DNA from: Catellatospora bangladeshensis
GTDB lineage: Bacteria; Actinomycetota; Actinomycetes; Mycobacteriales; Micromonosporaceae
NCBI RefSeq assembly: GCF_016862575.1
Contig: NZ_BONF01000009.1
Coordinates: forward strand, 186,001 to 250,000
Direction: 5' to 3'
Length of the DNA stretch: 64,000 nt
Part shown: one piece after another, positions 1 through 64,000 of the stretch
How the letters are laid out: each line of letters starts with the position of its first letter
Position numbering within the stretch: position 1 is the stretch's first letter
Position numbers and translations under genes: made by a program
The notes under the pieces: model-generated
What the model was told of the DNA's origin: nothing
What the model saw: only the letters and a program-made list of their open reading frames with translations
Database searches by the model: none

Positions 1-385
1 GCCGGGGCAGTTCACCGTCGCGCATGGCGTCCCAGATCAGGGCGGTGGTGGTACCGTCGGTGCGCTGCACGCGGCCGGCGAGGTAGCGGCCGGTGGGGTC
101 GCCCGCGGTGACGGTGCTGCCGGCGTCGTAGCCACCCGGCACCGGCAGCCGGTCGGCCCGGCAGCCGTCCCAGACGCTGGGGAACGGGCTCAGCGGGTCT
201 TCGAACCAGCCGGGCAGCTGAAGTCCCGCGGTCACGGCGACGGCGGTGGCGAGCACTCCCGCGCCCGAGCGGGCGAGGCGGCGGTTGCGGACGTGGCGGT
301 GCCTGCGCTCGTGTACGGCGGTGACGACGTCGTAGCGGGGGGCCTCGTCGGCCAGCCCGTCGAGCAGTTCCCTCAGATCGGTCAT
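1..385 (-). CDS. Membrane-anchored partner of the ECF sigma factor (partial)
   Basis: Partial gene running off the left edge; about 128 codons are visible. It begins MTDLRELLDGLADEAPRYD and has one hydrophobic segment at about residues 40-58, followed by an extracytoplasmic part with a Trp/Pro-rich stretch. Its ATG lies inside the stop of the sigma-factor gene (ATGA, 4-base overlap), so the two are translationally coupled. By position this is the membrane partner or anti-sigma-like protein usual downstream of SigE-family sigma factors. I see no clear zinc anti-sigma motif. Assignment rests on context; the end of the gene is not visible. Confidence 0.7.
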   Translation of the reverse strand, partial: MTDLRELLDGLADEAPRYDVVTAVHERRHRHVRNRRLARSGAGVLATAVAVTAGLQLPGWFEDPLSPFPSVWDGCRADRLPVPGGYDAGSTVTAGDPTGRYLAGRVQRTDGTTTALIWDAMRDGELPR

Positions 386-903
386 GCCCGCACCTCCCGG
401 GTCTCCTTGACGAGCACGTGCAGTTCGGGGGCGACCTCGCGCAGCCGGGCCAGGGCGCGGCTGGTCTGGCTCTTGACGGTGCCGACGGACACGCCGAGGG
501 CCTCGGCGGCCTCGGGTTCGGACAGGTCCTCGAAGAAGCGCAGCACGATGACGGCACGCTGCTTGCGGGTGAGTTTCTCCAGGGCCTGGCGCAGCAGGAT
601 CCGGCGGACGGCGTCGGCAGCCAGGTCGGTGCCCGCCACGCGTTCGGGCACCCGGTCGGTGACGTGTTCGCTGCGCAGGTGGTGGCTGCGCCGCCAGCGC
701 GACACGTGCTCGTGGTAGAGGATCCGGCGCAGGTACGCGTCAGGGGCGTCGATGCTGATCCTGCGCCAGGCCAGGGCCAGTTTGAACAGGGCGTTCTGCA
801 GCAGGTCCTCGGCGGCGTGGTGGTCGCCGGTGAGCAGGTACGCCACCCGTGACCACTGACCCAGCCGAGCCTGCACGTACTCGTCGAACCCGGCGTCTGC
901 CAA
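382..903 (-). CDS. SigE-family ECF RNA polymerase sigma factor
   Basis: A 173-residue group 4 sigma factor. Region 2 is at about residues 8-70 (AYLLTGDHHAAEDLLQNAL, then a core-binding helix with RRILYHEHVSRWRR). Region 4 is at about 110-160 (LTRKQRAVIVLRFFEDLSEP, then helix-turn-helix ALGVSVGTVKSQTSRAL). Length and motifs fit the SigE subfamily of Actinomycetota. The start is TTG at 903, with GGGAGGAG five bases upstream. It overlaps the downstream membrane gene by 4 bases. A possible self-recognised promoter lies upstream. The regulon is unknown. Confidence 0.93.
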   Translation of the reverse strand: MADAGFDEYVQARLGQWSRVAYLLTGDHHAAEDLLQNALFKLALAWRRISIDAPDAYLRRILYHEHVSRWRRSHHLRSEHVTDRVPERVAGTDLAADAVRRILLRQALEKLTRKQRAVIVLRFFEDLSEPEAAEALGVSVGTVKSQTSRALARLREVAPELHVLVKETREVRA

Positions 904-942
904 GGCCGCTCCTCCCGTGCGCCGACGTGCGTTCGACCCTCG

Positions 943-970
943 TAGACGTCAGCCGCGGCGGCAATGGTTG
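943..970 (-). promoter_or_regulatory. Candidate ECF-type promoter of the sigma-factor gene
   Basis: Read on the minus strand, CAACC (966-970) is followed by a 17-base spacer and CGTCTA (943-948). This resembles the AAC/CGTC layout of ECF promoters and would allow autoregulation. The match is short, so it is only a suggestion. Confidence 0.35.
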
Positions 971-1001
971 GCGTGCCGCCGCACGGGTTCGGGCCGGATG
1001 T

Positions 1002-1532
1002 TCAGAAGCGCAGGACGGCGCGGGCGTCGGCGAGCACGGGCGGGGACGCCAGCTGCGCCCAGGAGGCGAACAGGTCGCGGAAGTAGTCGCCATACCGGGC
1101 GGCGACGTCGGGGGCCTGCTCGCACAGGTCGAGCTCGTTGACGATGCTGACGTCGGCCAGGGGGCGCAGCTGGTCGGGGGTGAGGGTCTCGGCGGTGCCG
1201 GTGAACCGGTCGTGGACCTGCCGGGTGCTGGCGAGCTGCCGCCAGGTGGCCTTGCGCAGGGTGGCGCCGTAGCGGTAGACGATCAGCTCGGCGTGCTCGC
1301 CCGCGGCGGCGCGCAGCAGGTCGCGCTCGTCGAGGGTGAGCAGCGCGGTGGCGAAGCCGTCGGTGCCGTATGCGGCGTGGGCGAGCCCGGCCAGGGCGGT
1401 GGCTTCGGGCAGGCCGTGCGCGGCGAGCCGGTCGTGGACGCGTACCAGGTGGGCGTGGAGGGTGCCGCCGGGGTGGGCGATGGTCGCGGCGCCGCGCTCG
1501 CGCAGCAGCGCTTGGACATCCTGCGCGCTCAT
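1002..1532 (-). CDS. Small HD-like (DUF6817-type) protein
   Basis: A 176-residue soluble protein without membrane segments. It starts MSAQDVQALLRERGAATIAH and contains GGTLHAHLVRVHDRLAAHG and ALAGLAHAAYGTDGF, His-rich helices reminiscent of a degenerate HD fold. It resembles DUF6817 proteins from memory; no activity is known to me. No HD dipeptide is present, so a metal-dependent phosphohydrolase role is doubtful. The gene is monocistronic, with a leaderless-type promoter directly before the ATG. Confidence 0.75.
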   Translation of the reverse strand: MSAQDVQALLRERGAATIAHPGGTLHAHLVRVHDRLAAHGLPEATALAGLAHAAYGTDGFATALLTLDERDLLRAAAGEHAELIVYRYGATLRKATWRQLASTRQVHDRFTGTAETLTPDQLRPLADVSIVNELDLCEQAPDVAARYGDYFRDLFASWAQLASPPVLADARAVLRF

Positions 1533-1538
1533 GGCCTG

Positions 1539-1544
1539 ACCCTA
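1539..1544 (-). promoter_or_regulatory. -10 box, leaderless, for the gene at 1002-1532
   Basis: TAGGGT on the minus strand ends six bases before the ATG at 1532, with no ribosome binding site between. This spacing places the transcription start at or next to the start codon. Confidence 0.55.
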
Positions 1545-1626
1545 GGCGCGGGCGGCGGTGGTCCTCAACGGTGTGTGGCGGGGTTCATCGCCGGTGCGGC
1601 GCAGCGGGCCGCACCGGCGTGGGTGG

Positions 1627-2202
1627 TCAGGGGCGGGCGGCGCGCCAGGTCCAGGCGGTGCGGCGGGGACGGCCGGGCAGTTCGCCGCGGCCGGTGCACC
1701 ACAGCAGGACCGCGGCCGAGTCGCCGGTGGGGGCGTCGGGGAACAGCCGGTGCAGCACGAGTGCGGCGAGGCCGGCGGGGATGGTCCAGTCGGCGCCGAG
1801 GCCCTGGGTGATGTCGTGGGTGTGCAGGAGGGTCTCGGCCATGCCCATGGCGGCGAAGCCGCTGGGGTCGCACGGGCCCCAGTGCCAGGCGCGCAGCCCG
1901 GGGTCGGCCGCGGCGAGCGCGACCGACAGCAGCCCGCCGGATGCGGTCATGATCTGCAAGATCTGGGCAACGGTGGCGTCGGGCCGGACCGTCAGGTCGC
2001 ACGGCAGGTATGCGTCACCGGGCGCGGCGGCGACCTGTCCGGCGTAGGCGAGCAGGTCGTGGGCGATGTGCGCGGCGGTGTCGCGGCAGCTCCAGTCGAG
2101 CGGGCCGGCGGGCACGCTCCAGTCGGCGCGCAGGTGCGCGGCGAGCGCCGTGGTGGCGGCGTTCCTGGCCTGGTCGAGGTCGGTGTGGTCGGGATCGCGC
2201 AT
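1627..2202 (-). CDS. MDMPI/DinB-type maleylpyruvate isomerase family protein
   Basis: A 191-residue protein with the helical DinB-like fold of mycothiol-dependent maleylpyruvate isomerases. The N-terminal half has DWSCRDTAAHIAHDLLAYAGQ, with the His that in this family helps bind metal. A second His cluster sits at about residue 128 (TLLHTHDITQGLG). The family uses mycothiol, the actinobacterial thiol, but many members have unknown substrates. It stands alone, divergent from the sugar transport operon. The specific reaction cannot be named. Confidence 0.8.
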   Translation of the reverse strand: MRDPDHTDLDQARNAATTALAAHLRADWSVPAGPLDWSCRDTAAHIAHDLLAYAGQVAAAPGDAYLPCDLTVRPDATVAQILQIMTASGGLLSVALAAADPGLRAWHWGPCDPSGFAAMGMAETLLHTHDITQGLGADWTIPAGLAALVLHRLFPDAPTGDSAAVLLWCTGRGELPGRPRRTAWTWRAARP

Positions 2203-2253
2203 GGGTGGACTGTGTCACGTGCGGGCGGCCCGCCGACACTTGTTTGCGCTGGT

Positions 2254-2422
2254 CCTTGAAACTGTTAGCAAGGTCTTCCGATTGATTTCATTAGATCAGC
2301 GGCCTGTGAACGGGGTCACGCATGCATCTGGTCCTGGTTTGGGCTGATTTTGGGGCGCCGTTTGGTAACGGCCTTGCGGCGAGAGTCGCAAAGACTTTCT
2401 GAACCGGAAACTTCTTGCTAAC
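2254..2422. promoter_or_regulatory. Operator-like palindromes upstream of the sugar ABC operon
   Basis: The 260-base gap before the binding-protein gene is more AT-rich than its surroundings and holds three related motifs. At 2254-2273 is CCTTGAAACTGTTAGCAAGG (CCTTG/CAAGG ends). At 2374-2391 is TTGCG, eight bases, CGCAA. At 2414-2422 is CTTGCTAAC, the exact reverse complement of GTTAGCAAG at 2264-2272. CTTGC-type half-sites are typical of actinobacterial LacI-family maltose regulators. The LacI protein at 5759-6769 is the likely ligand; this is inference. Confidence 0.5.
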
Positions 2423-2463
2423 GTCCCGCGCTGACAGGACAGGCAACCCCCGAGGAGCGAATA

Positions 2464-3762
2464 ATGCGTCGCACCGCCAGAGGGATCGCCGTTCTTGCCT
2501 CCGCCGCCATCGCACTCGCGGTTGCGGCCTGTGGCAACGACGCGACCGAGGCACCCCAGAAGACCGACCCCGCGGCCCTGTCGGCCGAGCTGACGTGGTG
2601 GGACACGTCGGACCCCGCGAACGAGGGCCCGGCGTACAAGCAGCTCATCGCCGACTTCAACAAGACCTACCCGAACGTCAAGATCAACTACCAGTCGGTC
2701 CCGTTCGGCGAGGCGCAGAACAAGTTCAAGACCGCCGCCGCGGCCAAGTCCGGCGCCCCGGACATCCTGCGCGCCGAGGTGGCGTGGGTGCCGGAGTTCG
2801 CCTCCCTGGGCTACCTGTACAACCTCGACGGCAGCGAGCTGCTCGCCGACGAGTCGGACTTCTTCGCGACCCCGATGTCGTCGAACAAGTTCGACGGCAA
2901 GACCTACGGCGTCCCGCAGGTCACCGACTCGCTCGCGCTCATGTACAACAAGAAGATCTTCGCCGACGCCGGCATCACCGAGGCGCCGAAGACCTGGGCC
3001 GACGTGAAGACCGCCGCCGAGACCATCAAGGCCAAGACCAAGAAGGACGGCCTGTTCATCAACGCGGGCGGCTACTTCCTGCTGCCGTTCATCTACGGTG
3101 AGGGCGGCGACCTGGTCGACGCCGCGGGCAAGAAGATCGTCGTGAACTCCGAGGCCAACGTCGCCGGCATCAAGGTCGCCGCCGACCTGGTCAAGTCCGG
3201 CGCCGCGGTCAAGCCGCCGGCCAACGACTCCTACGGCACCATGATGACCCTGTTCAAGGAGCAGAAGGTCGCCATGATCATCAACGGCCCGTGGGAGGTC
3301 AACAACGTCCGCAACGCCCCGGCGTTCGGCGGCATCGACAACCTGGGCGTCGCCGCGGTGCCGTCCGGCTCGGCCAAGGCCGGTGCGCCGGTCGGCGGTC
3401 ACAACTACGTGCTGTGGTCGGGCATGCCGCAGGAGAAGGCCGCCGCGGCCATCGCCTTCGTCAAGTTCATGTCCTCGGCGCAGTCGCAGGCGTTCCTGGC
3501 CGACAAGCTGGGCGTGCTGCCGACCCGCCAGTCGGCGTACCAGATCGACTCGGTGAAGAACAACGCGATCATCGCCGCGTTCCAGCCGGTCGTGGCCTCC
3601 GCCGTGGCGCGTCCGTGGATCCCCGAGGGCGGCCAGTTCTTCGGCCCGCTCGACACCATGGCCACCGAGGTCCTGATCCAGGGCAAGGACCCGAAGGGCT
3701 CGCTCGACGCGGTCGCGAACAAGTACAAGACCGAGGTCGTCAAGGACTACTCCGCGTCCTGA
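2464..3762 (+). CDS. ABC sugar transporter substrate-binding lipoprotein (maltose type)
   Basis: A 432-residue extracellular sugar-binding protein (bacterial extracellular binding protein family 1). A lipoprotein signal peptide ends at AVAAC (Cys23), so the mature protein is lipid-anchored outside the membrane. The body has LTWWDTSDPANEGPAYK near the N-terminus and GAPDILRAEVAWVPEFASLG, features of maltose/maltodextrin-binding proteins. It is the first gene of a binding protein-permease-permease-LacI cluster. GAGGAG precedes the ATG. No ATPase gene is present; actinobacterial importers commonly share one (MsiK). The substrate is probably an alpha-glucoside, but I cannot prove it. Confidence 0.93.
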   Translation: MRRTARGIAVLASAAIALAVAACGNDATEAPQKTDPAALSAELTWWDTSDPANEGPAYKQLIADFNKTYPNVKINYQSVPFGEAQNKFKTAAAAKSGAPDILRAEVAWVPEFASLGYLYNLDGSELLADESDFFATPMSSNKFDGKTYGVPQVTDSLALMYNKKIFADAGITEAPKTWADVKTAAETIKAKTKKDGLFINAGGYFLLPFIYGEGGDLVDAAGKKIVVNSEANVAGIKVAADLVKSGAAVKPPANDSYGTMMTLFKEQKVAMIINGPWEVNNVRNAPAFGGIDNLGVAAVPSGSAKAGAPVGGHNYVLWSGMPQEKAAAAIAFVKFMSSAQSQAFLADKLGVLPTRQSAYQIDSVKNNAIIAAFQPVVASAVARPWIPEGGQFFGPLDTMATEVLIQGKDPKGSLDAVANKYKTEVVKDYSAS

Positions 3763-3770
3763 CCCTCGGC

Positions 3771-3803
3771 CCGAGGCCGGTCCCCGCGCGGGACCGGCCT
3801 CGG
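3771..3803 (+). terminator. Intercistronic stem-loop between binding protein and permease
   Basis: Perfect 14-base arms (3771-3784 and 3790-3803) with a 5-base loop, followed by CCCCTTT. It starts eight bases after the binding-protein stop and precedes the permease ribosome binding site. Such hairpins usually stabilise or attenuate, giving more binding protein than permease. Confidence 0.7.
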
Positions 3804-3845
3804 CCCCTTTCCCGCAGCACCCCTCATCCCCCTCGGAGCACGCCC

Positions 3846-4865
3846 GTGAGCACAGCCACCGCCACGCCGCCGGCCCGGACCAGCCCCCCGCCGCGCGACA
3901 CCCGACGACCCGGGCGGCTGCGCCGCAGCTGGGACAAGCACTGGTACGCCTGGGTGATGGTCGCGCCCGTCGTGATCGTGCTCGGGGTGCTGATCTTCTA
4001 CCCGCTCGGCCAGGGCATCCTGCTGTCGTTCACCAACCAGACCGAGGCCAACCAGCTCGCCGAGATCTGCACCAAGTCGATCACCGGCAGCGAGGTGTGC
4101 AAGCCGAACCCGAACGCGTGGGAGGTCGTGGGCCTGCAGAACTACGCCGACGTGCTGTCCGGCAAGGTCGGCGAGTTCTGGCAGCAGTTCGGCGTGACGC
4201 TGCTGTGGACCGTCAGCTGCGTGGTGTTCCACTACGGCATCGGCCTGGGCCTGGCGGTGCTGCTCAACCGGCCGCTACGCGGCCGCGGGATCTACCGGGT
4301 GCTGCTGATCCTGCCGTGGGCGGTGCCCGCGTTCGTGTCCGCGTTCGCCTGGCGGTTCATGTTCAACGAGCAGTTCGGCGTGATCAACACCCTGTTCGAG
4401 GCGGTCGGCCTGGACCGGGCCGAGTGGTTCGCCGACTGGAAGACGGCACTGTTCACCGCGGTCGTCACCAACATCTGGGTCGGCGTGCCGTTCATGATGG
4501 TCACCCTGCTCGGCGGCATGCAGACCATCCCCAGCGAGCAGTACGAGGCCGCCGAGATCGACGGCGCCACCCCCTGGCAGCGCTTCGTCAACGTCACCCT
4601 GCCCGGCCTGCGCCCGGTCAGCATGACCGTGCTGCTGCTGGGCACGATCTGGACGTTCAACATGTTCCCGATCATCTTCCTGGTCACCGGCGGCGAGCCC
4701 GCCGGCGGCACCGAGATCCTGGTGACCGGCGCGTTCCGGGCCGCGTTCGAGGGCATCCGCAACTACTCGCTGGCCTCGACCTACGGCGTGCTGATCCTGT
4801 CCATCCTGCTGGTGTTCTCGGTGCTGTACCGGCGGGCGCTGCGCAAGCAAGGCGAGGTGTGGTGA
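3846..4865 (+). CDS. Sugar ABC transporter permease (MalF-like)
   Basis: A 339-residue inner-membrane permease. After a Pro-rich cytoplasmic head come about six membrane segments, starting AWVMVAPVVIVLGVLIFYP. The cytoplasmic EAA loop that docks the ATPase is EAAEIDGATPWQRFVNVTLP (about residues 234-253). An extra external loop with two Cys (EICTKSITGSEVC) lies between the first two segments. I chose the GTG at 3846 because GGAG lies seven bases upstream; the reading frame stays open further 5' but only within the preceding gene. It pairs with the next gene to form the channel. Confidence 0.92.
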   Translation: MSTATATPPARTSPPPRDTRRPGRLRRSWDKHWYAWVMVAPVVIVLGVLIFYPLGQGILLSFTNQTEANQLAEICTKSITGSEVCKPNPNAWEVVGLQNYADVLSGKVGEFWQQFGVTLLWTVSCVVFHYGIGLGLAVLLNRPLRGRGIYRVLLILPWAVPAFVSAFAWRFMFNEQFGVINTLFEAVGLDRAEWFADWKTALFTAVVTNIWVGVPFMMVTLLGGMQTIPSEQYEAAEIDGATPWQRFVNVTLPGLRPVSMTVLLLGTIWTFNMFPIIFLVTGGEPAGGTEILVTGAFRAAFEGIRNYSLASTYGVLILSILLVFSVLYRRALRKQGEVW

Positions 4866-4867
4866 CC

Positions 4868-5758
4868 ATGACCGTCACTCCGATGGCCGCCCCGGCCCCC
4901 CAGGCGCCCGGCGCCAACCCGCGCGGCCGCAGCCGCCGCAGCCCCCTGGCCAGCATCGGCCTGCACGCGACCCTGATCGGCGCGTCGCTGATCGCGGTGT
5001 TCCCGATCGCGTGGGTGGTGCTCAGCTCGTTCAAGCCCGAGCAGTGGGTGCAGAGCAGCGAGCTGACCCTGGTCAAGGAACCGACCCTGGCCAACTACGA
5101 GTACGTGCTCACCCAGACGAACTTCCCGACGTGGATGCTGAACTCGGTCGTCATCGCCGCGTGCACGATGCTCATCGGCATCCTCATGTCGGCCACCACC
5201 GGCTACGCGCTGTCGCGGTTCAACTTCCCCGGCCGGCGGCACCTGCTGATGGTGTTCCTGGTGACGCAGATGTTCCCGGTGGCCATCCTGATCGTGCCGA
5301 TCTACCAGATCATGGCCGCGCTCGGGCTGATCAACACCCACGCGTCGCTGGTCATCGCGTACCTGACGATCGCGGTGCCGTTCTGCTCGTGGATGCTCAA
5401 GGGCTACTTCGACTCGATCTCCACGTCGCTGGACGAGGCCGCCTCCATCGACGGCGCCGGGCCGTTCGCCACGTTCTGGAAGGTGATCCTGCCGCTGGCC
5501 CGGCCCGGCATCGCCGTCACCGCGTTCTACAGCTTCCTGACCGCGTGGGGCGAGGTGGCGTACGCGTCGGCGTTCATCCAGACCGACGACAAGTTCACCC
5601 TGGCCTACGGCATGCAGCAGTTCGTGCCGCAGTTCAACGCCCAGTGGGAGTACCTGACCGCCGCCGCGGTGCTGGTCACGGTCCCCGCCGCGCTCGTGTT
5701 CCTGTACGCCCAGCGCCACCTGGTGTCCGGCCTGACCGCCGGCGGGACGAAGGGCTGA
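4868..5758 (+). CDS. Sugar ABC transporter permease (MalG-like)
   Basis: A 296-residue second permease subunit with about six membrane segments; the first is ATLIGASLIAVFPIAWVVL. The EAA loop is DEAASIDGAGPFATFWKVIL at about residues 189-208, followed by the conserved PLARPG. The start is the ATG two bases after the preceding stop, so expression is coupled to the upstream permease. The frame is open upstream, but that stretch is the other permease in another frame. It works with the MalF-like subunit and a shared ATPase. Confidence 0.92.
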   Translation: MTVTPMAAPAPQAPGANPRGRSRRSPLASIGLHATLIGASLIAVFPIAWVVLSSFKPEQWVQSSELTLVKEPTLANYEYVLTQTNFPTWMLNSVVIAACTMLIGILMSATTGYALSRFNFPGRRHLLMVFLVTQMFPVAILIVPIYQIMAALGLINTHASLVIAYLTIAVPFCSWMLKGYFDSISTSLDEAASIDGAGPFATFWKVILPLARPGIAVTAFYSFLTAWGEVAYASAFIQTDDKFTLAYGMQQFVPQFNAQWEYLTAAAVLVTVPAALVFLYAQRHLVSGLTAGGTKG

Positions 5759-6769
5759 GTGGGCACGCGGGCACGCCTGGCTGACATCGCCGCCCAGGCG
5801 CAGGTCAGCCAGGCGACCGTGTCACGGGTGCTCAACGACCGGCCCGGGGCCAGCGCGGCCACCCGGCAGGCGGTGCTGACCGCGCTGGACGTGCTCGGCT
5901 ACGAGCGCCCCGGCCACCTGCACCGCACCGGCGCGGGGCTGGTCGGGCTGATCCTGCCCGAGCTGGACAACCCGATCTTCCCGGCGTTCGCGCAGATCGC
6001 CGAGTCGACGCTGGCCCAGCAGGGCTACACGTCGATGCTGTGCACCCAGACGCCGGGCACGGTCAGCGAGGACGAGTACGTCGACATGATGCGTGAGCGC
6101 GACGTCGCCGGGATCATCGTCATGTCCGGCATGCACGCCGCCGCCGACGGCGACCCGGGCCGCTACCACCGGCTGACCACCGACGGGGTGCCGCTGGTGC
6201 TGGTCAACGGCTACCTGCCCGGGGTCGCGGCGCCGTTCGTGTCGTGCGACGAGCACGCCGCGGCGGAGCTGGCCGTGGCGCACCTGGCCTCGCTCGGGCA
6301 CCGGCGCATCGGGCTGATCTGCGGCCCGCGCCGGTTCACCCCGACCCGGCGCAAGGTCGCCGGGTTCGCCCAGGCGATGACCGGCCTGCGCGACGGCGAC
6401 CTCGAAGACCTGATCGAGATCGCGCCGTTCGGCGTCGAGGGCGGCCACGGCGCCGCCCTGCGGCTGCTTGAACGCGGCGTGAGCGCGGTGCTGTGCGGAT
6501 CGGACCTGATGGCGCTGGGCGCGATCCGGGCCGTACGCGAGCGGGGCCTGTCCGTGCCCGCCGACGTGTCGGTCGTCGGCTTCGACGACTCGCTGCTGAT
6601 GGCGTACACCGACCCGCCGCTGACCACGCTGCGCCAGCCGGTCCGGGCCATGGCCCAGGCCGCGGTGCGGGCGCTGCTCGACGAGATCGGCGGCTACGCG
6701 GCCCCCCACAGCGAGTACATGTTCCGGCCCGAACTGGTGGTGCGCGGCTCCACGGCGGCGCTGCGCTGA
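5759..6769 (+). CDS. LacI-family transcriptional repressor
   Basis: A 336-residue regulator. The DNA-binding domain is LADIAAQAQVSQATVSRVLN at about residues 6-25, then the hinge. A periplasmic-binding-protein-like effector domain follows from GLVGLILPELDNPIFPAFA, ending with SVVGFDDSLLMAYTDPPLTT and LRQP, classic LacI/GalR C-terminal motifs. The GTG start abuts the TGA of the permease (TGAGTG), so it is the last gene of the transport operon and probably controls it through the upstream palindromes. The inducer is probably the imported sugar or a derivative. Confidence 0.92.
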   Translation: MGTRARLADIAAQAQVSQATVSRVLNDRPGASAATRQAVLTALDVLGYERPGHLHRTGAGLVGLILPELDNPIFPAFAQIAESTLAQQGYTSMLCTQTPGTVSEDEYVDMMRERDVAGIIVMSGMHAAADGDPGRYHRLTTDGVPLVLVNGYLPGVAAPFVSCDEHAAAELAVAHLASLGHRRIGLICGPRRFTPTRRKVAGFAQAMTGLRDGDLEDLIEIAPFGVEGGHGAALRLLERGVSAVLCGSDLMALGAIRAVRERGLSVPADVSVVGFDDSLLMAYTDPPLTTLRQPVRAMAQAAVRALLDEIGGYAAPHSEYMFRPELVVRGSTAALR

Positions 6770-6790
6770 CAACGTTCCGCGCGGCGTGCT

Positions 6791-6796
6791 TAGGAT
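6791..6796 (+). promoter_or_regulatory. -10 box, leaderless, for the FKBP gene
   Basis: TAGGAT ends seven bases before the ATG at 6804. This decides the start: the alternative ATG at 6795 would lie inside the box. Confidence 0.6.
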
Positions 6797-6803
6797 GGCG
6801 AAC

Positions 6804-7175
6804 ATGACCTTGAGCAGACCGACCATCGACTTCCCCGAGGGCGCGCCTCCCGCCGAGCTGGAGATCACCGACCTGGTGGTGGGCGACGGCGAGGAGGCCA
6901 CGCCCGGCCGCACCGTGGCCGTGCACTACCTCGGCGTCACCTTCCAGGGCGAGGAGTTCGACGCCTCCTGGAACCGCGGCTCCCCGTTCCAGTTCCAGCT
7001 CGGCGCGGGCCGCGTCATCGCCGGCTGGGACCAGGGCGTGGCCGGCATGCGCGTAGGCGGCCGCCGCAAGCTGGTGATCCCGCCCCACCTCGCCTACGGC
7101 AACCGCGGCGCCGGCGGCGTCATCAAACCCGGCGACACGTTGATCTTCGTCGTAGACCTCCTCAAGGTCTACTGA
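6804..7175 (+). CDS. FKBP-type peptidyl-prolyl cis-trans isomerase
   Basis: A 123-residue single-domain FKBP that speeds proline isomerisation in protein folding. It has the conserved core VAVHYLGVTFQGEEFDASW, then FQLGAGRVIAGWDQGVAGM and RRKLVIPPHLAYGNRGAGG, ending GDTLIFVVDLLKV. Length matches small cytoplasmic actinobacterial FKBPs. There is no signal peptide. It is a solitary gene with a leaderless promoter. Confidence 0.95.
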   Translation: MTLSRPTIDFPEGAPPAELEITDLVVGDGEEATPGRTVAVHYLGVTFQGEEFDASWNRGSPFQFQLGAGRVIAGWDQGVAGMRVGGRRKLVIPPHLAYGNRGAGGVIKPGDTLIFVVDLLKVY

Positions 7176-7196
7176 CCCCACCCCCTCTCCCCCGCC

Positions 7197-7276
7197 GATC
7201 TTGCGCGGACTGTGGGTACGACACGCCTGTTCCGGGCATATCGGCAACAGTTCACGCAAGATCGACGGGATCTTGG
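7197..7276. repeat. Palindromic dispersed element, copy 1
   Basis: An about 80-base intergenic element starting GATCTTGCGCGGACTGTGGG and ending in CGCAAGATCGACGGGATCTT. Its two ends are inverted (GATCTTGCG/CGCAAGATC). A near-identical copy occurs at 46045-46139, which also keeps the outer arms that are degraded here. It contains no gene and lies between two codirectional genes. It may be a REP- or MITE-type sequence. Confidence 0.75.
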
Positions 7277-7303
7277 GGGCGCGCGGCGGGGAGGGCTTCG
7301 CGG

Positions 7304-7309
7304 TAGGGT
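7304..7309 (+). promoter_or_regulatory. -10 box, leaderless, for the P-loop gene
   Basis: TAGGGT ends six bases before the GTG at 7316; no Shine-Dalgarno sequence is present. Confidence 0.55.
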
Positions 7310-7315
7310 ACGGCG

Positions 7316-7906
7316 GTGCCGTTGCTGAGCGTCGATGATCCGTTGCCCTGGGTGCCCCAGCGGGTGCTGGTGGCGGGGACGTCGGGGTCGGGCAAGACGA
7401 CGCTGAGCACGGCGGTCGCCGAGGTGCTGGGACTGCCGCGGGTGGAGCTGGACGCGCTGCACCACGGGACGGGCTGGCAGCCGCGTCCCACCTTCGCCGC
7501 CGAGGTCGCCGCGTTCGTGGCGCAGCCGCGCTGGGTGACCGAGTGGCAGTACACGAACAAGCTCGGCGACCTGCTCAGCGGCCGGGCCGACACGGTGCTG
7601 TGGCTGGACCACCCGCGGCGGCTGACGATGTGGCAGGTCACCCGGCGCACGGTGCTGCGCCGCTGGCGCCGCGAGCAGCTGTGGAACGGCAACACCGAGG
7701 GGCCGCTGCGCACCGTGTTCACCGATCCCGAGCACGTGATCCGGTGGGCGTGGCGCACCCACGGCCAGCCGGGCCGGCGGGTGGCGGGGCTGCTGGAGTC
7801 CCGCGGCGAGCAGGTCGCGGTGGTGCGGCTGCGCGGGCGGGCCCAGGTCCAGCGGTGGGTACGCAGGCTGCGCGAGGGCTCGCTGCTCAGCCCTGACCTG
7901 CAGTAG
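7316..7906 (+). CDS. P-loop NTPase, adenylate-kinase/topology-modulation-like
   Basis: A 196-residue protein with Walker A VAGTSGSGKTTLS at about residues 19-31, and VELDALHHGTGWQPRP, where the Asp-Ala-Leu-His pattern resembles small kinases of the FlaR/topology-modulation group. VTEWQYTNKLGDLL and TVLWLDHPRR follow (Walker B-like strand). These proteins probably phosphorylate small molecules or nucleotides, but the substrate is unknown. The GTG start is supported by the leaderless -10 box. No operon partner is evident. Confidence 0.82.
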   Translation: MPLLSVDDPLPWVPQRVLVAGTSGSGKTTLSTAVAEVLGLPRVELDALHHGTGWQPRPTFAAEVAAFVAQPRWVTEWQYTNKLGDLLSGRADTVLWLDHPRRLTMWQVTRRTVLRRWRREQLWNGNTEGPLRTVFTDPEHVIRWAWRTHGQPGRRVAGLLESRGEQVAVVRLRGRAQVQRWVRRLREGSLLSPDLQ

Positions 7907-7931
7907 CACCTGCGAAGGCGGGCAAAGCGCC

Positions 7932-7937
7932 TAAACT
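7932..7937 (+). promoter_or_regulatory. -10 box, leaderless, for the GPP34 gene
   Basis: TAAACT ends seven bases before the ATG at 7945. Confidence 0.55.
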
Positions 7938-7944
7938 CGGGCTT

Positions 7945-8622
7945 ATGGAGCTCTCACTGGCGGAGCAGCTGGTCCTGCTCAGTTACGACGACACGACCGG
8001 CAGGCCGCTGGTGCCGATCAACCATCTCGACTTCGGCATCGAGGGAGCGGTCCTGCTGAGCCTGGCCAACGCGGGCCGGGTCGCGACCCAGCGCGGCGAG
8101 GTCGTGGCGATCGACCGCACCCCGACCGGCGACCTGTCCCAGGACGCCGCCCTCATCGAGATCGCCGAGGACCACAAGGGCCACGCCCCCGACTGGTGGA
8201 TCTACCACCTGGCCTCCCCGCACCACCGCCAGCGCCTGCTCGACGGCCTGGTCACCAAGGGCGTGCTGGAACGGGTCGACCACCGGGTCATGGGCGTGTT
8301 CCACCGCCCCCGCTACCCCGAGGCGGACCGGGCGCTGGAGCGCAGCCTGGTCGGCCACCTGCGCGAGGTGCTGGACCGCATCGCCACCCCGGACCGCGAC
8401 TCGGTCAGCCTCCTGTCGCTGATCCACACCCTGATGCTGGACCGGCACCACTTCCCCGAGATGAACCGCGACGACATGCGCCACCGCATCCAGGAGCTCA
8501 CCGAGGGCGAATGGTGCGGACCCGCCGTCGGCAAGGTCATCTACGCCATGAACATGGCCCTGATGGCCGCCATCACCGGCGGCGCCGCCTCCTCGTCCAC
8601 CGCCGCCGTCTCCGCCCACTGA
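7945..8622 (+). CDS. GPP34 (GOLPH3/Vps74) family protein
   Basis: A 225-residue protein of the GPP34 fold. It begins MELSLAEQLVLLSYDDTTGR, the usual family opening, followed by a helix with GIEGAVLLSLANAGRV and a later GVLERVDHRVMGVFHRPRYP. The eukaryotic relatives bind phosphatidylinositol 4-phosphate at Golgi membranes; actinobacteria carry many copies of unknown role. The tail (about residues 195-225) is Ala/Ser-rich and mildly hydrophobic. It is a lone gene with its own leaderless promoter. A lipid-binding role is inferred from the family only. Confidence 0.88.
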   Translation: MELSLAEQLVLLSYDDTTGRPLVPINHLDFGIEGAVLLSLANAGRVATQRGEVVAIDRTPTGDLSQDAALIEIAEDHKGHAPDWWIYHLASPHHRQRLLDGLVTKGVLERVDHRVMGVFHRPRYPEADRALERSLVGHLREVLDRIATPDRDSVSLLSLIHTLMLDRHHFPEMNRDDMRHRIQELTEGEWCGPAVGKVIYAMNMALMAAITGGAASSSTAAVSAH

Positions 8623-8673
8623 CGACCTCGGCATGTCGCGCTGATCACGGTGCGTACGGCACCGGCGCCGTCC

Positions 8674-8679
8674 TACCGT
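8674..8679 (+). promoter_or_regulatory. -10 box, leaderless, for the DUF2332 gene
   Basis: TACCGT ends seven bases before the ATG at 8687. Confidence 0.5.
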
Positions 8680-8686
8680 ACCGATC

Positions 8687-9670
8687 ATGATTGGCATCCC
8701 GAGTGACGGCGAGGCCCTCGCCCAGACGTACCGCGCGTTCGCGCTGAGGGAGGCCGCCGGGCGCTCGCCGTCGTACGAGCGGCTGTGCCTGGGCGTGGCC
8801 GCCGACCCCGAACTGCTCGCCCTGCTCGGTGCCCTGCCGCTGCCCAAGCGCCAGCCGAACCTGCTGCTGGGCGCGGTGCGGCTGCTCGGCGGGCCGGTCG
8901 CGGACTACCCGGCGTTCCGGCAGTTCGTGACCGGACACTGGGCCGCGGTCAGCGCGCAGATGCTCGCCCGCAGCACCCAGACCAACGAGGCCGGCCGCTG
9001 CGCCACCCTGCTGCCCGTGCTGGCCGCGCTGCCCCAGCCGCTGGCCCTGCTGGAGGTCGGCGCCTCCGCCGGGCTGTGCCTTTACCCCGACCGCTACCGG
9101 TACGCCTACGGCGAGCGCGCACCCTTCGGCCCCGAGGACGGGCCGCTGCTGGAGTGCACCGTGGACGGACCCGTTCCGGTGCCCGCCGCGGTGCCGCAGG
9201 TGGTGTGGCGCGGCGGCATCGACCTCAACCCGCTCGACGTCACCGACCCCGGCGACGTGCGCTGGCTGGAGAGCCTGATCTGGCCCGAGCACACCGAGCG
9301 GGTCGGCCGGCTGCACGCCGCCGCCGCGATCGCCGCCGCCGCCCCGCCGGTGCTGGTCCGCGGCGACCTGAACGAGGCCCTGCCCGCGCTCGTGGCGCAG
9401 GTCCCGGCCGAGGCGACGCTGGTGGTGTTCCACACCGCGGTGCTGGCCTACCTGGACACCGCCGGGGTGGACCGGTTCGCGGCGCAGATGGCCGCCCTGG
9501 CCCGGCAGCGGCCCGGCACGGTGTGGCTGTCCAACGAGGCCGCGCACGTCGTGCCGCAGGTCGCCCGGCAGCTGCCCGACGGCGTCCCGCCGGGCCGGTT
9601 CGTGCTGGCGGTGGACGGGCGTCCGGTCGCGTTCACGATGGGCCACGGCCAAGGCGTCGAGTGGCTCTGA
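8687..9670 (+). CDS. DUF2332 family protein
   Basis: A 327-residue cytoplasmic protein of the DUF2332 family. Recognisable blocks are QTNEAGRCATLLPVLAAL, then LALLEVGASAGLCLYPDRY, which looks like a Rossmann methyltransferase motif I, then RGGIDLNPLDVTDPGDVRWL, ATLVVFHTAVLAYL and VWLSNEAAHVVPQ. A methyltransferase-like fold is plausible but no activity is established to my knowledge. Full length for the family. No linked gene suggests a pathway. Confidence 0.85.
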   Translation: MIGIPSDGEALAQTYRAFALREAAGRSPSYERLCLGVAADPELLALLGALPLPKRQPNLLLGAVRLLGGPVADYPAFRQFVTGHWAAVSAQMLARSTQTNEAGRCATLLPVLAALPQPLALLEVGASAGLCLYPDRYRYAYGERAPFGPEDGPLLECTVDGPVPVPAAVPQVVWRGGIDLNPLDVTDPGDVRWLESLIWPEHTERVGRLHAAAAIAAAAPPVLVRGDLNEALPALVAQVPAEATLVVFHTAVLAYLDTAGVDRFAAQMAALARQRPGTVWLSNEAAHVVPQVARQLPDGVPPGRFVLAVDGRPVAFTMGHGQGVEWL

Positions 9671-9780
9671 CCGACCGGTCATGATCGTCCGGCCGGGCGT
9701 GCCGCCCCGTGAATCACCGGATGCCAACCCGCACGCGTACCCCTAAAGTGAGGCCTTCTAACGCTGCGGAGGGGACGACG

Positions 9781-10512
9781 ATGACCGAACGGTCCGCAAG
9801 CCCCTCCGCCCCGCGGCGCGACTACGGCATCTCCACGACCGACCTCGTCGCCAGCACCATCGTCGGGCTCGCGGTCCTGGTGGGAGGCGTGGGCCTGGCG
9901 TCGCTGGCGCTGGCCGTGTGCACCACCGTGCTCGCCGGCTTCGGCCTGACCATGGTCAACGTCGCGCTGCCCGGCCTGGCGTTCGGGTTCGCGCTGCTCG
10001 ACGCCGCCCCGCACGGCGCGACCCGGCTGCGGCAGGCGGCCGCGCTCGCCGTGGCCACCGTCGTCGGCCTGGGCGCGCTGGGCCTGTCCTGGGGCGTGTC
10101 CGGGGTGGCCATGCGCCAGCTCGCCCCCGCCGACTACGTCGGCCTGTACGGGCAGCGCACCGAGGTCACCGTCGCCGACGCCGACTGCCGCCACGGCACC
10201 ATCTGGGCCAGCGGCCCCCGCGCGGACTTCCACTGCTACGGCGCCACCTGGCAGGCCGGCGGGCAGCTGCAGCGCGGCCGGCTGACCCTGCTCTACCAGG
10301 AGCTGGAGGCCCGCGCGCAGAGCACCACCATCGACGCGTACGTGCTCGCCGACGACGGCTACAGCGTGCAGCGCGTCGGCGAGGTCGAGTCGTGGGCGTA
10401 CTGGGCCGGGCGTCCACTGTGGCTGCTGCTGGCCGGGATGCCGCTGCTCGCGGCGGGTGTGCTGGCCCGGCGGCGGCTGGTGGTGCGCTGGATCCCGGCC
10501 GCCCGGCGCTGA
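9781..10512 (+). CDS. Membrane protein of unknown function
   Basis: A 243-residue protein. Three N-terminal hydrophobic helices lie at about residues 15-50, 55-75 and 82-105. A soluble segment of about 100 residues with a Cys pair (DADCRHGTIWASGPRADFHC) follows, then a C-terminal membrane helix near PLWLLLAGMPLLAAGVLA. I chose the ATG at 9781 because GGAGGGGACGACG precedes it; a TAAAGT -10 box lies 34 bases upstream of the start. A GTG at 9709 is in frame but lacks a binding site. I do not recognise the family. Confidence 0.8.
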   Translation: MTERSASPSAPRRDYGISTTDLVASTIVGLAVLVGGVGLASLALAVCTTVLAGFGLTMVNVALPGLAFGFALLDAAPHGATRLRQAAALAVATVVGLGALGLSWGVSGVAMRQLAPADYVGLYGQRTEVTVADADCRHGTIWASGPRADFHCYGATWQAGGQLQRGRLTLLYQELEARAQSTTIDAYVLADDGYSVQRVGEVESWAYWAGRPLWLLLAGMPLLAAGVLARRRLVVRWIPAARR

Positions 10513-10546
10513 GTTGCGGCCCACGGGTGGGCTTGACCGGCGGGCC

Positions 10547-10552
10547 TACCGT
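10547..10552 (+). promoter_or_regulatory. -10 box, leaderless, for the gene at 10559
   Basis: TACCGT ends six bases before the GTG at 10559 and decides that start over upstream in-frame ATGs inside the preceding gene. Confidence 0.5.
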
Positions 10553-10558
10553 GCGGGC

Positions 10559-11389
10559 GTGGTCCGTGTCCCCGCGCCGACGCGTGTCATCGCCTCCGTC
10601 ACCGCGCTGACGGTGTGCAGCGTGGCCGCGCTGCCGCTGTACGAGTCCGGCACGGTCGGGCCGAGCGCGCTGCTGATCCCGGTGGCGCTGCTGCTGGTGG
10701 TGTCGTGGCTGGTCCGGATGGCGCAGTGGGTCGCCGCGGCCGGCGCCCCGGCCCAGCCGGGCGAGCTGGTCGTACACCTGGCCCAGGGCGGGCCGCCGGC
10801 CGAGCGCGGCCGCGCGGTGCGCACCGCCGGGCGGGTCAGCCGAGCCGGTGGCATCGACCCGGCGCCACGGGGGTACGCCGCCTGGGCGGTGCTCACCGAC
10901 CGGCGCGGCCGCCGCCTGCACCAGCGGGTGGTGTGGGAGCCGTGGCTGCGCGACCTGACCGGGCCGCATCCGGTGCGGGTGCGCCGCCGCGCCGGGGTCA
11001 CCGTGATCGACGTCGACGGCCGGGGGCGGCTGTGGCCGGCGAGCCTGGCCCTGACGCGCAGGCCGTGGGGCGTGAAGCTGGTCCCGCTGGGCGGGCGCGC
11101 CGGGTCCGGCCTGACCCGCCGGCGGCTGCTGGCGGTGCTGCTGCCGGTGGCGGCGCTGGGCGCCGTCGCGCACCTGGCCGACGGGGACGTGCTCGCGGTG
11201 GTGTGGGCGCTGGTCTACGTGGCCGCGCTGACGTTCGCGACCGGCCAGTGGTTCGGGATCGTGCCGCCCGGTGCGGCGCCCGCCGGGCAGGCCCCTGAGG
11301 CGGGTCCGGGCAAGGCGGCCAAGCCGCCGCGGCAGCGGTCGAAGAGCGAGGGCGCCCGGCGGGGTCAGCCGCGCGGGCAGCGCCGCTGA
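10559..11389 (+). CDS. Membrane protein of unknown function
   Basis: A 276-residue protein with two N-terminal membrane helices (about residues 10-26 and 37-55), a soluble domain of about 120 residues rich in Arg and Val, and two more helices at about residues 187-230 (RLLAVLLPVAALGAVAHLA). The tail after about residue 245 is Lys/Arg/Pro-rich and disordered-looking. It follows the similar-looking membrane gene by 46 bases, but the leaderless promoter suggests separate transcription. No family recognised. Confidence 0.75.
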   Translation: MVRVPAPTRVIASVTALTVCSVAALPLYESGTVGPSALLIPVALLLVVSWLVRMAQWVAAAGAPAQPGELVVHLAQGGPPAERGRAVRTAGRVSRAGGIDPAPRGYAAWAVLTDRRGRRLHQRVVWEPWLRDLTGPHPVRVRRRAGVTVIDVDGRGRLWPASLALTRRPWGVKLVPLGGRAGSGLTRRRLLAVLLPVAALGAVAHLADGDVLAVVWALVYVAALTFATGQWFGIVPPGAAPAGQAPEAGPGKAAKPPRQRSKSEGARRGQPRGQRR

Positions 11390-11420
11390 ACCGGCGCCGC
11401 CGTCTGTCGGCACCGGCCCG

Positions 11421-11426
11421 TATAGT
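11421..11426 (+). promoter_or_regulatory. Candidate -10 box for the SUKH gene
   Basis: TATAGT, an almost perfect -10 hexamer, lies 31 bases before the ATG at 11458. No convincing -35 element is visible. Confidence 0.45.
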
Positions 11427-11457
11427 CCCGCTGATTGATCATTGTGGACGATCGCTG

Positions 11458-12318
11458 ATGGACGGGTACATGGAGATGGATCACCTGGCCGCCGCCCTGG
11501 CCCTGGCGGGGGTGCCCGCGCGGCGTTCGGCCACGGCGGGGGCCGCGTTCGCGGCGTTCGAGAGCACGCACGGGCAGCCGCTGCCCCGGGCGGTGCGCGA
11601 CTGGTACCTCCTGGACCGCGCCCGGACGGTGCTGGAGCCCGACGGCGCCGACCTCGTGCTCGCGGCGGAGCAGCTGGGCGGCCCGGCGACGTACTGGTGG
11701 CCCGCCGACGGCGACGACTGGCCGCCGGACCTCGAGGAGCAGGAGGAGCGGGAGTTCGACCCGGTCGCGGCGGGCCTGCTGCCCTTCCTCGACGAGAACC
11801 AGGGCGGCTACAGCCTGGCGGTGCGGCTGGACGGGTCGGCCGACCCGCCCGTGCTGATCTCCTGGGACGGTGTCCGCCCGGACGGGTGGAGCGTGCACGC
11901 GGCTTGTTTCTCCGAGTGGGTCTTCACGCGGGTGTGGGATCTGCCGCTGCTGCGGGGCGCGGGCCGGCTGTACGGCACCGTGCCGGACGTGGGGCAGTCG
12001 GAGCTGGCGGTGCTGGCGCGGCGGCTCACGGCTCGCCCGCAGACGGTGTCGGACAGCCCGCTGCCCGGTCCTCCGCAGGTGGGCCACCGTTTCGCCGGTC
12101 CGGGCGACCGGCAGCGGGCGCTGCTGCTGTCGCCGTATGCCGTCGGCGGCACCTGGTCGGTGCTGCTGTGGGCCGCCACGGACGACCTGCTGGTCGACCT
12201 GTGCGGCGTGGTCCGGTCGGCGCTGGCGGCGCCGGTGGGGCTGACCGGCGCCTACCGGCCCGACGAGGTGGCCCGGCGGGCCCTGGAGCGGCTGGCCGCC
12301 GGGGAGGTGACGCGCTGA
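11458..12318 (+). CDS. SMI1/KNR4 (SUKH) family protein
   Basis: A 286-residue protein. The N-terminal region (about residues 28-160) matches the SUKH fold: FESTHGQPLPRAVRDWYLL, then FLDENQGGYSLAVRLDG and the Trp-rich WWPADGDDW block. SUKH proteins often act as immunity proteins against secreted toxins, though many are orphan. The C-terminal 120 residues are less clear (PQVGHRFAGPGDRQRALLLS). Its stop overlaps the next start by one base (TGATG), so the two are coupled. No toxin gene is near. Confidence 0.78.
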   Translation: MDGYMEMDHLAAALALAGVPARRSATAGAAFAAFESTHGQPLPRAVRDWYLLDRARTVLEPDGADLVLAAEQLGGPATYWWPADGDDWPPDLEEQEEREFDPVAAGLLPFLDENQGGYSLAVRLDGSADPPVLISWDGVRPDGWSVHAACFSEWVFTRVWDLPLLRGAGRLYGTVPDVGQSELAVLARRLTARPQTVSDSPLPGPPQVGHRFAGPGDRQRALLLSPYAVGGTWSVLLWAATDDLLVDLCGVVRSALAAPVGLTGAYRPDEVARRALERLAAGEVTR

Positions 12319-12962
12319 TGGGCGCCGACCTGTCTCCGCGCCTGCGGGAGCTGCCCGAGCGCCCGGCGGTGATCCCGGTCCCGGCGTGGCACGGCTTCTT
12401 CGCCGACCCGGACGGGTTCGCCGGGCACCTGGCGCGGGCCGCCGTCGCGCAGCTGGGCGACCAGGCACGGGACTGGTTCACGGCGCATCGGGCGAACTAC
12501 CCGGCCGGTCTGCCCGGCACCACCGCGTACGTGGCGCACGCCGATCTGCGGCACCGGTTCCTGTTCACCGGCCCGATCCAGGCAGTCGGGGCGCTGACCG
12601 CGGCCGACGCGGTCACCGAGTGGTCGGAGCTGGCCTGGTGGCAGGCGATGCTGGCGCTGCACATCGCCGCGGTGTTCGGCGCCGACCCCACCGACCAGGC
12701 GCGGGTGCGTGACCTGCTGACGCTGTGGCGGGTGCGCGGCGAACCACCGCCGCACGGCGACTTCCCGGCCCCGGACGAGGCGCGGCTGCGCGAGCTGACG
12801 CCGCGGCTGGCGCTGTCGCTGGGACGGCTGACGGGGCGCCGCAGCAGCCGGCAGGCCGAGTTCGTGCCCGACCCGAGCTGGGGCACGCTGCGGCAGCTGG
12901 ACGCGCGCACGTTGATGCCGCTGGCGAACCGGGCGGTCAAGCACTTCCGCGCCCTCGTGTGA
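12318..12962 (+). CDS. Protein of unknown function coupled to the SUKH gene
   Basis: A 214-residue protein translated from the ATG that overlaps the preceding stop. It is soluble and helical, with MLALHIAAVFGADPTDQARV at about residues 112-131, a pattern like that in EcsC-type proteins, and a C-terminal DARTLMPLANRAVKHFRAL. The resemblance to EcsC is weak and from memory. Coupling to a SUKH gene suggests a shared process. A perfect hairpin terminator follows the stop. Confidence 0.7.
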   Translation: MGADLSPRLRELPERPAVIPVPAWHGFFADPDGFAGHLARAAVAQLGDQARDWFTAHRANYPAGLPGTTAYVAHADLRHRFLFTGPIQAVGALTAADAVTEWSELAWWQAMLALHIAAVFGADPTDQARVRDLLTLWRVRGEPPPHGDFPAPDEARLRELTPRLALSLGRLTGRRSSRQAEFVPDPSWGTLRQLDARTLMPLANRAVKHFRALV

Positions 12963-12963
12963 A

Positions 12964-13008
12964 CACGCGAACGGGCCCCCGGAACACTTCCGGGGGCCCG
13001 TTCGCGTG
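12964..13008. terminator. Bidirectional hairpin terminator
   Basis: Perfect 21-base arms (12964-12984 and 12988-13008) around the three-base loop CAC. It starts directly after the stop of the plus-strand gene and ends six bases before the stop of the convergent minus-strand gene, so it can serve both. No U-tract is seen, as is common in high-GC actinobacteria. Confidence 0.85.
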
Positions 13009-13013
13009 GCCGC

Positions 13014-13364
13014 TCAGGTGGTGGTGCGGCGGCGACGACGGCGGACAGGGCCGTCGTCGGCGATGAAGGTGCGGGTCAGCGCCATCGCGATGACGATGCC
13101 GATGACCGCGCACACCAGCTGCGTGAGCAGTTCGGCCCAGCTCCACGTGAGGTGCAGGCCGACCCAGTCCCAGTCCCACCGGGCGGGCCAGGTGTTCTCC
13201 CAGCCCATCTGGCGGGCCACCCAGGTGCCCGACAGCGCCGCGAGGATGCCCACGAACCCGGTGGCGATGACTCCGATGTCCTGGCGGCCGGGCAGGATCA
13301 GCCGGCCGAGGGTGCCGATGAAGATTCCGATCAGGATTGCGCTGAGGATTCCGGTCGCCGTCAT
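13014..13364 (-). CDS. GlsB/YeaQ/YmgE-type membrane protein
   Basis: A 116-residue membrane protein. It begins with the family pattern GILSAILIGIFIGTLGRLIL, then a short loop PGRQDIGVIATGFVGILAAL, and a third helix LLTQLVCAVIGIVIAMALTR. The tail is Arg/Thr-rich. It belongs to the transglycosylase-associated or stress-response small membrane family; its role is unknown. It is slightly longer than the usual 85 residues because of a Trp-rich loop (WPARWDWDWVGLHLTWSW). It converges on the unknown gene at 12318. Confidence 0.85.
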   Translation of the reverse strand: MTATGILSAILIGIFIGTLGRLILPGRQDIGVIATGFVGILAALSGTWVARQMGWENTWPARWDWDWVGLHLTWSWAELLTQLVCAVIGIVIAMALTRTFIADDGPVRRRRRRTTT

Positions 13365-13451
13365 GGCGCGTCCCTACCCTGGCGCGCCGATCCTTAATCG
13401 CGGCACCGGTTCCGGGCGTAAAACCGCTGGCCCGGCGGCACTGCGGACGGG

Positions 13452-13457
13452 TACAAC
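13452..13457 (+). promoter_or_regulatory. Possible -10 box for the RNA ligase gene
   Basis: TACAAC ends seven bases before the GTG at 13465. The last base departs from TANNNT, so it is weaker than the other leaderless promoters here. Confidence 0.35.
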
Positions 13458-13464
13458 AGTCGGC

Positions 13465-14250
13465 GTGATCGTGAAGTATCCGCGTACGCCGCACCTGGCC
13501 GGCTCGCGCCTGCAGCCCGGCGACGAGGACCTGGCGCAGGTGCCGTTCGCGCAGCTGCGGGGCCGGCACGTGGTCGTCGAGGAGAAGCTGGACGGCGCGA
13601 ACGCGGGCATCAGCTTCACCGCCGGCGGCGAGCTGCGCCTGCAGTCGCGCGGGCACTACCTGACCGGGGGGCCGCGGGAGCGGCAGTTCGCGGTGCTCAA
13701 GTCGTGGGCGGCGACGGTCGCGCCGCTGCTGTGGCCGCGGCTTGGCGAGCGCTACGTCTGCTACGGCGAGTGGATGTACGCCAAGCACACCGTCTTCTAC
13801 GACGCGCTGCCGCACTACTTCTGCGAGTTCGACGTGCTGGACACCGCCACGGGCGCGTTCCTGGACACGCCGTCGCGGCGCCAGCTGCTGGCGGGCCTGC
13901 CGGTGACGAGCGTGCCGGTGCTCGCGGCGGGGCCGTTCACGCGGCTGGAGGAGCTGACGGCGCTGGTCGGGCCGTCGCGGTGCCGTACGCCCGGCTGGCG
14001 CGACGCGCTTGTCGGCGCGGCGGCCGAGGCCGGGGTGGACCCGGAGCGGGCGGCGGCCGAGACGGACCGGGCCGACGAGATGGAGGGCCTCTACCTGAAG
14101 GTGGAGGAGGACGGCCGGGTCGTGGAGCGCTACAAGTGGGTGCGGCACGGGTTCCTGACGGCGGTGCTGGACTCGGGTTCGCACTGGGCGGACCGGCCGA
14201 TCGTCGCCAATCGGCTGGCCGACCCGGAGGTGCTGTATGCGGGCCTTTGA
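13465..14250 (+). CDS. ATP-dependent RNA ligase (Rnl2-like)
   Basis: A 261-residue nucleotidyltransferase that should seal 5'-phosphate and 3'-hydroxyl RNA ends through a lysine-AMP intermediate. All core motifs are visible: motif I EEKLDGANAGI with nucleophile Lys41; a motif Ia-like RLQSRG; motif III YVCYGEWMYAKH; IIIa YFCEFDVLD; motif IV EGLYLKVEEDG; motif V VERYKWVRHGF. The GTG start gives a protein beginning MIVKYPRTPHL, right for small RNA ligases. Its 3' end overlaps the HD-Pnk gene by 14 bases, so ligase and end-healing enzyme are made together. Confidence 0.9.
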   Translation: MIVKYPRTPHLAGSRLQPGDEDLAQVPFAQLRGRHVVVEEKLDGANAGISFTAGGELRLQSRGHYLTGGPRERQFAVLKSWAATVAPLLWPRLGERYVCYGEWMYAKHTVFYDALPHYFCEFDVLDTATGAFLDTPSRRQLLAGLPVTSVPVLAAGPFTRLEELTALVGPSRCRTPGWRDALVGAAAEAGVDPERAAAETDRADEMEGLYLKVEEDGRVVERYKWVRHGFLTAVLDSGSHWADRPIVANRLADPEVLYAGL

Positions 14251-15385
14251 GCGGCTGTGCCCGCAGGGCCCCGGCTGGGCGCTGGACTGGGCGGCGGTCG
14301 AGGCGGAGTTTTCGTGGCTGCGGCGGCTGGCCGGGGTCGAGCAGGATCCGGTGCACCACGCCGAGGGCGACGTGCTGACCCATACCCGGATGGCGGCGCA
14401 GGCCCTGGCGGACCTGCCGCGGTGGCGGGCGCTGCCCCGGCAGCGGCAGGTGCGGCTGTTCGCGGCGGTGCTGCTGCACGACGTGGCCAAGCCGGACTGC
14501 ACCCGGCACGAGGGCGGGCGGGTGACCGCGCACGGGCACTCGCGCCGCGGTGAGCTGCTGGCGCGGCGGATCCTGTGGGAGGCGGGCGCGCCGATCGTAT
14601 GGCGCGAGCACGTCGCGGCGCTGGTGCGCCACCACCAGGTGCCGTTCTGGGCGCTGGAGCGGCCCGACCTGGAGCAGATCGTGCTGCGGGTGTCCCTGAC
14701 GGCCTGTAACGAGGATCTGGCGCTGCTGGCCACGGCCGACATCCTGGGCCGGGTGTGCGCGGACGCCGATGCCGTGCGGGAGAACATCGAGCTGTTCCGG
14801 CAGTACTGCGCCGAGCTGGGGGTGCTGGACGCGCCGTGGCCGTTCGCCTCCGGCCATGCGCGCTTCGAGTACTTCCGCACGCCGGGGCGGGACCCGCGGT
14901 ATGCGGCGTACGACGACACGCGGCTGACGGTGACGGTGCTGTCGGGCCTGCCGGGGGCGGGCAAGGACACGTGGCTGGCCGGTCACCGGCCGGACCTGCC
15001 GGTGGTGAGCCTGGACGCGCTGCGGGCGGAGCTGGGCGTCAGCCCGGCCGGGGATCAGCGGGCGGTGGCCGCGGCGGCGTACGAGCGCTCGCGCGAGCAC
15101 CTGCGGGAGGGCCGGGCGTTCGTGTGGAACGCGACGAACGTGTCGCGCCAGCACCGGGAGATCTGCATCGGGCTGGCGGCGTCCTACGGCGCGCGGGTGG
15201 AGCTGGTGTCGCTGGAGGCGCCCCCGGGGGTGCTGCGGGCCCGCAACGACCGGCGGCAGGCACGGGTCCCGGCGGCGGTGCTGGAGCGGCTGATCGGCAG
15301 GTGGGAGACCCCGGACCTGACCGAGGCGCACACCCTACACCTGGTGGACACGAATGATCGTGCATCTCACGTGATCAGATCGTGA
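14237..15385 (+). CDS. HD-Pnk: HD phosphohydrolase fused to polynucleotide kinase
   Basis: A 382-residue two-domain RNA end-healing enzyme. The N-terminal HD domain (about residues 35-190) has His49 in DVLTHTRMA, the HD pair at 81-82 in LLHDVAKPDC and a further HGHSRRG. The C-terminal kinase domain (about 230-382) has P-loop GLPGAGKDTW, SLDALRAELG, FVWNATNVSRQHRE and the lid RNDRRQARVP. In the studied bacterial HD-Pnk family the HD part removes 2',3'-cyclic or 2'-phosphates and the kinase adds 5'-phosphate, giving exactly the ends a ligase needs. The start lies within the ligase gene. Confidence 0.9.
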   Translation: MRAFERLCPQGPGWALDWAAVEAEFSWLRRLAGVEQDPVHHAEGDVLTHTRMAAQALADLPRWRALPRQRQVRLFAAVLLHDVAKPDCTRHEGGRVTAHGHSRRGELLARRILWEAGAPIVWREHVAALVRHHQVPFWALERPDLEQIVLRVSLTACNEDLALLATADILGRVCADADAVRENIELFRQYCAELGVLDAPWPFASGHARFEYFRTPGRDPRYAAYDDTRLTVTVLSGLPGAGKDTWLAGHRPDLPVVSLDALRAELGVSPAGDQRAVAAAAYERSREHLREGRAFVWNATNVSRQHREICIGLAASYGARVELVSLEAPPGVLRARNDRRQARVPAAVLERLIGRWETPDLTEAHTLHLVDTNDRASHVIRS

Positions 15386-15394
15386 TCGATGTCC

Positions 15395-15400
15395 TAGAGT
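15395..15400 (+). promoter_or_regulatory. -10 box, leaderless, for otsB
   Basis: TAGAGT ends six bases before the GTG at 15407; it separates otsB transcription from the RNA repair pair. Confidence 0.55.
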
Positions 15401-15406
15401 AAGCAA

Positions 15407-16210
15407 GTGATCGAGTCGCGGAGCGTTACCGACGCACTACGCATAGCTGCCGAAAGGCGCCAAACCTGCGGTTTCTTCTTCGACTTCGACGGGACCCTGT
15501 CCGAGATCCGCGACGACCCCACCAGCGTCGTCCCGGTCCCGGGGGTCGTCGAGGCCGTCGCCGAGATCGCCGCACGCGTCCGCACCGTCGCGGTCGTGTC
15601 CGGCCGGCCGGTGGAGTTCCTGCAGCGGCACTTCGGCGCGCAGCCGGTACGCCTCTACGGCCTCTACGGCATGGAGTCCATGGACGCCCACGGCACCCTG
15701 TGGACCGACCCCGAGGTGCTGCCCTGGGTGTCGGCCGTGGAGGAGGTCGTCAAACGCGCGGTGACCGAACTGGACCCCGACGTGCTCGTGGAGGACAAGC
15801 GCCTGTCCGTCGCGCTGCACTACCGCACCGCCCCGCACCTGCGCTCCCAGGTCGAGACCTGGGGCGGGCACCGCGCCGCGGAGTACGGCCTGTCGCCGCT
15901 GCCCGGCCGGATGGTCCTGGAGCTCAAACCGCCGATCCGCCGCGACAAGGGCGGCGTCATCCGCACCGCCACCGGCGACCTGGACTGCGTCTGGTACTTC
16001 GGCGACGACCTGGGCGACCTGCCCGCGCTGACCGCGCTGGCCGACCGGGCCGCGGCCGACCCGTCCTTCCGGGTGTTCCGGGTCGGGGTGTCCAACCCCG
16101 AGACCGGCGAGCAGGTCGCCGCGATGATGGACGTCGTCGTCAACAGCCCCCACGACCTGGTGCCGCTGCTGCGCCGCGCCGCCGACGCCTGCACCCCCAC
16201 CCACCGGTGA
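15407..16210 (+). CDS. otsB: Trehalose-6-phosphate phosphatase
   Basis: A 267-residue HAD-family enzyme that converts trehalose 6-phosphate to trehalose. Motif I is FFDFDGTLSEI at about residues 23-33 with the nucleophile Asp; motif II lies at VAVVSGRPVEF; the acid motif is WYFGDDLGDLPAL. LYGLYGMESMD and RRDKGGV match OtsB cap and motif III regions. The length is normal. No trehalose-6-phosphate synthase gene lies nearby. A hairpin terminator follows. Confidence 0.93.
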   Translation: MIESRSVTDALRIAAERRQTCGFFFDFDGTLSEIRDDPTSVVPVPGVVEAVAEIAARVRTVAVVSGRPVEFLQRHFGAQPVRLYGLYGMESMDAHGTLWTDPEVLPWVSAVEEVVKRAVTELDPDVLVEDKRLSVALHYRTAPHLRSQVETWGGHRAAEYGLSPLPGRMVLELKPPIRRDKGGVIRTATGDLDCVWYFGDDLGDLPALTALADRAAADPSFRVFRVGVSNPETGEQVAAMMDVVVNSPHDLVPLLRRAADACTPTHR

Positions 16211-16213
16211 TCA

Positions 16214-16249
16214 CCGGCGCCGGACGGTGATTGAACCGCCCGGCGCCGG
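16214..16249 (+). terminator. Hairpin terminator after otsB
   Basis: Fifteen-base arms (16214-16228 and 16235-16249) with one mismatch and a six-base loop, right after the otsB stop and 14 bases before the next start. Confidence 0.6.
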
Positions 16250-16263
16250 GGTAAGCGACGATC

Positions 16264-17271
16264 ATGCCGGAATCCGTCATGGTGTTCGCACCGTCCCCGC
16301 AGCTCACCGTCACCGTCGAGCAGGTCGGCGACGACGAGCAGGAGATCCACCTGCACGCGGGCGGGCAGGGCGTCTGGGTCGCCCGCATGATCAAATCCTT
16401 GGGTGTACGCGCCGTGCTGTGCTCCGCCTTCGGCGACGAGACCGGCCGCGTGGTGCGCAACCTCATCCTCGACGAGGGCCTGGAGCTGGGCGCGGTAGAC
16501 GTCTCCGCCCGCAACGGCGCCTACGTGCACGACCGCCGCGACGGGCAGCGCCGCGAGGTCGCCGAGGCCCCCGGGCGGCCGCTGAGCCGCCACGAGCAGG
16601 ACGAGCTCTACAACGTCGCGCTCGCCGAGGGCCTGCGCGCGAAGGTCGCGGTGCTTACGGGGGTCGCCGACCCGCAGATCCTGCCCCCCGACGTGTTCCG
16701 GCGGCTGGCCGGGGACCTGCGCCGCAACGGCACCACGGTGGTCGCGGACCTGTCCGGCGACTACCTGACCGCGGTCCTGGAGGGCGGCGTCGACGTGCTC
16801 AAGGTCTCCCACGAGGAGCTGCTGCGCGACGGCATGGCCCCCGACGACAGCATCCCGTCGCTGGTGTCCGGCCTGTTCAAGCTGCGCGAGGACGGCGCCG
16901 CCAACGTGATCCTCAGCCGCGCCGAGCATCCCGCGTTCGTCCTCATCGACGGCGAGGTCAACCAGGTCGAGCTGCCCCGCCTGGAGCCGGCCGACCACCG
17001 CGGAGCGGGCGACTCGATGACCGCCGGCGTCGCCGCGACACTGGCCCGCGGCGGCGACCTGGCCGAGGCGGTGCGCACCGGCGCCGCCGCGGGCGCCCTC
17101 AACGTGACCCGGCACGGCCTGGGCACCGGCCGCGCCGACGTCATCGCCCAGTTCACCACCCGGGTCGAGCTGACCCCGGTGCCCGGCGGCGGGGCCGTGC
17201 CCCCGCCCGAGCCCGACCGTTCCGGCCACATGTCCCCCGAGCAGCTCGCGGAGAAGGTGACGCACGCATGA
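16264..17271 (+). CDS. PfkB-family sugar kinase
   Basis: A 335-residue ribokinase-fold kinase. The N-terminal signature is HAGGQGVWVARMIKSLGV at about residues 31-48; the C-terminal catalytic signature is HRGAGDSMTAGVAATLARGG with the catalytic Asp. The N-terminal pattern and length resemble 1-phosphofructokinase/tagatose-6-phosphate kinase-like members, but the substrate is open. A tail of about 40 residues (GGGAVPPPEPDRSGHM) extends past the fold. The stop overlaps the surE start (ATGA), so both are co-translated. Confidence 0.88.
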   Translation: MPESVMVFAPSPQLTVTVEQVGDDEQEIHLHAGGQGVWVARMIKSLGVRAVLCSAFGDETGRVVRNLILDEGLELGAVDVSARNGAYVHDRRDGQRREVAEAPGRPLSRHEQDELYNVALAEGLRAKVAVLTGVADPQILPPDVFRRLAGDLRRNGTTVVADLSGDYLTAVLEGGVDVLKVSHEELLRDGMAPDDSIPSLVSGLFKLREDGAANVILSRAEHPAFVLIDGEVNQVELPRLEPADHRGAGDSMTAGVAATLARGGDLAEAVRTGAAAGALNVTRHGLGTGRADVIAQFTTRVELTPVPGGGAVPPPEPDRSGHMSPEQLAEKVTHA

Positions 17272-18068
17272 CCCGGGTCCTGATCACCAACGACGACGGC
17301 ATCGAATCGCCCGGCCTGCACCGCCTGGCCCTGGCCGCACACCAGGGCGGCTTCGACGTGGTGGTGGCCGCCCCGGCCCGTGACTCCAGCGGCGCCAGCG
17401 CCGCCGTCAGCGCCGTCGCGCAGGACGGCCGCATCGTCGTCGAGGAGCGCCACCTGCCCGGCGTGGACGGCGTGCCCGCGTACGCCGTCACCGGCACCCC
17501 GGCGCTGGCCGCGCTGATCGCCACCCGCGGCGCGTTCGGCGACCCGCCCGACGTGGTCCTGTCCGGCATCAACCGGGGCGCCAACGCGGGCCCGGCCGTG
17601 CTGCACTCCGGCACCGTCGGCGCGGCGCTGACCGGCGCCACCTACGGCTGCCACGGCCTGGCCGTGTCGCTGGACCTGGCCGACGGCGACCTGACCGACG
17701 ACGACCGGCACTGGGACACCGCCGCCGCGTACGCCGTGTCGCTGCTGCCCCTGCTGGCGGACCTGCCGCACTCGACCGTGCTGAACCTCAACGTGCCCGA
17801 CCTGCCCGCGGGCAAGGTGCGAGGGCTGTGCCGGGCCCGGTTCGGCCGGTTCGGCCAGGTGCAGATGCGCATCGCCGAGCGCGGCACCGGCTTCGTGCGC
17901 ACCGCGCTGGAGGACACCGGCGCCCGCCTGGAACCCGGCACGGACATGGCGCTGCTCGCCGACGGCTACGCCACGGTGACCCCGCTGCAGCCGCTCGGCG
18001 AGGCCGACGTCGAGCTGCCCGAGCTGCCCGAGCCGGTCAATGCGGCGCGGTCAGCGCCGGCAGCGTGA
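17268..18068 (+). CDS. surE: 5'/3'-nucleotidase SurE
   Basis: A 266-residue metal-dependent nucleoside-monophosphate phosphatase. The metal site is the N-terminal LITNDDGIESPGLHRLA (Asp9-Asp10), with AAPARDSSGAS, then the family blocks VVLSGINRGANAG and VLHSGTVGAALTGATYG, and LNLNVPDLPAGKVRG. It is translationally coupled to the PfkB-type kinase. Its last 32 bases overlap the convergent gene at 18037-18510. Confidence 0.94.
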   Translation: MTRVLITNDDGIESPGLHRLALAAHQGGFDVVVAAPARDSSGASAAVSAVAQDGRIVVEERHLPGVDGVPAYAVTGTPALAALIATRGAFGDPPDVVLSGINRGANAGPAVLHSGTVGAALTGATYGCHGLAVSLDLADGDLTDDDRHWDTAAAYAVSLLPLLADLPHSTVLNLNVPDLPAGKVRGLCRARFGRFGQVQMRIAERGTGFVRTALEDTGARLEPGTDMALLADGYATVTPLQPLGEADVELPELPEPVNAARSAPAA

Positions 18069-18510
18069 TCAGAGCGCCGAAGCCGCAGCAGCACACGACG
18101 CCGACCACGGCCAGCGTCACCACCATGATCAGGTAGTTGGACCACATGGCGAACGTGGCGGCGTCGTTGCCCTGCCCGTCGAGGACCCGGTTGCGCCACA
18201 CCTGGAAGTCGAACGCCCGGGTCTGGGCCTCGCCGGGCTGCACGGCCACCGCCGTCTTCATGATCGGCACACCCATGAAGTCGGTGAGCCGCACGTCGTA
18301 GCTGCCGGCGGGCAGCGCCACGTGCCAGGTGCCCTCACCGGCGAACGGCACCTCCCGCCCGCCGACGCGCAGCCGCGCCGTGGAAGCGGCCGACACCAGG
18401 TACGGCCCGCGGTTGACGGTGAACACCAGCACACCGCAGCCCGGCGGCGCGACGATCGGCACCGGGTACGCGGTGAACGGGACGATGGCGCCTGGGGGGA
18501 CGGGCAGCAT
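18037..18510 (-). CDS. Tail-anchored protein of unknown function
   Basis: A 157-residue protein with a beta-rich domain (about residues 20-110: VLVFTVNRGPYLVSAA, then GTWHVALPAGSYDVRLTDFM) and a C-terminal membrane helix around YLIMVVTLAVVGVVCCCGFG, which has three adjacent Cys. The soluble part resembles PEGA-like or carbohydrate-binding sandwiches only loosely. Its end overlaps the end of surE by 32 bases. A CAGGAT box seven bases before the ATG suggests a leaderless start. Function unknown. Confidence 0.75.
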   Translation of the reverse strand: MLPVPPGAIVPFTAYPVPIVAPPGCGVLVFTVNRGPYLVSAASTARLRVGGREVPFAGEGTWHVALPAGSYDVRLTDFMGVPIMKTAVAVQPGEAQTRAFDFQVWRNRVLDGQGNDAATFAMWSNYLIMVVTLAVVGVVCCCGFGALITLPALTAPH

Positions 18511-18556
18511 GCGGGCGATCCTGCCAGAGCGGATCGATCCGCGCTCGCCCCTGCGG

Positions 18557-18865
18557 TCAGTGCGCCGGGTTCTGGGTGTGCGGGCGGCGGCCCAGCTGGT
18601 GCCAGTGCGTCTCGGCGACGTCGACGCCGAAGTGCCGGGCCGCGGCCTGGATGTTGGCGAACGCCAGGTCGCGCTGGTCGTCGCTGACGCCCTTGACCTG
18701 GTCGAAGCGGGCCAGCGCGTTACGCACGTGCTCGGCGTCGGTCAGCGGCAGCTTGTGCTTGGCCGGGAACGCGAACACGGTCTCGGGCAGCCGGTTCTTG
18801 TCCGCGGTGCTCAGCTCGCCCTCGACCTCGTGCGGCCGCCAGGTGGTCTGCGTGTTGGTCGCCAT
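18557..18865 (-). CDS. Small soluble DUF6582-like protein
   Basis: A 102-residue protein: ADKNRLPETVFAFPAKHKLP at about residues 21-40, then TDAEHVRNALARFDQVKGVS and FANIQAAARHFGVDVAETHW. The pattern of a short basic protein with AEHVRNALARFDQ matches DUF6582 proteins known from actinobacteria and phage-derived contexts. No enzymatic residues are obvious. It stands alone, upstream of nothing in particular, with only a weak TACGAA -10 box near the start. Confidence 0.78.
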   Translation of the reverse strand: MATNTQTTWRPHEVEGELSTADKNRLPETVFAFPAKHKLPLTDAEHVRNALARFDQVKGVSDDQRDLAFANIQAAARHFGVDVAETHWHQLGRRPHTQNPAH

Positions 18866-18923
18866 GCCCGTTTCGTACCCACCGGCCCGGCCGGGGCAAA
18901 CAGTGCCCTGGCCGGGCCGGTGC

Positions 18924-21131
18924 TCACATCATCAGCTGGTCGACGGTGATCGGCAGGGCGCGCAGGCGGCGGCCGGTGGCGTGGAAGACCGCGTTGCCGA
19001 TCGCGGCCGGTACGCCTACCAGGCCGATCTCCCCCGCGCCCTTGGTCCCGGCCGGGCTGAACCGGTCGGGCCCGCCCGCGAACAGCACCTCGATGTCGGG
19101 CACGTCCGCGCACGAGGCGATCAGGTAGTCGCCGAACGTGCCGTTGGCGACCCGCCCGGTGTCCGGGTCGGTGACGGTCTCCTCGAACAGTGCCATGCCG
19201 ATGCCGCCGACGGTCCCGCCGATGATCTGGCTGCGGGCCAGTTTCGGGTTCAGCACCCGCCCGCAGTCGGTGACGGTGACGATGCGCCGCACCCGCAGCC
19301 GCCCGATCATCGGGTCGATCGCGACCTCGGCGAACCGGGCCCCGAACCCGCCCGCCTGGTGCATCCCCGTCTCGGCGGAGTCGGGCAGCCGGGTGTGGCC
19401 CTCGGCCGACAGCTGCGTCAGCTCCCCGTCGGCGAGCAGCTGCGCGAACGACGTGCTCGCCGACGGGTCGGCGGTGCGGCACAGGCCGCCGTCGCGGCAG
19501 GTGACCTCGTCCGGGCTCGCGCCGCGCAGCGGCGAGTCCGGCCCGGCCAGGCCGAGCAGCGAGCCGCGCAGGTTCGCGGCGGCGTCCTGCAGCGCCGCCG
19601 ACAGCGACGAGGCCAGCCCGGAGCCGCCGGACTGGGCGGCGTCGGGCAGGTCGCTGTCGCCCAGCTGCAGGTCGATCTGCCGGGGCGAAAGCCCCAGCAG
19701 GTCCGCCGCGACCTGGGTCAGGACCGTGTACGTGCCGGTGCCGATGTCGGTCCCGGCGGTGCGCACCGCGGCGGTGCCGTCGGCGTACACGGTGATCCGG
19801 GCGGTGGACACGGGCAGGTACGCGCCGTAGAACGCGGTGGCCATGCCCCAGCCGACGAGCAGGTGCCCGTCGCGGGTGGCCGAGGGCCGCGGGTCGCGCC
19901 GCGCCCACCCGAACACCTCCGCGCCGACCTCGCAGCACTCGGTCAGGGCGTTGCTGGACCAGGGCAGGCCGCTGCCCGGGTGCCTGTCTGCGGAGATGTT
20001 GCGCAGCCGCAGCTCCAGCGGATCCATGCCCAGCTCGTAGGCGAGCTCGTCCATGGCGGTCTCGATCGCCCAGTTGCCCTCGGCCTCGCCGGGGCCGCGC
20101 ATCGCCGACGGGTAGCGGCGGTTGAGCCGCACGGTCCGCTCGACGGTGGCCACGTTCGGGCACGCGTACACCTGCCCGGTCGCGGCGGTGAGCAGCCCCA
20201 GCGCGGGCTTGTCGAGCGAGGCCAGGGACACGGCCCGGTGCTCGATCGCGGTGAGCGTGCCGTCGTGGCGGGCGGCCAGGCGGACCTGGTGCTCGGTGTC
20301 GGGCCGGTGCCCGACCAGCTTGAACATCTGCGGCCGGGTCAGCATCAGCTTCACCGGGCGGCCCAGCGCGCGGGCGGCGCCCGCGGCGAGCATCTTGTAC
20401 GGCCACGGGATGAGCCCGGCCCCGAACCCGCCGCCCAGGTACGGGGCGTGCACCCGTACCCCCGACTCGGGGACGCCGAACATCGCGGCGAGGGTCTTGC
20501 GGACGTTGACCGGCCACTGCGTCGAGTCGTGGAAGTCCAGGTGGTCGCCGTCCCACGCGGCGACGGCGCCCATCAGCCCGAGCGGGTTGTTGACGTTCTC
20601 CGCCGTGGTGTACGCCGCCCCGACGCGCACGTCGGCCAGGGCCCACCCGGCCTCGGTGTCGCCGCGGCGCGTGTCGGGCAGGTACGGCAGCGGCTCGGCG
20701 ACACCGTGCGCGGGGTCGAGCAGCGCCGCCTCGGGCGCGTACGTGATCTCGATGAGCCGCGCTGCCTCGGCGGCCTGCTGGATCGTGTCGGCGACGACGA
20801 GGGCGACCTCCTGGCCGTGGAACGCGACCCGGCCGTCCTGCAGCGGCGCGGGCGGCGCCTCCCCGAACGCGACCTGCGGCCCGGCGTTCAGGCGCGGGAA
20901 GTTCTCGTGCGTGAACACGGCCCGCACCCCGGGCAGGGTCAGCAGCGCGCTCGTGTCGACCTTCGTCACCGACCCGGCCGCGATGGTCGCGGTGACCACC
21001 ATCGCGTGAAGCATCCCGGGCAGCGTCACGTCACCGGAGTAGGGCGCGGTGCCGGTGACCTTGTGCGGCCCGTCGACCCGGTCGACGCCCTGCCCGACCC
21101 AGCCTGCGGGGCGTGCCTGTACGGCGGTCAT
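18924..21131 (-). CDS. Molybdenum hydroxylase large subunit (PaoC/XdhC-large type)
   Basis: A 735-residue molybdopterin-binding subunit of the xanthine dehydrogenase/aldehyde oxidase family. It starts MTAVQARPAGWVGQGVDRVD and has AYTTAENVNNPLGLM, PYLGGGFGAGLIPWPYKML (molybdopterin contact region), PSAMRGPGEAEGNWAIETAM and the catalytic-glutamate motif KGAGEIGLVGVPAAIGNAV near the C-terminus. The start overlaps the FAD-subunit stop (ATGA). The same frame stays open further upstream only because of high GC. It is the last gene of a small-medium-large operon; PaoABC-type aldehyde oxidoreductase is the best match. Confidence 0.92.
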   Translation of the reverse strand: MTAVQARPAGWVGQGVDRVDGPHKVTGTAPYSGDVTLPGMLHAMVVTATIAAGSVTKVDTSALLTLPGVRAVFTHENFPRLNAGPQVAFGEAPPAPLQDGRVAFHGQEVALVVADTIQQAAEAARLIEITYAPEAALLDPAHGVAEPLPYLPDTRRGDTEAGWALADVRVGAAYTTAENVNNPLGLMGAVAAWDGDHLDFHDSTQWPVNVRKTLAAMFGVPESGVRVHAPYLGGGFGAGLIPWPYKMLAAGAARALGRPVKLMLTRPQMFKLVGHRPDTEHQVRLAARHDGTLTAIEHRAVSLASLDKPALGLLTAATGQVYACPNVATVERTVRLNRRYPSAMRGPGEAEGNWAIETAMDELAYELGMDPLELRLRNISADRHPGSGLPWSSNALTECCEVGAEVFGWARRDPRPSATRDGHLLVGWGMATAFYGAYLPVSTARITVYADGTAAVRTAGTDIGTGTYTVLTQVAADLLGLSPRQIDLQLGDSDLPDAAQSGGSGLASSLSAALQDAAANLRGSLLGLAGPDSPLRGASPDEVTCRDGGLCRTADPSASTSFAQLLADGELTQLSAEGHTRLPDSAETGMHQAGGFGARFAEVAIDPMIGRLRVRRIVTVTDCGRVLNPKLARSQIIGGTVGGIGMALFEETVTDPDTGRVANGTFGDYLIASCADVPDIEVLFAGGPDRFSPAGTKGAGEIGLVGVPAAIGNAVFHATGRRLRALPITVDQLMM

Positions 21132-22123
21132 GAGTTCGCCTCCGTCGTCATCGCCAGCAGCTGCCTGGTCAGCGTCGCCACCGCCAGGTCGACCTTGAAC
21201 GCGGTCCCGGGCAGGGTGTACGCCCCGGCGACGGTGGCCCGCCCGGCCTGCTCGAACCGGACCGGGTCGACGTGCGTGCCGCGCAGCATCTGTTCGGCCT
21301 GCCGGGCCCGCCACGGCACCGACCCGACGCCGCCGAGCGCGATACGGACGTCGGCGATCAGGTCGCCGTCCATGAGCACCGCGACCGCGGCCGAGCACAG
21401 CGCGAACTCGTACGACGCCCGGTCGCGGACCTTCAGGTAGCCCGAGCGCCACCCGGCGGGCAGCAGCGGCACGTCCACGGCGGTGACCAGCTCGCCGTGG
21501 GTGAGCACGTGCTCGATCGACGGGCCCTCGTCGGCGCGGACCCAGAACTCGGTCAGCGGGATGTGCCGCTGCTGCCCGCCGGGGCCGGCGACCAGGGCCT
21601 GCGCGTCGACGGCGACGAGCGGCACGGCCACGTCGGAGGCGTGCAGAGCCACGCAGCGTTCGTCGACGCCGAGGATGGCGTGCATCCGGGCGGTGTTGTC
21701 GACGGCCGCGCAGCCGGAGTCGGGGCTGCGCCGGTTGCACGCGGCCACGCTCGGGTCGCGGAAGTAGCGGCAGCGGGTGCGCTGCAGCAGGTTCCCGCCG
21801 ATGGTGGCCATGTTGCGCAGCTGGGTCGACGCCCCGGCCAGCAGCGCCTCGCGCACCATCAGCAGCCGCTCGGTCACGGCGGGTTCGGCGGCGAGCTGCT
21901 CCATCGTGGTGAGCGCGCCGACGCGCATGAGCTGTCCCTCGACCATGATCCCGCGCAGCGGCAGCCGGGTGATGTCGACCAGCCGGTCCGGGGTCCACAC
22001 CCCGTCCTTCATCAGGTCGAGCTGGGTGGTGCCGCCGGCCAGGAACGCCGCCTGCGGGTCGGCGGCGACCGCGGCGACGGCCTGCTCGACGTCGGCGGGC
22101 CGCTCGTAGACGAACGCGCGCAT
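21128..22123 (-). CDS. Molybdenum hydroxylase FAD subunit with Fe-S Cys motif
   Basis: A 331-residue FAD subunit. The FAD-binding motifs are FLAGGTTQLDLMKDGVW (about residues 28-44) and GALTTMEQLA, plus QLRNMATIGGNLLQRTRC. Unlike xanthine dehydrogenase medium subunits, it has the Cys pattern TRCRYFRDPSVAAC, SPDSGC and DERC, the layout by which E. coli PaoB binds an extra [4Fe-4S] cluster. The start overlaps the stop of the [2Fe-2S] gene by one base. Confidence 0.9.
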   Translation of the reverse strand: MRAFVYERPADVEQAVAAVAADPQAAFLAGGTTQLDLMKDGVWTPDRLVDITRLPLRGIMVEGQLMRVGALTTMEQLAAEPAVTERLLMVREALLAGASTQLRNMATIGGNLLQRTRCRYFRDPSVAACNRRSPDSGCAAVDNTARMHAILGVDERCVALHASDVAVPLVAVDAQALVAGPGGQQRHIPLTEFWVRADEGPSIEHVLTHGELVTAVDVPLLPAGWRSGYLKVRDRASYEFALCSAAVAVLMDGDLIADVRIALGGVGSVPWRARQAEQMLRGTHVDPVRFEQAGRATVAGAYTLPGTAFKVDLAVATLTRQLLAMTTEANS

Positions 22124-22653
22124 CACGCACCGTCCTCGGCCTGCTGCGCGGCTACGTCGCGGATCGCGGCGACGATGTTGTCGTACGCCCCGCACCGGCA
22201 CAGGTTGCCCGACATGTACTCGCGGATGTCGGCGTCGCTGCGGGTGCGGCCGGGCTCGCGCAGCAGGCACGCGGCGGACATGAGCTGCCCGGGGGTGCAG
22301 AAGCCGCACTGGAACGCGTCGTGGCGCAGGAACGCCTCCTGCAGCGGGTGCAGGCCCAGTTCCCCGGCGAGGCCTTCGACGGTGGTGACGGTGCGCCCGT
22401 CGGCCTGCGCGGCGAGCATCAGGCACGACAGCACCCGGTTGCCGTCGACGTGCACCGTGCACGCGCCGCAGGCGCCCTGGTCGCAGCCGCGTTTGGTGCC
22501 GGTGAGCCCGGCCGTGTCACGCAGCGCCTCCAGCAGGGTGGTGCGGGTGTCGACGCGCCACTGCTGCGGGACGCCGTTGACGACGGTGAGGATGTCGACG
22601 ACGTACTGATCCTGCGCCGATGGGGCACGTGCGGTCGTTCGGGTGGTTTTCAT
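22123..22653 (-). CDS. Molybdenum hydroxylase [2Fe-2S] subunit
   Basis: A 176-residue electron-transfer subunit. The plant-ferredoxin-type cluster is GTKRGCDQGACGACTVHVDG with a later Cys in VLSCLML; the second, C-terminal cluster is QCGFCTPGQLMSAACLL and GNLCRCGAYDNIVAAI. The N-terminal about 18 residues lack a twin-Arg signal, so unlike E. coli PaoA this enzyme is probably cytoplasmic. It is the first gene of the operon. No XdhC/PaoD-type cofactor chaperone is in the window. Confidence 0.92.
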   Translation of the reverse strand: MKTTRTTARAPSAQDQYVVDILTVVNGVPQQWRVDTRTTLLEALRDTAGLTGTKRGCDQGACGACTVHVDGNRVLSCLMLAAQADGRTVTTVEGLAGELGLHPLQEAFLRHDAFQCGFCTPGQLMSAACLLREPGRTRSDADIREYMSGNLCRCGAYDNIVAAIRDVAAQQAEDGA

Positions 22654-22783
22654 CGGGCGCCTCCGGCCGCGGCCCGGTCGCCGCGAGCCGTCTGCCCTGG
22701 GGCGACCGGCACTGTGTATGGGACACCTCAGGATGCCATCGCCGGGTGTGGCGTGCCGCGCGTTCGGCGAAACCCGCAGCGGC

Positions 22784-23491
22784 TCAGCCGGCCCGGAAGT
22801 ACCAGGTCGCGGTGGACACGGTGGTGAAGCCGAGCGCCGTGTACAGGGGCCGGCCGGCCTCGGTGGCGACGAGGGTCGCGGTGCGCCGCGGGTGCGCGGC
22901 GAGCATCGCCGTGAGCAGGGCCCGGGCGAGCCCGGCGCGCCGGTGTTCGGGCAGGGTGGCCAGGGAGTACACGCCGAGCGCGGTGCCGTCGTCGAACGTG
23001 TAGCCGGCCGCGGCCGGGGTGCCGTCGCGGTGGGCCAGCCACGCCCGCCAGCCGGGGGCGTGCAGCAGTTCGGGTGACAGTGCCCGCCCGGCGGTCCACG
23101 GCTGCAGGTGCGGGTACGGGAACCCGTCGACGATGACCCGCTCGGCCGTGGCGAGGGTGTCCGGGCCGGTGACGGGCGCGACGCTGATCCCGTCGCGCCG
23201 CCCTGCGGGCAGCGGCCGCGGGGACCGGTTCATGACAGGCATGCGCCGCACCATGACGTCGGGCAGCTGCTGGGGCGCGGCGAGCCCGTACGGGTCTTCG
23301 AGGGTCATCCGCCCGGCGGGCAGCGCGGCGACGATCGCGGCGATCGACGGCGCGCCCAGCGGCCGGCGCAGCACGATCCGCAGCGCGCCGTACGCGGTGA
23401 ACCCGGCGTAGCGGGGGTCGGCGGGCAGCGGCGTCCCGGCGGCGTGCCACATGCCCGCGGCGTTGGCGGCGTACAGCCCGGCTCCCTCCAT
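22784..23491 (-). CDS. GNAT-family N-acetyltransferase
   Basis: A 235-residue protein whose C-terminal half (about residues 120-235) is a GNAT acyltransferase: AAAGYTFDDGTALGVYSLAT, then the acetyl-CoA loop LPEHRRAGLARALLTAMLA and ATLVATEAGRPLYTALGF. The N-terminal 100 residues are less conserved. The start at 23491 is fixed by a leaderless -10 box; a longer in-frame extension to 23626 is possible but has no support. The substrate is unknown. Confidence 0.87.
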   Translation of the reverse strand: MEGAGLYAANAAGMWHAAGTPLPADPRYAGFTAYGALRIVLRRPLGAPSIAAIVAALPAGRMTLEDPYGLAAPQQLPDVMVRRMPVMNRSPRPLPAGRRDGISVAPVTGPDTLATAERVIVDGFPYPHLQPWTAGRALSPELLHAPGWRAWLAHRDGTPAAAGYTFDDGTALGVYSLATLPEHRRAGLARALLTAMLAAHPRRTATLVATEAGRPLYTALGFTTVSTATWYFRAG

Positions 23492-23498
23492 CCGCGCG

Positions 23499-23504
23499 AT
23501 CCTA
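23499..23504 (-). promoter_or_regulatory. -10 box, leaderless, for the GNAT gene
   Basis: TAGGAT on the minus strand ends seven bases before the ATG at 23491. Confidence 0.55.
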
Positions 23505-23683
23505 CGAGGCTCCACACCGGATCGCCGCCCGCCCGGGGTGGTGATCACGGTGGCGGGGTGGTGACACGCCGCCGACCACGCCCACAAGTTCATGATCAAC
23601 TGAATACGGGCGGGTTTGGGGGGCATGTGGCTTTAGGGTGGGGTTGGTCCACCTGTCGGGGAAGCTAGTTTGGGAGGGGACGT

Positions 23684-24070
23684 ATGGGGGACAAGCAGTT
23701 CTTCCGCAAGGTCGCCGAGCTGTCGGGGCTGACCGTCGAGGAGGCGGCCGACACGACGCGGGCCACGCTGGAGTGCCTGGGCAGCCGGCTGAGCAACGGC
23801 GAGCGCCGCTACCTGGTCGAGCACCTGCACGAGGGGTTACGCGACGCGGTGCCGGTGGACGGCAACGGCCGGATGCAGTGCTTCGGGCTGCCCGAGCTGC
23901 TGCGGCGGGTGCACGAGCGCACGGGCCTCAACGAGCGCGACACCGAGTCGGGGGTGCGGGGGGTGCTGACGGCGCTGCGGGAGGACATGGGCGCCGAGGC
24001 GTTCGACCACGTGATGCAGCAGGTGCCCAACGAGTTCCGGGCGATGGCCCGGGTCCGGGCCGCGGCCTAG
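23684..24070 (+). CDS. DUF2267 family protein
   Basis: A 128-residue helical protein of the DUF2267 family, made of two similar halves: ETTRATLECLGSRLS-like helices at about residues 20-50 (VEEAADTTRATLECLGSRLS, then GERRYLVEHLHEGLRDAVP) and VRGVLTALREDMGAEAFDHV at about 91-110. The two halves look like an internal duplication, as is normal for the family. GGGAGGGGAC lies just before the ATG. Function unknown. Its stop overlaps the convergent gene by four bases. Confidence 0.85.
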   Translation: MGDKQFFRKVAELSGLTVEEAADTTRATLECLGSRLSNGERRYLVEHLHEGLRDAVPVDGNGRMQCFGLPELLRRVHERTGLNERDTESGVRGVLTALREDMGAEAFDHVMQQVPNEFRAMARVRAAA

Positions 24071-24825
24071 GGCCGGTGGTAGGCCACCAGCCTGGTGCGG
24101 TCGCCGTCCCCTGGGGCCTGCGACTGCACCAGGCCCACCCCGGGCGCGTACCAGTGCTCGATGCGCGCGCCGGGGAACAGCCGTGAGCTCTCCTCGACGG
24201 TGATCACGCCGTCGTAGGCGCCGGCGGGGACGCTGACGTGCTGCCCGGTGCCGAGCACCCGCGCGGTGTCCTCGGCGCGGCCGGGGGCGTACGCGATCCG
24301 CCACCGCTGCCCGGTGGCCGGTGCGGCGGGCATGGCGATGCCGGGCTGGGCGCCGTCGCGGCCGGCCTCCCACCGGTCGACGCCGGTGAGCACGCCCTCC
24401 ACGTAGTCGCGGCCGGCCTGGCCGAGCAGCCACACGTTGCCGTCGCGGTCCTGGGCGTACCAGGCGGTCGCGTCACGCAGGACGCCCCCGCCGGAGTCGG
24501 TGGTGACCGTGCGCACCGGCACGGTGTCGATGCCGATGATGCGGCGGGCGCCGGTCCCGGCGGTGATCTCGGTACGCACGTCGCCGTCGACGCCGGAGGC
24601 GGTGTAGTTCCAGCGCGACCCGGCCGCCAGCGGCAGGTACGGGTTGTCGACACGGCTGCTGAACCCCGCCGGATCCAGGTGCACGGGCTGGTCGCCCTGC
24701 GGCAGCGGCGACGGCGCCGGGGTCGGCGCGGGCGTGGGCGCGGCGGCCGGGACGGCGGGGGCCGGGCCGAGGAACAGGCCCGCGGTCAGGGCCAGGGCGA
24801 GGGTGAGCGGCTGCAGACGGGCCAC
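24067..24825 (-). CDS. Secreted protein of unknown function
   Basis: A 252-residue exported protein. The signal peptide is [20 protein letters not shown] with an Ala-rich cleavage region, then a Pro/Ala linker (about residues 28-45) and a beta-rich domain beginning [20 protein letters not shown]. The start is GTG at 24825, chosen to place the signal peptide at the N-terminus; the frame stays open upstream but without a signal or binding site. It has [20 protein letters not shown] and [15 protein letters not shown], as in many actinobacterial secreted proteins that lack a named activity. Confidence 0.8.
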
Positions 24826-24955
24826 GGGCTCATCGTCGCAGCCGGCCGGCGGCCGATATGCGCGTTCAGCCGTATCACACCCGGATAAGTCCCGATATTG
24901 GAAGGATGAGCGGCGTGAGCCGACACGGCGAGCCCACCACATCCTGGAGCACACC

Positions 24956-26373
24956 ATGACCGCACCGGCCGCGCCCGCGCCCGCGGACGTGTTCATCATC
25001 TTCGGCATCACCGGTGACCTGGCCAAGGTGATGACGTTCCGCTCGCTGTACCGGCTCGAGCGGCGCGGCCTGCTGACCTGCCCGATCATCGGCGTCGCCG
25101 CCGACGACTGGACCCTCGACAAGCTGCGCGAACACGCCAAGGCGTGCATCGAGGGCACCGGCGAGCCGCTCGACCCGCAGGTGTTCGACCGGTTCGCGGC
25201 GCGCCTGTCGTACGTGTCGGGCGACTTCACCGACGACGGCCTCTACGGCCGCGTCGCCGCCGCCGCGAAAGGCGCCGCGACGCCCGTGTCGTACCTGGAG
25301 ATCCCGCCGTCGCTGTTCGCGACCGTCATCAAGGGCCTGTCCGAGGCGGGGCTGACCCGCGGCGGGCGGGTGGTGGTGGAGAAGCCGTTCGGCCACGACC
25401 TGGCCTCGGCCCGCGCCCTCGCCGCAGACCTGCACCAGTACCTGGACGAGTCGCAGCTGTTCCGCATCGACCACTTCCTCGGCAAGATGGGCACCGAGGA
25501 GCTGGTGTTCCTGCGGTTCGCCAACCGGATGCTGGAACCGGTGTGGAACCGCGACCACGTCGACAACGTGCAGATCACCATGGCCGAGGACTTCGGCGTG
25601 GCCGACCGCGGCCACTTCTACGACCCGGTCGGCGCGCTGCGTGACGTCGTCGTCAACCACCTCATGCAGGTCCTGGCCGGCGGCGCGATGGAACCACCCG
25701 CCGGGCGGCACCCCGACGCGGTCAAAAACGCCCAGTTCGCCCTCTGGAGCGCGGTGCTCGACGCCGACCCGGCCCAGTACGTGCGCGGCCAGTACGACGG
25801 CTACCAGGACATCAGCGGCGTCGCGAAGGGCTCCACCACCGAGACCTACGCCGCCCTGCGCCTGGAGATCGACAACTGGCGCTGGTCGGGAGTGCCGTTC
25901 TTCATCCGCACCGGCAAGTGCCTGCCCGTGACCCAGACCGAGTTCCGGGTCGTGTTCAAGCAGCCGCCGCGGCTGGGCCTGCCCGCGTTCGCGGGCCTGA
26001 CACCGGAACCGGACCAGTTCGTCATCAAACTCGACCCGGCCACCGGCGCCCGGCTGCGCCTGAACGCCAAACGCGCCGACACCGACTTCGTCGGCCCGAT
26101 CACCATGGACATGGAGTTCGCCGCCGAAGGCGGCGAAGGCCCCACCCCATACGAGGTGCTGCTGCACGCGGCCCTGATCGGCGACGCCAACCGGTTCACC
26201 CGCCAGGACGGCGTCGAGGAGACGTGGCGCATCATGCAGCCGCTGCTGGACCACCCGTCACCGGTCGAACCGTACGCACCGGGCACGTGGGGCCCGGCCG
26301 GGGCGGACAAGCTCGTCGCCGGGCACGGCTGGCGCGGCCCCTGGATCGCCGACCCCCCACCCGGGGCCGGGTC

Positions 26374-26377
<4 letters not shown>
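24956..26377 (+). CDS. zwf: Glucose-6-phosphate 1-dehydrogenase
   Basis: A 473-residue enzyme that oxidises glucose 6-phosphate with NADP or NAD, entering the pentose phosphate pathway. The nucleotide-binding motif is [20 protein letters not shown] near the N-terminus, EKPFGHDL follows, and the catalytic signature is RIDHFLGKM with the active His. The C-terminal [12 protein letters not shown] is typical. The start is ATG 24956 after CTGGAG. It is the first gene of a six-gene operon and overlaps the next gene by four bases (GTGA). Late in the gene the codon use shifts to C- and A-ending codons. Confidence 0.95.
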
Positions 26378-28262
<1,885 letters not shown>

Positions 28263-28263
<1 letters not shown>

Positions 28264-29858
28264 TGGAAGCCTACGACGTCATCATCATCGGCACCGGCGC
28301 CGGAGGCGGCACCCTCGCCCGCTACCTCGCCCCGTCCGGCAAGCGCATCCTGCTGCTCGAACGCGGCGACTACCTGCCCCGCGAAATCGCCAACTGGGAC
28401 ACCGCCGAAGTGTTCATCGACAACCGCTACATCTCCCCCGACACCTGGTACGACCGCGCCGGCAAGGCATTCCAGCCGCAGGTCCACTACTACGTCGGCG
28501 GCGCCACCAAACTCTACGGCGCCGCCCTCTACCGGCTGCGCCGCGAAGACTTCGGCGCCATCCAGCACCACGACGGCCTGTCCCCCGCCTGGCCCATCAC
28601 CTACGAGGAGATGGAGCCCTGGTACACCATGGCCGAACAGCTCTACGAAGTCCACGGCAACCGCGGCGAAGACCCCACCGAACCGCCCGCCTCCGCGCCC
28701 TACCCCTACCCGGCGCTACGCCACGAACCCCGCATCCAGCAACTGTCCGACGACCTCACCGCCGCCGGCTACCACCCGTTCCACGCCCCCTGCGGCGTAC
28801 GCCTCAACGAAGCCGACATCAACAACAGCATCTGCATCCGCTGCGCCCGCTGCGACGGCTTCCCCTGCCCCCTGCACGCCAAATCCGACGCCGAAACGCT
28901 CGCCGTACGCCCCGCGCTCACCGCACCCAACGTCACCATGCTCACCCACGCCCACGTCGTACGCCTGGAGACCAACCCCGAAGGCACCGCCGTCACACAG
29001 GTCATCGTCGACCACGAAGGCCACGAGGAACGCTACTCGGCCGCCATCGTCGCCGTCGCCGCCGGCGCCGCCAACACCGCCAAACTCCTGCTCATGTCCG
29101 CCACCGACCGCCACCCACGCGGCCTCGCCAACGGCTCCGACCAGGTCGGCCGCAACTACATGTACCACCTGTCCCAGGCCGTGCTCGCCCTGTCCCGCGA
29201 ACCCAACGACACCGTCTTCCAGAAGACCCTCGGCCTCAACGACTTCTACTTCCGCGGCCCCGGCTTCGACTACCCCATGGGCAACATCCAGATGATCGGC
29301 AAATCCGCGCCCGACATGTACCGCGGCGAGAAACCCCTCGCGACGAAACTCGCCCCGTCATGGGCCCTGGCCGACGTCGCCCGGCACGCCGTCGACTTCT
29401 GGCTGTCCACCGAAGACCTGCCCGTACCCGGCAACCGCGTCACCGTCGCCCGCGACGGCAACATCATCCTCGACTACACACCCAGCAACCCCACCGCCGC
29501 CAAACAGCTCTACCACCAGCTCAAATCCATGCTCAAGACGATGCGGCTACACGAAGACCACCTCATCCACCGCTTCGCCTACATGAAGAGCGACATCCCC
29601 ATCGCCGGCGTCGCCCACCAGGCCGGCACCTGCCGCATGGGCACCGACCCCGCCACATCAGTCCTCGACGCCAACTGCAAAACCCACGAACTCGACAACC
29701 TGTACGTCGTCGACACCAGCTGCTTCCCCAGCATCGGCGCCGTCAACCCCGCCCTGACCGCCATGGCCAACGCCCTGCGCGTCGGCGACCACCTCATGCA
29801 CCGCCTCGGCGCCACCTTCCCGGCCGCCGCCACCACCGCACCCGGCGCCGCCCGATGA
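28263..29858 (+). CDS. GMC-family FAD oxidoreductase
   Basis: A 531-residue flavoenzyme. The FAD-binding motif is VIIIGTGAGGGTLARYLAP at residues 6-24; the C-terminal active-site region has AGVAHQAGTCRMGTDPATS and CFPSIGAVNPALTAMANALR. A four-Cys stretch CIRCARCDGFPC (about residues 192-203) is shared with a subgroup of GMC enzymes. The family oxidises alcohols or sugars; the electron acceptor and substrate are not known here. It begins within the stop of the GH15 gene (TGATG), so it is part of the operon. Confidence 0.9.
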
Positions 29859-30229
29859 ACCACGACCCCACCGCCGAATACTTCACCGGCCTCGCCGAAC
29901 ACGGCCGCTACCCGCTGCTGCGCGCCACCACCGGCACCATCCGCTTCGACCTCACCGGCAACGGCGGCCGCGGCGAACACTGGCGCGTCACCATCAACCG
30001 CGGCCACGTCGACGTCAGCCGCGGCGAACAACCCGCCGACTGCGTCGTCAAAGTCGACAAGAAACTCTTCGACGGCATCGTCACCGGCCAGGTCAACACC
30101 ATGGCCGCCATGCTCCGCGGCCAGGTCGACGTCGACGGCGACCTGCACCTCATCACCATGCTGCAACGGCTGTTCCCCGGCGGAAGACCGCCAATGCCCG
30201 AACCCGCCGCCAGGAGGCACCCCAGATGA
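29855..30229 (+). CDS. SCP2 sterol-carrier-like domain protein
   Basis: A 124-residue single-domain SCP2 protein: GTIRFDLTGNGGRGEHWRVT (about residues 27-46), then ADCVVKVDKKLFDGIVTGQV and MLRGQVDVDGDLHLITMLQR, the standard fold motifs. It would bind a hydrophobic ligand. It overlaps both neighbours by four bases, tying it closely to the GMC enzyme and the debranching enzyme. Its role between two carbohydrate enzymes is obscure; it might be a partner of the GMC enzyme. Confidence 0.88.
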   Translation: MNHDPTAEYFTGLAEHGRYPLLRATTGTIRFDLTGNGGRGEHWRVTINRGHVDVSRGEQPADCVVKVDKKLFDGIVTGQVNTMAAMLRGQVDVDGDLHLITMLQRLFPGGRPPMPEPAARRHPR

Positions 30230-32352
30230 TCCCCGCACCGACGGTCAGCACCCTGGACGGCAACACGTTCGTCGTCAGCGACACCGCCGGCGACATCGAC
30301 GCCTCACCCACCGAACCCAACGGCCTGTTCTCCTGGGACACCCGCTACCTGTCCCGCTGGATCCTCACCGTCAACGGCAGCCGCCTACGGCCCCTGTCCA
30401 CCGACGACCTGCACTACTTCGAAACCCGGTTCTTCCTCGTCCCCGGCACCGGCACCGTCTACGTCGACGCCACCTACTCCGTCATCCGCCAGCGCGCCGT
30501 CGTCGACGGCTTCCGCGAAACCCTCACCATCCTCAACCACGCCGACAACCCCATCGACCTCACCGTACGCATCGACGCCGGCGCCGACTTCGCCGACCTG
30601 TTCGAAGTCAAAGACCACCTCAAAAAGAAAGGCAAGTACTACACCCGCGTCGACCACCGGCTCCTGCTCGGCTACGAACGCGACACCTACCGCCGCGAAA
30701 CCCTCATCTCCACCACCAGCCCCGCCGACCTCGACGACGACGGCCTCACCTACACCGTCCACCTCGACCCCCACACCAGCTGGACCACCGAGATCCAGGT
30801 CGAGACCTCACTGTGGGGCTGGGCCGCCAACCAGGCCGCCCACCACCGCATCACCAGCGACGAAGACACCGCCCACACCCGCCGCGACATGGAAACCGAA
30901 CTCCAGCGCTGGCTGGAAGAAGCACCCAAACTCGAATGCGACTGGGAACCCCTCAAACACACCTACCGCCGCAGCCTCACCGACCTCGCCGCCCTGCGCT
31001 TCGCCCCCATGACCGCCGGCAAACGCAGCCTGCCCGCCGCCGGCCTGCCCTGGTTCATGACCATGTTCGGCCGCGACAGCATCCTCACCAGCCTCCAAGC
31101 CCTGCCCTTCGTACCCTCCCTCGCCGCCACCACCCTCGCCGAACTCGGCGCCCGCCAAGGCAGCCGCATCGACGACTTCCGCGACGAAGACCCCGGCAAA
31201 ATCCTCCACGAAATGCGCTACGGCGAACTCACCGCCTTCGAAGAACGACCCCACTCCCCCTACTACGGCTCCGCCGACGCCACCCCACTGTTCATCACCC
31301 TGCTCGACGAATACGAACGCTGGAGCGGCGACACCCGGCTCGCCGCCGACCTCGAATTCGAAGCCCGCGCCGCCATCAACTGGATCGACCAATACGCCGA
31401 CCTGCGCGGCGACGGCTACATCTGGTACCAGACCCGCAACCCCGAAACCGGCCTCGAAAACCAGTGCTGGAAAGACTCCTGGGACTCCATCTCCTACCAC
31501 GACGGCACCCTGCCCGGCTTCCCCCGCGCCACCTGCGAACTACAGGGCTACGCCTACGACGCCAAACGCCGCGCCGCCCGCCTCGCCCGCGACGTCTGGA
31601 AAGACCCCTCCTGGGCCGCCCAACTCGAAAAACAAGCCGCCGACCTCAAAGCCCGCTTCAACCGCGACTTCTGGATCGAAGACCAGAAGTACTACGCCCT
31701 CGCCCTCGACGCCGACGGCAACAAAGTCGACGCCCTCGGCTCCAACATCGGCCACCTCCTCTGGAGCGGCATCGTCGAACGCACCCGCGCCAAACACATC
31801 GTCGACCACCTCCTCGGCCCCCGCCTCTACTCCGGCTGGGGCATCCGCACCCTCGCCGAAGGCGAAGCCCGCTACAACCCCGTCGGCTACCACGTCGGCA
31901 CCGTCTGGCCCTTCGACAACAGCTTCATCGCCTGGGGACTACGCCGCTACGGCTACAAGAAAGAAGCCGCCCGCGTCGCCGCCGGCATCCTCGACGCCGC
32001 CGAATACTTCAACGGCCGCCTACCCGAAGCCTTCTGCGGCTACGAACGCACCGTCACCAAATACCCCGTCCCCTACCCCACCGCCTGCAGCCCACAAGCC
32101 TGGTCCACCGGCACCCCACTCCTGCTCCTCGGCACCATGCTCGGCCTGCAAGCCGTCGGACCACACCTCGTCGTCGACCCCGCCCTGCCCATGGGCATCG
32201 GCCACCTCGCCCTGCTCGACGTACCCGGCCGCTGGGGACACCGCGACGCCTACGGCCGCGGCCGCTTCCAGATCCGCGCCGAAGACCGCCGCAAACTCCG
32301 CCCCCAGCTCTCCCCACTCGAAACCGTCGTCAACCGCCGCGAGCAACGATGA
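30226..32352 (+). CDS. Amylo-alpha-1,6-glucosidase/glycogen debranching-type enzyme
   Basis: A 708-residue protein. The N-terminal domain (about residues 10-210: NTFVVSDTAGDIDASPTEPN and GLFSWDTRYLSRWILTVNG) is the glycogen debranching N-terminal module. The catalytic (alpha/alpha)6 domain has LPWFMTMFGRDSILTSLQAL, followed by DGYIWYQTRNPETGLENQCW and VGTVWPFDNSFIAWGLRRYG. It would remove alpha-1,6 glucosyl branches from glucan. The ATG overlaps the preceding stop. Third positions are almost all C, with Lys AAA and Glu GAA frequent. Confidence 0.9.
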   Translation: MIPAPTVSTLDGNTFVVSDTAGDIDASPTEPNGLFSWDTRYLSRWILTVNGSRLRPLSTDDLHYFETRFFLVPGTGTVYVDATYSVIRQRAVVDGFRETLTILNHADNPIDLTVRIDAGADFADLFEVKDHLKKKGKYYTRVDHRLLLGYERDTYRRETLISTTSPADLDDDGLTYTVHLDPHTSWTTEIQVETSLWGWAANQAAHHRITSDEDTAHTRRDMETELQRWLEEAPKLECDWEPLKHTYRRSLTDLAALRFAPMTAGKRSLPAAGLPWFMTMFGRDSILTSLQALPFVPSLAATTLAELGARQGSRIDDFRDEDPGKILHEMRYGELTAFEERPHSPYYGSADATPLFITLLDEYERWSGDTRLAADLEFEARAAINWIDQYADLRGDGYIWYQTRNPETGLENQCWKDSWDSISYHDGTLPGFPRATCELQGYAYDAKRRAARLARDVWKDPSWAAQLEKQAADLKARFNRDFWIEDQKYYALALDADGNKVDALGSNIGHLLWSGIVERTRAKHIVDHLLGPRLYSGWGIRTLAEGEARYNPVGYHVGTVWPFDNSFIAWGLRRYGYKKEAARVAAGILDAAEYFNGRLPEAFCGYERTVTKYPVPYPTACSPQAWSTGTPLLLLGTMLGLQAVGPHLVVDPALPMGIGHLALLDVPGRWGHRDAYGRGRFQIRAEDRRKLRPQLSPLETVVNRREQR

Positions 32353-33524
32353 CGACCCGCACCGAAACCACCGCCGTCAACACCGCCGGCGTCATCCAGG
32401 GCATCGTCCTCGTCACCATCCCCGCCGCCAGCACCATCCTCACCAACCCCGACCACTACGGCCTCAGCAGCTCCCAATACGGCACCATGTTCGCCCCACA
32501 GGTCATCGCCGCCATCGCCACCAGCCTCGCCGGCGCCGGCCTCGCCCGCCGCCACGGCACCCGGCCCCTCTATCTCACCGGCCTGCTCTGCTCCCTCATC
32601 TCCATGCTCCTGCTACTCGCCAGCGCCGCCGTCCAGCACCAGCCCACCGCATACCCGCTGCTGCTCGCCGCCACCGCGTTCCTCGGCGCCGGCTTCGGCC
32701 TCACCGTCCCCACCCTCAACACCCTCACCGCCGCCTTCCACCCCGCCAACGTCGACAAAGCCGTCCTCATCCTCAACGCCCTCCTCGGCCTCGGCACCGC
32801 CCTCGCCCCCGTCTTCGTCGCCCTCTTCGTCGGCCTCGGCTACTGGTGGGGACTACCCGTCCTGTCCACCCTCCTGCTCACCGCACTCCTGCTCGTCAGC
32901 CTCCGCCTGCCCCTGCAAGCCCAGACCACCGCCGAACCCACCACCGGCCACCACGGCCTGCCCGCCAGATACTGGGTCTACGCAGCCTTCGCCCTCCTCT
33001 ACGGCATCTGCGAAACCCTCAACGGCAACTGGGCCCAGCTCGACATGACCCGCAGCCTCGCCGCCGGCACCACCCTCGCCGCCCTCGCCCTCACCGCCTT
33101 CTGGGCCATGGTCACCGCAGGCCGCCTCCTCTTCGCCGCCATCACCCGCTGGCTACCCGCCCGCACCACCTACCACCTGCTGCCCTTCGCCCTCGCCGGC
33201 GTCTTCGCGATCATCACCGCACTACCCGCCGGAGCCGGCGTCCAGGGCGTGCTCGCCTTCGGCGCCGCCGGACTCTGCTGCTCCGCCCTGCTCCCCCTCA
33301 CCATCAGCTTCGGCCAGCACGAACTCACCGCATACAGCACCGCCGTCGCCGGCGGCGTCATCGCCTTCTACCAGCTCGGCTACGGCATCGCCGCCTTCGG
33401 CGCAGGACCCCTGCTCGACGCCGGCACCCCCATCTCCCGCCTCTACACCATCGGCGCCGTCATCGCCCTCGCCATGGGCCTGCTCTCCTTCGCCGTCGCC
33501 CACCGCCGCCAAGCCGCCACATGA
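32349..33524 (+). CDS. MFS transporter
   Basis: A 391-residue major facilitator with about 12 membrane segments. The N-terminal helices begin AGVIQGIVLVTIPAASTIL; the loop between helices 2 and 3 has AGLARRHGTRPLYLTGL (motif A-like). It is the last gene of the six-gene operon, starting in the stop of the debranching-type enzyme. It could export or import a sugar or its oxidation product. No substrate motif is recognised. Confidence 0.88.
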   Translation: MTTRTETTAVNTAGVIQGIVLVTIPAASTILTNPDHYGLSSSQYGTMFAPQVIAAIATSLAGAGLARRHGTRPLYLTGLLCSLISMLLLLASAAVQHQPTAYPLLLAATAFLGAGFGLTVPTLNTLTAAFHPANVDKAVLILNALLGLGTALAPVFVALFVGLGYWWGLPVLSTLLLTALLLVSLRLPLQAQTTAEPTTGHHGLPARYWVYAAFALLYGICETLNGNWAQLDMTRSLAAGTTLAALALTAFWAMVTAGRLLFAAITRWLPARTTYHLLPFALAGVFAIITALPAGAGVQGVLAFGAAGLCCSALLPLTISFGQHELTAYSTAVAGGVIAFYQLGYGIAAFGAGPLLDAGTPISRLYTIGAVIALAMGLLSFAVAHRRQAAT

Positions 33525-33579
33525 CGAAACTCCCGCCACGTCGCCGCACGACATGACGGGAGCAACCCAGCACAGCGGC

Positions 33580-34629
33580 TCACGGCCTCAGGTCGCCCGG
33601 CTCACCCGCCTCCAGCGACGTCAGCGGATCCTCACCCAGCTCGCCGCGCTGATCCAGGACGTACAGCGTGACCAGCGCCGGGACCAGGGTCACCAGCGCC
33701 ACCCCGAACCACGCCAGCATCCACTTCTGCGTGATGGCCGCTCCCGCACCATCCGCGATGGTCAGCCCGAACGGCAGCAGGTACGGGTACTGCGCCACCC
33801 CCCACGCCCAGACCAGCGCCGCCACCCCGCCCGCCGCCAGCAGCCGCAACCCGCGCACCCCGCCCCGCGCCGCCCGCATGAACGTCAGCGCCAGCAGCAC
33901 CGCCCCCGCCACCAGCAGCACCCCGCCTCGCGTCGTGAACCGGTCGAACATCTCCGGCGAATCACCCCGCAGCGCGACCAGCGCACCGATCCCGCACAGC
34001 AGCGCCACCACCCCCGTCCACAGCGCCCGCCGCCGGAAGTACTCCCGCAGCACCGGCAGCCCTCGCCGATGCGCCTCCGCGATCAGATACACCGCCGCCA
34101 GGAACGCACCCATCGCCACCGCGAGCAGCCCCACCAGGATCGACGTCGGATTCCACCAGCTCGTCACCTCGTTACCGGCCGCGTTGCCCGGCGGCACCCG
34201 GCCCGCGATGATCCCGCCCAGCGCCGCACCCAGGCAGAACGGCGTCAGCACCGCCCCCAGCCCGAACAGCACCCCCGCCACGTGCCGCCGCCCCGCCCGC
34301 GCCGCATCCTTACGCAACGCGAAGTTCGCCCCCCGCAGCACGATCCCCAGCGCCGCCAGCATCAGCGGGATGTACAGCGTCGTCATCGCCGACGCGAACG
34401 CCGTCCCGAACGCCGTCCACGTCAGCACCAGCAGGTACACCAGCCACACATGGTTGGCCTCCCACACCGGCGTGATCACCGCGTCGATCATCGAACGCAC
34501 CGCCGCGCCGCGCTCGCGGCCGCCCGCCCACAGGTCCCAGAACCCGGCGCCGTAGTCGGCCAGCCCCGACCAGGCGTACAGCGTCACGGCCAGCACGACC
34601 AGCACCGCCACCGCGTCCGCGGCGGTCAC
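33580..34629 (-). CDS. cydB: Cytochrome bd ubiquinol/menaquinol oxidase subunit II
   Basis: A 349-residue integral membrane subunit with about nine hydrophobic segments. It has YAWSGLADYGAGFWDLWAGG, VITPVWEANHVWLVYLLVLT (the conserved EANH motif) and VTLYVLDQRGELG at the end. The start is GTG 34629, which overlaps the cydA stop (GTGA); a longer frame extending back into cydA is spurious. It lies convergent with the MFS gene. No cydCD assembly genes are next to it. Confidence 0.94.
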   Translation of the reverse strand: MTAADAVAVLVVLAVTLYAWSGLADYGAGFWDLWAGGRERGAAVRSMIDAVITPVWEANHVWLVYLLVLTWTAFGTAFASAMTTLYIPLMLAALGIVLRGANFALRKDAARAGRRHVAGVLFGLGAVLTPFCLGAALGGIIAGRVPPGNAAGNEVTSWWNPTSILVGLLAVAMGAFLAAVYLIAEAHRRGLPVLREYFRRRALWTGVVALLCGIGALVALRGDSPEMFDRFTTRGGVLLVAGAVLLALTFMRAARGGVRGLRLLAAGGVAALVWAWGVAQYPYLLPFGLTIADGAGAAITQKWMLAWFGVALVTLVPALVTLYVLDQRGELGEDPLTSLEAGEPGDLRP

Positions 34630-36041
34630 GACGGTGCCTTCTCGCTGCCCGCCGCCTCGACCTCGGGCCGCGGCCCGTACGGCACCGCCTCGTCCACGAA
34701 ATCGCCCAGGTCGGCCCGCCGCCACCGGCGAGCCATGGCCCGGATCACCGCCACCGTGCCGACCGCCAGCAGCAGATACAGCACCACGACCACCGCGAAG
34801 CTGAGCCAGATGCCGTCCGCGCCGGTCACCGCGCTCGACGTGCGCTCGAAGCCGTACACGATCCACGGCTGCCGCCCCACCTCGGTGACGATCCAGCCCG
34901 CCTCGATCGCGATGTACGTCAGCACCCCGGCCGACGCGGCCAGCCACAGGAACAGCTTCGACTGCGGAAACTCACGCTTGCGCCAGTAGTGCCAGGCGAA
35001 CCAGACGACGAACAGCATCAGCAGCGTGGCGATGCCGACCATGACGTCGAACGCCCAGTGCACGATGTTGACGTTGGACGGCCGGTCGGCCGGCGCGACC
35101 GCGTCCAGCCCCTGCACATAGGTGTCGGGGCTGTTGCCGGCCAGGATCGAGTTCAGGTCGGGGATGCGCAGCCCGCCGGACACCGTGTTGGTCGCCGAGT
35201 CGTACCGGCCGAAGAAGATCTCCGCCTGGTGCGTGCCGGAGTTGGTGACCACCTCCATGGCCGCGAACTTGACCGGCATCTCCTGGAACACCCAGACCGC
35301 GATCAGGTCGCCGACCACCATCTGCAGCGGCGTGACGATCGCGGCGACCGTGAACGGGATGAGGAAGCCCAGGCGGTGGTAACGGTCGCGGCGCCCGCGC
35401 AGCCAGCCGACCGCGTACACCGACGCCACCGTGAACCCCGCCGCCATGTACGCGGCACACGCGAAGTGCAGGAACTCCCACGGCAGCGCCTTGTTGAAGA
35501 TCGCGGCGATGGGGTCGATGTCGGTGGGCCAGCCGTTCGGTCCGGGCGTGAACCCGGCCGGGGTGTTCATCCACGAGTTCGCCGCGATGATGGAGAACGC
35601 CCCCACCAGCGCGACGAGCGGGATGGGCAGCCCGAGCTTGAAATGTGTCCACGGCCTGAGCCGCTTCCAGCCGTAGATGTAGATCGCGACGAGGATGGCC
35701 TCCAGGAAGAAGGCGATGCCCTCGATCGCGAACGGCAGCCCGAACACGTCGCCGTACTTGCCGGTCAGGCCCGGCCAGAGCAGGCCCATCTCGAACGACA
35801 GCACCGTGCCGGACACCGCGCCGACCGCGAACGTCACGCCGGCCACGTGCGACCAGCGCCGGGCCAGGGTCAGCGCCGCGCGGTCGCGATGCTTGAGGCC
35901 CTTGTACTCGGCGATCAGCATGATCGCGGGCAGCGCCACCCCGAGCGGCACCAGGATGATGTGGAACATCAGTGTGAAGGCCATCTGCGAGCGCGCGGGC
36001 AGCAGCTGCGCGGGCTCGGTCGCGGCCAGTAAATCGAGCAT
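34626..36041 (-). CDS. cydA: Cytochrome bd oxidase subunit I
   Basis: A 471-residue haem-binding subunit that reduces oxygen with quinol electrons without pumping protons. Haem-ligand regions are visible: SQMAFTLMFHIILVPLG (His27), the FLHFACAAYMAAGF His, and EMPVKFAAMEVVTNSG. The quinol-loop signature EVGRQPWIVYG is present. The length suits the short-Q-loop type. I chose the ATG at 36041 with GGGGAG upstream rather than the in-frame ATG 33 bases upstream. It lies in a two-gene operon with cydB. Confidence 0.95.
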   Translation of the reverse strand: MLDLLAATEPAQLLPARSQMAFTLMFHIILVPLGVALPAIMLIAEYKGLKHRDRAALTLARRWSHVAGVTFAVGAVSGTVLSFEMGLLWPGLTGKYGDVFGLPFAIEGIAFFLEAILVAIYIYGWKRLRPWTHFKLGLPIPLVALVGAFSIIAANSWMNTPAGFTPGPNGWPTDIDPIAAIFNKALPWEFLHFACAAYMAAGFTVASVYAVGWLRGRRDRYHRLGFLIPFTVAAIVTPLQMVVGDLIAVWVFQEMPVKFAAMEVVTNSGTHQAEIFFGRYDSATNTVSGGLRIPDLNSILAGNSPDTYVQGLDAVAPADRPSNVNIVHWAFDVMVGIATLLMLFVVWFAWHYWRKREFPQSKLFLWLAASAGVLTYIAIEAGWIVTEVGRQPWIVYGFERTSSAVTGADGIWLSFAVVVVLYLLLAVGTVAVIRAMARRWRRADLGDFVDEAVPYGPRPEVEAAGSEKAPS

Positions 36042-36242
36042 GTAGCGCTCCCCGTGCGCTGGACGTCGATTCACCTTAACAACGACAAATCGCCCAAGCC
36101 CCGCTCTTCAGTCGGTGAGCCGGGCGAAGCCCGTCCGCATTGGTCTTCTGGGGCGCGGGGGGTCACACCCCGTAAGCCATCCTAGGATTCTGGGATATAG
36201 GGCATGGCGTGCTTGTCCGTGCGGTGATGGTGGCTGTCTGGA

Positions 36243-36560
36243 TCAGCCGAGGTGGGCGAATCGCACCCTGGCCGAGCGGACCAGCGAGTGCATCGGCGCG
36301 CTAACATCCGGGCGGGTCCGCAGGGCGTCCTCCAGCCTGAACCGCCACTTGCCCGCTTCGACACTGCGTACGTCCGGCCGGACCGCGGCCGCGAGCTGCG
36401 TCCGGGTCTGCTCCAGCGGCTGGCGCCAGGCGGACCCGAGCACCGCCGCCAGCTCGTCGGCGAACCACTCGAAGTGCGCGCCGCCGGCTTCCGCCGCGGT
36501 GACCAGCATCCTGGCCGCGTCCCAGGCTATCCGTGGCTGGTGCAGCACAGCCGCTTCCAT
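36243..36560 (-). CDS. Small protein of unknown function
   Basis: A 105-residue helical, soluble protein: MEAAVLHQPRIAWDAARMLV, then GGAHFEWFADELAAVLGSAW and ALRTRPDVSAPMHSLVRSAR. GGGGAGG lies four bases before the ATG, which supports it as a real gene. No family is recognised. It is isolated between cydAB and the repeat-bearing gap before the coiled-coil gene. Confidence 0.6.
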   Translation of the reverse strand: MEAAVLHQPRIAWDAARMLVTAAEAGGAHFEWFADELAAVLGSAWRQPLEQTRTQLAAAVRPDVRSVEAGKWRFRLEDALRTRPDVSAPMHSLVRSARVRFAHLG

Positions 36561-36739
36561 GAGGCCTCCCCGTCGAGGTGCGGTCAGTCTTCAAAGGCTA
36601 GTGAGGCCGCAGCCGGATCCACATCCGTCGAAAGGCCAGCCCCTGTTTCGGCCTGGCGCGGCCGGCACCGGGCCAGGGCCTGGAAGGCCAGGCGGTGTGC
36701 GAGGGCACCGCCCCTACACCGTCCTAGGAGACTGGTTCT

Positions 36740-36806
36740 GTGCATTTTCGGGGAAAGCGCACGAACGCCGAGGGTGGGTGCTGCAGTTTCCCCGAAACTG
36801 CAGCAC
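36740..36806. repeat. REP-like inverted hairpin doublet
   Basis: Two hairpins with matching cores in opposite orientation. The second (36778-36806) has perfect 13-base arms, GTGCTGCAGTTTC and its complement, around the loop CCC. The first (36740-36762) has the complementary core TTTC-GGG-GAAA with GTGC/GCAC ends. They fill the gap before the coiled-coil gene. A pair of mirror-image REP units is the usual layout of BIME-type repeats. Confidence 0.6.
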
Positions 36807-36854
36807 GTGCCCCGCACACCAGTTCGAGCCACGAGCCGCTACGCTGCGCAGTTG

Positions 36855-37982
36855 ATGTCCACACCGCACACCGAAGAGACGACCCGGCCCTGCGCGCACT
36901 GCGGCAAGCCGGTCGTCCAGCGCGCCTCCGCCGGCCGGCCGTTCCGCTACTGCCGCGACAACGACGGCGCCTGCCAGTCCGCCGCACGTAACAGCCGGCT
37001 GCGCCACCGCAACTCCCCCGGGCTCGCGGGGCAGGTCGCGAAGGCGTTCGAGGTGGTCGAGCGGCTGGAGCAGGTCGCCGAGACCCTCACCGAGGCGCTG
37101 GAGGCGGAACTCTCCCCCACCGGCGTGGAGCGCCAGCTCGCCGAGGTGCGGGCCGAGGCCGCCGGGCAGGTCGCCACGGCGCACACCGAGCGTGACGAGG
37201 CCCGTCACGACGCCGAGCGCGCCGCCCGCCTCGCCCGTGAGGCCGCCGACGCCGCCGAGCGCGCCCGCGCCGACGCCGAGCTGGCCAAGCGCGACGCCGA
37301 GGAGCGTGCCGAGGCCGCGATCCGCACCGCCCGTGAGGCCGCCGACAGGGACGTCGCCGCCGCCCGGCAGCACGCCGCGGAGCAGGCCGAACGTGCCGAA
37401 CGGGCCGATGCCGCGGCGGCCGGGTCCGCGCGCGCCGCCACCGCGGCGCTGGGCGAACGGGACGCCGCGCGGCGGGATCAGGCCGCCGCTGACGCGCTGC
37501 GCGCTGAGGCGTACCGCGACCGTGATGCCACCCGTGCGGCCGCGGACCAGGTCCAGGCGGCCTTCGACCTGGCCCGCGCCGCCGCCGAGGAGGCCGCCCG
37601 CGAGGCCGAGGCGTCGAAGGTCGACCTGACCCGCGCCCAGCAGCAGCTCACCGCCGTGCAGGGGGAGCTCTCCGCGGCCCGCGAGGAGCACGCCCAGCAG
37701 GCCACTGCCGCTCGCGCGGAGCTGTCAGCCGCGCAGTCCGCCCTGGCCACGGCCGAGACCGGCCGCGCCGCCGCCGAGTCCCTCGCCCAGCAGCGCCAGA
37801 CCGACGTCACCGTGCTCACCGTGCAACGCGACGCGGCCGTGGCCGAGGCCGCCGCCCTGCGCGCCCGCGTCGACGAGCTGACCGGCCAGGTCGGCCAGCT
37901 CGCCGGCACCCTCACCCAGCTCACCGCGAAACTGACCGTCCCTGCCCAGCCCGACCTGAAGCCTGCCGAATCGGCAGCGTGA
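36855..37982 (+). CDS. Zinc-finger-headed long coiled-coil protein
   Basis: A 375-residue protein of unknown function. The head has four Cys in zinc-ribbon spacing: CAHCGKPVVQ (Cys13, Cys16), RYCRDNDGAC (Cys33, Cys40), close to the RYCSDxCR motif of small DNA-associated zinc domains. From about residue 55 to 360 it is Ala/Glu/Arg-rich and almost wholly helical, a long coiled coil like KfrA-type proteins (RAEAAGQVATAHTERDEARH, RDQAAADALRAEAYRDRDAT). The start is ATG 36855 or the TTG three bases upstream, with TACGCT six bases before the TTG. A role in DNA organisation is conjecture. Confidence 0.75.
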   Translation: MSTPHTEETTRPCAHCGKPVVQRASAGRPFRYCRDNDGACQSAARNSRLRHRNSPGLAGQVAKAFEVVERLEQVAETLTEALEAELSPTGVERQLAEVRAEAAGQVATAHTERDEARHDAERAARLAREAADAAERARADAELAKRDAEERAEAAIRTAREAADRDVAAARQHAAEQAERAERADAAAAGSARAATAALGERDAARRDQAAADALRAEAYRDRDATRAAADQVQAAFDLARAAAEEAAREAEASKVDLTRAQQQLTAVQGELSAAREEHAQQATAARAELSAAQSALATAETGRAAAESLAQQRQTDVTVLTVQRDAAVAEAAALRARVDELTGQVGQLAGTLTQLTAKLTVPAQPDLKPAESAA

Positions 37983-38052
37983 CCCGACCCGGTCCACCAG
38001 CCCGGCCAGCCCCGCGACAAGCAGCACCGTCCATGGGCGGCGCCGCCCCCTA

Positions 38053-38127
38053 GATCGCGCGACTTGCCTGGCACATGGCCGTATCTTGGGCCGGTTTTCG
38101 CCCAGGTGCCAGGCAAGTCCGGTGATC
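38053..38127. repeat. Large palindromic intergenic element
   Basis: A 75-base element bounded by GATC. Perfect 14-base arms (GACTTGCCTGGCAC at 38061-38074 and its complement at 38106-38119) enclose an inner TGGGC/GCCCA stem (38087-38091 and 38100-38104). It sits between the convergent coiled-coil and NADH dehydrogenase genes. It could be a bidirectional terminator or a repeat unit like those at 7.2 and 46.1 kb, although the sequence differs. Confidence 0.55.
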
Positions 38128-38188
38128 AAGGCGGCCGCGCGGCGGACGCGGCGGACGCGGGCACCGGGTCGGGCGGGCGGGATCCGGG

Positions 38189-39487
38189 TCAGGAGTCCTC
38201 GTCCCAGTTGATGGCCGGGGTGTCGATGCGGGTCGGGTCGAGGAGTTTGGCGGAGCGGTGGTTGGGGCGCAGGTAGAACTCCTCGGCCCAGGTGACGTAT
38301 GAGTGGATCTTCGAGCCCATGTCGCTGAGCAGTTCCAGGTGCACGCCCAGCCAGGCCGCGAACGCGAACCGGCCGTGGATCTCGTGCCGGTGCGGGCCGA
38401 TCTCGGCGACCGCGGCCTTGGTGCCGATCATGGCCATGATGCCCTTGTCGCGGTAGTGGAACGGCTGCGGCGCCTCGCCCCGGCTCTGCGCGACGATGTT
38501 GTCGGCGACCCACCGGCCGGACTGCTGCGCGACGCTGCCGAGCTGCGGCAGCGCCGCCTCGTCGCCGTACGGGATGTTCGCGACGTCGCCGATGGCGTAG
38601 ACGTGCGGGTGACCGGCGACGCTGAGGTCGGGCTCGACCTGGATGCGCCCGCCGTGCCCGGCGGTCAGGCCGGAGGCGGCGGCGATGTCCGCGGCCTTCT
38701 CACCGCCGCCCCAGACCACGAGCCTGGTCTTGATGACCGTGCCGTCGGCGAGGGTGACGGACTCGGGCGTGACCTCCTGCACGCGGGTGCCCAGGTGCAG
38801 GAGGACGCCGCGGTGTTTGAGCTGGCGGGCCGCGTAGTCGCCGGATTCGTGGCTGAACGCCGACAGCAGCGTCGGCCCGCCGTCCACCAGGATGATCTGC
38901 GCCTCGGCGCACGGCACGTCGTGGTGCACCCCCGGCATCACGTCGTGGACCAGTTCGGCCAGTGCGCCCGAGGTCTCGACCCCGGTGGGGCCGCCGCCGA
39001 CGATCACGAAGTTCAGCGCACCCTCGTCGACCAGCGCCGGGTTCGCGGCGACGTCCTGAAACACGGTGAGCACCCGGCCGCGGACCCGCAGCGCGTCCTC
39101 GACGCTGTACAACGGGAACGCGTGCTCGCGGGCGCCGGGGGTCTCGAAGAAGTTCGGCTGGGCACCGGCGGCGAGGACAAGGTGATCGGCGGTCAGGGTG
39201 TCGCCGGAGGCGAGGGTGACCGTCATCGCGCCGGGGTCGATCGCGGTCACGTCGTCCTTGCGCACGTTCACGCTCGGGTGGTGGCGGAAGAGACGGTCCA
39301 GGTCGAAGCGCACGTCCTTGGAGGTCAACTCGGCCGTGGCGACCTGGTAGAGCAGCGGCTGGAACTGCTGGAAGCCCGCGCGGTCGATCAGCTCGACCCG
39401 CATCCCGGGCTTGCCGGCCAGGCGCTTGGCGCAGGCGACCCCGGCCAGGCCGCCGCCCACGATGACCACGTTCACGTCTGCGCTCAT
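38189..39487 (-). CDS. ndh: Type II NADH dehydrogenase
   Basis: A 432-residue membrane-associated flavoenzyme that passes NADH electrons to quinone without pumping protons. It has two dinucleotide folds: FAD site VVIVGGGLAGVACAKRL near residue 7, and NADH site FVIVGGGPTGVETSGALAEL near residue 165. QQFQPLLYQVATAEL is the NDH-2 quinone-site-region motif. A C-terminal amphipathic stretch follows. GGGGAAG precedes the ATG at 39487. It is a single gene; with cytochrome bd it would make a short, uncoupled respiratory chain. Confidence 0.9.
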   Translation of the reverse strand: MSADVNVVIVGGGLAGVACAKRLAGKPGMRVELIDRAGFQQFQPLLYQVATAELTSKDVRFDLDRLFRHHPSVNVRKDDVTAIDPGAMTVTLASGDTLTADHLVLAAGAQPNFFETPGAREHAFPLYSVEDALRVRGRVLTVFQDVAANPALVDEGALNFVIVGGGPTGVETSGALAELVHDVMPGVHHDVPCAEAQIILVDGGPTLLSAFSHESGDYAARQLKHRGVLLHLGTRVQEVTPESVTLADGTVIKTRLVVWGGGEKAADIAAASGLTAGHGGRIQVEPDLSVAGHPHVYAIGDVANIPYGDEAALPQLGSVAQQSGRWVADNIVAQSRGEAPQPFHYRDKGIMAMIGTKAAVAEIGPHRHEIHGRFAFAAWLGVHLELLSDMGSKIHSYVTWAEEFYLRPNHRSAKLLDPTRIDTPAINWDEDS

Positions 39488-39578
39488 GATGTTCTTCCCC
39501 GTGTTCCGGCGGACCGGGCAGGCAATCATTCTCTCCCGCGGCGGGCGAGCCAGAGCCCGAACCGGAGAACCGGGCCGC

Positions 39579-40523
39579 TCAGCCGCCCGGATGACGCCGG
39601 GCGACCCGGGCCCACATGGCGCGCTGCGCGCGCAGCGTCGCGAAGCCCGTGACGATCAGGATCGCGATGTTGAGCAGCAGCTGCACCAGTGAGCCGCCCG
39701 CCTGGCCGGGGCTGCCGACGGCGAGCGAGACGCCCACGTCGGCGGCGGCCGGGATGGTGGTGACGGATACGAACACCCCGATCAGCGCGCTGGAGCGGGT
39801 GTGCGCCAGCGCGACCACCCCGGCGATGCCGGCCAGCAGCGCCACCGTCACCGAGTAGAAGTCGGGGGTGTAGATCAGGTGGGACACCGGCCGGATGCCC
39901 CGCGCGAACGCCTCGGGCACCAGTCCGGCGACGCTGACGAGCAGGGTGAACGCGTAGGCGGCGAGCACCGCCAGGGTGAAGCCCACCGTCAGCGCGAGCA
40001 TGCCGCGCCCGGCCAGGCGCCGCTCGCCGCGGTCGAGGCCCAGCGCGACGCCGGTGATGGCGCCGTACTCGGGTCCGAGGATCATCGCCGCGACGATGAG
40101 GATCTGCGAGTTGGTCAGCAGCCCCACCGCACCGATCACCCCCGCGACGACCAGCAGGAGCAGAAAACTCGGGGTGTACGCGGCGTCGGCGCGGATGCGC
40201 GCCTCCACTGCGGCCCAGACGGGCGCGCGGGACAGGCGGCGCGGCAGCCGTGCGGCGACGGCGTCGGTGTGCTCGGACAGGGCCAGCGCGACCGGGTCGG
40301 CGGTCAGCGAGCCGTGCCGGTCGACCTCCAGCGCGCGCAGGGTCGCCAGCACCCGGTCGGCGGCCGCCTGCAGCAGGTCGCATTCGAGCAGGTCGCCGGG
40401 GGGCTGCTGGATCGCGTCGCGGCGTACCGCCAGGTTGAGCACGCATGGGTCGGCGGCGAGCGCGGCCGCCACGCGGTCGGTGCGGTGCGGTGGGCTGACC
40501 AGCCGGAGACGGATCAGGTCCAA
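39579..40523 (-). CDS. DUF389 membrane protein
   Basis: A 314-residue membrane protein of the DUF389 family. A soluble N-terminal about 110 residues (RLVSPPHRTDRVAAALAADP) precedes about six membrane helices with the family signature QILIVAAMILGPEYGAITGV. The start is TTG at 40523 with GGAGG five bases upstream. It is divergent from the GH15 paralogue, sharing an AT-rich gap. Function of the family is not established to my knowledge. Confidence 0.85.
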   Translation of the reverse strand: MDLIRLRLVSPPHRTDRVAAALAADPCVLNLAVRRDAIQQPPGDLLECDLLQAAADRVLATLRALEVDRHGSLTADPVALALSEHTDAVAARLPRRLSRAPVWAAVEARIRADAAYTPSFLLLLVVAGVIGAVGLLTNSQILIVAAMILGPEYGAITGVALGLDRGERRLAGRGMLALTVGFTLAVLAAYAFTLLVSVAGLVPEAFARGIRPVSHLIYTPDFYSVTVALLAGIAGVVALAHTRSSALIGVFVSVTTIPAAADVGVSLAVGSPGQAGGSLVQLLLNIAILIVTGFATLRAQRAMWARVARRHPGG

Positions 40524-40650
40524 CCGGGCCTCCGGCCGAAGTCAGCTTGGCGAGTCGCAATGGTCCATAAAATATCACCAAACAGACTCTCGGCCGTGGA
40601 TCGGGGATGACGAGAATGCGGACCAGGATCAGCTTCCGGCGGGCGTCGTG

Positions 40651-42543
<1,893 letters not shown>

Positions 42544-42582
42544 GGGACGGGCCCGGCGACATGCGCCGGGCCCGGTGGACGG

Positions 42583-42780
42583 TCAGTCGAACTCGCCGGC
42601 GCGTACGCCGCCGACGAACGCCTGCCACTCCTGCTCGGTGAAGCTCAGCACCGGGCTGTCGGGGTTCTTGGCGTCGCGGACCAGGGCGCCCCCGTCGGTG
42701 CGGGCGACCTCGACGCAGCCGCCCTCCGGGTTGCAGCGGGTCGACTTGCGGAAGTGCGGGCTGGCGCGGTGCTCGGACAT
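42583..42780 (-). CDS. DUF397 small regulatory-partner protein
   Basis: A 65-residue protein: FRKSTRCNPEGGCVEVAR, then GGALVRDAKNPDSPVLSFTE and WQAFVGGVRAGEFD, the DUF397 pattern typical of actinobacteria. Such proteins usually sit beside an XRE/helix-turn-helix regulator and modulate it. No such regulator is adjacent here, so it is an orphan. GAGGAG precedes the ATG. Confidence 0.9.
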   Translation of the reverse strand: MSEHRASPHFRKSTRCNPEGGCVEVARTDGGALVRDAKNPDSPVLSFTEQEWQAFVGGVRAGEFD

Positions 42781-42926
42781 GATGGCTCCTCTTCCGGGTG
42801 GTCGCGGCGCGACTGCGCCGCACCTGTAGGAGGCGCCTGACGGGTGCTGGATACATTCTCGACAGACCCGCCGCGGGTACGGCAGCATCGGTCGCAGTCG
42901 ACCGGTCCTGCCGAGGGAGCCATCCC

Positions 42927-44135
42927 GTGCCACCTGCACCGATCTCCGCCAGGCAAGCGCGCAGGCGGCTCGCCTGGCTGGCGGCGGCCGTGACCGGCGC
43001 GACGGTCGCCCTGGTCGAGCTGCGTCACGGTGTCAGCCCCGGCCGGGCCCTGCCGGAGGGCTGGATGATCACCGTGATCGGCGGGCTGGCGCTGCGCCCG
43101 TCCGGCGGCCGCCCGCGCCCGGTGCCGCGCCGGCTGGCGCTGCTGTCCGTCGCGGCGGCCGCCGTGCTCGCCATCGCGTTCGCGCACGGGCCAGACCCCG
43201 CCGGGTGGGACTGGCTCTACCTGACCGGCGTCGCCGCGCTGCTGGTCGGCGTCGAGGCGGCTGAGGGCATGGGCGCGCGGTTCACCGACACGCTGCGGCA
43301 CCTGCTCGACAGCGGCGCGCTGCGGGCGCCCCGGCGCGAGGTGGGCGTCTTCCGGCGGACGCTGCGGCGGCGGGTGCGGCGTACCCGCCTGGTATGCGGG
43401 GCGCTGCTCGGCGGCGTCATGCTGGTCGCGTGGCTGGTCGTGGCCGCGCCGCGGCTGGGCGACTTCCTGACCCTGAACCCGGCGGTCATCGTTTTCCAGT
43501 CCCTGGCCGGGGTGGTGGCCGGCCAGTCGCTGGGCCGACTGGTCGCGTTCGGGTTCGCGTGGCGGATGCTGCACGTGGCCGACGACAGCTTCGTCATCAC
43601 CCCGGGTCACCCGGACGGCGCGGCCGGAATGCGCCCGATCGGGCGTTTCTACTTCCAGCAGTCGCTGGTCGCGGCCATCCCGGCGGTGTACCTGACCGCG
43701 TGGTGGCTCGCGATCCCCGCGCTGGCCCCGGACCAGCTCGCCTGGCGGCCGGTCTACCTGGCGCTGCTCGCGGTCGCCATCGTGTTCGAGGTGCTCGTCT
43801 TCCTGCTGCCCATGCTGCGGGTGCACCGGCTGATGGCGGCCTGGCGGCGCAGGTTCGCCGCGGAGGCCGACCGGCTGTCGGCGTCGATGGGTGCGCTGCG
43901 GCAGGCACTGGTGTCGACGGCCGACGACCACGACGCACTGAGCAGCCGGCTGGCCGCCGCGGCCGACTGGTACGCCGTGCTGCAGTCCGTGCCGCGGTGG
44001 CCCGTCGACGCCGGGCTGCGGCGCTGGTTCAGCCTCAACAACCTGGGCCTGCTGATCCCGTTCCTGTCGTACGTGTTCGGCAACCCCGAGTTCTGGGACA
44101 GCGTGGGCACCGTCGTGGGCGGCCTGCGGCACTGA
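42927..44135 (+). CDS. Polytopic membrane protein of unknown function
   Basis: A 402-residue protein with about seven hydrophobic segments; the first (about residues 17-34) is AWLAAAVTGATVALVEL. A long cytoplasmic-looking stretch (about residues 125-155) is Arg-rich. The C-terminal region has YAVLQSVPRWPVDAGLRRWF. The GTG start has GAGGGAG seven bases upstream. No family is recognised; its gene is followed by a membrane-tethered monooxygenase-like gene after 71 bases. Confidence 0.78.
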   Translation: MPPAPISARQARRRLAWLAAAVTGATVALVELRHGVSPGRALPEGWMITVIGGLALRPSGGRPRPVPRRLALLSVAAAAVLAIAFAHGPDPAGWDWLYLTGVAALLVGVEAAEGMGARFTDTLRHLLDSGALRAPRREVGVFRRTLRRRVRRTRLVCGALLGGVMLVAWLVVAAPRLGDFLTLNPAVIVFQSLAGVVAGQSLGRLVAFGFAWRMLHVADDSFVITPGHPDGAAGMRPIGRFYFQQSLVAAIPAVYLTAWWLAIPALAPDQLAWRPVYLALLAVAIVFEVLVFLLPMLRVHRLMAAWRRRFAAEADRLSASMGALRQALVSTADDHDALSSRLAAAADWYAVLQSVPRWPVDAGLRRWFSLNNLGLLIPFLSYVFGNPEFWDSVGTVVGGLRH

Positions 44136-44206
44136 GCCGGTGTGACGCAGCACCGGTGTTGATCTCCGTAACAGCGCGGCGCCGCCCGGCCGTGTTGGAT
44201 GGAGGC

Positions 44207-44797
44207 ATGAGCAGCAGCGACGCCGTACCGGTGACCGTGGCGATCACCCGCCGGGCCGATCCCAGCCATGCCCGCGAGATGATCGCGTGGATGCGGGCGG
44301 GCACGACGCTGGCCGAGGAGTTCCCCGGGTTCCTCGGGGCGGGCTGGGTGCGCCCCGGCCCCGGCTCCACCGAGTGGCACATGCTCTACCGGTTCGCCGA
44401 CGCCGCGGCGCTGGCCGGGTGGGAGCGCTCGGCGCAGCGGCAGTGGTGGCTGTCGTCGGCGCAGGGCATCGTCGAGCACGCCCGCACCGAGCGGCGGACC
44501 GGCATCGAGGGCTGGTTCGACCCGCCGCAGGAGCACAGCATCGAGGAGGCGCGCCCGGCCGCGCCGCCGCGCTGGAAGCAGGCGGTCACCATCTGGCTGG
44601 TGTTCTTCCCGCTCAGCCTGGCGGCCAACGCGGTCGCCTCGCGGGTGCTGGCCGGGGTGTCGCTGGTGTCGCGCACCCTGCTCATTACGCTGTGCCTCAC
44701 CCCGATCATGACGTACCTGCTGCTGCCGTGGATCACCCGGCGGCTGGAGTGGTGGCTGCACGGCCGCCCCGCCCCCTGGCGCGCCGCCCGGCGCTGA
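44207..44797 (+). CDS. ABM-domain protein with membrane tail
   Basis: A 196-residue protein. The N-terminal 100 residues are an antibiotic-biosynthesis-monooxygenase (dimeric alpha-beta barrel) domain: VAITRRADPSHAREMIAWMR and EFPGFLGAGWVRPGPGSTEW. Two C-terminal membrane helices (about residues 125-170: VTIWLVFFPLSLAANAVASR, then LLITLCLTPIMTYLLLPWI) follow. This two-part layout is known in uncharacterised ABM proteins. The ATG lies six bases after TTGGAT, a weak leaderless signal. An oxygenase activity is not proven. Confidence 0.85.
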   Translation: MSSSDAVPVTVAITRRADPSHAREMIAWMRAGTTLAEEFPGFLGAGWVRPGPGSTEWHMLYRFADAAALAGWERSAQRQWWLSSAQGIVEHARTERRTGIEGWFDPPQEHSIEEARPAAPPRWKQAVTIWLVFFPLSLAANAVASRVLAGVSLVSRTLLITLCLTPIMTYLLLPWITRRLEWWLHGRPAPWRAARR

Positions 44798-44834
44798 CCG
44801 GCCCGGACGGGCCCGGCTGGCAGATCTAGGTCTC

Positions 44835-44868
44835 TACATCGATACATCGCTATGCATGCGTTTAGCGT
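44835..44868 (+). promoter_or_regulatory. Tandem TACATCG motif and candidate -10 box
   Basis: TACATCG occurs twice, one base apart (44835-44841 and 44843-44849), in an AT-rich patch before the secreted-protein gene. TAGCGT at 44863-44868 may be its -10 box. The tandem motif might be a regulator site; no regulator is adjacent. Confidence 0.35.
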
Positions 44869-44901
44869 GGCGGCACCTGCCCCCTCCCCCGGAGGTATCC
44901 G

Positions 44902-45987
44902 ATGAGACTCCGCCGTATCCTGCCGGCGCTGCTGGCGACCCTGCTCGGCGCGGGCGCCGCCCTGGTCGCGACGGCGCCCGCCCAGGCGGCCACGCCCGAC
45001 CGCTGGGCGTTCGCGTTCATGGACAAGCCCCTGCCGCCCGCCGGCTACCTGATGGACCTGGCCCGGCAGTGGAAGAGCGACAACGTGCAGAACAGCACGG
45101 TCAGCCCGGGGGCGGTCGGCCGCTACCGGGTCGTCTTCCCGAACATCGCCTCCACCAACGGCGTGGCGCACGTGACCGCGGTCGCGGGCGACCCGCGCTG
45201 GTGCCAGGTGTGGAACTACTTCCCGCTGGGCGCGGACCAGATCGTCGACGTGCAGTGCTACAAGTACACGGGCGCCGTCGTCACCCAGGACTGGTCGGCG
45301 TTCACGGTCATGTACTCGACCAGCTCCGGCCTGCTCCCCGGGCCCAGCACCTACGCCTACCTGCAGGGCAAGTCGACCGGCGGCACGGTCACCTCGTACA
45401 ACCCGGTGGGCGGGATCAACACCTCGGTGCACCTCGGCGTCGGCACCGGCACCTACCGGGTGTTCCTACCCGGCGTCGGGGGGACCGCGCTCGCCGGCAA
45501 CCTGCAGGTGACCGCGCAGCACGGGAACAGCCCCCGCCGCTGCAAGGTCGACACCTGGCAGGTCACGCCCAACGGGGTGGACGTGGTGGTGCGCTGCTAC
45601 GACCACACCGGCGCGCCCGCCGACAGCTGGTTCGACCTGACCTACCACCGCGAGCGCTCCGTGTACGGCGCGTTCAGCCCGCCGAACCACTTCGCCTACC
45701 TGTGGACACCCGGCTGGCCCGGCACGGCCAGCTACAACTCCGTGGGCTCGGTCAACAACCTCACCCCGGCCGGCGCGGGGCTGCACTACATCGAGTTCCA
45801 CAAGGTCGGCGTGAAGGAGGGCCACATCCAGGTCACCGGATACAAGGGCGGCAACGAGTACTGCAACCTGCAGAACGTGTGGACCCTGTCCGGCTCGGTG
45901 GTGCTGGTCCGCAACGTGATCTGCTGGAAGGCGAGCGGCAGCCCCGCCTCGCCGCAGTCCTTCGTCAGTTACAGCTCGCGCGCCTGA
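44902..45987 (+). CDS. Secreted protein with three internal repeats
   Basis: A 361-residue exported protein. The signal peptide MRLRRILPALLATLLGAGAA ends at about AQA-ATP. The mature part is three related beta-rich units of about 105-110 residues (about 35-135, 140-245, 247-355), each with YxYL/FxYL near its start, GxYRVxFP or an equivalent strand, and a Cys pair (WCQVWNYFPLGADQIVDVQC; RCKVDTWQVTPNGVDVVVRC; YCNLQNVWTLSGSVVLVRNV then IC). The Cys pairs probably form disulphides. GGAGG lies seven bases before the ATG. No catalytic motif; a surface or binding role is possible. Confidence 0.82.
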   Translation: MRLRRILPALLATLLGAGAALVATAPAQAATPDRWAFAFMDKPLPPAGYLMDLARQWKSDNVQNSTVSPGAVGRYRVVFPNIASTNGVAHVTAVAGDPRWCQVWNYFPLGADQIVDVQCYKYTGAVVTQDWSAFTVMYSTSSGLLPGPSTYAYLQGKSTGGTVTSYNPVGGINTSVHLGVGTGTYRVFLPGVGGTALAGNLQVTAQHGNSPRRCKVDTWQVTPNGVDVVVRCYDHTGAPADSWFDLTYHRERSVYGAFSPPNHFAYLWTPGWPGTASYNSVGSVNNLTPAGAGLHYIEFHKVGVKEGHIQVTGYKGGNEYCNLQNVWTLSGSVVLVRNVICWKASGSPASPQSFVSYSSRA

Positions 45988-46044
45988 CCCGAACCCGGAC
46001 CGGGGCAGCCACGCCGCCGCCCCGGTCCACCCCCCGTGGGCTCA

Positions 46045-46139
46045 GCCAAGATCGCGCTGATCTTGCGCGGACTGTGGGGACGACACGCCCAAACAGGGCA
46101 TATGGGCAACAGTTCGCGCAAGATCGACGCGATCTTGGC
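46045..46139. repeat. Palindromic dispersed element, copy 2
   Basis: A 95-base element whose outer arms pair over 25 bases with two mismatches: GCCAAGATCGCGCTGATCTT at the left and its near complement ending at 46139. Its core (46059-46127) matches copy 1 at 7197-7263 closely, including the central GACACGCC...GGGCATAT part. It contains no gene and lies between two plus-strand genes. Confidence 0.75.
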
Positions 46140-46186
46140 GGGTGGGGCGGGGCAACCGCGCGGCGGGTTCGGCGCGTCCACTTTGT

Positions 46187-47101
46187 GTGATCGCGATTCG
46201 TCTGCGCCGGATGCCGGCGATGCTGGTGCTCACGCTGCTCGCTGCCAGCGGCTGCGAGCAGGCCGCACCGGACGCGGGACCGGGGCCCGCGCCGAGCCCC
46301 AGCGCCGCGCCGGAGCCGGTGGAGACGCCCGCGCCGGGCGATCACCGGCTGAGCACCCGGTGGAACGGCAGGGACCGCACCTTCACCGTGCACGCGCCGC
46401 CGTCGTACGACGGGACGAAGCGGCTCCCGCTGGTGGTCGTCATGCACGCGTTCCCGGGCAGCGGCGACGCGGTCGCCGAGACCAGCGCCATGAGCGCCAA
46501 GGCCGACCGCGAGGGCTTCCTTGTCCTCTACCCCGACGGCTGGTCCGGCGGCATGAACGCGCTGATCTGCTGCGGCGACGAGGACGACGTCGGCCTGATC
46601 CGGACGCTCGTCGACCGGATGGTGCGGCGCTGGAAGGCCGATCCGGCGCGGGTGTACGCGACCGGCATCTCCAACGGCGGCGACATGTCCGTGCGGCTGG
46701 CGATCGAGCTGTCCGACGTGTTCGCGGCGGTCGCCCCGGTCAGCGGCGGCATCGGCGGGCGGGCGCTGAGCGATCCGGCGTACCGACCGGCGAAACCGGT
46801 CTCGCTGGTCACCTTCATCGGCGCGCAGGACCGCTACCACGCCCAGTTCACCGCAGGCCTGGCCGCGTGGCGCGAGCGGCTGGCCTGCACCCCGGACGGG
46901 CCGCACACGATCCGGCCCGCCAAGGGGCTCACGATCGAGCGGTTCAAGTGCGGCGACGGCAGCCGGGTGCTGGTCTACGACATCGCGGCGATGGGCCACA
47001 GCTGGCCGGGCGCGAAGCAGGGCGGCATGGCCCAGCCCGACGCGCCGGTCGCCGCGACGGACGCGATGTGGGACTTCTTCAAGGCGCACACCAGAGCCTG
47101 A
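46187..47101 (+). CDS. Alpha/beta hydrolase lipoprotein (PHB depolymerase/LpqC-like)
   Basis: A 304-residue secreted esterase. An N-terminal lipoprotein signal ends LLAASGC; a Pro/Ala linker follows. The esterase domain (from about residue 65) has LPLVVVMHAFPGSGDAVAET, the nucleophile elbow GISNGGDMSVRLA, and the active-site His in AMGHSWPGAKQGG. It resembles the esterase/PHB-depolymerase family that includes LpqC. The GTG at 46187 is the best start; an internal ATG at 46211 would shorten the signal. The true substrate is not known. Confidence 0.85.
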   Translation: MIAIRLRRMPAMLVLTLLAASGCEQAAPDAGPGPAPSPSAAPEPVETPAPGDHRLSTRWNGRDRTFTVHAPPSYDGTKRLPLVVVMHAFPGSGDAVAETSAMSAKADREGFLVLYPDGWSGGMNALICCGDEDDVGLIRTLVDRMVRRWKADPARVYATGISNGGDMSVRLAIELSDVFAAVAPVSGGIGGRALSDPAYRPAKPVSLVTFIGAQDRYHAQFTAGLAAWRERLACTPDGPHTIRPAKGLTIERFKCGDGSRVLVYDIAAMGHSWPGAKQGGMAQPDAPVAATDAMWDFFKAHTRA

Positions 47102-47129
47102 GCGCGGCAGGCGATCCGCGATCCCGGGC

Positions 47130-47334
47130 TCAGTCCAGCAGCCACATCCGCAGCTGGGCGCCGTACGGCGTCAGCAGCAGCACCGGGATCGGCCAGCCCG
47201 GCGAGGTCGCCGGTGCCGACGGCCGCCGACAGCAGCGGCAGCACCGAGCCGACGAAGACCACCGTGACGAGAGCGAACTGGAACCAGAGGATGATCCGGG
47301 CACCGCGCAGGGTGCCGGTGGCGCGGCCGTCCAT
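47130..47334 (-). pseudogene. Possible frameshifted small membrane protein gene
   Basis: From the ATG at 47334 the reading frame gives MDGRATGTLRGARIILWFQF then a membrane helix VTVVFVGSVLPLL. In the next frame the last part reads PIPVLLLTPYGAQLRMWLLD followed by a stop at 47130. Without a shift the first frame runs on into the opposite-strand hydrolase gene. One extra or missing base near 47190-47205 would join them into a protein of about 67 residues. It may be a real mutation or a sequence error. Confidence 0.4.
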
Positions 47335-47374
47335 CGGCGCAACGCCACGGCACGGCGGCCGCCCGCGCGGTCCC

Positions 47375-47995
47375 TCACGGGCCGGCCAGGACCCGCACCA
47401 GACTCGCGGTGTCGGTGATCTCGTTGGCGCAGGTGGGGCCGTTGATCTCGTGCGCGGCGTGCATCGCCTCGGCGGTGTACGCCGCGGTGGCGTCGCGGAC
47501 CAGGGTGACGTGGTAGCCGTGCTCCATGCCGAACCGGGCGGTGGACTCCACGCACGTGTTGGCGAGCAGCCCGATGAGGATGATCCGGTCGAGGCCGCGC
47601 TGGGTGAGCTGCACGTCGAGGTCGGTGTTGGCGAAGCCGCTCTGCGCCCAGTGCTCGTGCAGCAGCACGTCACCGGGCTCGGGCTCGAAGTCGGGATGCC
47701 ACTGCCCGCCCCAGCTGTCCGCCGCGAACAGCTGCAGCTTCGCCGCGCGCTGCAGGTACGGCGTGGCGTTGCGCCAGTTCTCGTAGTCGCCGGGCCGCCA
47801 GCGGCGGTGGCGGGAGTAAAGGACCGTGATCCCGGCGGCGCGGGCCGCGACGACGATCTCGCGCATGTGCTCGTGCAGGTGCACGGACTCGGCGACGTCC
47901 TTGAGGCGGGGCCACAGCTTGCCGCCCTCGCTCATGAAGTCGTTGTACGGGTCCGTGATGATCAAGCCGGTGCTACCGCTGTCGTACACCGCCAT
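47375..47995 (-). CDS. Isochorismatase-like cysteine hydrolase
   Basis: A 206-residue protein of the isochorismatase fold. The catalytic Asp is in LIITDPYNDF (about residue 15) and the nucleophile Cys is in GLLANTCVESTARFGMEHGY (about residue 148). The region that usually holds the catalytic Lys reads VLLHEHWAQSGFANTDLDVQ; the Lys position appears to be His. GGGGGCGAG precedes the ATG and a TAGGCT box lies further upstream. The substrate is unknown. Confidence 0.85.
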   Translation of the reverse strand: MAVYDSGSTGLIITDPYNDFMSEGGKLWPRLKDVAESVHLHEHMREIVVAARAAGITVLYSRHRRWRPGDYENWRNATPYLQRAAKLQLFAADSWGGQWHPDFEPEPGDVLLHEHWAQSGFANTDLDVQLTQRGLDRIILIGLLANTCVESTARFGMEHGYHVTLVRDATAAYTAEAMHAAHEINGPTCANEITDTASLVRVLAGP

Positions 47996-48112
47996 GCTCG
48001 CCCCCGGAAGCGCAGGTCACCCGAGCCTACGCCGGGCCGGTCCGGGGTGGGGCGGCAACGCGGGAGGTACGCTGCGGCACTGACACGGGTGCGGACGCGA
48101 GGAGGCGGCGCG

Positions 48113-48823
48113 ATGGTGACGCGGGTGGCGATGTGGTCGGGGCCGCGCAACGTGTCCACCGCGCTGATGCGCAGCTTCGGCGCCCGGCCGGACACGGCCG
48201 TGGTCGACGAGCCGCTGTACGCGTACTACCTGGCCGCCACCGGCCTGGACCACCCGGGGCGCGACGCGGTGCTGGCGAGCCAGCCGCAGCGCTGGCAGGA
48301 CGTCGCCGCGCAGCTCACCGGCCCGCTGCCGGAGGGCGTGACGGTGCACTACCAGAAGCACATGACCCACCACCTGCTGCCGGAGGTGGGCCGGGACTGG
48401 CTGAGCGCGCTCGCGAACGCGTACCTGATCCGCGACCCGGCGCACGTGGTGGCGTCGTACGCGAAGGTGCGCGGCGAGCCGACCCTGGCCGACCTGGGTT
48501 ACGTCCAGCAGGCGGAGATCTTCCGGGCGCACGGCGGCCCCGTGGTGGACTCGGCCGACCTGCTGCGCGATCCGGCCGGGGTGCTGTCGAAGCTTTGCGC
48601 CGCGCTCGGCATCGCCTGGGATCCGGCGATGCTGAGCTGGGCGCCCGGCCCGCGCGACACCGACGGCGTGTGGGCGCCGCACTGGTACGCCTCGGTCGAG
48701 GCGTCGACCGGCTTCGCCGCGTACGACCCCGCCCCGGCCCGGGTGCCCGACCGGCTGCGCCACCTCGTCGAGGCCGCGCAGCCGTACTACGCCGAGCTGC
48801 ACGCCCACCGCGTCACCGCCTGA
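48113..48823 (+). CDS. Sulfotransferase-like P-loop protein
   Basis: A 236-residue P-loop protein with a PAPS-site-like motif near the N-terminus: VAMWSGPRNVSTALMRSFGA, then TAVVDEPLYAYYLAATG and AYLIRDPAHVVASYAKV (3'-phosphate-site-like region). It belongs to the sulfotransferase-like family whose plant member is fused to a class IV aminotransferase. The ATG has GAGGAGG nine bases upstream. It converges on the aminotransferase gene five bases away. Transfer of sulfate is not shown. Confidence 0.83.
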   Translation: MVTRVAMWSGPRNVSTALMRSFGARPDTAVVDEPLYAYYLAATGLDHPGRDAVLASQPQRWQDVAAQLTGPLPEGVTVHYQKHMTHHLLPEVGRDWLSALANAYLIRDPAHVVASYAKVRGEPTLADLGYVQQAEIFRAHGGPVVDSADLLRDPAGVLSKLCAALGIAWDPAMLSWAPGPRDTDGVWAPHWYASVEASTGFAAYDPAPARVPDRLRHLVEAAQPYYAELHAHRVTA

Positions 48824-48828
48824 GGCGG

Positions 48829-49728
48829 CTACAGCACCTGCGTGCCCGAGCTGCGCGCGTGGGCCTGGTAGACCTCGGCGAGCTGCTTGGTCACGGGGCC
48901 GATGTTCCCGTCGCCGAGCACCCGGCCGTCGAGCTGGGTGACGCCGGCGATCTCGCCCATGGTGCCGGTGCAGAACACCTCGTCGGCGGAGTACATCTCG
49001 GCCAGGGAGATGTCGCGCACCTCGACGTCGAGCCCGGCCTGCGCGGCGAGGGTGAGCACGGTGGCCCGGGTGATGCCCTCCGGGCAGGCGACCGTGCGCG
49101 GGGTGGCCAGCACGCCGCCGATCATCGCGAACAGGTGGGTGGCGTTGGTCTCGGCGACGAAGCCCCGCCCGTCGAGCATGAGCGCGTCGTCGGCCCCGGC
49201 GAGGGTCGCCTCCATCTTCGCCAGGATCGAGTTGATCAGGTTGTTGTGGTGGATCTTCGGGTCGAGCACGTCCGGGCCGGGCCGGCGCACGCTGGAGGTG
49301 GCCAGCTTGAGCCCCGTGGTGTCGTACACCGGCGCCTTGTGCTCGGCCAGCACGATCAGGGTGCAGCCGGCCTGGTTGAGGCGCGGGTCCATACCGCTGG
49401 TGATCTTGACGCCGCGGGTCAGGGTGAGCCGCAGGTGCACGCCGTCGCTCATGTCGTTGGCGCGCAGCGTCTCGGTGATCGCCGCGGTGATGTCGGCGTC
49501 GGACGGCACGGCGGCGAAGCCGAGCGCGGCGGCCGAGCGGCGCAGCCGGGCCAGGTGCGCGTCCAGCGCGAAGATCCGGCCGTGGTAGAGGCGCAGGCCC
49601 TCCCAGACCGCGTCGCCGCCCTGCACCACCGAGTCGAACGGGGAGATCCCCGGCTCGTCCCGGTGGCGCAGGACGCCGTTGACCCAGTACCGCAGGTCGG
49701 CGTTGCGGGCGTCGTAGCGCTGAAGCAT
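48829..49728 (-). CDS. ilvE: Class IV aminotransferase (branched-chain type)
   Basis: A 299-residue PLP enzyme. It has ISPFDSVVQGGDAVWEGLRL, the Lys region LDPKIHHNNLINSILAKMEA, and the phosphate-binding ETNATHLF motif plus EVFCTGTMGEIAGVTQLDGR. These match branched-chain aminotransferases, but D-alanine aminotransferase or aminodeoxychorismate lyase activity cannot be excluded from motifs. GAGGAG lies six bases before the ATG. It faces the sulfotransferase-like gene. Confidence 0.88.
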   Translation of the reverse strand: MLQRYDARNADLRYWVNGVLRHRDEPGISPFDSVVQGGDAVWEGLRLYHGRIFALDAHLARLRRSAAALGFAAVPSDADITAAITETLRANDMSDGVHLRLTLTRGVKITSGMDPRLNQAGCTLIVLAEHKAPVYDTTGLKLATSSVRRPGPDVLDPKIHHNNLINSILAKMEATLAGADDALMLDGRGFVAETNATHLFAMIGGVLATPRTVACPEGITRATVLTLAAQAGLDVEVRDISLAEMYSADEVFCTGTMGEIAGVTQLDGRVLGDGNIGPVTKQLAEVYQAHARSSGTQVL

Positions 49729-49808
49729 GGCTGATCTCCTCGTGACGTCGGCGCCCCAAGGAGATCACGCGCTGCCCGGCCGGGCCTGCACCGGGGCCCG
49801 GGCGGGCG

Positions 49809-50321
49809 TCAGCCCATCGTCTTCTGGCCGTCGAGCGTCTCGCGGATGATGTCGGCGTGCCCGGCGTGCTGGGACGTCTCGGCGATGATGTGCAGCAGCA
49901 CCCGGCGCACCGACCAGGCCGCGCCCTGCTCGAACCAGGGCGCCTCCGGCAGCGGGTGCGCGGTGTCCAGGTCGAGCGTGGCCACCAGCTCGTCGGTGTG
50001 CCGAGCGACCTCCTCGTATGCCTTCAGCAGGCTCTCGACGGTCTCCCCCGGGACCATCCGGAACCCGTCGGCCCAGTCGTTCTCGCCGTCGGCGCCGCTC
50101 ATCGCCGACGCGCCCTCGACCGCGAAGCGCGCCCACTGCCGCTCGGTCAGCGTCACGTGCTTGATCAGCCCGCCCACGCTGAGCGCGCTCGTGGTCGGGG
50201 TCGCGGACGCCTGCTCGTCGGTCAGCCCCTGCGCGGTGAAGCGCAGGAAGTAGCGGTGCTTGGCCAGCGTCTCCAGCAGGTCGGCGCGCTCGCGGGTCAG
50301 GGTCTTCGCGGACACGGACAT
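49809..50321 (-). CDS. DinB-family (DUF664-type) protein
   Basis: A 170-residue four-helix DinB-like protein: GGLIKHVTLTERQWARFAVE carries the first metal-His and VRRVLLHIIAETSQHAGHAD the others (the HxxxH-type site). The start at 50321 has GGGGGA upstream; the frame extends further but that is not supported. Family members are likely thiol-dependent metalloenzymes or orphan; the substrate is unknown. Confidence 0.9.
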   Translation of the reverse strand: MSVSAKTLTRERADLLETLAKHRYFLRFTAQGLTDEQASATPTTSALSVGGLIKHVTLTERQWARFAVEGASAMSGADGENDWADGFRMVPGETVESLLKAYEEVARHTDELVATLDLDTAHPLPEAPWFEQGAAWSVRRVLLHIIAETSQHAGHADIIRETLDGQKTMG

Positions 50322-50418
50322 GGTGCATCCCCCATCGATCGGTTGATTCCCCCACACCGTAGGCCGCTGGTCTGACATTCCGCCGTATTGCGGACGGCCC
50401 GGCCGGTCCGGCGGCGGG

Positions 50419-51825
50419 TCAGCCGCTCAGCGGCAGCACCCGGGCGATGCGGATCGAGGAGCTGCCCGAGCCCGCCGCCGGGTAGGCGGCGCTGCCGTCC
50501 GGGTACGGCTTGAACGCCTGGTAGTCGTGGTCCCTGACGCCGATGGTGAACCGGCCGCCCACGGCTTTGCCGCCGGCCGTGTCGTACACCTGGGCGGCGA
50601 TCGACGAGCCCGACGCCCAGGCCAGCAGCATCCGGCCCGGCCCGTAGGCCACCAGGTGCGGATGCGACGAGCGCACCCCGGTCCGCACGGTCGCGTCGGC
50701 GCGGCCGGTGGTGAAGCGCTCCAGCCGCACCTGCCCGCCCTGGCTCCACGCCGTCCAGTAGCCCTTCTGCGCGGCCAGCACCAGGTCGCCGCCGAACAGG
50801 GCGCCGTCGCAGGTCCCGGCGGCCACCGTCCGGTACGGGTCGGGCTGCGCGATACGGCAGCCGTTGTCGGTCGCGCAGACCATCACGAACCGGCTGACGC
50901 GCGGGTCCCACACGATGCGGGTGGTCCAGCTGTGGCTGCACCCGACCTCGAACGCGTCCCGGTGCCGGGAGACCAGGTCGCCCTCGGCGTCGACCACCTG
51001 CATCCGGTCGCCCTCGTGGATGTCCACGCAGTTGCCGTTGCGGACGGTGATGGCCACGCCGAAGTACGCCGCGTAGTTCCTCCCGTCGGTGGCCAGCCGC
51101 CCGTGGTGCTGGTACCACCAGACGAACCGGGCGCCGTCGTCGTAGCCCCGGCGGCCGCCGCCCAGGTTGGTGACCTGCCGCTCCCACACCTGGCGGCCCG
51201 TGGTGTCGAAGCGGATCATGTGCATCGTGTTGCACGGGCTGGACGAGCCGCCGCACAGCGGGCCGCTGCCGCACTCGCCGCGCCGGGTGACCAGCAGCAC
51301 CCCGCCCGTCGCGTCGGCGTGCACGTCCTGCAGGTCGATGCCGGCGAAGCTGGTGGGGGTCCCGACCAGACGGTCCGCGCAGTCGAGCCGTCCCAGGTGG
51401 ACGCGTTTGTCGGTGCCCAGCCAGGCCAGCCAGGAGCCGCCGTTCGGGTCGGCCGCCAGGGCCATCGGCAGCGGTTCGGTGTCGCCCTCGCGGCCGTAGC
51501 CGACCACCCGCGTACCGAGCTTGACCTCGGTGACCCGCACCGCCGGGGCGGGTGCGGCGGGCCTGGCGCAGCCGCCCACGGCCGACGGTGAGGGCGCGGC
51601 CGAGGCGGACGCGGTCACCGCCGCCGACGCGGAGGCCGTGCCGGTGGCCTGAGCGGACGGGACCTCGGGGTCGGCCGCGCCGGCCGTCAGGGCGGTCAGG
51701 GAGAACGCGGCGGCCACGCTCAGCGCCGTGACGGCGGCGACGCCCCCGACGATGAACAGGACACGGCGCTGCCGGGACATGCGGCTGCGGTGACGCCCCG
51801 ACCGGGGCGGCACGGTGAGACTCAT
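50419..51825 (-). CDS. Membrane-anchored extracellular protein
   Basis: A 468-residue protein. A basic N-terminus is followed by a membrane anchor at about residues 21-45 (VLFIVGGVAAVTALSVAAAF), then an Ala/Ser/Thr-rich linker and a beta-rich domain starting CARPAAPAPAVRVTEVKLGT. Repeats such as GGSWLAWLGTDKRVHLGRLD and DATGGVLLVTRRGECGSGPL suggest blade-like units, though no clear propeller family is named. Several Cys probably form disulphides. AGGAAGGG precedes the start. Function unknown. Confidence 0.8.
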   Translation of the reverse strand: MSLTVPPRSGRHRSRMSRQRRVLFIVGGVAAVTALSVAAAFSLTALTAGAADPEVPSAQATGTASASAAVTASASAAPSPSAVGGCARPAAPAPAVRVTEVKLGTRVVGYGREGDTEPLPMALAADPNGGSWLAWLGTDKRVHLGRLDCADRLVGTPTSFAGIDLQDVHADATGGVLLVTRRGECGSGPLCGGSSSPCNTMHMIRFDTTGRQVWERQVTNLGGGRRGYDDGARFVWWYQHHGRLATDGRNYAAYFGVAITVRNGNCVDIHEGDRMQVVDAEGDLVSRHRDAFEVGCSHSWTTRIVWDPRVSRFVMVCATDNGCRIAQPDPYRTVAAGTCDGALFGGDLVLAAQKGYWTAWSQGGQVRLERFTTGRADATVRTGVRSSHPHLVAYGPGRMLLAWASGSSIAAQVYDTAGGKAVGGRFTIGVRDHDYQAFKPYPDGSAAYPAAGSGSSSIRIARVLPLSG

Positions 51826-52010
51826 CGGTATGTTGCCCTTCCTCGCAGGGTGACGGCGGAACGGCGATCGGGGCAGAGGGCCGAGGATGTCACACCCCCA
51901 CCAGGCGTGCCAGTTGCCGAGGTGAGAGGCGCGTGGGGCGTCCGGCACGACTACCATCGGAGGCTGACGGATCGTTTTGTGCACTCAGCGAGGTCCCGTT
52001 CGAGGCGGCG

Positions 52011-53282
52011 ATGTCTATGCCCGCTGTGAATGACGATTTCAGCGCTTTGCTGGCAGATCGGGAGGTTTACCCCGTTTTCCAGCCGATCGTCTCGCTCCGT
52101 GATGAGCAGACGGTCGGGTACGAGGCGCTCGCACGCGGTCCGGCCGACAGCCTGTACCACGCGCCGCTGGCTCTGTTCGCCGAGGCGGAACGCCGCGGGG
52201 TGCTGGCGGAGCTGGACTGGGTGTGCGGCATCAACGCCTGCGCCCGATTCCTCGACTCGGGCGTGCGCGACGTGCCGCTGTTCCTCAATGTGGATCCGGC
52301 GACCTTCGGCACCCCGTGCCCCATCGATCTGCTGCCCACCTACCAGCACGCGCTGCAGGAGCTGAACCTGGTTCTCGAGATCACCGAGCGCCGGGCCGGG
52401 GATCCCGCGGCGATCCTGCACGCGGTCACCTCGTTCCGGCAGCGGGGTGGGCGGATCGCGATCGACGACGTCGGCGTCAACCCGTTCAGCCTCAACATGA
52501 TCTCGGTACTGGCGCCCGACGTGATCAAGCTGGACCGCAGCATCACGCAGAGCCGAGTGCCCGGGTGGGCCCGCACCTTCGTGATCAACTCAGTGTGCGC
52601 GGAGGCGGCCGCCACCGGCGCCGCGGTGCTCTGCGAGGGCATCGAGACCCCGGAGGACCTGGAGGCGGCCCGCGCGATGGGCGCGACGTTCGGCCAGGGC
52701 TGGCTCTTCGGCAAGCCCGGCCCGCTGCCCGCCGTCGAGGTGCCGCTGTCGGCCGAGGCGCTCCCCCGGGTCGACCCCTACCCTGTCTGCGCGACCACCC
52801 CGTTCTCGGTGGCGGGCGAGCGGGCGCGCGCACTGCGCATGAGCCGGCGCATGCTGACTCCGATGTGTGCGCTGCTGGAGGACATGGCCCTGCACACCGA
52901 CGCGGTCCGGCTGCTGCTGGCCGCGGCCCCCGCCAGCACGCCGTTCTCCGAGCAGGACTGGATGACGTACTCCCACATCGCCCAGCGCGGGGTCGCCGTG
53001 GCCGTGCTGGGGCAGGAGTCACCCGCTCCGCTGGGTGCCGGGGTGCACGTGGTGCCGCTGCCGGAGGACGATCCGCTGCAGGAGGAGCGGGCCCTGATCG
53101 CCGTGGGCAGCTACTTCGCCGCCGCGCTGATCGCCCGGCAGGCCGAGCCGGAGCGGCACCCGCTCGACGGCGAGACGCAGCTCTACGATGCGGTGCTGAC
53201 CTACGATCGCCGGCTCGTCATCGAGGCGCTGCACACGCTCGTCGGGCGGCTCAACTCGCTGCCGGTCGACATCGCGGGGTGA
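52011..53282 (+). CDS. EAL-domain c-di-GMP phosphodiesterase with C-terminal DICT-like domain
   Basis: A 423-residue protein. The EAL domain (about residues 10-250) keeps the catalytic set: YEALARG, FLNVDP, LEITERRAGD, RIAIDDVGVN (DD motif), IKLDRSI and LCEGIETPEDLE, then QGWLFGKP. All metal-binding positions appear filled, so it should hydrolyse cyclic di-GMP. The second half (about 270-420) looks like a DICT sensory domain (RRMLTPMCALLEDMALHTDA). There are no GGDEF or membrane segments. The ATG has GAGGCGG upstream. Confidence 0.87.
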   Translation: MSMPAVNDDFSALLADREVYPVFQPIVSLRDEQTVGYEALARGPADSLYHAPLALFAEAERRGVLAELDWVCGINACARFLDSGVRDVPLFLNVDPATFGTPCPIDLLPTYQHALQELNLVLEITERRAGDPAAILHAVTSFRQRGGRIAIDDVGVNPFSLNMISVLAPDVIKLDRSITQSRVPGWARTFVINSVCAEAAATGAAVLCEGIETPEDLEAARAMGATFGQGWLFGKPGPLPAVEVPLSAEALPRVDPYPVCATTPFSVAGERARALRMSRRMLTPMCALLEDMALHTDAVRLLLAAAPASTPFSEQDWMTYSHIAQRGVAVAVLGQESPAPLGAGVHVVPLPEDDPLQEERALIAVGSYFAAALIARQAEPERHPLDGETQLYDAVLTYDRRLVIEALHTLVGRLNSLPVDIAG

Positions 53283-53315
53283 GCCGCGCGACGACCCCGA
53301 CGAAAGGGGACGGCC

Positions 53316-53747
53316 GTGCCGCCCGCCTATCTGCGCTACTACCGGCCGCACACCCACGCCGAGGTGGGCGGCGAGATCACCGAACCGGCCGAGGTCGAGC
53401 GCCTGGGTGACCTGGCGCTGGCCGAGCACGCCGCGGCAGGGGTCGGCTACCTGCCTGGGCTCACGTTGTGGCGGGACGCCGACACCCCCGAGGACTCGCT
53501 GGGCATCTGCGTGGCGGCCGACGGGTGGGCGCTGATCCATACCGACGACGACCTGTTCCAGCAGGTGACCCGCGGAGGCCGGGCGCCCGACGGGACCAGG
53601 CGCCGGGTGGCCTGGGACGACTTCCTAACCGTCCCCACCGCCTGCTTCCTCGACCGGGGTCAGGCCGTCGCCGCAATACGGCTGTGGTGGCGCGGCGGCG
53701 ACGTGCGCGGCTCCGGCCTGTTCTCAAACGACCTCGACACGGCCTGA
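53316..53747 (+). CDS. Small protein, possibly Imm1-like immunity protein
   Basis: A 143-residue soluble protein with many Trp and Asp residues: GDLALAEHAAAGVGYLPGLT, then DDDLFQQVTRGG and WDDFLTVPTACFLDRGQAVA, and IRLWWRGGDVRG. The late LDRGQAVAAIRLWWRGG and layout resemble Imm1-type immunity proteins, but no toxin is nearby. The GTG start has AAAGGGGA upstream. It follows the EAL gene by 33 bases and may be cotranscribed. The assignment is tentative. Confidence 0.72.
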   Translation: MPPAYLRYYRPHTHAEVGGEITEPAEVERLGDLALAEHAAAGVGYLPGLTLWRDADTPEDSLGICVAADGWALIHTDDDLFQQVTRGGRAPDGTRRRVAWDDFLTVPTACFLDRGQAVAAIRLWWRGGDVRGSGLFSNDLDTA

Positions 53748-53758
53748 CCGCCGAACCA

Positions 53759-53788
53759 TTGACAGGCGCGGATCGCCGCCGTTACTGT
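53759..53788 (+). promoter_or_regulatory. Strong housekeeping-type promoter
   Basis: TTGACA (53759-53764) and TACTGT (53783-53788) are separated by 18 bases. The start site should lie near 53795, giving a 35-base leader with GGAG before the ATG at 53830. This is the clearest -35/-10 pair in the window. Confidence 0.65.
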
Positions 53789-53829
53789 GCGTCGCAATTA
53801 GACAGGAAACCTTACAGTATGGAGTGATC

Positions 53830-54846
53830 ATGCGGCGCCTCGTCCTCCTCGCCGTGCTGGCCGCGGCGACCGCCGTCGCCCTGCCCTCCCCGGCCCACGC
53901 CGGCGCGGGCGGCCTCGCCGCGAACGGCTCCTTCGAACAGGCCCGCTACCCCGAGCACACCACGGTGTCGGCCTGGGACTGTGAGCCCGGCACCGGCCAG
54001 GCCGGCCCGGCCCGCACCGGCGCACGCTCGCTCACCGGGACGCCGACCGAGACCTCCCTGGCCCGCTGCGCGCAGACCGTGCCGGTGCAGCCGGGCGCGA
54101 GCTACACGCTGACCGCCTGGGTGCGCGGCGGATACGCCTTCCTCGGCCACGACCACGGTGTCGCCTGGACCCCGCCCAGCGGCGCCTGGACCCAGCTGTC
54201 GACCACGTTCACGGCCACCGCCGACACCGTGCGGATCTACCTGCACGGCTGGTACGCGCAGGACGCGTACCAGGCCGACGACGTCGTGCTGAGCGGCCCG
54301 GACAGCACCGTGCGCGTGCCTGCGGCGCCCGCGATGCCGCTGCCGGACGAGACGACCAGCCACTCGGTCCGGCTGAGCTGGATCGAGTCGCCGGGCGCGG
54401 CCGCCTACCGGATCTACCGTGACGGGGTCCTCCTGCGCTCGGTCACCACCGCGAGCGAGGTGGTCGACGGGCTCACCCCGGGCACGGGATACTCCTTCCA
54501 CGTCACCGCGGTGAACCGGGCCGGCGAATCCCAGCCCACCGCCCCGGTGGCGGTCAACACGATGGCGGCGCAGAGCCAGGTGCCCCCGGCCACCCGGTCG
54601 CTGGTGGCCTCGGCGCAGGCGTACCAGGCATGGCTGGCCTGGGAGGCGGTGCAGACCGCGACCGACGGCTACCGGATCTACCGCGACGGGCAGCTCGTCG
54701 GCTGGTCCTACGGGCCCGCGTTCACGGCCACCGGGCTGCGGCACGGCACGCTCTACACGTTCCAGGTCACCGCGCTCAACTCGGCGGGCGAGTCGGTGCG
54801 CTCGGCGCCGGTCCAGGTGATGACGTGGCAGGTGCCCGGCGCGTGA
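53830..54846 (+). CDS. Secreted protein with two fibronectin type III domains
   Basis: A 338-residue exported protein. The signal peptide is MRRLVLLAVLAAATAVALPS ending near AHA. A CBM/galactose-binding-like beta domain (about residues 28-155: SYTLTAWVRGGYAFLGHDHG) comes first. Two FN3 domains follow (about 165-255 and 258-335), each with SxxLSW/AWLAW, YRIYRDG and TGYSFHVTAVNRAGES/LYTFQVTALNSAGES motifs. Such proteins commonly bind carbohydrates or cell walls; no catalytic domain is attached. A good promoter lies upstream. Confidence 0.9.
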   Translation: MRRLVLLAVLAAATAVALPSPAHAGAGGLAANGSFEQARYPEHTTVSAWDCEPGTGQAGPARTGARSLTGTPTETSLARCAQTVPVQPGASYTLTAWVRGGYAFLGHDHGVAWTPPSGAWTQLSTTFTATADTVRIYLHGWYAQDAYQADDVVLSGPDSTVRVPAAPAMPLPDETTSHSVRLSWIESPGAAAYRIYRDGVLLRSVTTASEVVDGLTPGTGYSFHVTAVNRAGESQPTAPVAVNTMAAQSQVPPATRSLVASAQAYQAWLAWEAVQTATDGYRIYRDGQLVGWSYGPAFTATGLRHGTLYTFQVTALNSAGESVRSAPVQVMTWQVPGA

Positions 54847-54920
54847 GGCGCTCGCGCCGACGCAGCGCATCCGGTCCATCGCAGCACGTCACAGGTCTCG
54901 CGTTGTCGCCTGCGCGGCAC

Positions 54921-54926
54921 TAACCT
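54921..54926 (+). promoter_or_regulatory. -10 box, leaderless, for the gene at 54934
   Basis: TAACCT ends seven bases before the ATG. Confidence 0.5.
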
Positions 54927-54933
54927 CCACCGA

Positions 54934-55266
54934 ATGACTATCTCGGGTCGACGGTTGGCCGTACTGGTGCACGCTCTCCTGGTGCTTCCGCTGGTCGTGG
55001 TGTTCGTCGTGGTCGGATCCGGGGTGATCTCCGGAGGCTCGTCCCTCGGAACCGTGGTGCTCAGCCTGCCGGTGCTGCTGGCGGGCGCGCCGTGGTCGGT
55101 GCTGACGGCGCAGTTCGCCGAAGGGGCTTCACCGGGTGTGGTGGAGTTCCTGGTCGCGTTCCCGGCGGTGCTCAATCTCGGCCTGCACCTGGCCGTCAGC
55201 GAGCACTTCGCCCGCCGCCGAGCGGCCGCGGAGGCCGCCGAGGAAGCGGCCGTCGCGCGACGCTGA
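54934..55266 (+). CDS. Small membrane protein
   Basis: A 110-residue protein with two or three membrane helices (about residues 8-30, 38-52 and 68-85) and a basic/Ala-rich tail. Starts MTISGRRLAVLVHALLVLPL. It resembles the SCO4225-type small membrane family of actinobacteria only loosely. No function is known. The ATG is fixed by a leaderless promoter. Confidence 0.75.
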   Translation: MTISGRRLAVLVHALLVLPLVVVFVVVGSGVISGGSSLGTVVLSLPVLLAGAPWSVLTAQFAEGASPGVVEFLVAFPAVLNLGLHLAVSEHFARRRAAAEAAEEAAVARR

Positions 55267-55373
55267 CGGTCGCGGCCACGGCCGCACCAGCTCGCCCCGG
55301 TGGTCTCGTCCGCCGGGGCGAGCGCCGTTTCGGCAGCCTCCGATCACGACCGGCGCCTGTCGGGCTCCCGCTT

Positions 55374-55379
55374 TACGAT
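55374..55379 (+). promoter_or_regulatory. -10 box, leaderless, for the gene at 55386
   Basis: TACGAT ends six bases before the ATG. Confidence 0.5.
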
Positions 55380-55385
55380 GCCGCG

Positions 55386-55835
55386 ATGAGCGACCACCCC
55401 ACCGATGACTGGACCCCGCCGCAGCGGCCCGCCTGCACCTGCCCCGAGCACGTCGACGAGCTGCACGAGCTGGTCGTGCCGAGCGTCCCGCCGCACCACC
55501 TGCCGCCGATGACGGTGCGCGAGCTGCGCGACACCGGCGACTTCAGCGTGAAGCCGCTGCCCGAGGGAGAGCGGCGCTGGACCGTTCACGACGACGCCGG
55601 CGATGTGACCGGGGTGGACGTCTTCCACTGGGTGCTGTGGGCGGGCGACGCGGCACGCTGCTTCTACGACGACGACGCCGAGTTGGCGCTGGACGACTCG
55701 CTGCGCGCGCGGGGCGGGATCGCGCAGGTGGCATGGATGGACCGCGAGGTCGTCTACATCGGCGCGCCCACCATGTGCGCGGACGGGGTGCTGGCCGCCG
55801 CAGCCCGTGCGCTGCTCGACCCGCGGGTGCGCTGA
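55386..55835 (+). CDS. Small soluble protein of unknown function
   Basis: A 149-residue protein. The N-terminus has CTCPEHVDELHEL with a Cys pair, then LPPMTVRELRDTGDFSVKPL and a C-terminal GIAQVAWMDREVVYIGAPTM. No family is recognised. It is separated by 253 bases from the conservon, a gap in which I see no gene or clear signal other than GC-rich sequence. Confidence 0.72.
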   Translation: MSDHPTDDWTPPQRPACTCPEHVDELHELVVPSVPPHHLPPMTVRELRDTGDFSVKPLPEGERRWTVHDDAGDVTGVDVFHWVLWAGDAARCFYDDDAELALDDSLRARGGIAQVAWMDREVVYIGAPTMCADGVLAAAARALLDPRVR

Positions 55836-56088
55836 CCGCGCCACGGCCGCCGGGAGCGGCCGGCGGCAGGCCGATCGGCGCGCCGCGAGCCGGTGATCGG
55901 GCAGGCGCGGATCGGCCTCACGGGCAGCTTTGGCGGCGTCGCACCGGGAGTGCGATCGGCGCGGATACGGCGTTGTTAGAACGGGCCGGCGGTGTCGGCG
56001 ACACCGTGCGCACCCCGTCACGCCCCGGCCTCCCCCGGGGCGTGAGCAACGACCGCACGTGCCGCTGACCCCTCGCAGAGCGGAAGCC

Positions 56089-58353
56089 ATGACCCGACCA
56101 CGCAATCCCCGGCTCCGGAACAAGATCGTCGCTGTGCTCGCCTCCCTGGTGGCGCTGTGGGCGTTCGCCGCGTACGTCACCGTCGCCGAGGGCGTGAACC
56201 TGGTCTGGCTGGCCGCGCTGGAGCAGCAGGTCGCCAAGCCGGCCGAGGCGCTGATCGCGGCGGTCCAGGAGGAGCGGCGCGAGTCGGTGACCTACGCGGC
56301 GGCGGGCGCCACCGCCGACCGTGCCCCGCTGGAGGCCGCGCGAGCCGCGACCGACGCCGCGCAGCAGCGCCTGCGCACCGCGCTGGACAGCACCATCGGG
56401 CAGTGGTCGACCAGCGAGGCCAGCGACGTGCGCCACGCCGAGCTGCTGCGCGCGCTAAACGGGCTGCCGGACAAGCGCCGGCAGCTGGACCAGGGCAGGC
56501 TGGACCGGGTCGGGGCCGGCGCCTACTTCACCGGCCTGGCGCAGCTCGGCTTCGACGTGTACGACACGTACACCGCCTGGGACGACTCCGAGGTCATCTT
56601 CCACACCTCCACGCTGGTGCTGCTCACGCACGCGCAGGAGATGGTGTCCCGGCAGGACGCGGTGCTGTCCGGGGTGCTCGCCGCGAACCTGTTCACCGAC
56701 GCCGACCGGACCACGTTCACCGAGCTGGTCGGTGCGCAGCGCTACCTGTCCACCCAGGTCGCCGAGCGGCTGCCGCAGCCGGACCGGGCCGACTACACCC
56801 GGCTGCTGAACAGCCCGGCGATGCTGGCCCTGCAGACGCTGCAGGGCCAGGTGATGCGGGCCGTCCCGGGCACGGCCCCGCTGACGGGACCCGCTCAGTG
56901 GCGCGACGCGGTCACCGCCGCCATCGACGCGCTGCGCACGATGGTGCTGGACCTGGCCGACCGGACGGTGGTCCGGTTCCGGCCAAAGGCGATCGGCATC
57001 CTGGTACGCCTGGTGCTGGCCGCCGGGCTGGGGCTGATCGCGGTCATCCTGTCGATCCGGTTCACCATCCGGGCGCTGCGCTCGCTGCAGGAGCAGCTGG
57101 CCGAGCTGAAGGCGGCGGCGCTGGAGCTGGCGCACGAGCGCCTGCCGCGGGTGGTGACGCGCCTGCGCGACGGGGAGGAGGTGGACGTCGGCGAGGCCGC
57201 GCCGCCGCTGGCCTTCGGCGACGACGACATCGGGCTGGTCGGCCAGGCGTTCGACGTGGTGCGGCAGACGGCCGTGCAGGCCGCGGTGGACCAGGCCGAG
57301 CTGCGCCGCGGGGTACGCGACGTGTTCCTCAGCCTGGCCCACCGCATCCAGGCGCTGGTGCACCGGCAGCTGAAGCTGATCGACGCCATGGAGCGGCAGG
57401 CCGCCACCGACGAGGAGCTGGCCAAGCTGTTCCAGATCGACCACCTGGCCACCCGGATGCGGCGCAACGCGGAGAACCTGGTGGTGCTGTCGGGCGTGCC
57501 GGCGAGCCGGACCTACCGGGCGACGGTGCCGATGGTCGACGTGCTGCGCGCGGCGCTGGCCGAGGTCGAGGACTACCCGCGGGTGCGGCTGCGAGCGGCA
57601 GAGCCGGCCGCGCTCGCGGGTCACGCGGCGGGTGACGTCATCCACCTGCTGGCCGAGCTGATGGAGAACGCGGTGCAGTTCTCCCCGCCGCACACCGACG
57701 TGCACGTGCTGGGGCGGGCGGTGCCGGGCGGCTACCTGGTCGAGATCGAGGACCGCGGGCTGGGCATGGCCGACGACGCGCTGGAGGAGTCGAACCTCCG
57801 GCTGGCCGAGCCGCCCGAGTTCCAGCTCACCGGCGCGGCGCGGCTCGGCTTCTTCGTCGTCGGCCGGCTGGCCCGGCGCCACCGGCTCGCGGTGCGGCTG
57901 CGGCGCTCGGCGTACGACGGGGTGACCGCGGCGGTGACCATCCCGGCGGAGCTGGTGTCGCGCTCCGCGCCCGAGGTCGGCGACCGGCCCCGGGAGCGGC
58001 TGCTGGCCGCGGTGGCGGGCGCGACCGCGGTGAGCCCGGAGGTGCGCGAGCCGGCCGACGACGGCGCGACCGCCGTACCCGCGGCCGCCACCGGCCAGGA
58101 CGGCGACGACACGAAGTACACGCCGGTGGGGCTGCCGTGGCGGGAGAAGCGGCCGAAGCGGGCCGTGCCGCGACCCCGCGACCTGTCCGATGCCGAGCGG
58201 CTGCCCGCCGAGCCGCAGCCCTACCCGAACGGCCGCGAGCCGCGCGAGGTCAGCCGGATGCTGGCCGCATACGTCGACGAGGCGCACCGCGCCCGCGGCG
58301 AGGCCGGGCGCACAGACCTGTCCACCACGCACGGAGAAGGACGAGCATCGTGA
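56089..58353 (+). CDS. Conservon sensor histidine kinase-like protein with NIT domain
   Basis: A 754-residue membrane sensor, the first component of a conservon (CvnA type). Membrane helices are at about residues 11-45 and 302-325, flanking an extracellular all-helical nitrate/nitrite-sensing (NIT)-like domain. The cytoplasmic part has the H-region LSLAHRIQALVHRQLKLID, an N-box HLLAELMENAVQFSPPHTDV (about 520) and the G-box EDRGLGMADDALEES. The C-terminal 130 residues are Pro/Arg-rich and disordered. Unlike most two-component kinases there is no response regulator gene. Its stop overlaps the next start (GTGA). Confidence 0.93.
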   Translation: MTRPRNPRLRNKIVAVLASLVALWAFAAYVTVAEGVNLVWLAALEQQVAKPAEALIAAVQEERRESVTYAAAGATADRAPLEAARAATDAAQQRLRTALDSTIGQWSTSEASDVRHAELLRALNGLPDKRRQLDQGRLDRVGAGAYFTGLAQLGFDVYDTYTAWDDSEVIFHTSTLVLLTHAQEMVSRQDAVLSGVLAANLFTDADRTTFTELVGAQRYLSTQVAERLPQPDRADYTRLLNSPAMLALQTLQGQVMRAVPGTAPLTGPAQWRDAVTAAIDALRTMVLDLADRTVVRFRPKAIGILVRLVLAAGLGLIAVILSIRFTIRALRSLQEQLAELKAAALELAHERLPRVVTRLRDGEEVDVGEAAPPLAFGDDDIGLVGQAFDVVRQTAVQAAVDQAELRRGVRDVFLSLAHRIQALVHRQLKLIDAMERQAATDEELAKLFQIDHLATRMRRNAENLVVLSGVPASRTYRATVPMVDVLRAALAEVEDYPRVRLRAAEPAALAGHAAGDVIHLLAELMENAVQFSPPHTDVHVLGRAVPGGYLVEIEDRGLGMADDALEESNLRLAEPPEFQLTGAARLGFFVVGRLARRHRLAVRLRRSAYDGVTAAVTIPAELVSRSAPEVGDRPRERLLAAVAGATAVSPEVREPADDGATAVPAAATGQDGDDTKYTPVGLPWREKRPKRAVPRPRDLSDAERLPAEPQPYPNGREPREVSRMLAAYVDEAHRARGEAGRTDLSTTHGEGRAS

Positions 58354-58766
58354 CGGAGAAGACGGCAGCGTCGGCCGACCTCGCCTGGCTGGTCGACGAC
58401 CTGGTCCACCGGGTCGTGGAGGCGAGGTACGCCATCATCCTGTCCACGGACGGGCTGCTCATCGCCACCTCGAAGGGGCTGGGCAAGGCCGACGCGGAGC
58501 ACCTGGCCGCCGCGGCGGCGGGGCTGAGCAGCCTGGCCCGGGGCGCCGGGCGGCACTTCGGGGACAGCGTGGTGCGCCGCACCATGATCGAGTTCGGGAC
58601 GGGCTACCTGTTCGTGACCTCGGCCGGCAACGGCGCGTGCCTGGCCGTGGTGTGCGGCAGCGACATCGACGTGGGTGTGGCCGCGTACGAGATGGAGATG
58701 CTGGTGGTCCGGGTGGGCCAGTACATCACCACGCCCGTCCGCCAGCCGGCCGGGGCGCAGGGCTGA
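58350..58766 (+). CDS. Roadblock/LC7 domain protein (conservon B)
   Basis: A 138-residue roadblock/LC7 protein: LAWLVDDLVHRVVEARYAII, LSTDGLLIATSKGLGKADAE and the SAGNGACLAVVCGSDIDVGV strand. In conservons this protein modulates the GTPase. The GTG start overlaps the kinase stop. It is followed after four bases by the DUF742 gene. Confidence 0.93.
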   Translation: MTEKTAASADLAWLVDDLVHRVVEARYAIILSTDGLLIATSKGLGKADAEHLAAAAAGLSSLARGAGRHFGDSVVRRTMIEFGTGYLFVTSAGNGACLAVVCGSDIDVGVAAYEMEMLVVRVGQYITTPVRQPAGAQG

Positions 58767-58770
58767 GCGG

Positions 58771-59133
58771 ATGGAGTCCAGCCAGGAGTGGCCCGACGCG
58801 GGCCCGGTGGTGCGGCCGTACGCGATGACGTCGGGCCGCACCACCCCCGTGCGCGGCGCCTTCGACCTGATCTCGATCGTGATGGCGACCCGGCCGCCCG
58901 AGCCGGACGACGACGGCCTGCAACCGGAGCTCGCGCAAATCCTGCGCCTGAGCCGGCAGCCGGTGTCCGTGGCCGAGCTGGCCGCCGAGCTGGACCTGCC
59001 CGCCGGCACGGTCATGGTGCTGCTCGGCGACCTGCTGGCGCAGCAGCTCATCGTCACCCGATCCCCCACTCCGGCCCGTGGTGTGGCGAGCCGGCCCGTT
59101 CTCGAGGCGGTCATCAATGGACTCAGTGGTTAG
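58771..59133 (+). CDS. DUF742 protein (conservon C)
   Basis: A 120-residue winged-helix-like DUF742 protein: GPVVRPYAMTSGRTTPVRGA, then LAQILRLSRQPVSVAELAAE and LPAGTVMVLLGDLLAQQL, the standard blocks. It lies between the roadblock and GTPase genes, overlapping the GTPase start by 17 bases. It probably links the kinase to the GTPase. Confidence 0.93.
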   Translation: MESSQEWPDAGPVVRPYAMTSGRTTPVRGAFDLISIVMATRPPEPDDDGLQPELAQILRLSRQPVSVAELAAELDLPAGTVMVLLGDLLAQQLIVTRSPTPARGVASRPVLEAVINGLSG

Positions 59134-59695
59134 CGACACCGTGCCGGTGGTGCTGCCCACCGCGGTGAAGATCCTGATCGCGGGCCACTTCGGCGTGGGC
59201 AAGACGACCATGGTCGGCACGGTGAGCGAGACCAGGCCGCTGCGCACCGAGGAGGTGCTGACCGACGCGGGCATCGGGGTCGACGACCTGTCCGGGGTGG
59301 AGGGCAAGACGCACACCACCGTGGCGATGGACTTCGGGCGCATCACCATCAGCCGCGACCTGGTGCTCTACCTGTTCGGCACGCCGGGCCAGGACCGGTT
59401 CTCGTTCCTGTGGGACGAGCTGTCGGCGGGCGCGATCGGCGCGGTGGTGCTGGCCGACACGCGCCGGCTGAAGGACAGCTTCGCCTGCATCGACTACTTC
59501 GAGGACCGGGAGACGCCGTTCATCGTCGCGGTGAACTGCTTCGACGGCGGCGAGCGCTTCCAGCCGGCCGACGTGCAGCTGGCGCTGAACCTGGACCCGG
59601 GGGTGCCGGTGGTGCTGTGCGACGCCCGGGACCAGGTCTCGTCGCGGCGGGTGCTGGTCGCGCTGCTGCAGCACGTGCTGTCGCTGCCGGTGTGA
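59117..59695 (+). CDS. Conservon GTPase (CvnD/MglA-like small G protein)
   Basis: A 192-residue Ras-like GTPase. The P-loop is IAGHFGVGKTTMVGTVSE near residue 20; the switch II-like FGTPGQDRFSFLWDEL is at about residue 80; VAVNCFDGGERF is the NKxD-equivalent region (N-C-F-D). It starts at ATG 59117 inside the DUF742 gene. The four-gene set is complete, but no cytochrome P450 gene, often the fifth member, follows. Confidence 0.93.
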   Translation: MDSVVSDTVPVVLPTAVKILIAGHFGVGKTTMVGTVSETRPLRTEEVLTDAGIGVDDLSGVEGKTHTTVAMDFGRITISRDLVLYLFGTPGQDRFSFLWDELSAGAIGAVVLADTRRLKDSFACIDYFEDRETPFIVAVNCFDGGERFQPADVQLALNLDPGVPVVLCDARDQVSSRRVLVALLQHVLSLPV

Positions 59696-59730
59696 GAGGT
59701 GGCGCGGCCCGCATTGTCGGGCCGCGCCGA

Positions 59731-59736
59731 TAAGCT
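59731..59736 (+). promoter_or_regulatory. -10 box, leaderless, for the recombinase gene
   Basis: TAAGCT ends seven bases before the GTG at 59744 and favours that start over the GTG at 59699. Confidence 0.5.
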
Positions 59737-59743
59737 GTCGATC

Positions 59744-60739
59744 GTGAACGGTGAGATCGTGATCCCGGCGCAGGGCGGCGCGCTCGCCGCGCCGCAGGAG
59801 TTCGTCGACTTCACCGAGGCGTGGCTGAACAACCGGCGGCTGTCGGCCAACACCCGCGAGGCGTATCGCCGCGACGTCAACGGTTACCTGGCCTGGTGCG
59901 CCGAGCACGGCGTCGAGCCGCTGCGGGCCCGCTTCACCCACGTCAACGAGTACGGGCGCTGGCTGGAGTCGTGCGTGGACGCGCGCACGGGGCGCACCCT
60001 GGCGCCCACCACCGTCGCCCGTAAGCTGTCCGGCCTGTCCAGCTGGTATGAGTTCCTGCACAAGCTGGAGGTCATCCCGGTCAACCCGGTGACCGGCGCG
60101 GACCGGCCCAGCGTGCACCGCGACCACTCGGCCACCGTGGGCATGAGCCCGGCCGAGGTGGACGCGCTGCTGCGCGCCGCGGCCGAGGACTCCGCCCGGC
60201 ACCACGCGCTGCTCACCCTGCTGGCCGACCTCGGCCTGCGCGTCGGCGAGGCGGTCAAGCTGGACCTGGCCGACCTGGGCCACGAGCGCGGGCACCGTAC
60301 GGTCCGCTTCTCCGGTAAGGGCGGCAAGCCGCGCCGCCGCGCCCTGGCCCCTGGCACCGCCGCAGCGCTCGACGGCTATCTGCAGGAGCGCGCCGACCGG
60401 GCCGGGGTGAGCGTCGCGGACCTGTCCGGGCCGGTGTTCGTCTCCGACACCGGCAAGCCGGTGGACCGGGTGGCCGTGTTCCGGCTGGTGCGCCGCCTGG
60501 CCGAGCGGGCGGGCATCCCGAGCGCCGCGCACCTGTCGCCGCACTCGCTGCGGCACGCGTTCGCGACCACGGCCCGCAGCGAGGGCGTGCCGCTGGAGGA
60601 CGTGCAGGACGCGATGGGCCACGCCGACCCGCGCACCACCCGCCGCTACGACCGCGACCGGCACAACCTGGACCGCGACCCGTCGTACGCGATCTGGGCC
60701 GCCCGCGCGCGCCGTGGCGCCGGGTCCGGCGGGCACTGA
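59744..60739 (+). CDS. Tyrosine recombinase/integrase
   Basis: A 331-residue site-specific recombinase. The N-terminal SAM-like domain (about residues 15-105) has FVDFTEAWLNNRRLSANTRE. The catalytic residues are complete: Arg in LLADLGLRVGEAVKLDLADL, Lys in SGKGGKPRRR, HSLRHAFATTAR (His and Arg), MGHADPRTT and Tyr in RRYDRDRHN. The length and core fit XerC/XerD-like and integron-type enzymes. No att site, excisionase or tRNA is nearby, and it stands between the conservon and the chaperone operon. Confidence 0.9.
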   Translation: MNGEIVIPAQGGALAAPQEFVDFTEAWLNNRRLSANTREAYRRDVNGYLAWCAEHGVEPLRARFTHVNEYGRWLESCVDARTGRTLAPTTVARKLSGLSSWYEFLHKLEVIPVNPVTGADRPSVHRDHSATVGMSPAEVDALLRAAAEDSARHHALLTLLADLGLRVGEAVKLDLADLGHERGHRTVRFSGKGGKPRRRALAPGTAAALDGYLQERADRAGVSVADLSGPVFVSDTGKPVDRVAVFRLVRRLAERAGIPSAAHLSPHSLRHAFATTARSEGVPLEDVQDAMGHADPRTTRRYDRDRHNLDRDPSYAIWAARARRGAGSGGH

Positions 60740-60779
60740 ACAGCAGGTACGGGCACATCCAGCGGCCAGCTCCGCTAGA

Positions 60780-60814
60780 TTGATGTGAGTCCGATTTATG
60801 TGCAGATAACGGAC
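60780..60814 (+). promoter_or_regulatory. Candidate promoter/operator of the chaperone operon
   Basis: TTGATG (60780-60785) may be a -35 box, with GATAAC (60805-60810) near the -10 position. GTCCG (60789-60793) and CGGAC (60810-60814) form an inverted repeat in the same stretch. The HAIR sequence of HspR (CTTGAGT and its complement) is absent from 60740-60905. Confidence 0.35.
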
Positions 60815-60905
60815 CTTCAGGTGGCGTGCCCCGGGTAGGCAGCCCGGTGGTGAGCGTCCCCGCGCAGGGGACCGCGCCGGAGACGGCCGACGTCGGGAGC
60901 TGGGC

Positions 60906-62816
60906 ATGGCCAAGGCAGTGGGTATCGATCTGGGCACCACGAACTCCGTGATCGCGGTCTTCGAGGGCGGCCAGCCGACCGTCATCCAGAACGCGGAGGG
61001 CTCGCGCACCACCCCGTCGGTGGTGGCGTTCACCGACGCCGGTGAGCGGCTCGTCGGGCAGCTCGCCCGGCGCCAGGCGATCCTGAACCCCAAGGGCACC
61101 ATCTATTCGGCCAAGCGCTTCATCGGCCGGCACTTCGACGAGATCAGCGAGGAGGCCAAGGCCGTCGCGTTCGACGTGGTCCCGGGCCCGGACGGCCTGG
61201 TCCGCTTCGACGTGAAGGGCAAGCTGTACTCACCGGAGGAGATCAGCGCGCAGGTGCTGCGCAAGCTGGCCGACGACGCGTCGAAGTTCCTCGGCGAGAA
61301 GGTCACCCAGGCGGTGATCACCGTGCCGGCGTACTTCAACGACGCGCAGCGCACCGCCACCAAGGACGCGGGCCGCATCGCCGGGCTGGAGGTGCTGCGG
61401 ATCATCAACGAGCCGACCGCGGCGGCCCTGGCCTACGGCCTGGACAAGAAGGGCCACGAGACGGTCCTGGTGTTCGACCTGGGCGGCGGCACCTTCGACG
61501 TGAGCATCCTCGACGTCGGCGACGGCGTGGTCGAGGTACGCGCCACCGCCGGTGACTCCCACCTGGGCGGCGACGACTTCGACCGGCGCCTGGTCGACTT
61601 CCTCGCCGGGGAGTTCAAGAACGAGCAGGGCATCGACCTGCGCAGCGACCCGCAGGCGCTGCAGCGGCTGTTCGAGGCCGCCGAGAAGGCCAAGGTCGAG
61701 CTGTCCTCGGTCACCCAGACACAGGTCAGCCTGCCGTTCGTCACCGCGGACGCGTCCGGGCCCAAGCACCTGACCACGACGATCACCCGCTCGAAGTTCG
61801 AGGAGCTGACCAAGGACCTGGTGCAGCGCTGCCTCGGCCCGGTCGAGCAGGCGATGGCCGACGCGAAGGTGACCGCCAACGACCTCGACGAGGTGATCCT
61901 GGTCGGCGGCTCGACCCGCATCCCGGCGGTGCAGGCGCTGGTACGGCGGCTGACCGGCGGCAAGGACCCGAACATGAGCGTCAACCCGGACGAGGTCGTC
62001 GCGATGGGCGCGGCCATCCAGGCCGGGGTGCTGACCGGCGAGGGCCCGGACGTGCTGCTGCTGGACGTCACGCCGCTGTCGCTGGGCCTGGAGACGCTCG
62101 GCGGCCGGATGACCAAGGTCATCGAGCGCAACACCACCATCCCGGCCCGGCGCGCCGAGACGTTCAGCACCGCCGAGGACAACCAGCCCGCCGTCGACAT
62201 CCACGTGCTGCAGGGTGAGCGCGAGCTGGCCTCGGACAACCGGACGCTGGGCAAGTTCCGGCTGGAGAACATCCGGCCCGCGCCGCGCGGGGTGCCGCAG
62301 ATCGACGTCACGTTCGACGTGGACGCCAACGGCATCCTCAACGTGTCCGCCAAGGACAAGGAGACCAACGCCGAGCAGCAGATCACCATCACCGACAGCG
62401 GCAACCTGGACCGCTCGGAGGTCGAGCGGATGGTGTCCGACGCCGAGTCGCACCGCGCGGACGACGCGAAGATGCGCCAGCTCATCGACGCCCGCAACGA
62501 GCTGGAGTCGCTGACGTACCAGGTCGAGCAGCGGCTGGGCGAGCTGGGCGAATCCGCGCCCGCGCACGAGAAGGCCCGCGCGGAACTGCTCGTGAACGAC
62601 GCCCGGCAGGCGCTGAAGGAGAACGCGCCGATGGACCGGCTGCGCTCGCTCACCAGCGACCTGCAGCAGGTCGCCCAGGGCCTGATGGCCCGGCCGTCGG
62701 GACCGCCGCCCGGTGGTGGCGAGCCCGGCCAGGGCGCGCAGCCGGGCCAGGGCGCCGGGGCCCGCACCGGCCAGGGCGACGACGACGTCATCGACGCCGA
62801 GTTCTCGCCGAGCTGA
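60906..62816 (+). CDS. dnaK: Hsp70 chaperone DnaK
   Basis: A 636-residue Hsp70. The ATPase domain starts [20 protein letters not shown], with [20 protein letters not shown] and [20 protein letters not shown]; the substrate-binding domain starts near [20 protein letters not shown], and the C-terminus is Gly/Pro/Gln-rich, ending DDDVIDAEF. Residues about 75-105 contain the long insert ([20 protein letters not shown]) that standard actinobacterial and other Gram-positive DnaKs lack. ATG 60906 has GGGAGCTGGGC upstream. It leads grpE and dnaJ. Confidence 0.95.
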
Positions 62817-62823
62817 CCCGGCC

Positions 62824-63480
62824 ATGGCACACCACCCGCACGGGGGCTCGGGTCCGCAGGCCGACACCGAGCCCGGGCAGGAGCAGCCGCACACGCCCCG
62901 GCACAGCGCCGACCCGCCCGGACCGGTCGCCATGGACCCGGCCGAGCTGGACGGTCCGGCCGGCCATGCCGGGCAGGCCACCGCCGAGGAACCCGCCGAT
63001 GCCACACCCGGCGCGGCTCCGGTGGCGGCGGGCGCGGCGGCCGCCGGGCCGGACACGGCGGAGCTGGAGGCGCGGCTGCGCCGGGCGCTGGCCGACCTCG
63101 ACAACATGCGCAAGCGGTACGAGCGCCAGGTCGCCTTCGAACGGGAGAACGAGCGGGCCCGGGTGGCTTCGGTGTTCCTGCCGGTCATCGACAACCTCGA
63201 CCTGGCGCTGGCGCACGCCGACAGCGACCCGGCCGCGGTCGTCGACGGGGTGCGCGCCGTACGTGACCAGGCGGTGAGCACGCTGGGCACGCTGGGCTTC
63301 CCGCGCCGGGAGGACGCCGGGGTGCCGTTCGACCCGGTCTGGCACGAGGCGGTCAGCGTGGTGCCCGGCACCGGCGAGCCGGACGGCACCGTGCTCCAGG
63401 TGATCCGGCCCGGCTACGGCGAGTCCGACCGGCAGCTGCGCCCGGCCACCGTGGTGGTCGCGGGCAACACCCAGGGGTGA
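62824..63480 (+). CDS. grpE: Nucleotide exchange factor GrpE
   Basis: A 218-residue DnaK exchange factor. The N-terminal about 75 residues are Pro/Ala-rich and disordered; the coiled-coil head is LEARLRRALADLDNMRKRYE and the globular part has VFLPVIDNLDLALAHADSDP, FPRREDAGVPFDPVWHEAVS and LQVIRPGYGESDRQLRPATV. ATG 62824 lies seven bases after the dnaK stop, so the two are cotranscribed. Full length. Confidence 0.94.
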   Translation: MAHHPHGGSGPQADTEPGQEQPHTPRHSADPPGPVAMDPAELDGPAGHAGQATAEEPADATPGAAPVAAGAAAAGPDTAELEARLRRALADLDNMRKRYERQVAFERENERARVASVFLPVIDNLDLALAHADSDPAAVVDGVRAVRDQAVSTLGTLGFPRREDAGVPFDPVWHEAVSVVPGTGEPDGTVLQVIRPGYGESDRQLRPATVVVAGNTQG

Positions 63481-63483
63481 GCG

Positions 63484-64000
63484 GTGGCGCGTGACTTCTA
63501 CGAGGTGCTCGGGGTCGGGCGGGGCGCGTCCGCCGACGAGATCCAGCAGGCGTTCCGCAAGCTGGCCCGCAAGTACCACCCGGACGTGAACAAGAGCCCG
63601 GACGCCGAGGACCGGTTCAAGGAGATCAACGAGGCGTACCAGGTGCTGCACGACCCGAAGACGCGCGCCCGCTACGACCGCTTCGGCGAGGACTTCCGGA
63701 GGATCCCCGAGGGGTACGACGAGATGGCCGGCGCCGGGGCGGGCGGCTTCCGCGGCCGGAGCGGCGGGCGTGGCGGCTTCCCCGGCGGGGGCTTCCCCGG
63801 CGGCGGGTTCCGGGGCGGCGAGCAGGGCGAGCCGTTCACGTGGAGCTACGACGGCGGCGACGTCGACCTGGAGGACCTGTTCGGCGGCATGTTCGGCGCG
63901 CGCGGTGGCCGGGGCGCCGGCCCGATCGCGGGCGCCGACCAGGAGGCGGAGCTGCCGCTGACGGTCGAGGAGGCGTACCGGGGCGGGCAGCGCAGCATCA
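63484..64000 (+). CDS. dnaJ: J-domain co-chaperone DnaJ/CbpA type (partial)
   Basis: Partial gene cut by the right edge; 172 codons are visible. The J domain (about residues 4-66) has [20 protein letters not shown] and the HPD motif in [15 protein letters not shown] Gly/Phe-rich stretch (about 85-125) follows, then [16 protein letters not shown]. The absence of a zinc-finger before the EEAYRGG motif suggests a CbpA-like (class II) protein rather than classical DnaJ, but the remaining sequence is unseen. GTG 63484 lies three bases after the grpE stop. Confidence 0.9.

Follow-up and report, generated by a model that had tools for sequence, protein, structure and literature searches.

The analysed window, 64,000 nucleotides of Catellatospora bangladeshensis DNA, carries on its forward strand an RNA ligase gene that overlaps a gene for HD-Pnk, a protein combining an HD phosphohydrolase domain with a polynucleotide kinase domain. 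The features of the locus are the following (positions in the window).

13452..13457, + strand: TACAAC, a -10-like hexamer, 7 nt 5' of the ligase GTG
13465..14250, + strand: ATP-type RNA ligase, core-only as modelled, 261 aa (PF09414; GTG start at 13465, TGA end at 14250)
13585..13587, + strand: codon of K41, the motif I lysine (EKLDG), expected from the sequence to carry AMP; K in 53 of 54 rows, with one gap in a truncated sequence
14237..14250, + strand: ligase/HD-Pnk overlap, 14 nt
14237..15385, + strand: HD-Pnk, 382 aa, with an N-terminal HD phosphohydrolase and a C-terminal P-loop 5'-kinase (ATG start at 14237, TGA end at 15385)
14237..14845, + strand: HD domain, residues 1-203 of HD-Pnk
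14477..14482, + strand: H81-D82 codons, the HD signature; across 45 family genomes, the HD positions are intact in 37, have decayed in 6 and are missing by deletion in the 2 remnants
14918..15373, + strand: polynucleotide kinase domain, residues 228-379 of HD-Pnk
14945..14968, + strand: kinase P-loop GLPGAGKD

The gene boundaries and the 14-base overlap (14237-14250) given in an earlier note on this DNA proved exact, and its description of the domains, a ligase with nucleotidyltransferase motifs followed by HD and P-loop kinase domains, was confirmed by Pfam, folds and conserved columns. Pfam analysis revealed a single domain in the ligase (RNA_ligase, PF09414, E 7e-35) and two in HD-Pnk (HD, PF01966, E 4e-5; AAA_33, PF13671, E 1e-21). 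The ligase alignment (54 rows) displays the motifs that we take to be I, III, IIIa, IV and V, with, among others, the columns K41 (53 rows), E102 (54), E207 (53) and K224 (53), the misses being gaps in two truncated sequences. The kinase residues K243, D260, R263, R307 and R340 are present in 56 of 56 HD-Pnk rows. All eight checked HD positions (H41, H49, H81, D82, H101, H132, H133 and D168) are found in the C. bangladeshensis protein, where the alignment suggests that they could serve as metal ligands. HD-Pnk has one copy in this genome (8.83 Mb, 115 contigs).

AlphaFold2 models of the ligase and HD-Pnk reached a mean pLDDT of 93.0 and 95.5, respectively. The HD model is nearest to the HD domain of the tRNA CCA-adding enzyme and the kinase model to Clostridium Pnkp, while the nearest folds to the ligase model are RNA ligases, with the Naegleria RNA ligase best and T4 Rnl2 ranked lower. 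T4 Rnl2 has motifs I, III, IIIa, IV and V in common with the ligase, but only 28 residues lie beyond the part aligning with its nucleotidyltransferase domain, which leaves no room for the T4 Rnl2 C-terminal domain. As modelled, the enzyme is a core-only nucleotidyltransferase with a fold closest to that of the Naegleria RNA ligase, and the assignment to the Rnl2 type in the earlier note is not supported as it stands. The Naegleria gruberi enzyme, presumably of the Rnl5 family, differs in an extra N-terminal part (the match begins at its residue 140) and shares 18% identity.

The two genes overlap by 4-14 nt in 43 of 43 non-remnant family loci, these lengths leaning to 14 as the start nearest -14 was chosen by script. 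The gene pair and its conservation are not a matter of chance. The TACAAC hexamer is kept just 5' of the ligase start in 8 of 11 aligned same-genus loci, the other three having a TAG-type sequence. A sigma-70 consensus scan found no promoter for the pair, a consensus terminator scan found none at the pair, and the transcript may be leaderless.

After a gap of 21 nt, the pair is followed by genes for a trehalose-phosphatase, a PfkB-type sugar kinase and a SurE-like protein (15407-18068; the last named by eye). The trehalose-phosphatase gene was rejected as a partner: it lies next to the pair in every one of the 11 same-genus genomes but not at six other loci (L009, L011-L014 and L016), and was treated as a local neighbour. 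Three genes upstream of the ligase lies a SUKH-1 (SMI1/KNR4) family gene (11458-12318), a family whose members are often immunity proteins. When the open reading frames of 45 neighbourhoods were clustered (top 25 clusters listed), no family other than the pair and the frames overlapping it reached more than 4 loci; one recurrent neighbour, for example, is a short-chain-dehydrogenase-like frame in 4 actinobacterial loci. Regarding SOS control, CGAACNNNNGTTCG, which we take to be the SOS-box consensus, is absent from 13365-13464 with up to 2 mismatches allowed. Elsewhere in the window, a perfect, SOS-box-like CGAACNNNNGTTCG palindrome (26826-26839) lies 22 nt 5' of a long open reading frame at 26862 (start provisional), with a GMC oxidoreductase as its C-terminal half.

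Distribution and adjacency of the two genes

The HD-Pnk/ligase pair is patchy in actinobacteria, not general. Among 61 near relatives, HD-Pnk is present in 11 of 11 genomes of the genus of C. bangladeshensis, with a near-full match in 6 of 26 other family genomes and in 0 of 24 genomes of the order's other families; a phylum-wide sample of 296 genomes gave a full-length match in none of the 295 besides C. bangladeshensis. Actinomadura hibisca is the nearest named relative among the matches listed (69% over HD-Pnk).

The earlier note had held that a lack of conserved adjacency in related genomes would speak against the pair; adjacency was found to be conserved among close relatives. Of 56 full-length HD-Pnk loci, including 31 from the best 80 named-genome loci, 54 have a same-strand ligase upstream, 49 of them at a distance of at most 160 nt. 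These 56 comprise 16 family, 8 plasmid, 1 phage and 31 named-genome loci and were read with profiles built from 13 HD-Pnks and 11 ligases. The named-genome scan used only HD and P-loop peptides as queries, so that ligase neighbours were not favoured, and 31 of its best 80 loci passed as full-length; the 8 plasmid loci came from 43 records and were chosen after their ligase matches had been seen, a bias towards pairs. A locus with a deletion (L016) and two truncated ones (L100 and L101, the latter with a ligase) were left out. The two unpaired loci belong to Miltoncostaea (L064, whose plasmid carries a ligase match 73 kb away) and Burkholderia aenigmatica (L095).

As a check of this bias, 8 more of the 43 plasmid records were read, 7 of which were counted since an insertion element cuts L325. 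The ligase is upstream in 2 of these full-length loci (L320, L327) and downstream in 1 (L322), and 4 (L321, L323, L324, L326) have no ligase within 4 kb, which rules out that the ligase is always adjacent to HD-Pnk. Both sets combined, the ligase stands beside HD-Pnk in 57 of 63 loci, again including the 31 from the best 80 named-genome loci. On viral contigs, a ligase match lies within 4 kb in 10 of 33 two-domain HD-Pnk-like loci, some of the 33 being near-copies and one of the 10 matches being weak and downstream. At L322, on a Pseudomonas sp. FeN3W plasmid, the order is reversed, HD-Pnk preceding a longer overlapping gene of the RNA ligase family, with umuD, Y-family polymerase and recX genes in the surroundings.

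Decay of the HD site and neighbouring repair systems

HD-Pnk or a remnant was found in 45 of 300 sampled family genomes, with the ligase or its remnant beside it on the same strand in all 45. The eight HD positions are identical to those of C. bangladeshensis in 37 of them (itself included), two are deletion remnants (G028 and G563), and in six the HD site has decayed in pairs whose kinase and ligase frames are open and whose kinase and ligase active sites are intact; the ligase frame is split in G407. Decay occurred through point changes and small deletions in two genomes of the genus of C. bangladeshensis (G008, G009), while in four genomes of another genus (G417, G427, G435, G441) some or most of the HD domain has been lost in frame. 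These decays map to two clades, and two changes are needed on the 42-row ligase and kinase tree. Loss of the motif lysine or of the HD residues had been named in the earlier note as a sign against its reading: K41 is kept (53 of 54 rows), and the HD residues are lost in these 6 of 45 genomes. Outside the family, H81 is missing in two loci (L085, L094) and G replaces H133 in five rows. In both deletion remnants (L197 of G563, L193 of G028) the remaining sequence runs from the ligase into HD-Pnk, as if the pair had been lost as a unit. In G004, HD-Pnk lies on two contigs (34 and 43; L010 and L150) with equal scores, a duplication or an assembly artefact.

Comparison of G004 with G009 gave dN/dS values of 0.60 for HD, 0.21 for the kinase and 0.31 for the ligase, a contrast absent in some pairs. 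Faster evolution of HD everywhere was rejected, as the HD remnant gave 0.027 between G417 and G441 (88 codons) and the intact pair of C. bangladeshensis and G004 gave 0.59 for HD and 0.57 for the kinase.

In eleven same-family genomes (L151-L161), a single open frame joins a Deinococcus-type ligase to a degenerate HD and a kinase; G414, a possible twelfth, matched in two short pieces and stands outside this set. All 11 fusions retain K/E/E/K in the ligase part as well as the residues of the kinase. In the HD region, where the alignment is loose, residues aligned to H41, H101 and D168 are missing in 11 of 11, the signature H is kept in 9 and the whole H-D pair in 4. The conserved core looks to be the 5'-kinase and the ligase, because their sites persist while HD decays in 6 genomes and degenerates in 11 fusions; 3' healing seems to be either unnecessary or provided by other means. 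Evolution thus seems to have run a separation-of-function experiment in several lineages, losing the 3'-phosphatase site and keeping kinase and ligase, and the natural HD-decayed alleles of the same genus are ready-made material to test the need for 3' healing.

All 6 HD-decayed genomes contain HAD-Pnkp, Rnl1 (interrupted in G427) and KptA. As 21 of 37 HD-intact genomes also have HAD-Pnkp, its link with HD decay is not significant (Fisher p 0.069). The fusion genomes have HAD-Pnkp in 5 of 11, KptA in 6 and at least one of them in 10. The idea that HAD-Pnkp compensates for the missing HD in every case was rejected, since it fits 6 of 6 decayed pairs (p 0.069 against intact ones) and fails in 6 of 11 fusions; KptA as a mark of HD-less genomes was also rejected, being present in 52 of 58 genomes and not discriminating.

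The C. bangladeshensis genome also encodes RtcB, Tpt1/KptA and, on another contig (G000:C19), PARG. At G000:C8:83102-85092 (L215:1603-3593), a T4-like Rnl1 gene (PF09511, E 6e-7) is directly followed by a kinase-HAD Pnkp gene, a second complete end-repair pair. In the loci read from genus g246, the cassette consists of Rnl1, Pnkp and a Deinococcus-type ligase. Among 67 g246 genomes with any of four parts, 10 match the window-type HD-Pnk (9 full, 1 remnant). Rnl1 occurs in none of these carriers and HAD-Pnkp in 2, against 48 and 55 of the 57 others (Fisher p about 3e-7 and 4e-7, uncorrected for descent). In the carriers, the Pnkp at the ligase locus is reduced to its kinase in 3 (L217, L227, L231), absent in 5 and complete in 2. 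This pattern looks as if one RNA-repair cassette had taken the place of another, and it provides our main argument for RNA over DNA as the substrate; it may represent one or two events, because 8 of the 10 carriers share one clade of the 29-row ligase tree. At L217, L227, L231 and L234, a T4-type Pnkp without the HAD phosphatase, kinase only, adjoins the Deinococcus-type ligase. General exclusion between the cassettes was rejected, holding in g246 and failing in the genus of C. bangladeshensis, where 11 of 11 genomes have both.

Proposed function and comparison with known systems

We propose, with a probability of about 0.6, that the pair performs translationally coupled end-healing and sealing of broken RNA, with tRNA or another structured RNA as the most likely target. 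The direct basis is formed by the genes, their domains, active-site residues, folds, overlap and adjacency among close relatives, from which we infer an RNA substrate, complex formation, HD activity, sealing and a trigger. The metal-dependent HD domain would hydrolyse a 2',3'-cyclic or 3'-phosphate at the break and the P-loop kinase of HD-Pnk would phosphorylate the 5'-OH, whereupon K41 of the ligase could take AMP from ATP, pass it to the 5'-phosphate and close the break. Because the ligase comprises the nucleotidyltransferase core only, it probably depends on HD-Pnk for RNA binding, and a ribotoxin or stress nuclease could be the trigger. Kinase and ligase appear to be the core of this scheme, and the HD step can apparently be lost.

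Repair of DNA strand breaks, as proposed for the Deinococcus operon, is a doubtful alternative, in which 3'-phosphate and 5'-OH DNA ends would be cleaned after radiation or oxidation and their sealing helped. According to the available text of one report (PMC1997131), the D. radiodurans genes DRB0100 (ligase), DRB0099 and DRB0098 (HD and kinase) form a radiation-induced operon, and DRB0098 has 5'-kinase activity and phosphorylates DNA 5'-OH ends. Schmier & Shuman 2018, by its title, links the D. radiodurans HD-Pnk to ionizing radiation and mitomycin C resistance. Both the induction and this title count against the RNA-repair reading, as does the finding, in the same available text, that DRB0100 (33% identical to the C. 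bangladeshensis ligase) was adenylated on K40 and sealed neither DNA nor RNA (PMC1997131). DNA repair is in turn opposed by the available text of a second report, in which disruption of DRB0100 left full radiation resistance and the purified protein was without ligase activity (PMC1978522), by the single RNA_ligase domain and the RNA-ligase folds of the C. bangladeshensis enzyme, and by the CGAACNNNNGTTCG scan and neighbourhood clustering described above. Adenylation without detected ligation would also suit a role outside repair, in which the ligase core would only adenylate RNA 5' ends and HD-Pnk would act on nucleotides or cyclic-phosphate signals. We consider this very improbable, as sealing is the best fit for overlapping genes with ligase, HD phosphohydrolase and 5'-kinase folds that stand together in 54 of 56 loci (31 from the best 80 named-genome loci).

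The fate of the HD site bears on another, unlikely explanation, a 5'-kinase-ligase system whose 3' ends would be prepared by the T4-like Pnkp or by a cyclic phosphodiesterase with Tpt1/KptA, as in fungal Trl1, the HD being an optional extra even in C. bangladeshensis. The two-clade HD loss in 6 of 45 genomes and its degeneration in every one of the 11 fusions, both without loss of the kinase and ligase residues, agree with this, as do the HAD-Pnkp, Rnl1 and KptA genes of the 6 decayed genomes and the HAD-Pnkp and/or KptA genes of 10 of 11 fusion genomes. However, the eight positions are intact in C. bangladeshensis and 36 other genomes, where HD is presumably used, 4 of 11 fusions retain the H-D pair, and neither HAD-Pnkp (p 0.069) nor KptA separates the genomes. 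A bolder version, which we regard as quite unlikely, holds that the indispensable actinobacterial unit is a 5'-kinase with a core-only ligase and that the 3'-phosphatase (HD, or HAD in the sister cassette) is dropped again and again. Lineages possessing neither phosphatase would then seal RNA without 3'-phosphate removal, for example in a Trl1-like manner; if true, the junction 2'-phosphate would be removed by Tpt1/KptA, a bacterial counterpart of fungal tRNA ligation.

RNA end-healing and sealing by the C. bangladeshensis pair is proposed with a confidence lowered by the looser adjacency at a distance and by the HD mutants of DRB0098, whose 3'-phosphatase activity was possibly a contaminant, since H81A and D82E retained it (available text of PMC1997131). 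Also against it are the HD decay in 6 of 45 genomes, the other RNA-sealing routes of the host and the few events behind the g246 pattern. Of the complete break-heal-seal system inferred in the earlier note, the heal-and-seal logic stands, with sealing as a putative step, DRB0100 having been adenylated without ligating in the text available.

The kind of system is already known, and the C. bangladeshensis pair is another member. The DRB0100-0099-0098 operon (L063) also brings ligase and HD-Pnk together, with 33% (DRB0100) and 33-34% identity to the C. bangladeshensis proteins, but a PARG/macro gene lies between them where the C. bangladeshensis genes overlap directly, and DRB0100 has 210 aa against 261 aa. 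In the available text of PMC11833690, DRB0099 is a PARG that strips RNA of ADP-ribose, and RNA and/or DNA repair is discussed as the operon's role. Deinococcus taeanensis (L327) has ligase and HD-Pnk genes without an intervening PARG. The Runella slithyformis HD-Pnk reportedly consists of an N-terminal HD phosphoesterase and a C-terminal 5'-OH kinase, as Munir & Shuman are said to have described in J Bacteriol in 2017, thus sharing the domain order found here; they reportedly also noted that a putative ATP-dependent ligase often shares the operon of HD-Pnk homologues. Three Bacteroidota HD-Pnks in our set (L078-L080, Runella not among them) have a shorter (236 aa) and distant (20-22% identical) partner ligase. 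T4-type Rnl1 and Pnkp (kinase-HAD), which have a role in tRNA repair, also heal and seal RNA, but with a HAD instead of an HD phosphatase and another ligase; neither the HAD_PNKP nor the Rnl1 Pfam domain occurs in the overlapping pair, both being found elsewhere in the genome. The bacterial Pnkp1-Rnl-Hen1 complex, a kinase and ligase that repair ribotoxin-cut RNA according to the available text of PMC4411300, is made of three proteins including Hen1, and no Hen1-like Pfam domain was found in the 7 window genes scanned. The earlier note knew of no experimental description in this type of organism: we found none on an HD-Pnk/ligase pair in an actinobacterium in the open-licence literature, while the kind is described in D. 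radiodurans and, reportedly, in Runella. The analysis documents an overlapping HD-Pnk/ligase pair in an actinobacterium whose genome contains RtcB and a T4-like Rnl1/Pnkp pair as well; what it adds is the suggestion that evolution gives up the 3'-healing step, while the ligase and kinase sites persist.
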